DNA from: a virus
Length of the DNA: 23,013 bases
IMG/VR virus record: IMGVR_UViG_3300010883_005029
Span: 1-23,013 of that record
Strand: one strand, 5' to 3'
A program made the position numbers and the translations under genes. Shown piece after piece: positions 1 to 23,013 of the stretch (position 1 is its first letter; each line of letters starts with the position of its first letter). The notes beneath the pieces are model-generated. The model had not been told where the DNA came from. It worked only from the letters and a program-made list of their open reading frames with translations, and did not search any database.

Positions 1-274
1 GTAATCGCGCAACCAGTGAAATTCCAGTTGAAGTTTCCACGCTACAATCTCGGCGAACTATCGCACCTTCAACATACACCTGAAAAATTGCCTGTTGTAC
101 CAAGGGACTCGATTCATCCCCAAGAACGAATTCTGAAATAGCAGTCTGAATGTCGTTATTGGACATTGCGGCAGTAATAGGAATTTCTATGTAAGCCAGT
201 CCCAAGGTCAGAGTAGCGTATCTCTCTGTTCCAAGTGGTGATAAGGTTGTTTTGACTTCGTAAGAATGTGACAT
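1..274 (-). CDS. Hypothetical protein, 3' end cut by window edge
   Basis: An open frame starts at an ATG (272-274) and runs 91 codons without a stop to the left edge of the window, so the C-terminus is missing. The product begins MSHSYEVKTTLSPLGTERYA and shows alternating hydrophobic and polar residues suggestive of beta strands; there is no signal peptide or membrane segment. It begins 11 nt after the stop of the tail-fibre-like gene and is probably co-transcribed with it from the late promoter near 880, which suggests a virion or late function. The upstream Shine-Dalgarno is weak (AAAGAGAA). I do not recognise the family. Confidence 0.6.
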   Translation of the reverse strand, partial: MSHSYEVKTTLSPLGTERYATLTLGLAYIEIPITAAMSNNDIQTAISEFVLGDESSPLVQQAIFQVYVEGAIVRRDCSVETSTGISLVARL

Positions 275-285
275 TTAATTTCTCT

Positions 286-849
286 TTAGGTCCAAGTTAC
301 TGTGACGCTTCCACTTGTGCCGAATGGATTGGCATGGGTCGCACTGCTTGATACCCAGAGAGCATATGTCACAGGATAGGACGCCGTGCTGAAGTTAAAG
401 CTAGATCTGGCAAAGCTGGTCGAACCAATTTTCATAGTTGTCCACCCCGAGTTTTGATACGAACTATCTAGATAAAACTGGACTCTTCCAGTGGAAGAGC
501 TGTTAATACGTTTCCAACCGAGATGCCAAACCTGAACAGCACCCAAATTCTGTATTTCCACAGTGCCATCGGATATAGTTCCCATAGCTCCTGCGCCAAC
601 ATTACTGTATCCATTATCGTATCCGTACCACGACGTGGAACTGCTGCTATATTTGGAACCAACGCCGACAGTTTGAGTATCAAGTGCTGCTGATTGACCA
701 CGCCACTCGCTAAATGCCATTTGCACGCCACTGGCTTTCGATATTATAGCTCGGATATCAGCATCATTCAGTGAAGCTTGTGTGCCGCTTGTTCCGCCAG
801 CTTCTACATGAATCTGGTTCAATGATATTGTGCCAGTTGGTAATGCCAT
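286..849 (-). CDS. Putative tail-fibre/virion structural protein
   Basis: This 187-residue protein opens with a short module of the pattern ISLNQIHVEAGG...SLNDADIRAI...SGVQMAFSEWRG (about residues 8-51). That module recurs at the N-terminus of many structural, often fibre-related, proteins of T4-like marine phages. The remainder is rich in Ser, Thr, Gly, Trp and Tyr with strand-like alternation and no cysteines, as expected for an exposed beta-rich virion domain. A CTAAATA late-promoter box lies 28 nt upstream of the start, and an AAGGA Shine-Dalgarno sits 9 nt before the ATG. Late timing supports a structural role. The exact position in the particle cannot be told from sequence. Confidence 0.6.
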   Translation of the reverse strand: MALPTGTISLNQIHVEAGGTSGTQASLNDADIRAIISKASGVQMAFSEWRGQSAALDTQTVGVGSKYSSSSTSWYGYDNGYSNVGAGAMGTISDGTVEIQNLGAVQVWHLGWKRINSSSTGRVQFYLDSSYQNSGWTTMKIGSTSFARSSFNFSTASYPVTYALWVSSSATHANPFGTSGSVTVTWT

Positions 850-876
850 TCTTGTTATTCCTTAGAATCTTTTATC

Positions 877-883
877 TATTTAG
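877..883 (-). promoter_or_regulatory. Late promoter box CTAAATA
   Basis: CTAAATA on the minus strand in the 55-nt gap after the lysozyme gene, 28 nt upstream of the ATG at 849. It resembles the T4 late consensus TATAAATA and the CTAAATA variant reported for T4-like cyanophages. The gp55 sigma factor and gp45 clamp that would use it are both encoded in this window. Confidence 0.5.
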
Positions 884-904
884 GCGAACAAAATTCACCA
901 TTAA

Positions 905-1348
905 CTAGATTTCTTCCAAACGAACCATTAATCTTTCGGCTCGATTAGTAACTTGCTTATGCCATCTAGAATCTCTGCCTTCCAATGCAGCTCTCTTCCA
1001 AGCGTGACCCCTTAATGCAGAGTTATGATTCTTAAATTGGCTTAATCGCGTTCTGCCCATATTGAACATCATATTAGCAATTACTTGTTTTGCTTCTTCA
1101 GGATAGTCATCCCATCCTTCGTGTAGAATTTTACAATCGGCAATGACACCTTTGACATCATGATCGAACAACTCGATACATCGCTCTTCTGAAACGGCTG
1201 TACCAACATCTGCCCCATATTCGCCATCAGTCTTTAGAATCAAATGGCCAATGCCTACAGTGGCATATCCGAGGTGGTCAAGGTAAATCGCATTTACTTT
1301 GCCTTCGTCAATTGTTAGTTGTTCTCTTAATAGTTCTATGTTCATCAT
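905..1348 (-). CDS. e: T4-type lysozyme (endolysin, GH24)
   Basis: The 147-residue product is a T4 lysozyme homologue that cleaves the glycan of host peptidoglycan at the end of infection. The catalytic triad spacing of T4 lysozyme (Glu-x8-Asp-x5-Thr) is kept exactly: E15, D24 and T30 in IDEG...IYLDHLGYATVGIGH. The C-terminal SRWHKQVTNRAERL matches the T4 SRWYNQTPNRAKR segment. It is slightly shorter than T4 lysozyme (164 residues) and lacks a signal peptide, so it would need a holin. The start overlaps the MazG-like stop. Two ATGs are adjacent (1348 and 1345), and the GGAG Shine-Dalgarno is better spaced for the second, giving MNIELL as in T4 (MNIFEML). Confidence 0.95.
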   Translation of the reverse strand: MMNIELLREQLTIDEGKVNAIYLDHLGYATVGIGHLILKTDGEYGADVGTAVSEERCIELFDHDVKGVIADCKILHEGWDDYPEEAKQVIANMMFNMGRTRLSQFKNHNSALRGHAWKRAALEGRDSRWHKQVTNRAERLMVRLEEI

Positions 1349-1722
1349 ACTTCTCCGATAAATTGTTTCATATTTGGTGCCCAGTAATTCTCACCCTTTA
1401 AGATTTTTCCGTCTTCTCTGTAGATTGGCTTTCCTTCCGCGCTCAACTTACTCATATTAGAAGCGTGTACATGCGAGAAACAAGCATCAAGGTCAATTCC
1501 ATAAGCGTGACCTGCGCCATACACAACGTACAGCAGATCAGTCAAGGCATCGGCAATCTCTACCATATCCACCTCACCTGTAGCTTCATACAACTCTTGT
1601 AGTTCTTCGCGAATCAACTCATACCTGAGTGCCGCAATATCAAGTCCAGGATACTCCGGCTTTTCTTTTACTTCTTGATGGAACGTAGACATAAAATCTT
1701 TCACTTTCATAAAATTGGTCAT
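1345..1722 (-). CDS. MazG-like / PRA-PH family NTP pyrophosphohydrolase
   Basis: The 125-residue product carries the all-alpha NTP-pyrophosphatase metal-binding signature: EELQE at residues 39-43, then E55 and D58 (EIADALTD). These acidic residues bind Mg2+ in MazG, dUTPase-2 and HisE-type enzymes, which hydrolyse (d)NTPs to monophosphates. The likely role is nucleotide-pool house-cleaning during phage replication; the substrate cannot be predicted. I chose the ATG at 1722 because AAGGA sits 7 nt before it and it starts 10 nt after the regA stop. The frame is open back to 1782, but that would overlap regA. The gene overlaps lysozyme by 4 nt, and a CTAAATA box inside regA may drive both. Confidence 0.8.
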   Translation of the reverse strand: MTNFMKVKDFMSTFHQEVKEKPEYPGLDIAALRYELIREELQELYEATGEVDMVEIADALTDLLYVVYGAGHAYGIDLDACFSHVHASNMSKLSAEGKPIYREDGKILKGENYWAPNMKQFIGEV

Positions 1723-1732
1723 TCTCAAATCC

Positions 1733-2113
1733 TTACTGTAGTTTCTTTCCGATATTATATTTAGTTTCCAATATCCAGTCATTCTTCTCTTTGTATGGAA
1801 GAACCTTTATCTGGTTTAGGGGAGCCACATTTTCAGTCGTCTTACTTTTGTCAACCAAAGTTACCAAGCCCCATTCAGAGAGAAGATTAGCAATCGTATT
1901 TCTCCTAGAGATATCGTCATCGCCAAAGTTACTTGGCTTGCCGTCTAGTGAGAACAACTCTTTAAAGTGTACGATGTAATACTTACCCTGTTTATGCAGA
2001 ATATGGCAAGATTGATAAATTGTTTTATTTTTGTGTGAAGCCACACCTATACGAGTGAGCGTTTCTCTAATCTTCAAGAAATCGTCATCGTCTTTCAAAT
2101 ACACTTCGACCAT
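1733..2113 (-). CDS. regA: RegA translational repressor
   Basis: The 126-residue product aligns along its length with T4 RegA (122 residues): MVEVYLKDDDDFLKIRETLTR against MIEITLKKPEDFLKVKETLTR, the YQSCHILHKQGKYYIVHFKE core, and a C-terminal WILETKYNIGKK. RegA binds AU-rich translation initiation regions of early phage mRNAs, including its own and those of the clamp genes, and represses them. I prefer the ATG at 2113 over GTG 2134 or ATG 2125 because it matches the T4 N-terminus; it lies 1 nt after the gene 62 stop, so translation is probably coupled. Gene order 62-regA is as in T4. Gene 43 (polymerase) does not follow here; MazG-like and lysozyme genes do. Confidence 0.95.
   Translation of the reverse strand: MVEVYLKDDDDFLKIRETLTRIGVASHKNKTIYQSCHILHKQGKYYIVHFKELFSLDGKPSNFGDDDISRRNTIANLLSEWGLVTLVDKSKTTENVAPLNQIKVLPYKEKNDWILETKYNIGKKLQ
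1758..1764 (-). promoter_or_regulatory. Candidate late promoter box CTAAATA inside regA
   Basis: CTAAATATAAT on the minus strand inside the last codons of regA, 36 nt before the MazG-like ATG at 1722. The distance to the start codon is like that of the other late boxes in this window. It would give late expression of the MazG-like gene and lysozyme independently of early transcription. It overlaps coding sequence and may be a chance match. Confidence 0.35.
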
Positions 2114-2114
2114 G

Positions 2115-2546
2115 CTATCCAGCATTTCGTCCACCCTTATCTATTCTTCTTTTTATTTCATTGATCTGTCGATCTGAAAGAATAGTGAGGGTTTGTCGAG
2201 CCTTGATATCATTATATCCATAATACTCTTTAATTACCGCCAAGTCACTATCTTTCTCTTTTTTGACCCACTTAGCATAACGCTTCTTGGGTCTAACAGT
2301 ATTTAGTAAAAAAGAAAATTGCGGCTTCTTATCTAGATAGTGGCGTATGTTCATCTCATTGGCAAAGGCAATTGTATCATTATGGTATGATAATGCGCGA
2401 TTAGTTAGAAAGGGATCATATCCCTTCTCGGAAAGTTGGTCATTATCTGTTCCGGTCATCAGATCTACTTTGGAAGAGTTTATGGCATTAATATAGTCAA
2501 AAGGATTAGACACCGAATAACCCCCATCCGTGGTTCGCCCAAGCAT
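2115..2546 (-). CDS. 62: Clamp loader small subunit gp62
   Basis: The 143-residue product resembles the short gp62 of marine T4-like phages: NPFDYINAINSSK near the N-terminus, LTNRALSYHNDTIAFANEMN in the middle and FLLNTVRPKKRYAKWVKKE (compare T4 MAAVPRGKRYGKWAKL). With gp44 it forms the ATP-driven loader that opens the gp45 clamp on primer-template DNA. It is shorter than T4 gp62 (187 residues). An in-frame TAA immediately precedes the ATG at 2546, so the start cannot lie further upstream. There is no clear Shine-Dalgarno; the start lies inside the upstream small membrane-protein gene (41 nt overlap), which suggests translational coupling. It is separated from gene 44 by four genes, unlike in T4. 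Confidence 0.88.
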   Translation of the reverse strand: MLGRTTDGGYSVSNPFDYINAINSSKVDLMTGTDNDQLSEKGYDPFLTNRALSYHNDTIAFANEMNIRHYLDKKPQFSFLLNTVRPKKRYAKWVKKEKDSDLAVIKEYYGYNDIKARQTLTILSDRQINEIKRRIDKGGRNAG

Positions 2547-2685
2547 TTAATATAATAAACCAACAAGTTGCCATGTGTGTTACCCACCAAATAGTTCTAA
2601 CGGCTGCTATGGTATCCGCTTGTGTATCAGTTTCCCCGACCTTCTCACCTAGACTCTTTGCCCAGATTCTCCATAACATTTTCAT
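2506..2685 (-). CDS. Small conserved-looking membrane protein (59 aa)
   Basis: A 59-residue frame starts at ATG 2683-2685, sharing four bases (ATGA) with the stop of the upstream gene, and ends at TAA 2506-2508. The product begins MKMLWRIWAKSLGEKVGE, has an acidic linker, then one hydrophobic, Trp-rich segment (about residues 30-50, TIWWVTHMATCWFIILNAW). The LWRIWAKxLGEK start is reminiscent of small proteins found near gene 62 in T4-like cyanophages; this is from memory and unverified. The tight overlaps with both neighbours support a real gene. The function is unknown; a membrane-associated role is an inference. Confidence 0.7.
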   Translation of the reverse strand: MKMLWRIWAKSLGEKVGETDTQADTIAAVRTIWWVTHMATCWFIILNAWANHGWGLFGV

Positions 2686-3104
2686 GTAACCAACACCTCA
2701 ACTAAATTCATCAATACAGCTGTGCCTGATATTGCACTGCCAATCATAATCGCTTTATCATTCCAGCAATGACCGACATATACCCAAGAAACTGCTGCTA
2801 ATGCATAACAGCCTTGTCCTAGTGTACCAAACCCAGCACTCATAATAAACACACCAACAACGCCAAGTATAGTTGCTAGCCACTTGACATAACTATCAAC
2901 AGTTCCTGTTGGCGTAGCTGGCTTCAGATCTTCTACTTCTAACTGCAGCTCTTCCATCTCCTGCTTGAGACGCCTGCGCTCAGCATTAAGTTCCATAGCA
3001 AGTCTTCCTGCTTTGGTCATCGTGCTGCCGGAAAACTCTTCCCTCACTTCAGAGCTGAGTTGACCTTCGACCATTGCTACTTGCTCTTTCTCACTCACAC
3101 TCAT
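2682..3104 (-). CDS. Coiled-coil membrane protein of unknown function
   Basis: The 140-residue protein has an N-terminal soluble half with a charged heptad-like stretch (about residues 38-61, LNAERRRLKQEMEELQLEVEDL), a short PATPTG linker, and a C-terminal half with two to three hydrophobic segments (about 74-93, 97-112 and 118-138). This layout suggests a coiled coil anchored in the inner membrane. It overlaps dexA upstream and the 59-residue membrane-protein gene downstream by four bases each, so the three are likely translationally coupled. I cannot assign a function; a membrane link for the replication machinery or a holin-like role are both speculative. Confidence 0.75.
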   Translation of the reverse strand: MSVSEKEQVAMVEGQLSSEVREEFSGSTMTKAGRLAMELNAERRRLKQEMEELQLEVEDLKPATPTGTVDSYVKWLATILGVVGVFIMSAGFGTLGQGCYALAAVSWVYVGHCWNDKAIMIGSAISGTAVLMNLVEVLVT

Positions 3105-3700
3105 ACGTCCATATCAAGTCGAGCCAAGTATTGCATACGCATAACATCCATCACAACATCATGCTTCGGGTCGTGGCCAATAAACTTCGGGGCTAATTCA
3201 TCTGGGATAAATGAATTCTTAATTCCTGAACCGAATAGCATACCATCAAGGAATGATCGTGTGTCGCGAATTGCCCACCACTGTTTAAATGGATCCTCAT
3301 CGCCAGTGGCGTCAAGTATAGTACGAAGGAAGATTGGGTCAAATGTATTCCCGCGAGTCCAAACAGCTTTCGCTTTACTTATCTGGAACTCTGTAGTCAT
3401 CCACTCATACAGATCAGATATAGAAACATCATCTGAGGAAGGCTTCAGTTGCTTCTGCGCTTCTGCGCCTTGCTTCTTCCACCAATCCAATGTACTCTTT
3501 TGGATAGTTCGGTTATACTCTTTGACTTGCTCTTGGACGTCGAACTTGATAGTCTTAGTCATGCCTAGAAGCTCTTCATACTCATAGCCATCACCCTTAG
3601 TGTATCGGCTCGTATCAAACTGTAGGCATGCCAGACTAACAACAGCACCAGTGAACATATTTTGACTCAGCGTTTCGAAGTCATAGATTATACTGTTCAT
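3101..3700 (-). CDS. dexA: DexA-type 3'-5' exonuclease
   Basis: The 199-residue product is a DEDDh (DnaQ-like) exonuclease that matches T4 DexA: IIYDFETLS at the N-terminus (D7, E9), IKFDVQEQ, STLDWWKKQGAEAQK, RGNTFDPIFL (D121), WAIRDTRSF and HDPKHDVVMD (H176, D181). These residues bind the two catalytic metal ions. T4 DexA degrades DNA from 3' ends and is non-essential. I chose ATG 3700 because a strong GAGGAG Shine-Dalgarno lies just upstream; longer frames lack the support. The start lies 20 nt inside the end of the upstream gene. Placing dexA between clamp-loader genes differs from T4, where it sits elsewhere. Confidence 0.9.
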   Translation of the reverse strand: MNSIIYDFETLSQNMFTGAVVSLACLQFDTSRYTKGDGYEYEELLGMTKTIKFDVQEQVKEYNRTIQKSTLDWWKKQGAEAQKQLKPSSDDVSISDLYEWMTTEFQISKAKAVWTRGNTFDPIFLRTILDATGDEDPFKQWWAIRDTRSFLDGMLFGSGIKNSFIPDELAPKFIGHDPKHDVVMDVMRMQYLARLDMDV

Positions 3701-4130
3701 CTGTGCCCTCCTCAACGATATCAAGTTCACCGCAAAGAGTGACTTCATTGTCAAAGGAATAGTACCCTGCTTCTTCTAGATACTCATACCCATCTATATA
3801 GTATCCTTCCCGTAAATTCTCTTCTTCCAGTTCAGAGATACGCTCACCGTGGAAAGTTAAATCATCTCCGCAACCGTCCCAAGTCATTTGGAACTCATTT
3901 TCTTCAAACTCGTGCGGGAAGAACTCATCATCCTCACCATTATCTAAAGCAAGAGTCAAATTTTCAACTTCTTCCTCACTTTGTGGAGTGACGTTAGTAG
4001 TGCCTCCGCGCCAAACTATAGTTATCTCAATCACAACCCCATTATCGTCATGTTGTAATGATTCTGATTCAATCCAACACTTCTTCCGCTTAGGAGATAC
4101 CGCATACGTCTTACCGATTTCAATAGTCAT
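3681..4130 (-). CDS. Hypothetical acidic protein in the clamp-loader operon
   Basis: The 149-residue product is strongly acidic, especially after residue 50 (runs such as SEEEVENL, NGEDDEFFPHEFEENEF and EEGTDEQYNL). It begins MTIEIGKTYAVSPKRKKCW, a strand-rich region that looks like a small SH3-like barrel. There are no membrane segments or recognised motifs. The ATG at 4130 starts one base after the gene 44 stop (4132-4134), with GAGTGG as a modest Shine-Dalgarno; an in-frame ATG at 4151 would overlap gene 44. Its place in the operon suggests early expression, perhaps as a protein that binds a replication or host factor, but this is inference. Confidence 0.65.
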   Translation of the reverse strand: MTIEIGKTYAVSPKRKKCWIESESLQHDDNGVVIEITIVWRGGTTNVTPQSEEEVENLTLALDNGEDDEFFPHEFEENEFQMTWDGCGDDLTFHGERISELEEENLREGYYIDGYEYLEEAGYYSFDNEVTLCGELDIVEEGTDEQYNL

Positions 4131-4131
4131 A

Positions 4132-5073
4132 TCAATTCCACTCACAATCAATCATCAATTCAGTTAACATAGCCATCATATTGATCTCAGCATCAGCAGC
4201 GAATGCAGCTTTATACTGATAATCAGCCAGAGTGACTACAACCTGCGGGACGCTGGTCGGCTTGATATACTGACTAGCATTATCGTATATCGAACGAAAC
4301 ACTTGAGTTGTATCACCGTCAATATTCTGCGCGACCCACTTCCGCACCTTGCTAAACTCTTTAGCTTTCAAGGAAGCCATCAAAGACTTCATATTAACAT
4401 CAGAGAAGTTTACAAGAATACCAGCATCAATTTTACCTGTGGCAGAATATCTTTGAAGCTCGTTCAATACCCTGCGATTATCTGGGAAATGCTTTTTAAC
4501 CACCTCGGCGACGGTCGCTTGATCAAACTCTACACCCTGTTCATTTAGGATTTTACATACACGTTTGAAGAACTCGCCTGCGAGTTTAGGTTTATCAGCT
4601 GTCTCCATTTTAAACTCTACAACTGAACACCGTGATCTCAGGGGTTCAATCAGTTTATTAGAGAAGTTACAAGTCATAATGAAACCGCAGTTTGCACTAT
4701 ACTCCTCCATGAAGTTCCTGAGAGCAGGTTGGACGGTCTCAGCATTCAGGTAGTCGGCTTCGTCTAGGATAACATACTTCCGACCACCAGACAAAGACAT
4801 CGAAGAAGCGAATCCTTTGATCTTTGTACGCAAAGTGTCAATCAACCGACCTTCATCAGATCCGTTAATGACAATGTAATCTGCGCCAAGTTCTTCTAAC
4901 ATCGCTTTGGCTATAGTTGTTTTGCCCACACCAGCGGTGCCAGTGAGAAGGAGGTTGGGCACATTCTTACTATTAACAAACTGTTGGAATGTGTCTTTCA
5001 ACTTCTTTGGCAGGATAGTATCGGCGACGGTCTTTGGTCGATACAACTCAACCCACAAATATTCTTCTAACAT
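4132..5073 (-). CDS. 44: Clamp loader large subunit gp44 (AAA+ ATPase)
   Basis: The 313-residue AAA+ protein is the T4 gp44 homologue (RFC-like). It shows WVELYRPKTV near the start, Walker A GTAGVGKT at 45-52, Walker B VILDEAD at 101-107, the SRC arginine-finger motif at 147-149, and C-terminal collar-like helices. Four gp44 and one gp62 form the loader that places gp45 on DNA. The start is ATG 5073 with GGAG upstream; the TTG six codons earlier is not needed and overlaps the Shine-Dalgarno. A good sigma70-type promoter lies 26 nt upstream, so gene 44 can be transcribed separately from gene 45. Confidence 0.95.
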   Translation of the reverse strand: MLEEYLWVELYRPKTVADTILPKKLKDTFQQFVNSKNVPNLLLTGTAGVGKTTIAKAMLEELGADYIVINGSDEGRLIDTLRTKIKGFASSMSLSGGRKYVILDEADYLNAETVQPALRNFMEEYSANCGFIMTCNFSNKLIEPLRSRCSVVEFKMETADKPKLAGEFFKRVCKILNEQGVEFDQATVAEVVKKHFPDNRRVLNELQRYSATGKIDAGILVNFSDVNMKSLMASLKAKEFSKVRKWVAQNIDGDTTQVFRSIYDNASQYIKPTSVPQVVVTLADYQYKAAFAADAEINMMAMLTELMIDCEWN

Positions 5074-5098
5074 AAAATAATTACTCCACAATTCATAT

Positions 5099-5127
5099 AG
5101 TATAACTCATAACATTAATAATGTAAA
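5099..5127 (-). promoter_or_regulatory. Sigma70-type promoter for gene 44
   Basis: Minus-strand TTTACA (5127-5122), 17 bp spacer, TATACT (5104-5099), in the 61-nt gap before gene 44. The -10 box and its flanks (GAGTTATACTAT) are the same as in the promoter before the TET gene. Confidence 0.65.
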
Positions 5128-5134
5128 CTTTTAT

Positions 5135-5398
5135 TTACCTGATTGGCTTCCAGCCAGTGACAGTAGAAACTCTAAAGGATCGCCAAGCTTTCACGTCCAT
5201 TCCCCAAACAGCTATGTTATCAGACCCAGAATCAATTGAGCCTACTGTAATACTTTTCCCTATCTCACTTTCAAGTATTGCTGGATTGAGAGTGCAAGGC
5301 ATCACTCGTGTGCCGCCATCATTAATCTTTTCAAATGTTACTTCAACCAAACCTTCTTTGAGGTGCTTGATCAAATCATTCACAACTGCAGGTATCAT
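5135..5398 (-). CDS. DUF2693-like small phage protein
   Basis: The 87-residue protein has the pattern of a small beta-barrel phage family often labelled DUF2693: VTFEKINDGGTRVMPCTLNP in the first half and a C-terminal VWGMDVKAWRSFRVSTVTGW. The pairing of a (T)RxMxCTL motif with a terminal WRSFRxxS motif is what I used; the assignment is from memory. No function is established for the family that I can cite. Its ATG overlaps the stop of the FkbM gene by one base (TAATG), so it is translationally coupled. It ends before the gene 44 promoter. Confidence 0.65.
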   Translation of the reverse strand: MIPAVVNDLIKHLKEGLVEVTFEKINDGGTRVMPCTLNPAILESEIGKSITVGSIDSGSDNIAVWGMDVKAWRSFRVSTVTGWKPIR

Positions 5399-5973
5399 TA
5401 CACAACTCCGTATATATCTTGCGCTTCAGTCCAAACCATGTATCCATGAGACCTTAATAAATTACACATCTTCTTATCATCTATGTGCGAGTGTTCAACT
5501 TTTATCATAGTGGGTTTGACTCTCCACGAATACGTTCCGAGTATGTTCATCTCATGACCTTCAGTATCAATCTTCATAAAGTCTAGATGATCAATATGCG
5601 ATTCTGTCAGAAACGTATCTAGAGTTGAGCATGGAACTGTGATAGTATCTTCAATGAACTGTCTCAGATCAGGTTGATCAAGCAAGCGTTCGCCAAGGTG
5701 ATTGTTAGCAGCTACAGTGCCTATCCCCTTAATCCAACCAGTCCCATCAAGTGTCGTATGAAATTTAACAAATCCATCATAGTCAGTGAGTGCTATATTA
5801 CTAACCACCACATCATAATCTGCAGATCTAGATTTCATTATCTTGGCATATTTCGGATCACCTTCAATCATGAATCCCGACCAGCCTTCCTTGGCCAAGG
5901 GAAGACACGTGTCGAAATCACACGTGCCTATCTCCAAAAATACCTTAGTAGCAAGAACGGCTTTAGCTGCCAT
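5398..5973 (-). CDS. FkbM-family SAM-dependent methyltransferase
   Basis: The 191-residue product has a Rossmann methyltransferase layout: motif I VFLEIGTCDFDT (11-22), an acidic end of strand 2 in MIEGDP (35-40), and the FkbM-family signature LDFMKIDTEGHEMNIL (130-145). FkbM-type enzymes usually O-methylate sugars or small molecules; they are not known as DNA cytosine methyltransferases. The gene overlaps the end of gene 45 by 11 nt and the next gene by one base, so it belongs to the replication operon. A role in capping a modified nucleotide or glycan is conceivable given the glycosyltransferases in this window, but it is not shown by the sequence. Confidence 0.82.
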   Translation of the reverse strand: MAAKAVLATKVFLEIGTCDFDTCLPLAKEGWSGFMIEGDPKYAKIMKSRSADYDVVVSNIALTDYDGFVKFHTTLDGTGWIKGIGTVAANNHLGERLLDQPDLRQFIEDTITVPCSTLDTFLTESHIDHLDFMKIDTEGHEMNILGTYSWRVKPTMIKVEHSHIDDKKMCNLLRSHGYMVWTEAQDIYGVV

Positions 5974-6637
5974 ATTTACTACCAGCTTCAGTGGCTACCC
6001 AATACTCCACGCGCTCACCCTTAAAGTGGGAGATACCCTTGGAAGAAATTGTCACACTGTAGTCGTCAGGAAGGAACTTGAAGTTATCAGTTTTAAATAC
6101 AAGAGAGAATTCTTCCGTGGGCGTTTCCGCTTGAGTGGATGAAACTTCAACTGAAAATTCGTTAGTTGTGGGATTCTTTGTGTCAGTAGCAACCAAGGTA
6201 ATGGAAGTGCCATCACCGCGAGCTGCGATTTCAGGCAAGCCAAGTTGATTGGCAGCATTAACAACGCTCTTCAAGGTGTCGCGGGACATATCGAACTGAA
6301 CTTCTGAAGAAGGCAACTCTAAGTCTTTCTCGGGAGGGGCAGTTACCATAGAAGGATCAGTATATGTATATCGTGATTTACTTGTCCCTTCAGATATCTC
6401 AAGGCACTTCTCACCAAACTGAATATCGCCATTTTGGAATATACTATTCAAACCCAAGAACTGATTCAGCTCATAGATAGCAAACTTGACAGGAAAGGTT
6501 TCCTCAACTACACAAGAAGCCAGAATATTCTTTTGCGGAGATACTGTACGCAGGACGTTGCCTTCTTTAAACGCCAGAGAAGGGTTTATTGTAGAGAAGT
6601 TCTTTAAGACTTCAATAGTATTTTCACTCAATTTCAT
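5963..6637 (-). CDS. 45: Sliding clamp gp45
   Basis: The 224-residue protein matches T4 gp45 (228 residues). It begins MKLSENTIEVLKNFSTINPSL (T4 MKLSKDTTALLKNFATINSGI), continues FAIYELNQFLGL and DPSMVTAP, and ends with HFKGERVEYWVATEAGS (T4 KFEGEHANYVVALEADS). The trimeric clamp gives the polymerase processivity and, in T4, also activates gp55-dependent late transcription. I chose ATG 6637 because GAGGAA lies 7 nt upstream and the N-terminus matches T4; the TTG at 6652 lies upstream of that site. The upstream DUF3310-like gene ends 4 nt before it. The AU-rich initiation region is a plausible RegA target. Confidence 0.95.
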   Translation of the reverse strand: MKLSENTIEVLKNFSTINPSLAFKEGNVLRTVSPQKNILASCVVEETFPVKFAIYELNQFLGLNSIFQNGDIQFGEKCLEISEGTSKSRYTYTDPSMVTAPPEKDLELPSSEVQFDMSRDTLKSVVNAANQLGLPEIAARGDGTSITLVATDTKNPTTNEFSVEVSSTQAETPTEEFSLVFKTDNFKFLPDDYSVTISSKGISHFKGERVEYWVATEAGSKYGS

Positions 6638-6641
6638 TTTC

Positions 6642-6944
6642 TTATTCCTCAATTTTAACAGTTGAATTATTTAAACGATCATGTTCATACAATGCAAGAA
6701 ACCCATAATGGATTATCTTCATAACATCCTCCCGCCATTGCGCAGGCTCACCTTTCTTACCATATCTACCATTATATTTGTCAACATTACCTAAGAAGAA
6801 TCCAGTCCCATGGCCACGATCAACAATCACTTCAGATGATTGAAGACCTCCTTGACCATAATGCCCACCGTATGTCTTGTCGATGTAAGCAGAGAATTCT
6901 GCTATAAGTTCAGGTTCACGAAACTTATAATCTATTTTACTCAT
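6642..6944 (-). CDS. DUF3310-like phage protein
   Basis: The 100-residue protein has a short core typical of the phage DUF3310 (SaV-like) family: GGLQSSEVIVDRGHGTGFFLGNVDKY with RYGKKGE and a C-terminal helix W..DVMKIIHYGFLALYEHD. The family is common in phage genomes near nucleotide-metabolism or replication genes, and its biochemical role is not established to my knowledge. The ATG overlaps the glycosyltransferase stop (ATGA), and gene 45 follows directly, so it is an early operon member. Assignment is by motif recognition only. Confidence 0.65.
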   Translation of the reverse strand: MSKIDYKFREPELIAEFSAYIDKTYGGHYGQGGLQSSEVIVDRGHGTGFFLGNVDKYNGRYGKKGEPAQWREDVMKIIHYGFLALYEHDRLNNSTVKIEE

Positions 6945-7795
6945 TTCTTCATTCCCTTGATAGATTCAGCATCAGCAGTAGCTGAAACACCAAGAGCAGC
7001 TATATCTGCGAGAGAGCCACCAAACGTATATGATCCTGTATGTACTAATCTCATCCAAGGGCATAGGTATGTACTCACCCCAACTTTCTCCATATACTGA
7101 CAGAACATATAATCTTCAGAGAGGTATCTCTTAGACTCAGGGTCAATTAACGCTTGAAAATACATACCGATCTCACGACTACCATCAAAGTGCTTAGTGC
7201 GGACATGATCAGGCAAGTAGGTGTAATCAGGATAGTTCAAACTGAACTTTTCAAAAGCAGATTTAGTTATCATCATGAACCCAGTACCACCTTCAAGAAC
7301 CTTACAAGGTGTATCTATACGGATAGCATCGCTTCCGTCAGCTGGGTTGAACACATAATCACCAACATACTTCTCGAGGTCTTGTGGATTCTTATCAGCA
7401 AATCCTTTATCGACAGCACGCTTAATTTTTTCCCAAGCAATAGTCTTTTTAGGATATGGACCACACATAATATCTTTGGGGTCTTCTTCTTCTGGATCCA
7501 TCATAGCTGCCAAAGAAAGAACATCATGAGGATCAAACCCAATATCAGAATCAATGAACATCAAGTGCGTGTAGTCACTACGCATGAACTCATCTGCGCA
7601 ATAGTTACGAGCACGAGTAATCAGAGATTCATTAAACAAGTAAAAGAATTTCAAATCAATGTCATAAGCTTGACAAAGTTTAGCCAGATCTGCACAGGAC
7701 TTTGCGTACATTCCATGGCACTGACCACCGTACATCGGGGTGGCCACCATAATTTTACGCTTGCGTAGTTCTTCTAATCCAATTTCCATTTCCAT
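6941..7795 (-). CDS. GT-A fold glycosyltransferase
   Basis: The 284-residue protein looks like a nucleotide-sugar-dependent GT-A glycosyltransferase. It has a first strand KIMVATPMYGG, a helix pair with NESLITRARN (55-64), the metal-binding DxD in HLMFIDSDIGF (D82, D84), an acceptor-side GGTGFMMITKSAF, and SEDYMFC near residue 230, where GT-A enzymes carry a catalytic acidic residue. The first ATG (7795) is supported by GAGGAA 8 nt upstream. A sigma70-type promoter lies just before it, so this gene heads the replication operon. The sugar and acceptor are unknown; modified DNA bases, host envelope or virion proteins are all possible. Confidence 0.8.
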   Translation of the reverse strand: MEMEIGLEELRKRKIMVATPMYGGQCHGMYAKSCADLAKLCQAYDIDLKFFYLFNESLITRARNYCADEFMRSDYTHLMFIDSDIGFDPHDVLSLAAMMDPEEEDPKDIMCGPYPKKTIAWEKIKRAVDKGFADKNPQDLEKYVGDYVFNPADGSDAIRIDTPCKVLEGGTGFMMITKSAFEKFSLNYPDYTYLPDHVRTKHFDGSREIGMYFQALIDPESKRYLSEDYMFCQYMEKVGVSTYLCPWMRLVHTGSYTFGGSLADIAALGVSATADAESIKGMKK

Positions 7796-7835
7796 TCAGG
7801 TGTTTCCTCAGTTTGAAATAATAACGTATCTATGT

Positions 7836-7864
7836 ATTATACTACTAAATCCACAGAAAGGCAA
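7836..7864 (-). promoter_or_regulatory. Sigma70-type promoter for glycosyltransferase/gene 45 operon
   Basis: Minus-strand TTGCCT (7864-7859), 17 bp spacer, TATAAT (7841-7836), 41 nt before the ATG at 7795. The flank TAGTAG directly before TATAAT is shared with the cobT promoter. Confidence 0.7.
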
Positions 7865-7878
7865 GTTTATTTTAAGAA

Positions 7879-9069
7879 TCAATAGGGCGAAGAGTCTTCG
7901 CTCTCTATAGAGGTCGAAATGACCTCTTCGTCTTCGACCTCTACATTCTCATCAAGCTTGGTGTAGAGATCACGGAAAGATAATTTAGTATCTTCATCAA
8001 AGCGATTGATACACATATCAATGGCGCGCATACGGTCATCAAAGATTTTATAAGCTTTGGCGATATGAACCAAGCGACGAGTCGAGATCACCTCATCAAT
8101 GCCACCGTCATAGAAAGTCTTCCGGATAATATCAGCCCAGTCAACCAGCTTCTCAGAGAAGTCAGCATCAGAGATACCAAGGTCTTCAAAGACAGCATTC
8201 AGGATGCGCTTCTCGACAGCGGCAGTAGGATACTCTTGCTCACAAGTCACAGGGAACCGCTCAAGGAAAGCTTCATTAAGAACATTAGTGCCTATGAACC
8301 GACCATCATCTGAACCTTTGCCCTTGGTATTAGCAGTTGCGATAACTGTAAATCCAGCGGCAGGTTTAATATACTCACCAGTCTTCTTGATGAAATATCC
8401 TTTACCCTCAAGGATAGACTGGAGGCACATAATTTTAGCTGGGTTTCCTAGATCAATTTCATCAAGCAAAAGTACCGCACCCATTTCCATTGCCTTGATC
8501 ACTGGTCCTTTGAAGAATCGAGTCTCACCTTCTACAAGGCGGAAGCCACCGATTAGATCATCCTCATCAGTCTCGATAGTGAAATTTGTACGGATCACTT
8601 CACGCTTTAATTGAGCGCAAGCCTGTTCAACCGAAAAGGTCTTGCCATTACCAGACATACCAGTAATGAAGGTCGGATAAAACATTCGAGTCTGAAGGAT
8701 TTTCTTGAGATTAGCGAAGTTGCCGAACGGGACAAACAGTGGATCTTTTTCAGGAACAAGGTTCTCTGAGAACCCATTGGTGGATATATTCAAATCCGCA
8801 ACAAGTTTGTTTGGCGAGAGGGCAATAGTCGCCGCAGCAGGGGCAGGGGAAGCTGCTACAGACGTTTCTCCTGAGAGTAGAGGGATAGTGTACATGCCAT
8901 AACTAGATTTTTTCTTCCAAAGAAGTCCTGGGACATTATCAAAGCCCAGTTCCTTGCCAGCAGCACGTATCACAGCAGCTGGGAGAGTTTGGCCAGCACC
9001 GTGCCGATCAGACAATAATGTGGTCAGTTGAACAGCTCTTTCCGATTGTATCGCTTTTGTCGAATTCAT
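7879..9069 (-). CDS. cobS: CobS-like MoxR-type AAA+ ATPase
   Basis: The 396-residue protein has an N-terminal domain of about 65 residues, an Ala/Pro-rich linker (66-85) and an AAA+ domain with Walker A GMSGNGKT (137-144), Walker B LLLDEID (200-206) and a sensor region VIATANTKGKG. It resembles CobS, the ATPase of aerobic cobaltochelatase, and the broader MoxR group, which act with VWA-domain partners. The CobT-like VWA gene lies immediately upstream, supporting a two-protein machine. ATG 9069 has AAGGA 7 nt upstream; the ATG at 9087 lies almost at the predicted transcript start and lacks a Shine-Dalgarno. The C-terminus is very acidic. A cobalt-chelation role is doubtful without CobN. Confidence 0.85.
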   Translation of the reverse strand: MNSTKAIQSERAVQLTTLLSDRHGAGQTLPAAVIRAAGKELGFDNVPGLLWKKKSSYGMYTIPLLSGETSVAASPAPAAATIALSPNKLVADLNISTNGFSENLVPEKDPLFVPFGNFANLKKILQTRMFYPTFITGMSGNGKTFSVEQACAQLKREVIRTNFTIETDEDDLIGGFRLVEGETRFFKGPVIKAMEMGAVLLLDEIDLGNPAKIMCLQSILEGKGYFIKKTGEYIKPAAGFTVIATANTKGKGSDDGRFIGTNVLNEAFLERFPVTCEQEYPTAAVEKRILNAVFEDLGISDADFSEKLVDWADIIRKTFYDGGIDEVISTRRLVHIAKAYKIFDDRMRAIDMCINRFDEDTKLSFRDLYTKLDENVEVEDEEVISTSIESEDSSPY

Positions 9070-9097
9070 AATATATTCCTTTCTCATTTAAGTAGCT

Positions 9098-9126
9098 ATT
9101 ATAGCGTATTTTAGAGGTCAAAGCAA
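9098..9126 (-). promoter_or_regulatory. Sigma70-type promoter for cobS-like gene
   Basis: Minus-strand TTGCTT (9126-9121), 17 bp spacer, TATAAT (9103-9098), 29 nt before the preferred ATG at 9069. Confidence 0.7.
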
Positions 9127-9164
9127 GGGTTTGGCCATTTATTTAAGTTATAGTCCCTATTCGT

Positions 9165-11414
9165 TTAAGAAATGGTATCTATCAAATCAGACAACATTTT
9201 ACGCGAACCTTTCCGAGAGTTATTAGACTTCTTGAATGCGCTTCGCAATACTGCCTTAGAAGAACCACTTTCCGCATCAATGTGGCCATTAGAAGTTTCT
9301 AAGTGACGCCCACCAGCTATAGCGAAACAACGATCATACCCAAGTACAGGAGGCATGACTACAAACTTCTGAGTCCGCATATTCTTACAAAGTTCAGTTC
9401 CCTCAGTCCAGTTGACCGTTCCTGGAAGCTGATACTTGAATTTGCTCCAGTTAGGGGACATAATCCTGTAGCCAATAGTAGTAGACTTGGTTCTGTTACG
9501 GTAAATCTTTAATAGAGTAGAAGTAGACAGACATCTGCTACCAGAAACTCTATATCGCTTTTTAGCCACTGGGTCGTTCAGGTACAACACACGAGTGCCT
9601 CGCGCGTCAAACAAGTGGTTAATTCTTGGGAAGTGAGTATAGTCTAAGTCATCAGAACTCTCAAGCTTGGCCATAACAGGGTGACTCTCACCATCAGTCA
9701 AGAAGATAGTGTTAACAATATCAACTCCTGTCTTGGCTTTGAATTTATCATGAATCTGAATAGCTGATATAATACACTCATCAAGAGGTGTACCACCAAG
9801 ATTTAGAAGATACGGAGGATGCCAATTCCCCCTGAATCTGCCACGGGACTTGGAATCATAAGCATAAGCTATTGCCAACCAGATCTCAGCCATTCTGTTA
9901 AAATCCATCCGCTTCATATCACTACTGAACATTTCTAATAATCTGAAACCATCATAATAACCAGTGGTAAACGCTTCAGCATTAGTATTCTTTGAAGGGT
10001 CACGATGACTAATATCACCGCCACGATCACTGAAAGCATATACGCGGAACGGGATAGAAACTTGCCTACAGAAGAGTGCCAGATTTAGAAGCTGGTTTAT
10101 GGTGGCGGTCAAATCATCAGCCATCGAACCAGACCAGTCCATATACATCAACATACCGTGATTCTTTCCGTCCATCGTGACACTCACTTTACGGAAGATA
10201 TCGTCATTATAGAGGTAGCTGTTCATTTTGACGGGATCAATCACACCAGTCTTGGAAACAGTTTGCCGAGAATAAGCAGAGGCAGACTTCTTCATCTCAA
10301 ACTCTTTGACCATATAGTTCACGGTCTTCTTATTCTCAAGAAGAAACTTCTTATATGTTTCAGCACCGATACCCAAGCCTCTCTTATTCTCAAGACCTTG
10401 AAAGTCACTTTCATCTTTCGGGAGGTGCATATACTCATCAATGATAGTCTTATGTCCAATTATCCGACCGTCAATAGACGCGCTGCTGATATTGATAGTA
10501 GTGTAATTTGAAGAACCAGTATCGCCATGCTCATCAGCAATATTCTTTCGGAGGTTCTTATCTGTCTTAGAGGTCATATCGTCTTCTTTTTCCTCAGGCT
10601 CATTAAGTCCCTCGCCATTCTCAGAATCACAACCAGAGTCATTTTCAGTTTCTTGGCCACCTTTTGACTCGCTTTCGTCTTTCTCGACAGCTTCATCTAC
10701 ATCAGTCGACTCAGACTCAGATCCTTCACCGTCTTCATCTTCATCTTCATCTTGTTCCCATTCATCATAACCATCATCCTCATCTCCATCTTCATCCGAG
10801 GCTTGTTCTTGATTTTCAGGATCATTCATGAATTCTTCTAGTTCTTCAGCTTCTTCTTCTTTCTTCTTTTTACAGAAAGCAAACAAACGGTCAGAAACAT
10901 CGACAACCTGCTCCCAAGTCTCAATACCTTCGATCTCGTTTATCCAGCAAAGTTCATCACGCTCAATGCGGACGCCAGCAGAGCGACCAACCTTGAAGTA
11001 AGTATTGATCCGATCAATTAGATCAAACGTATTGATAGTTTCGATATCACCACCGAAAAACCCTTCGCTCATCATTTTCTTATAAGAAGAGACGAACGAG
11101 CGTCTCAGCCCAGGATATCGCGCTTGAATCATTTTCTCGATACGAGCGTCTTCAACCACATTCAGGAATGACTTATAAGCACCGCCATTGGCGCAGACTG
11201 CTTCATGCCAGCCAGCTTCTGGAGTATAAAGGGCATGGCCGACCTCATGACCAACAAGGTGATCATAAGTGCAAGACTCCATATCGTCCCACATAGGCAG
11301 GGTCAAAACGCGGTCGCGAACGTTGAATGAAGCTGTCTTCGCGTTTCTATGAGTAACAGTCACATTCTCAGTAGCGAGTAATCTAGCCAGTATATCTTTA
11401 GAATTCAAATTCAT
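9165..11414 (-). CDS. cobT: CobT-like VWA protein with HExxH peptidase motif
   Basis: The 749-residue protein is the VWA partner of the CobS-like ATPase. In order: an N-terminal domain with HEVGH (56-60) and NVVEDARIE (85-93), a pairing typical of zinc metallopeptidase-like phage proteins; a very acidic low-complexity segment (about 185-285, runs of D and E); and a C-terminal VWA domain with the MIDAS motif DWSGS (426-430) and a later FLTDGES. Bacterial CobT also has an acidic linker before its VWA domain, but the HExxH motif suggests proteolysis or zinc binding. The ATG at 11414 has GAGGAA just upstream, and a sigma70-type promoter sits 24 nt before it. Substrate unknown. Confidence 0.85.
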   Translation of the reverse strand: MNLNSKDILARLLATENVTVTHRNAKTASFNVRDRVLTLPMWDDMESCTYDHLVGHEVGHALYTPEAGWHEAVCANGGAYKSFLNVVEDARIEKMIQARYPGLRRSFVSSYKKMMSEGFFGGDIETINTFDLIDRINTYFKVGRSAGVRIERDELCWINEIEGIETWEQVVDVSDRLFAFCKKKKEEEAEELEEFMNDPENQEQASDEDGDEDDGYDEWEQDEDEDEDGEGSESESTDVDEAVEKDESESKGGQETENDSGCDSENGEGLNEPEEKEDDMTSKTDKNLRKNIADEHGDTGSSNYTTINISSASIDGRIIGHKTIIDEYMHLPKDESDFQGLENKRGLGIGAETYKKFLLENKKTVNYMVKEFEMKKSASAYSRQTVSKTGVIDPVKMNSYLYNDDIFRKVSVTMDGKNHGMLMYMDWSGSMADDLTATINQLLNLALFCRQVSIPFRVYAFSDRGGDISHRDPSKNTNAEAFTTGYYDGFRLLEMFSSDMKRMDFNRMAEIWLAIAYAYDSKSRGRFRGNWHPPYLLNLGGTPLDECIISAIQIHDKFKAKTGVDIVNTIFLTDGESHPVMAKLESSDDLDYTHFPRINHLFDARGTRVLYLNDPVAKKRYRVSGSRCLSTSTLLKIYRNRTKSTTIGYRIMSPNWSKFKYQLPGTVNWTEGTELCKNMRTQKFVVMPPVLGYDRCFAIAGGRHLETSNGHIDAESGSSKAVLRSAFKKSNNSRKGSRKMLSDLIDTIS

Positions 11415-11437
11415 AGTATTTCCTCAAATCAGACGCT

Positions 11438-11466
11438 ATTATACTACTATTTGAGGGTTGAAGCAA
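11438..11466 (-). promoter_or_regulatory. Sigma70-type promoter for cobT-like gene
   Basis: Minus-strand TTGCTT (11466-11461), 17 bp spacer, TATAAT (11443-11438), 24 nt before the ATG at 11414. The TAGTAG-TATAAT flank is shared with the glycosyltransferase promoter. Confidence 0.7.
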
Positions 11467-11521
11467 GGGTATTTGAGGTTATTTTTATACCGATTTAGTA
11501 TAAGTATATAACCAAAAAGTA

Positions 11522-11572
11522 TAAGGAGGTGTGTCAGGAGGTGAGAGCGTTATAGAGTTTCCCCTATAACGC
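11522..11572 (-). other. Non-coding hairpin plus anti-Shine-Dalgarno-like repeats
   Basis: Within the 170-nt non-coding stretch between the 37-residue membrane-peptide gene and cobT. A perfect 9-bp stem (11547-11555 with 11564-11572, GCGTTATAG/CTATAACGC) closes an 8-nt loop and is not followed by a T-run, so it is not a standard terminator. Directly downstream on the minus strand are two CACCTCC copies; the second, CACCTCCTTA (11531-11522), equals the 3' end of bacterial 16S rRNA. Read on the plus strand, they are two strong Shine-Dalgarno sequences without a useful frame after them. Function unknown. Confidence 0.4.
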
Positions 11573-11584
11573 ATCTCGGTTGGT

Positions 11585-11698
11585 CTAGATGGATATCGCA
11601 GCCCAAACCATTATAGCAGGTGCTAGCAAATGTATCGCTATAACTGAAATAAAGGTTATGAATGTGAATCCGATCTGTAGATAGTCATGTTTTGGCAT
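11585..11698 (-). CDS. 37-residue single-span membrane peptide
   Basis: ATG 11696-11698 to TAG 11585-11587 encodes 37 residues starting MPKHDYLQIGFTF, followed by an almost wholly hydrophobic stretch through the C-terminus (about residues 9-37), so a single membrane span is predicted. GGAG lies 7 nt before the ATG, which supports translation. It sits between hsp20 and the hairpin before cobT, in the same direction as hsp20, and is probably on the same late transcript. A holin, antiholin or membrane-tuning peptide would fit its size, but no family is recognised. Confidence 0.55.
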   Translation of the reverse strand: MPKHDYLQIGFTFITFISVIAIHLLAPAIMVWAAISI

Positions 11699-11761
11699 GT
11701 TACTTCTCCAGTAAATTGTAATAGATACAACCTACTGCTTCACTTTGTGTGGCTATACTAA

Positions 11762-12220
11762 TTATGCGTATGGCCTCACGGATGTCCCAGTAGATCCGAT
11801 TTCGATCTTCCTGGATCTCCGCTCTTCAGGAACTTCCACTCTGGCATTAACCACGAGCATCCCGTCCTTCAAGTCGGCACCATCAATTACCACAAATTCA
11901 GAGATCCGGAAGCTCTTCTCGAATTTGCGTGACGATATACCTTTATGAATATACTCTCGACCTATACTATCTAGCGGATCACCTTTCACCGCTAAAATAC
12001 CATCACTCACTGTAACATCTAGCTCGCTCATTGAGAAACCAGCAACAGCCAGTTCAATAGCAAATGTTTCAGTGCCCGTCTTAACAATATTATGTGGGGG
12101 ATAGTTATCTGTACCTGATCTCCCTGCTCCATGTATCCGTTCCAGATCATCAAACAAATGTTCGAAACCCAGGAATAATGAGCGAGGGACGTGCATACCT
12201 TTTATTGCGCTTTTAGTCAT
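11762..12220 (-). CDS. hsp20: Small heat-shock protein (Hsp20 family)
   Basis: The 152-residue product has the alpha-crystallin domain from about residue 43 to 140: a start like YPPHNIVKTG, then ETFAIELAVAGFSMSELDVTVSDGILAVKG, the central FEKSFRIS strand and LKDGMLVVNARVEVPEE near the end. These are IbpA-type ATP-independent chaperones that hold unfolding proteins; T4-like marine phages often carry one, probably to help virion assembly or folding under stress. AGGAGG lies 6 nt before the ATG, the strongest ribosome site in the window. A TATAAATA late box 64 nt upstream points to late, high expression. The C-terminal IxI motif is not obvious (RKIEIG is the nearest). Confidence 0.92.
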   Translation of the reverse strand: MTKSAIKGMHVPRSLFLGFEHLFDDLERIHGAGRSGTDNYPPHNIVKTGTETFAIELAVAGFSMSELDVTVSDGILAVKGDPLDSIGREYIHKGISSRKFEKSFRISEFVVIDGADLKDGMLVVNARVEVPEERRSRKIEIGSTGTSVRPYA

Positions 12221-12283
12221 TTCGACCTCCTATTAAGTTTTAGCAAGGTAATTGTAAGGACTCCTTTATCGGACGTCCGCATT

Positions 12284-12291
12284 TATTTATA
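12284..12291 (-). promoter_or_regulatory. Late promoter TATAAATA for hsp20
   Basis: Exact T4 late consensus TATAAATA on the minus strand, 64 nt before the hsp20 ATG. The 10-bp palindrome CGGACGTCCG (12270-12279) covers the expected transcription start region. Confidence 0.7.
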
Positions 12292-12319
12292 ACAACTTTT
12301 TTTCTTTGATATAAATTTC

Positions 12320-13123
12320 TTAAAAGAAATCGCTTAATGTGGCTCCATCATGAATTGCCGTTCTTCTGTCTCGCAAGCGCAGCTCTGCATGACCTGTTGA
12401 TTTTCTCGTGTACATTGTACAGAGATCTGGGAATAGGTTTGCTATAATTTCTACACTCTCGCGTACATATTTCTCAGTGCGGACATCCTGTAAACCACCT
12501 TCTTCTTTATAATATCTAGACTTAACAGTATAATTATCCAATCGGCACAGTAAACCATTCTTCACATACTGACGAATAGAATACTCATAATCCTCACCGT
12601 GATTTGTTACACGGGCAAGGTCATCGTCATGCTCAACAACAACCCCAAACATTGATGCTATGATATAGCAAAGTTTATCATAAACCCTATCTTTCATAAA
12701 AAACGCATTTGATGCCGCATATATACCAAAGGTCTTTGCTCCTGAGGCAGCGCACTCATCAAACCCACGCTGGATAATTTCTTTCTCAAGGTCTTGTACA
12801 CGACCCAGTTTCTGTTCGCTGATTTTGACTTGAACTTCTTCAATATCATCATCAAACATCATCAAGTTGGTTCCCTCAGGATACCACTTCTCAATAAAGT
12901 TTCTCTGATGCCCGATAGTAGGAACGCCTCTCACGACTTCAATATCCTTGGCATAAGCATTACTCGCCAACGCTTCAGTATAGATGTCATACTCAGGCTC
13001 ATTGTCATTAATAAAAATCTTAATTCTTTTAGGGTCAATATCATATGACTCCAGAACCTTCAGAGTCTTTTCCTGAATAGTCGTTGATCGGTGGTATGAT
13101 GGTATCGCAATGCTATAATTCAT
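12320..13123 (-). CDS. Probable TET-associated glycosyltransferase (GT-A)
   Basis: The 267-residue protein is a compact GT-A transferase: first strand SIAIPSYHRS (4-13), strand IKIFINDNEPEYD, GHQRNF (71-76), metal-binding LMMFDDDIE (D91-D93), and HGEDYEYSIR (175-184) with the acidic residue expected of the catalytic base region. Short GT-A enzymes with this G-x-QRN and DDD arrangement, next to a TET/JBP dioxygenase gene, were described as TET-associated glycosyltransferases (TAGT); they are expected to attach a sugar to a hydroxymethylated base. The start is ATG 13123, as GAGGAA lies 7 nt upstream and overlaps the stop of the dioxygenase gene. Sugar donor unknown. Confidence 0.78.
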   Translation of the reverse strand: MNYSIAIPSYHRSTTIQEKTLKVLESYDIDPKRIKIFINDNEPEYDIYTEALASNAYAKDIEVVRGVPTIGHQRNFIEKWYPEGTNLMMFDDDIEEVQVKISEQKLGRVQDLEKEIIQRGFDECAASGAKTFGIYAASNAFFMKDRVYDKLCYIIASMFGVVVEHDDDLARVTNHGEDYEYSIRQYVKNGLLCRLDNYTVKSRYYKEEGGLQDVRTEKYVRESVEIIANLFPDLCTMYTRKSTGHAELRLRDRRTAIHDGATLSDFF

Positions 13124-13134
13124 AATTTGATTCC

Positions 13135-14475
13135 TCAAAAGAAACTTTCTAGTGATGTTTTTTGCTGTAACGCTTCTGGGTGATAATCGGCTACCATTTG
13201 ACGACCACCATGCGTTTCAAGGTAAGAATACCATTCGTCAGAGTCCCACATACTTGGGCTCACACCATTCCATAGATGCCTCCAAAGAGAATGTTCTTTA
13301 TTTAATCTGCGGTGATCAACAAACTCTTTGCGGATAATCTCATAATCATACGAACCCAGACTGACCATATTTTCTCTGAAGTAACAAACCAAAGATATAC
13401 GTTCCATATCAGCAAGCGTCATACCTTCTGGCGGCAACAGTTCAGTGTTTCCATGGATTCCTGCGTGGTTGTTGATTAGCAGCAAGTCGCCAGGACGAAT
13501 ATTAATCGCAATTCTGAACTCAGGCAACACAAGGTATCCACCAGTCCAATTCTTATCACCCTTGGCAACTACAGTCAAGTTTGAAAACCCTTCGGCCAAG
13601 TCACCAGCGTCTCTGTGACAAGCTGTACGGAAGTTCTTGTTAACAGTAATAGTGGTAAACGGTGTATCTTCACCAGCTACTCTGAATTTGGGATCAAGTT
13701 TTGCCGCAGTAGAATTTTGTATATCATATCTACTAGGAAGAAGTTCCGCAAACTTGTCTGACAGCTTTCGCATGAACGGATAACATTTAGAATACGTCTC
13801 AAAGTTCTGTTCAGTATATGCGGTTGACCTGCCATAAGGAATGCGAGGATAGCGATCAAAGAACCCTGCGATACCAGATAAAACTGTGTTGGCATATGTG
13901 GTCTCAGAAATCATTGTCTTCCTAACTAATAAAGCATCTGCGGTTGCTTCATCCGGAGACATTTCTGCCCACTGGCGCATCTTTTCTATGAAGTAGGATT
14001 CATAGTTATAGCCACTATCAGTGACCTTAGTGCGCAACCAAACAATACCTCGCGTATTAACACCATCAGGGTTTTCGTGCTTCTTTAAAATCTCAGCAAT
14101 AGGATCAGAATCGAACAAATTTGTTGTTTGATTGATGTAGTGCTCCATCACATCAAATTGCATTGGTGTGACCCAATCGCGACCACCTAGTCTGCCGCGT
14201 GTAGCACCAGCAGCCTTACCTCTATTTTGAGTTGGTAAAGCAGCACCCAATAGTCCATCATAAGCACCAACTTGCTCTTCTTTGGTGAATACACCACGCC
14301 TAAACTTAAAAATGATATTCTCTTCACTATTCACTTCACCAAAAGGAATTGGCGCATAGAAGTCCATATCGGAATCCACAACAATATCATAATCAGTATC
14401 TTCCATATACTGACCAATTTTATCCTCACAGTTCAGCCATTCTGGGGCTGTGATAACTTCCACACCATTATTCAT
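13135..14475 (-). CDS. TET/JBP-family 2-oxoglutarate/Fe(II) dioxygenase
   Basis: The 446-residue protein carries a C-terminal double-stranded beta-helix dioxygenase domain of TET/JBP type: ITVNKNFRTACHRDAGD with iron-binding H287 and D289, GGYLVLPEFRIAINIRPGDLL, distal iron ligand H341 in AGIHGNT, and the 2-oxoglutarate-binding R359 with S361 in RISLVCY. Such enzymes hydroxylate the methyl of 5-methylcytosine or thymine in DNA. The N-terminal 250 residues (KFRRGVF, RGKAAGATRGR) are not recognised and may bind DNA. It is followed 12 nt later by a TAGT-like gene, so the pair probably makes a glycosylated hydroxymethyl base. AAGG lies 9 nt before the ATG; a strong promoter lies 119 nt upstream. 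No C5-methyltransferase gene is visible in the window. Confidence 0.85.
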   Translation of the reverse strand: MNNGVEVITAPEWLNCEDKIGQYMEDTDYDIVVDSDMDFYAPIPFGEVNSEENIIFKFRRGVFTKEEQVGAYDGLLGAALPTQNRGKAAGATRGRLGGRDWVTPMQFDVMEHYINQTTNLFDSDPIAEILKKHENPDGVNTRGIVWLRTKVTDSGYNYESYFIEKMRQWAEMSPDEATADALLVRKTMISETTYANTVLSGIAGFFDRYPRIPYGRSTAYTEQNFETYSKCYPFMRKLSDKFAELLPSRYDIQNSTAAKLDPKFRVAGEDTPFTTITVNKNFRTACHRDAGDLAEGFSNLTVVAKGDKNWTGGYLVLPEFRIAINIRPGDLLLINNHAGIHGNTELLPPEGMTLADMERISLVCYFRENMVSLGSYDYEIIRKEFVDHRRLNKEHSLWRHLWNGVSPSMWDSDEWYSYLETHGGRQMVADYHPEALQQKTSLESFF

Positions 14476-14593
14476 ATACTATAACCTTACACTCTTCTAG
14501 TCGACGATTCGACATCATAATTCCATATAAATGATCATCAGGTGCTACTGCTGATGATAACCAAATAAATAGAAACATTTTAACATACTTCAT
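14468..14593 (-). CDS. Possible 41-residue peptide in the dioxygenase leader
   Basis: An open frame from ATG 14591-14593 to TAA 14468-14470 encodes MKYVKMFLFIWLSSAVAPDD, then a charged tail ending CKVIVYE. The start looks like a short signal peptide, and the frame overlaps the dioxygenase ATG by 8 nt. Against it: the ATG directly abuts the promoter -10 box, so it would lie upstream of the expected transcript start, and no Shine-Dalgarno is present. The in-frame ATG at 14578 would be nearly leaderless. It could be translated from read-through transcripts, act as a leader peptide, or be chance. Confidence 0.3.
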   Translation of the reverse strand: MKYVKMFLFIWLSSAVAPDDHLYGIMMSNRRLEECKVIVYE

Positions 14594-14622
14594 AGTATAA
14601 CTCATTACCTTGAAGTTGTCAA
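14594..14622 (-). promoter_or_regulatory. Sigma70-type promoter for the TET/glycosyltransferase pair
   Basis: Minus-strand TTGACA (14622-14617, consensus -35), 17 bp spacer, TATACT (14599-14594). It overlaps the last codons of def. The transcript would carry a leader of about 110 nt before the dioxygenase ATG, far longer than the leaders of the other five promoters of this type. Confidence 0.7.
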
Positions 14623-15138
14623 GCTTTGTCGGTTTCGGCGAAGACGATCAAGCTTTTTCTTTTGGTCTCTGCCCCTTGATAACGCAACAGCACCTGCTCG
14701 CGACATAAACAATTTCCCCTGCAGATGATCATATTCATGCTGAAAGGCTCTAGCTGTAAATCCGCCAAATTTGATAGTGTCAGTAACTTCAAGGTGTGTA
14801 GTGTATCTCGCCCTGATAATTGCCGGACGCTTAATTGATATGAACAGTCCAGGAAAAGTGAGACAACCTTCTTCCTCATTGACCACGCCTTCAGTATCCA
14901 CAATCTTTGGGTTGAATACAGGAAAAATATTATCTGGATCGGCATGATGAACGACAACAAATACTGAGTATGGGAGTCCGCACTGTGGCGCAGAAAGACC
15001 AACACCGAGGTTGGCGATCAGCGTTTCCTTTAAGTTCTCAAACAATTCAACTGGATCTATCTGTGGATTTTCAAAATCAAACTCTTCAGTTGGATTGTGG
15101 AGTACTTTGCTACCCTCCTTTACTAACTTATATATCAT
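14605..15138 (-). CDS. def: Peptide deformylase
   Basis: The 177-residue enzyme removes the formyl group from the N-terminal methionine of new proteins. All three deformylase motifs are intact: GVGLSAPQ (45-52), EGCLTFPG (90-97, metal ligand C92) and HEYDHLQG (134-141; H134, E135, H138). It is of normal length apart from a basic C-terminal tail rich in R and K (about 155-177). Viral deformylases are common in marine T4-like phages and are thought to support fast protein maturation. The ATG shares four bases with the gene 46 stop (ATGA), so translation is coupled. The TET-gene promoter overlaps its 3' end. Confidence 0.95.
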   Translation of the reverse strand: MIYKLVKEGSKVLHNPTEEFDFENPQIDPVELFENLKETLIANLGVGLSAPQCGLPYSVFVVVHHADPDNIFPVFNPKIVDTEGVVNEEEGCLTFPGLFISIKRPAIIRARYTTHLEVTDTIKFGGFTARAFQHEYDHLQGKLFMSRAGAVALSRGRDQKKKLDRLRRNRQSLTTSR

Positions 15139-16850
15139 GGTGCTATCCTTGAAAATGACTTTACCTTCTCAAAACGAATTTGGCTGCGGAATTTATCAGT
15201 CAAAACATCGCCTTTGGTGTGTGTTATAATGAACACATTTGTGTCCGACATATCGTTCAATAGTTTCGTCAACTCATCCGTACCAGTTAGATCAAGGGAG
15301 TTATCAAAAACCTCATCCAAGATCAAAAGGTTTGTATTAGTTGAGTTCTTCAGCTTGGCGATTGCTCTCCAAGTAAGTAGTAATGCTATATCAATACGCG
15401 TCTTCTCACCTTCAGAGAAGCTGGCATATGAGAATTCATCGCGGTGACGACTCTTAATCACTTCGCTGAACTCTTCGTCTAACTCAAAGTTGACAAAGAA
15501 GTCTAATGCTGATAGATACTTATTGACCAACTTATTTATGATAGGAACATACTGTTTGATAATCTTTGACTTAATGCCACCGTCTTTCAGCATTGACGCA
15601 GCTATCTCAAAGACCTCTCGGCTTTCGACTAATGATTTCTTCTTACCTTGGTATGCCACTAACTCATCATTCATAGAAGAAAGTTTTGATTCATCTACAG
15701 AATCAGTAGTGTCCTGATCTTCAGTTTCTTTAATTTTATTAGTGATATTGGCTATACTCTTTACATACAGATCCATCTGAGTATTACAATCTCGGATCTG
15801 ACCTTGCGCGTCTTGTATCTGATGCTGCACATTATTGATTCTGTGTATCTCTTCGCTCAATGTTCCGCACTCACCATTCAGGTCGGTGATGGCGAGTTTA
15901 GTTTTATCAAGAATAGAAACTGTTTGCTTTATCTTTTGGTGCTTAATATCTAAGTCAATGATCTGCTCACAAGTTGGACAGTTATCATTCTTCTCAAAGA
16001 AGTCAACACGTTTGGATGCTTTAGCAGATTTTTCTTTCAGTTTGCGCAGTAAATCATCAACCTTTTTGCTTTTAGATTCCACTTTACTTTTAGAGGAGAT
16101 AGAGTCGAGTAAGCTATCAACCTGAACAGTCAACGAGCTGTAAAGGGATTCCGCGGACTTGTGTGAGTCCTTATATCCCCCTATCTCATCTTTCAGGTCA
16201 TTGATCTGTTTAGCGGCATCTTTCTTTACTTTTGTTAAGTATTGTTGCTGAATTTCAATTTTCTCTTGTATAAGATCGATGGAGTAATTGGCGTCAGATA
16301 AACCACGCTTATTATCAGATACCCTATCGCGAAGCAAGGTGTTCATTGTAGAGAATATCTGTATGTCAAGTAAATCCTCAATGACTTCCCTTCGGTCGCG
16401 TGTCGATAACTGCATGAATGGTGTGAACGAAGCATTACCAAGTATAACAATTTGCGTGAAAGACTTGTAGTTCAACTTGAGTATTTGGTTTTCAAGTTGT
16501 AACTGGTACTCACGAACAGATCCTGGTTGGTCGTACATCTTCCCATTTTTATATATCTCAAAGTAATATGGCTTCATTCCCCTTCTGATAAGGTACTCAG
16601 TTTTGCCAATAGAAAACTCAATCTCAACCTCAAGGTCTTTATCGTTGATACTATTCATCAACTGAGGCTTATTGATTTTCCGGAATGGTTTGCCAAAAAG
16701 CCCAAACGTCAATGCATCAAGTATAGTGGACTTACCAGCACCATTCTCCCCAGTAATAACAGTACTGGGAGATCGGTCTAGATAGATAACAGTTGGAACA
16801 TTTCCTGTACTTAGGAAATTCTTCCAAGATAGTTTTTTGAATTTAACGAT
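15135..16850 (-). CDS. 46: Recombination nuclease subunit gp46 (Rad50/SbcC-like), AUC start
   Basis: The frame encodes about 571 residues (T4 gp46: 560). It has N-terminal FKKLSWKNFLSTGN, Walker A GENGAGKST (34-42), FGLFGKPFRK, a long coiled coil broken by a zinc-hook CPTC (291-294), the ABC signature FSEGEKTRIDIALL and Walker B LLILDEVFD. With gp47 it resects DNA ends for recombination-dependent replication. No ATG, GTG or TTG occurs in frame between the gp47 stop and a TTG (16712) that lies after the Walker A motif. The homology to other gp46 N-termini begins right after an ATC codon (16848-16850) placed 9 nt behind AAGGA, so an AUC start is proposed. ATGA overlap with def. Confidence 0.88.
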   Translation of the reverse strand: MVKFKKLSWKNFLSTGNVPTVIYLDRSPSTVITGENGAGKSTILDALTFGLFGKPFRKINKPQLMNSINDKDLEVEIEFSIGKTEYLIRRGMKPYYFEIYKNGKMYDQPGSVREYQLQLENQILKLNYKSFTQIVILGNASFTPFMQLSTRDRREVIEDLLDIQIFSTMNTLLRDRVSDNKRGLSDANYSIDLIQEKIEIQQQYLTKVKKDAAKQINDLKDEIGGYKDSHKSAESLYSSLTVQVDSLLDSISSKSKVESKSKKVDDLLRKLKEKSAKASKRVDFFEKNDNCPTCEQIIDLDIKHQKIKQTVSILDKTKLAITDLNGECGTLSEEIHRINNVQHQIQDAQGQIRDCNTQMDLYVKSIANITNKIKETEDQDTTDSVDESKLSSMNDELVAYQGKKKSLVESREVFEIAASMLKDGGIKSKIIKQYVPIINKLVNKYLSALDFFVNFELDEEFSEVIKSRHRDEFSYASFSEGEKTRIDIALLLTWRAIAKLKNSTNTNLLILDEVFDNSLDLTGTDELTKLLNDMSDTNVFIITHTKGDVLTDKFRSQIRFEKVKSFSRIAP

Positions 16851-16862
16851 AGTGCGAAATCC

Positions 16863-17921
16863 TTATTCTATAGTCAATGCTTCATTATATAATGAACGCA
16901 CCAATTTGTCAAGCTTCTTCTTTGGTGTGTTGTCGGATAGTGTATCAATGTACTTGGAAAGTATAGTGATCGTATCTTCCGCTTCATTGACGATATCCTC
17001 ATCATCCTCTAAGTCGAGGTTCATATGGTCGTCTACAATTTGAATATGAATCGGATTTGACTGGTACAGCTTGTCAATGAATAGATCGAACCAATAAGGA
17101 TTATCACAGTTTTGCTTAATTACTTTGACATATGAATTTTCATAACCAGAGAAGTCTGTGTCAAGCAGATCTTCCATAGTCTTATCAACTTCATTGTAAA
17201 ACACTTTATTGAACATAGAGTAAGGATTACGAATAAACTCTAAACTTCGCATATCAGTGTCATAGATATGGTATCCTTTTTGGTCACCATAATCTGCCCA
17301 AGTCAGTTCATAAGGGCATCCCAGATACTCGATATTTTTAGTTGAAGATTTATGATGGAAGTGCCCAGAGCAAACTAAATCAAACTTAGAGAAGTCAGCT
17401 ATTTGCATTCCGTGCTCATTCATATTCCCGCGATCCATCAGGCACCCAGCAACCTCTAAGTGACCAAACAGAACCTGAGCTGGACTACTTGCCATAGCAG
17501 CTATTGTGGAAGAGTAATTGTCATTATTAATCCAAGGCACAATAAGAATGTCATGCCCGTCCATCTTAATATCTGTAGCTTCAGAATAATATTTCACATC
17601 ACCCTTGTCAAACAGCTCTCGCATAGAATTGACATCATTAGTGTTCTTGTACGGAACATCATGATTGCCAACTATCACGTGAAGATCTATACCTTCGGAG
17701 GTGCACTTGTCGATGAACATTTCTTTCATGCGACGAAGCGTGACGTAATTAATATATTTGCGGCGATCTACAATATCACCAAGATGTATGATCGTGGTAA
17801 TCCCGCGCCTTTTAAGTTCAGGGAAGAACTGTTTGGTGTAGAATCTATCAAAGTAGTCTAAGAAATTAGCGTTATCGTTTCTAACGCCAAAATGCGTATC
17901 CGTGATAAGGGCAATCTTCAT
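16863..17921 (-). CDS. 47: Recombination nuclease subunit gp47 (Mre11/SbcD-like)
   Basis: The 352-residue product is a calcineurin-like phosphoesterase: MKIALITDTHFG (D8, H10), IIHLGDIVDRR, VIVGNHDVPYK and SGHFHHKS supply the di-manganese site of Mre11/SbcD nucleases. T4 gp47 is 339 residues. With gp46 it forms the end-processing complex. ATG 17921 is preferred to a TTG two codons earlier; only a modest GGA lies upstream. A TTTACT-17-TATAAT promoter sits 35 nt before the start. Its TAA stop lies in the same frame as gene 46, 12 nt before the proposed gp46 start, and provides part of the AAGGA ribosome site. Confidence 0.95.
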   Translation of the reverse strand: MKIALITDTHFGVRNDNANFLDYFDRFYTKQFFPELKRRGITTIIHLGDIVDRRKYINYVTLRRMKEMFIDKCTSEGIDLHVIVGNHDVPYKNTNDVNSMRELFDKGDVKYYSEATDIKMDGHDILIVPWINNDNYSSTIAAMASSPAQVLFGHLEVAGCLMDRGNMNEHGMQIADFSKFDLVCSGHFHHKSSTKNIEYLGCPYELTWADYGDQKGYHIYDTDMRSLEFIRNPYSMFNKVFYNEVDKTMEDLLDTDFSGYENSYVKVIKQNCDNPYWFDLFIDKLYQSNPIHIQIVDDHMNLDLEDDEDIVNEAEDTITILSKYIDTLSDNTPKKKLDKLVRSLYNEALTIE

Positions 17922-17955
17922 CGGCAAACTATCCGTTGTTTTACTGGTATGTTTA

Positions 17956-17984
17956 ATTATACCTTAAAGTGGATTAGAAGTAAA
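17956..17984 (-). promoter_or_regulatory. Sigma70-type promoter for genes 47-46-def
   Basis: Minus-strand TTTACT (17984-17979), 17 bp spacer, TATAAT (17961-17956), in the gap after the nucleotidyltransferase gene, 35 nt before the gene 47 ATG. Confidence 0.65.
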
Positions 17985-17985
17985 G

Positions 17986-18396
17986 TTATATTTTACTTTG
18001 GATGCGACGTCTTAGATCACTAGAACTAAACCTATGGTCGCGCTTATTAAAGTGCAGATCAATTCCTCTTCTGCGGCATATATCCTTTCCGGTGAACTCT
18101 TTATCTCTATATTCGTCCCCCAGAATTCTGACATCAATACCGTACATATTGAGTATATCCTCAAGGTCTTCTTCTGTACCATACGGGATTATCTCGTCAA
18201 CATAACCAACCGCTTTGAGTTGTGTGTACCTCTCAACGATTGTTTGTACGGGTGCGTTCTTCTCTGGTCTTGAAGTGGCAGGGTCAATTTGCAAAGCGCA
18301 TATTAGGTAATCGCATTGCTCCTTAGCTTCACGCAGCATCTGGACATGACCCGCATGAAGCAAGTCGAAGGTAGAAGCCGTGAATCCTACTTTCAT
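17986..18396 (-). CDS. TagD-like nucleotidyltransferase (HxGH superfamily)
   Basis: The 136-residue product is a single-domain cytidylyltransferase-like protein. It has GFTASTFDLLHAGHVQMLREA with the HAGH nucleotide-binding motif (14-17), and a C-terminal RFSSSDLRRRI that matches the conserved RxSSxxLR signature. Its size is that of glycerol-3-phosphate cytidylyltransferase (TagD), but HxGH enzymes use many substrates, including ADP-heptose and pantetheine-phosphate precursors. The start overlaps the gene 55 stop (ATGA). A nucleotide-activated compound made here could in principle feed the glycosyltransferases in this window; that link is inference. Confidence 0.85.
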   Translation of the reverse strand: MKVGFTASTFDLLHAGHVQMLREAKEQCDYLICALQIDPATSRPEKNAPVQTIVERYTQLKAVGYVDEIIPYGTEEDLEDILNMYGIDVRILGDEYRDKEFTGKDICRRRGIDLHFNKRDHRFSSSDLRRRIQSKI

Positions 18397-18947
18397 TTTC
18401 CTTCCTCAATAGTTCGCTTCTTCTTAATCTTCCTGCGCTTAGTCTCCTCAAAGTCACGAACAAACCCTTTCATATATTCTTCAGTCCACTCACTGTACTT
18501 GACATTGTCATTGAAGTTGGTAGTCTTATCGTGACCTTGCGTATCAGCAGTATCGCCAAGAATATTAGTATGCTCAGAGTATTTCATCTTGACATATAAA
18601 TGCTTCTTTTCTTTCTGAATTCTTCGCAGGAACGCATAGTAAATAATTTGTGTAAAATACGCAAATGGGTTTTTAGACTTTTCAGGATTGAAGTTGTCAA
18701 TATACTGCAAACTGTTCTCAATACCATCACTGATCATATCGTCTCGGAAAGTGTAGTTTATGAAGTTTGGCTTGTATGAAAGGTGCGTAGCAATCTTCAT
18801 AATACACTCGGCAACATAGTGCGGAACTTGAGGTCGTGTGTCACCTTCCAGCAACGCGGCATTTACCGAACTCTTAAACTCACACATAGCGCCAAAGAAC
18901 TTCTTGTTGTCGACGTAATATGGTCTTTTCTTAGCTTCCTTTGACAT
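18393..18947 (-). CDS. 55: Late-transcription sigma factor gp55
   Basis: The 184-residue product matches T4 gp55 (185 residues): YYVDNKKFFGAMCEFK (T4 YNYVNNKELLQAIIDWK), INYTFRDDMISDGIENSLQYIDNFNPEKSKNPFAYFTQIIYYAFLRRIQKEKK (split by T4 equivalents QEMIADGIEAS, NPHAYITQ, FVQRIKKERK). gp55 replaces host sigma70 on RNA polymerase and reads TATAAATA late promoters together with gp33 and the gp45 clamp. GAGGAA lies 5 nt before the ATG and overlaps the upstream stop region. The C-terminus is basic (KRRKIKKKR), whereas in T4 it is acidic. The nucleotidyltransferase follows with a 4-nt overlap. Confidence 0.95.
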   Translation of the reverse strand: MSKEAKKRPYYVDNKKFFGAMCEFKSSVNAALLEGDTRPQVPHYVAECIMKIATHLSYKPNFINYTFRDDMISDGIENSLQYIDNFNPEKSKNPFAYFTQIIYYAFLRRIQKEKKHLYVKMKYSEHTNILGDTADTQGHDKTTNFNDNVKYSEWTEEYMKGFVRDFEETKRRKIKKKRTIEEGK

Positions 18948-18956
18948 AACATTTCC

Positions 18957-19358
18957 TCAGTGTATTGCAGTATTTGCCGCGAACCCGCGAACAGCATGGA
19001 TATGATCTAGAGCAGATTCCATTTCTTCTGGTGTCAGCTCATCATCATCAATACGGTCGAACAAGAACGAATTATCTTCTGTAGTTGCTTCACGAATAGT
19101 TTCCATACACCTATTATAATATACTTTCATGTCATTGTCAACCTTTGACTTTAAAATAATATGAGCCTGCCTAACATGGAATAAATTAACCGCTTTTGTT
19201 AGGGGCACCCATATGGTAGAAATTAAAACTGGTGTACCGTTCCTTAAATGTACATTGACTTCAATAGGGTCTATAATGCTCATGTGTTCTTTATCTTCAT
19301 GAGTCACCTCAGCAAGCAGGGTCTCTCCGTTGACTAACTTTATAATGCTAATTTCCAT
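18957..19358 (-). CDS. Conserved-looking phage protein with Sm-like N-terminus
   Basis: The 133-residue product opens with IIKLVNGETLLAEVTHEDKEHMSIIDPIEVNV, an alternating strand pattern with a conserved-looking NG turn that recalls LSm folds, then ISTIWVPLT and a helical, acidic C-terminus (DDDELTPEEMESALDHIH). Proteins of this type lie between uvsW and gene 55 in several T4-like cyanophages, as far as I recall; function is not known to me. ATG 19358 is chosen because AGGAA lies 6-7 nt before it; the start overlaps the uvsW end by 11 nt. A role in RNA binding would follow if the Sm fold is right, but this is inference. Confidence 0.65.
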   Translation of the reverse strand: MEISIIKLVNGETLLAEVTHEDKEHMSIIDPIEVNVHLRNGTPVLISTIWVPLTKAVNLFHVRQAHIILKSKVDNDMKVYYNRCMETIREATTEDNSFLFDRIDDDELTPEEMESALDHIHAVRGFAANTAIH

Positions 19359-20820
19359 TCTCAATTCCTATATTGTATAATTTATAATCAAATGACTCTT
19401 CATTGTACATCTTAATCCTGACAGCAAAGTGCTTCAGAGTGTGGTTATTATACGACTTGTATGAGAGGTCGTCAGATATATCATACAAGGTTGCTATCTC
19501 TTTATTATCACCCTTTCTCAGCCCCCTTCCTATCGACTGAAGATTGCGAACCCTTGACTTACTAGGACTGGCAAAAATGATATTATGGAGGTTCCTAATG
19601 TTAATACCAGTGGAGAAAGTTCCATAAGACGCGACGATAATCGCATCATTTTCTCTTTCGGTGATTGCCCTGACTTCTTCTCTTGTTTCAGCATCTACGC
19701 CTCCAAATACAAAAAATACTTTACGACCTTCAGCAGCTTCTGCCGAGATCTGCTCATACAACGGTTTGCCATGCTTCTCAACATATTGGAATAGTAATAA
19801 TGTATTACCTTTTCGTGTCAATGTCAAGTTCTTTATGAAACTGTTTCGCTTTTCGTGCCGTGTAAGGAAATCCATTTCTTGTGGGTATGTTGATCTGGCT
19901 GTACCCTTCCTCGTCAACTCGGAATACTTGAGTACGAGGCATTTTATACGGAACTCAGCAAGGGTCTTATTCTCTATCAACTCTTTAGTGGTTATGACAC
20001 GCATAACTGGACCGAATAATCCCTCTAAAACTAATTTGTTGGTTACAGTTCCATCCAGAGTACCTGTAAACCCAAACCGATACTTACAATCAGTCATCTT
20101 TTCCATTATCTTGGTCAGTGATGTCGCTTTGAACAAGTGGGCTTCGTCACCAATGATGATATCAAACGCATCAAAGTAAGACTTCGGTTGTTTATAGATA
20201 CTCTGCCAAGTACTTATAATTATTTTCGCATTATCGTTATTCTTTTCTTTACCTGCAGTCACAAGTAAGGTATAATAGAACTGTAGTTCTTCTGAATAGT
20301 CTATGAAGTCGCTATTAAGTTGTGACACCAATGATGTGGTTGGTACGATTATGAGTGCTTTCTGACAGTCTTTCCTCAAGTAGTACTTTAACAAGCAGTA
20401 AATTATGAACGACTTACCTGAAGCAGTGGGCGAAAGAATCAAAGCTCTATGATTGCGAACAGCGTGAGCAACTGCCCTCAACTGATAATCCCTTGGCTTG
20501 AATTTCCCACCGCTTAGAAACTTATTTAGTCCATTCAGCGGAATGTCTATTGTATCTTCAAGCCCGTCATGTACTACAACATTGTAACTTCTCTCTTCAG
20601 CAAACTTCTTAATCTTTTGAATCAAACCAACATATATCTGCATTGTGTTCACATTGAACAACCGAATCTTCCCGTCCCACATCTTATTCCGTACTGATGG
20701 GATGAAGGAAGCTCCAGGAACTTCAAATTCAAAGTAGCCAGATAATTCCATGGCTATTCCGCGATCACACTCAACCTTGAGATAGACCTCGTTCTTCTTA
20801 TATATGTCAATTTGTTCCAT
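19348..20820 (-). CDS. uvsW: UvsW recombination helicase (SF2)
   Basis: The 490-residue product (T4 UvsW: 503) is a superfamily 2 helicase. It has an N-terminal domain with WDGKIRLFNVNTMQIYVGL, motif Q-like FKPRDYQLRA, Walker A SPTASGKS (130-137), DEAH box (225-228), GFTGTLDG (motif III) and QSIGRGLRKGD (motif VI). UvsW unwinds R-loops and branch-migrates recombination intermediates, moving T4 from origin- to recombination-dependent replication. The start lies two bases after the uvsY stop, so the two are coupled; their adjacency is as in many T4-like phages. The 3' end overlaps the next gene by 11 nt. Confidence 0.95.
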   Translation of the reverse strand: MEQIDIYKKNEVYLKVECDRGIAMELSGYFEFEVPGASFIPSVRNKMWDGKIRLFNVNTMQIYVGLIQKIKKFAEERSYNVVVHDGLEDTIDIPLNGLNKFLSGGKFKPRDYQLRAVAHAVRNHRALILSPTASGKSFIIYCLLKYYLRKDCQKALIIVPTTSLVSQLNSDFIDYSEELQFYYTLLVTAGKEKNNDNAKIIISTWQSIYKQPKSYFDAFDIIIGDEAHLFKATSLTKIMEKMTDCKYRFGFTGTLDGTVTNKLVLEGLFGPVMRVITTKELIENKTLAEFRIKCLVLKYSELTRKGTARSTYPQEMDFLTRHEKRNSFIKNLTLTRKGNTLLLFQYVEKHGKPLYEQISAEAAEGRKVFFVFGGVDAETREEVRAITERENDAIIVASYGTFSTGINIRNLHNIIFASPSKSRVRNLQSIGRGLRKGDNKEIATLYDISDDLSYKSYNNHTLKHFAVRIKMYNEESFDYKLYNIGIENGN

Positions 20821-20822
20821 AA

Positions 20823-21254
20823 TTATCCAGTTGTAAATCGCGCCCAGTCAACAGCAGTCTTTAGCTGAAACCCGCGATTATTGATATTTTTGATTATGGA
20901 GTCAAGGTATGCTACCTTTTCGTCTTGCATACCCAGACGCAGGTTGGCTTCGATCATCATATTATCTGATTCGATATAGACGTCGACTTCATTTTTGAGC
21001 AATTTCTTATAGAATTGTTGGCGACCCAACTGATCGAGTTCATCCTGATCAAGTTCGCCGAGATAGTATTCGAGGAGGTTTCTTTTTATTTTCTTGTTTT
21101 CGCCTTTGTACTTATACAAGGCAATGCGTTCGCCCATATATATCTTAAGATACTTGTTATGGACTTGCGGGATTTTGGCACTCTCTGTACCAAGTTCGGT
21201 GATATCAATTTTACAATCTTTATCCCATTCTTTCACAATCTGTTCAATATTCAC
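20823..21254 (-). CDS. uvsY: UvsY recombination mediator
   Basis: The 143-residue product resembles T4 UvsY (137 residues) in size, charge and layout: an N-terminal D..IDITELGTESAKIPQVHNKYL, a central basic segment with LLEYYLGEL, and a C-terminal helix YLDSIIKNINNRGFQLKTAVDWARF (T4 CSGALDAIKSRGFAIKHIQDMRAF). UvsY loads the UvsX recombinase on gp32-covered single strands. The start is GTG (21252-21254), with GGAG 6-7 nt upstream; nearby ATGs are in other frames. Directly followed by uvsW. A CTAAATA late-type box lies 39 nt upstream. Confidence 0.9.
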   Translation of the reverse strand: MNIEQIVKEWDKDCKIDITELGTESAKIPQVHNKYLKIYMGERIALYKYKGENKKIKRNLLEYYLGELDQDELDQLGRQQFYKKLLKNEVDVYIESDNMMIEANLRLGMQDEKVAYLDSIIKNINNRGFQLKTAVDWARFTTG

Positions 21255-21292
21255 AATTCACTCCATTCATAATATATTATCATTAACGCATA

Positions 21293-21299
21293 TATTTAG
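21293..21299 (-). promoter_or_regulatory. Candidate late promoter box CTAAATA before uvsY
   Basis: CTAAATA on the minus strand three bases after the stop of the tail-tube-type gene and 39 nt before the uvsY GTG. A TAATGATAAT sequence follows, which could also serve as a sigma70 -10 region. Confidence 0.4.
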
Positions 21300-21301
21300 G
21301 T

Positions 21302-21826
21302 CTACGAAAGACTAGACAATTCATACTTCCTATATGCAAAAGATACTGTTGCTTTTAGATATTCAATATCAGAATTCTCTACATCAAATTCCAATGAGGT
21401 TAAACTTGATGGGTACATATCCGAAAACCTGATTTCGATATTAGGCTTCATGTTTGATGAGGTTATTATCAAAGAACCGTCAGAGTACACTTGGCCGACC
21501 GAAGCTGTAGTTCTTCCAATACCGCCTCTTTGTGCGAAGTTATCAGGATAACCGAGGGCAATTAGCCAGTCATAGATTTCTCTAAAATTCTTCATATCCT
21601 CATCAACGCGAAAGGTCAGATCTAATCGCCCAAACGTCAATTTATCTCCAGGAACAGGAAGCTTGATAAATGGGTTCTCTATGTTAGATGTGTCGCCCAG
21701 CGAGATGTCAGGTATTGTGGCAGCGGTGCAAAAGTAATTTACATGCGGTAAACGGTTGCATGCGAACTTAAATCCTATGGGGGATAGGAAACTTTTATTA
21801 TCTGGTTGCGTGCCTTGTAACGCCAT
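21302..21826 (-). CDS. Tail-tube-fold structural protein (gp19/gp54/gp3 type)
   Basis: The 174-residue product has the pattern of T4-type tail tube proteins: an N-terminal FLSPIGFKFACNRLP strand pair, FCTAATIPDISLG (T4 gp19 FQCKATALPAG), LPVPGDKLTFGRLDLTFRVDEDMKNFREIYDWL and a C-terminal strand set SSLTSLEFDVENSDIEYLKATVSFAYRKYEL. In T4-like cyanophages the gene between 23 and uvsY is usually called gp3 (tail completion); I cannot decide between tube, initiator and completion roles. ATG 21826 has AAGGA 8 nt upstream. A TATAAATA late promoter and the gene 23 terminator lie just before it, so it is transcribed separately from gene 23. Confidence 0.75.
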   Translation of the reverse strand: MALQGTQPDNKSFLSPIGFKFACNRLPHVNYFCTAATIPDISLGDTSNIENPFIKLPVPGDKLTFGRLDLTFRVDEDMKNFREIYDWLIALGYPDNFAQRGGIGRTTASVGQVYSDGSLIITSSNMKPNIEIRFSDMYPSSLTSLEFDVENSDIEYLKATVSFAYRKYELSSLS

Positions 21827-21860
21827 CACATTTATCCTTACTGGTTAATTCTTACACCTC

Positions 21861-21868
21861 TATTTATA
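21861..21868 (-). promoter_or_regulatory. Late promoter TATAAATA for the tail-tube-type gene
   Basis: Exact T4 late consensus on the minus strand, between the gene 23 terminator and the ATG at 21826 (35 nt away). Confidence 0.75.
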
Positions 21869-21894
21869 ATGCTTGTAGAAGCTGTTTTTAAGGC

Positions 21895-21922
21895 AAAAAA
21901 AAGAGGCTCCGAAGAGCCTCTT
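21895..21922 (-). terminator. Rho-independent terminator after gene 23
   Basis: Minus strand: a 9-bp stem AAGAGGCTC/GAGCCTCTT closed by a TTCG tetraloop and running into eight T residues. This is the classic T4-style UUCG terminator, placed 35 nt after the gene 23 stop and before the next late promoter. Confidence 0.92.
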
Positions 21923-21956
21923 AAAACGTCTACTTAAAGTAGATCTATTTTTTTAT

Positions 21957-23013
21957 TTACATCAAGTTTGCAACCTTAACTAAACGGTAGTACTTGTTGC
22001 CGTCTCCAGTACCAAGACGGGCAGCAATTCCGTTGCCGTCATTAGTAGCGAAAGGATTAGAGACCATGCCGTAGCGAGTCTTGAATCCAATCTTAGGCTG
22101 GAAAGTCTGCTCGCCAACCGCACGAACCATTTGTAATGGAACATATGGGCAGTAGAAAAGACCAGCATCAAAAGAGCTAGTGCCCTTATAACCGATAGTG
22201 TAGTAGTTGTTAGCAGCGTCAGAGAAGTACGGATCAATATAAACTTTGATACGACCATTGAGAACACCAGCAAAAGTATTACCAGTATCATCTACCTGAA
22301 GGTTGTTGCTAAGAGCAGGAGCATAGTCAAGAACACCAGCCATCTGAAGTGCAGAAGCAACATCAGAAGAAGTGATCATTACATTACCCTTACCACGACG
22401 AGTTGCTTTACCAATTTCGTTGGCATCACGCTCGATTTGGAACATAAGACCTTTGAACTTCTCAACAGACCAGCGACCGTTAGAGTCAGTGTCCAGATCG
22501 AAAGTACCAGAGGTTGTTACATTAGTAGTTGCACCAGCTACAGCACTGTAGTTGATAGTACGAACGACTTCGCGGTTGATTTCAGAAAGGATTTCTGAAG
22601 ACAGGATATTGCTTAACTCAGTTTCAGCGTCTAGACCGTGGATTGCTTTAAGGTCTTGTGCCAATTCCATAGTGTACTCAGCTTTCAGAGCACGACTAAC
22701 AGCAGTTACAGCAACTTTCTCAATTGAGAATGCCATTTCGTTGAAGTGGTCGCCAGCAGCTCCACCCAGTGTTTGAGCTTCAGCAGCTGTCATACCAGTG
22801 TGAACATTATATCCACCACCAGTTGAGCTAGCTGAACGATCACTAGGATCAGTACCAGTCATAGCTAAACCAGCTGTAGCGTTAGCAGCAACTAGAGAAG
22901 CAGTATTACCAGCAGGACGGCTTCTAGAGAATGAAGCGTCAGCTTCGCCGAACATAGCTTCAGTACCAGCTTGGCCAGTGTAACGTGAACGCATAGCAAA
23001 GATCAGTCCAGTA
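21957..23013 (-). CDS. 23: Major capsid protein gp23, C-terminal part (5' cut by window edge)
   Basis: The frame is open to the right edge of the window (352 residues visible, beginning TGLIFAMRSRYTG). It matches T4-like gp23: TGLIFAMRxxY, FGEADASFS, FNEMAFSIEKVAVTAVSRALKAEYTMELAQDLKAIHGLDAETELSNIL (in segments), GKGNVMITSSDVASAL, and the end FYCPYVPLQMVRAVGEQTFQPKIGFKTRYGM. It forms the hexamers of the capsid shell. The N-terminal propeptide cleaved by gp21 lies outside the window. The internal ATG at 22994 is not the start. The gene ends in a UUCG terminator. Confidence 0.97.
   Translation of the reverse strand, partial: TGLIFAMRSRYTGQAGTEAMFGEADASFSRSRPAGNTASLVAANATAGLAMTGTDPSDRSASSTGGGYNVHTGMTAAEAQTLGGAAGDHFNEMAFSIEKVAVTAVSRALKAEYTMELAQDLKAIHGLDAETELSNILSSEILSEINREVVRTINYSAVAGATTNVTTSGTFDLDTDSNGRWSVEKFKGLMFQIERDANEIGKATRRGKGNVMITSSDVASALQMAGVLDYAPALSNNLQVDDTGNTFAGVLNGRIKVYIDPYFSDAANNYYTIGYKGTSSFDAGLFYCPYVPLQMVRAVGEQTFQPKIGFKTRYGMVSNPFATNDGNGIAARLGTGDGNKYYRLVKVANLM

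Follow-up and report, generated by a model that had tools for sequence, protein, structure and literature searches.

The stretch of DNA analysed here, which we call the window, is a viral contig of 23,013 bases whose minus strand carries all of its main genes. It is a 23-kb fragment of a phage genome, and gene absences reported for it cover that fragment only. T4-like myovirus markers are present (gp23, UvsY, UvsW, a gp55-type sigma factor, gp46/47, gp45 and gp44), together with adjacent genes for a TET/JBP dioxygenase and a TAGT-family glycosyltransferase (Table 1). The first-pass annotation, made from the sequence alone, had read this pair as a likely DNA hypermodification cassette. Profile matches, the predicted fold and the neighbouring genes agree with that reading, and we regard it as very probable, on grounds of homology, that TET and TAGT together form a phage DNA base-modification cassette.

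Table 1. Features of the dioxygenase and glycosyltransferase locus (window coordinates).
Feature	Position	Strand	Basis
TAGT-family GT-A-type glycosyltransferase	12320..13138	(-)	Pfam TAGT, phrog_25200, phrog_842
Glycosyltransferase tail codons (TLSDFF + flanks + stop), predicted gp45-binding peptide	12320..12346	(-)	tail likeness
TET/JBP-fold Fe(II)/2OG DNA dioxygenase, 446 aa	13135..14475	(-)	Pfam Tet_JBP, phrog_24024, model
TET tail codons (SLESFF + flanks + stop), predicted gp45-binding peptide	13135..13161	(-)	tail conservation, polymerase likeness
Possible small gene, 36-41 aa	14468..14593, inner ATG 14578	(-)	similar peptide in L002, L007
Sigma-70-type promoter TTGACA-17-TATACT	14594..14622	(-)	11/12 consensus matches; conserved site

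Profile searches bear out both family assignments. The dioxygenase matches Tet_JBP (Pfam PF12851) at 86.2 bits against a cut-off of 34.9 and, over its whole length, phrog_24024 (E 4.8e-154), a family whose label names no function. The catalytic residues H287-R-D289, H341 and R359-I-S361 (the iron triad and the distal 2-oxoglutarate arginine) lie exactly where the first-pass annotation had put them, and all of 42 relatives keep H287, D289, H341 and R359 unchanged. A single-sequence PDB search with the TET gave weak CcTet matches only, and profile and fold comparison were needed to place it. In an AlphaFold model built with 42 sequences (mean pLDDT 85), the best 16 solved structures found by VIA-align were all of TET2 (Z 20.4), CMD1 (18.9), NgTET1 (18.7) or CcTet (17.7), followed by AlkB-type enzymes (Z at most 13.8), with TET2 superposing over 267 residues at an rmsd of 3.9; Foldseek likewise ranked TET2, CcTet, NgTET1 and CMD1 before FTO and AlkB. 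The N-terminal 250 or so residues, described at first pass as an unrecognised domain, proved to be part of the TET fold, since TET2, CMD1 and NgTET1 align from residue 1-2 of the model as far as about 389; the TET-type structures as a group run from model residue 1-3 to about 372-439. The window enzyme is predicted to oxidise a base in DNA, 5mC or T, at its 5-methyl group. The window residue aligned with N1387 of TET2 is D292, which is indecisive between cytosine and thymine. In isolated phages the TET relatives are annotated as "SNF2 DNA repair protein" or as hypothetical.

The glycosyltransferase is 272 aa long from a TTG, in a frame that overlaps the TET stop, and 267 aa long from the likely ATG, which lies 11 nt past that stop (12 nt in the first-pass annotation). 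The protein matches TAGT (Pfam PF20691) at 44.1 bits against a cut-off of 27.5, phrog_25200 (E 6e-41) and phrog_842, the beta-glucosyl-HMC-alpha-glucosyltransferase family (E 1.6e-11). The GHQRN and DDD motifs recognised earlier are at 76 and 96-98 of the 272-aa frame, and D96 and D97 are invariant. A single-sequence PDB search with this protein returned no matches, and its model (pLDDT 65.6) is too weak for a firm fold assignment, with GT-A-type structures matching at Z 5-7 and a best value of 7.1. The gene adjoins that of the TET/JBP enzyme in relatives as it does in the window, and its family membership suggests that it would add a sugar to the TET-oxidised base.

Promoter-like sites are no commoner in the window than in shuffled sequence (12 versus 10.7). 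The TTGACA-17-TATACT site that the first-pass annotation placed ahead of the pair is nevertheless very likely a real promoter, because it is kept at the same position in four relatives (L002, L007, L008 and L009) despite a changed spacer. Between this site and the TET gene lies a possible small gene whose stop overlaps the TET start and whose product has a hydrophobic beginning; a similar peptide is present in L002 and L007 (...WLSA.V.PDDHLYGI.MS.RRLEECK...), where the DNA has diverged.

A scan of viral contigs yielded 80 loci whose TETs share 45-77% identity with the query, and full-length TETs occur in the isolated phages C48C1 (52% identity), Stenotrophomonas DLP6 (49%) and Caulobacter Cr30 (42%); a search of plasmids gave no hit. 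When the neighbours of these TETs were clustered and compared with Pfam, they fell into two kinds: one comprising TAGT, GT-B, NAD epimerase, UDP-galactopyranose mutase and NTP transferase, and the other ADDT (PF18724), Ploopntkinase3 (PF18751), glutamine amidotransferase (GATase), amidoligase and GNAT, a set typical of thymidine hypermodification. TAGT is present in 20 of 49 records of relatives and ADDT in 17, and the scanned proteins of the window, a 23-kb fragment, hold no ADDT, aGPT-Pplase or 5hmU kinase. Closely similar TETs keep different company. Those of L017 (TAGT), L023 (GT-B) and L025 (ADDT and kinase) are 93-94% identical, and those of L053 (TAGT) and L067 (ADDT) are 82% identical. 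Module labels interleave on a tree of 46 TETs, where the ADDT label requires at least 10 changes over the starred branches and the TAGT label at least 7. In the alignment few columns separate TAGT-linked from ADDT-linked enzymes, and the catalytic and neighbouring columns that were examined are near-invariant across both groups. Judged from these comparisons, a TET whose partners change while its sequence stays 94% identical most likely acts on an unchanged substrate.

Other genes at these loci deserve mention. An FkbM-family methyltransferase (window 5398-5973, minus strand) adjoins the sliding clamp gene; we considered it as a decorating enzyme and set it aside, as it has matches in three relatives only and lies apart from the TET there. 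In Pelagibacter phage HTVC112P, the genes for an FkbM methyltransferase and a TET relative overlap directly, and the methyltransferase may decorate the modified base in that phage. The DLP6 protein AAY80_029 (L083, 6265-7956) has a nucleotidyltransferase domain in Pfam (NTP_transf_3 / NTP_transferase), and its cluster adjoins the TET in other contigs; it is the ModA of the DLP6 paper, if the tags of paper and record correspond, which they may not. Mycobacterium phage Acadian (L087) appears to carry another modification operon, in which a TAGT gene stands between one annotated "queuine tRNA-ribosyltransferase" (813-1691), a weak Tet_JBP match under the cut-off, and one annotated "terminase small subunit" (3022-3588), a Ploopntkinase3 match of 206 bits.

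In T4 and RB69, C-terminal tails of the kind found on the DNA polymerase bind the sliding clamp gp45. The two window enzymes end in similar tails, KTSLESFF in the TET and GATLSDFF in the glycosyltransferase. A tail of the form [ST]L[EDSG]xF[FL] followed by at most two residues is found on 55 of 627 non-redundant locus proteins, against 0.03 expected from shuffled tails, and its distribution is narrow: it occurs on 24 of 35 TETs, 14 of 16 B-family DNA polymerases, 4 of 4 and 3 of 5 members of the TAGT groups and 6 of 6 GNATs, as well as on GT-B, a few ADDTs and one 261-aa protein adjoining a TET, and is absent from 44 of the 50 families that have at least four members. Within the TET alignment the tail is kept after a variable linker. 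The polymerases of G002, which belongs to the window's own TET clade, G024 and C48C1 end in SSLEDFFG, ATLEDFFS and ATLEDFFG, and T4 gp43, which ends in ASLDFLFG, resembles the TET and TAGT tails. When stop-to-stop frames of the whole 168-kb DLP6 genome were searched and compared with its annotation, an LxxF[FL] tail occurred, among annotated genes, on those for TAGT, TET and DNA polymerase alone. From this pattern, we think it likely that TET and TAGT are tethered to the gp45 clamp through their tails. That both enzymes end in the polymerase's clamp-gripping tail also suggests that the DNA is disguised while it is being copied.

C48C1 (L114) encodes at 2969-3853, after its DNA polymerase gene, a protein with YPGGK and DPPY that resembles, in motifs only, a D12-type adenine DNA methyltransferase and ends in the clamp-like STLDAFFG. 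In Vibrio phage 1.244 (L103), a classical ADDT phage, a polymerase fragment (1018-2097) and the ADDT (3869-4999) share a tail, KKARKLW and HKTRKLW respectively, that differs from the clamp tail described here. The G002 polymerase (35512-39922; L116-L119) reads as two frames of 487 and 380 aa with one TGA inside the first match: the polymerase may be split, the gene may carry an insertion, or the assembly may be wrong.

The first-pass annotation had left the choice between cytosine and thymine open, and the gene context of the relatives now favours thymine. It had noted that no C5-methyltransferase was visible, and indeed no C5-cytosine methyltransferase (PF00145) was found in the window (a 23-kb fragment), in the complete genomes of C48C1, DLP6 and Cr30, or in contigs of 170 kb and 145 kb; across related records, the family is present in 4 of 48 and absent from 44. 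A hydroxymethylase of the thymidylate synthase type (PF00303) was likewise not found in complete C48C1 and DLP6 or in the 170-kb and 145-kb contigs, and DLP6 is annotated with a FAD-dependent thymidylate synthase. The single PF00303 match among 29 TET- or TAGT-bearing records is a protein of Cr30 annotated as thymidylate synthase (373 bits). As a control, six of six phages with ADDT or thymidine hypermodification (Ag3, Vibrio 1.244, Cygsa01, phiA8-29, phiW-14 and M6) carry a divergent PF00303 protein (40-66 bits) and no Tet_JBP. Since complete DLP6 and C48C1 lack both the C5-methyltransferase and the hydroxymethylase, while classical ADDT phages have the latter without a TET, the simplest reading is that the TET probably stands in for the hydroxymethylase that works on nucleotides, by converting thymine in DNA to 5hmU. 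Context and homology taken together, we hold with reasonable confidence that the target would be thymine in DNA, giving 5-hydroxymethyluracil. The ADDT-type pathways of M6, ViI and phiW-14 go via 5hmdU (PMC6449724).

We therefore propose a model in which the TET/JBP dioxygenase, whose fold is supported by the comparisons above, would hydroxylate the 5-methyl group of thymine in new phage DNA to give 5-hydroxymethyluracil, and the TAGT enzyme would then sugar that hydroxyl, yielding a base-J-like glycosyl-5hmU. The [ST]LExFF-type tails would hold both enzymes on gp45, such that modification follows replication, and the product would serve to resist host nucleases. In related phages the oxidised base would instead be passed to GT-B, or to a kinase and an amino acid:DNA transferase. 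Taken as a whole, this post-replicative, clamp-tethered, nuclease-resisting cassette converting thymine to glycosyl-5hmU is the account we favour, with moderate confidence. DNA protection in the window phage is plausible, the nearest support being by analogy with DLP6, which has both genes and whose DNA is listed as resistant to restriction enzymes in a review by the group that published the DLP6 paper (PMC8228603).

The most serious competitor, which we consider unlikely, is that the TET oxidises 5mC, made by a host methyltransferase or by a phage one encoded outside the contig, to 5hmC, which TAGT then glycosylates. Burke et al. reportedly showed in 2021 that phage TETs act on 5mC, and another paper cites that study for this activity (PMC11404850). 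The closest structural matches of the dioxygenase are 5mC oxidases, although these are the solved structures available, and PF00145 is present in four contigs. In T2/T6 the described substrate of TAGT is glucosyl-hmC, which also counts against thymine. The DLP6 restriction panel, of 18 enzymes, included GC-only sites, and resistance at all of these would fit a modified C better than a modified T. On the other side, PF00145 is missing from the window, from most related records and from complete C48C1 and DLP6; of the PF00145-bearing contigs, the two represented on the tree, L035 and L047, have TETs that group with L040 in a single clade, distant and separate; the C5-methyltransferases found in relatives are without a clamp tail; and TETs 93-94% identical to one another occur with thymidine-type decorating enzymes.

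Two other possibilities concern what the cassette is for and what it acts on. The modification might be a mark that is sparse or tied to particular sequences, timing transcription or packaging for instance, and not a bulk protection; base J is such a mark in kinetoplastids (PMC7055916). Clamp tethering and the varied sugar and amino decorations look more like bulk anti-nuclease modification, and DLP6 DNA is resistant to restriction (PMC8228603), and we judge a mark of this kind improbable. Still less probable is a substrate other than DNA for the two enzymes, namely proteins, RNA or surface sugars. Many phage 2OG oxygenases and glycosyltransferases have such roles, and the glycosyltransferase was modelled with low confidence (pLDDT 65.6; top Z 7.1), but the structural comparison, which the first-pass annotation had named as one point on which its reading could fail, sets TET-type folds at Z 17-20 against at most 13.8 for AlkB-type enzymes and protein hydroxylases, and membership of the TAGT family, the polymerase-type tail and the ADDT and kinase partners all point to DNA.

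Iyer et al. reportedly predicted phage TET and TAGT DNA modification systems in 2013, and Burke et al. reportedly demonstrated them on 5mC in 2021. The window pair shares with these systems a TET/JBP enzyme followed by a TAGT, both above their family cut-offs (PF12851 and PF20691), and differs in that complete relatives lack a C5-methyltransferase, the TET swaps glycosyl and ADDT partners, and clamp tails are present. With kinetoplastid base J (JBP1/2 and the J glucosyltransferase) it would share hydroxylation of thymine in DNA and subsequent glycosylation, whereas the enzymes here are those of a phage, TAGT replaces JGT and the presumed role is anti-restriction; according to a 2019 paper, glucosylated 5hmdU was then unreported in phage (PMC6449724). 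The thymidine hypermodification of M6, ViI and phiW-14 has ADDT and kinase enzymes, as seen beside the TETs of relatives, and 5hmU as a common intermediate, but those phages make 5hmdUMP before replication with a thymidylate synthase homologue, whereas the TET here would act in DNA and the window has a glycosyltransferase in place of ADDT. In Rhodococcus phage Tonitrus, a tet-like J-binding protein stands beside aGPT-Pplase2 and a 5-hmU DNA kinase, with no glycosyltransferase named, in another phage group and with no clamp tail reported (PMC11955845). A link between TET and thymine has thus already been proposed, as that set was predicted in 2025 to carry out thymidine hypermodification (PMC11955845); a glycosylated version with clamp tails and module exchange was not described in the literature searched. 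T4 alpha-glucosyltransferase, too, modifies DNA and is reported to bind the clamp gp45, although the share of alpha-glucosylation in T4 is not set by that interaction (PMC13216743); it differs in lacking a SLDFLF-like C-terminus, and T4 makes its 5hmC before replication.

The broadest form of our proposal is that these phages make base J from thymine by means of a clamp-riding TET and glycosyltransferase, that the tail is an address tag of DNA-modifying enzymes, and that a single TET works as a hub to which either sugar-adding or amino acid-adding modules can be coupled in exchange; we regard it as evenly poised. Cultured DLP6 and Cr30 make these hypotheses directly testable. The clamp tail offers a sequence rule, a polymerase-like C-terminal peptide, by which unknown DNA-modifying enzymes of T4-like phages could be recognised. 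It also offers a testable mechanism by which modification may keep pace with replication. Should the proposal hold, a nucleotide resembling base J would occur in phages, derived from normal thymine oxidised after replication; neither the nucleotide pools nor the polymerase would have to change, and the roles of phage TETs would be broadened beyond 5mC.
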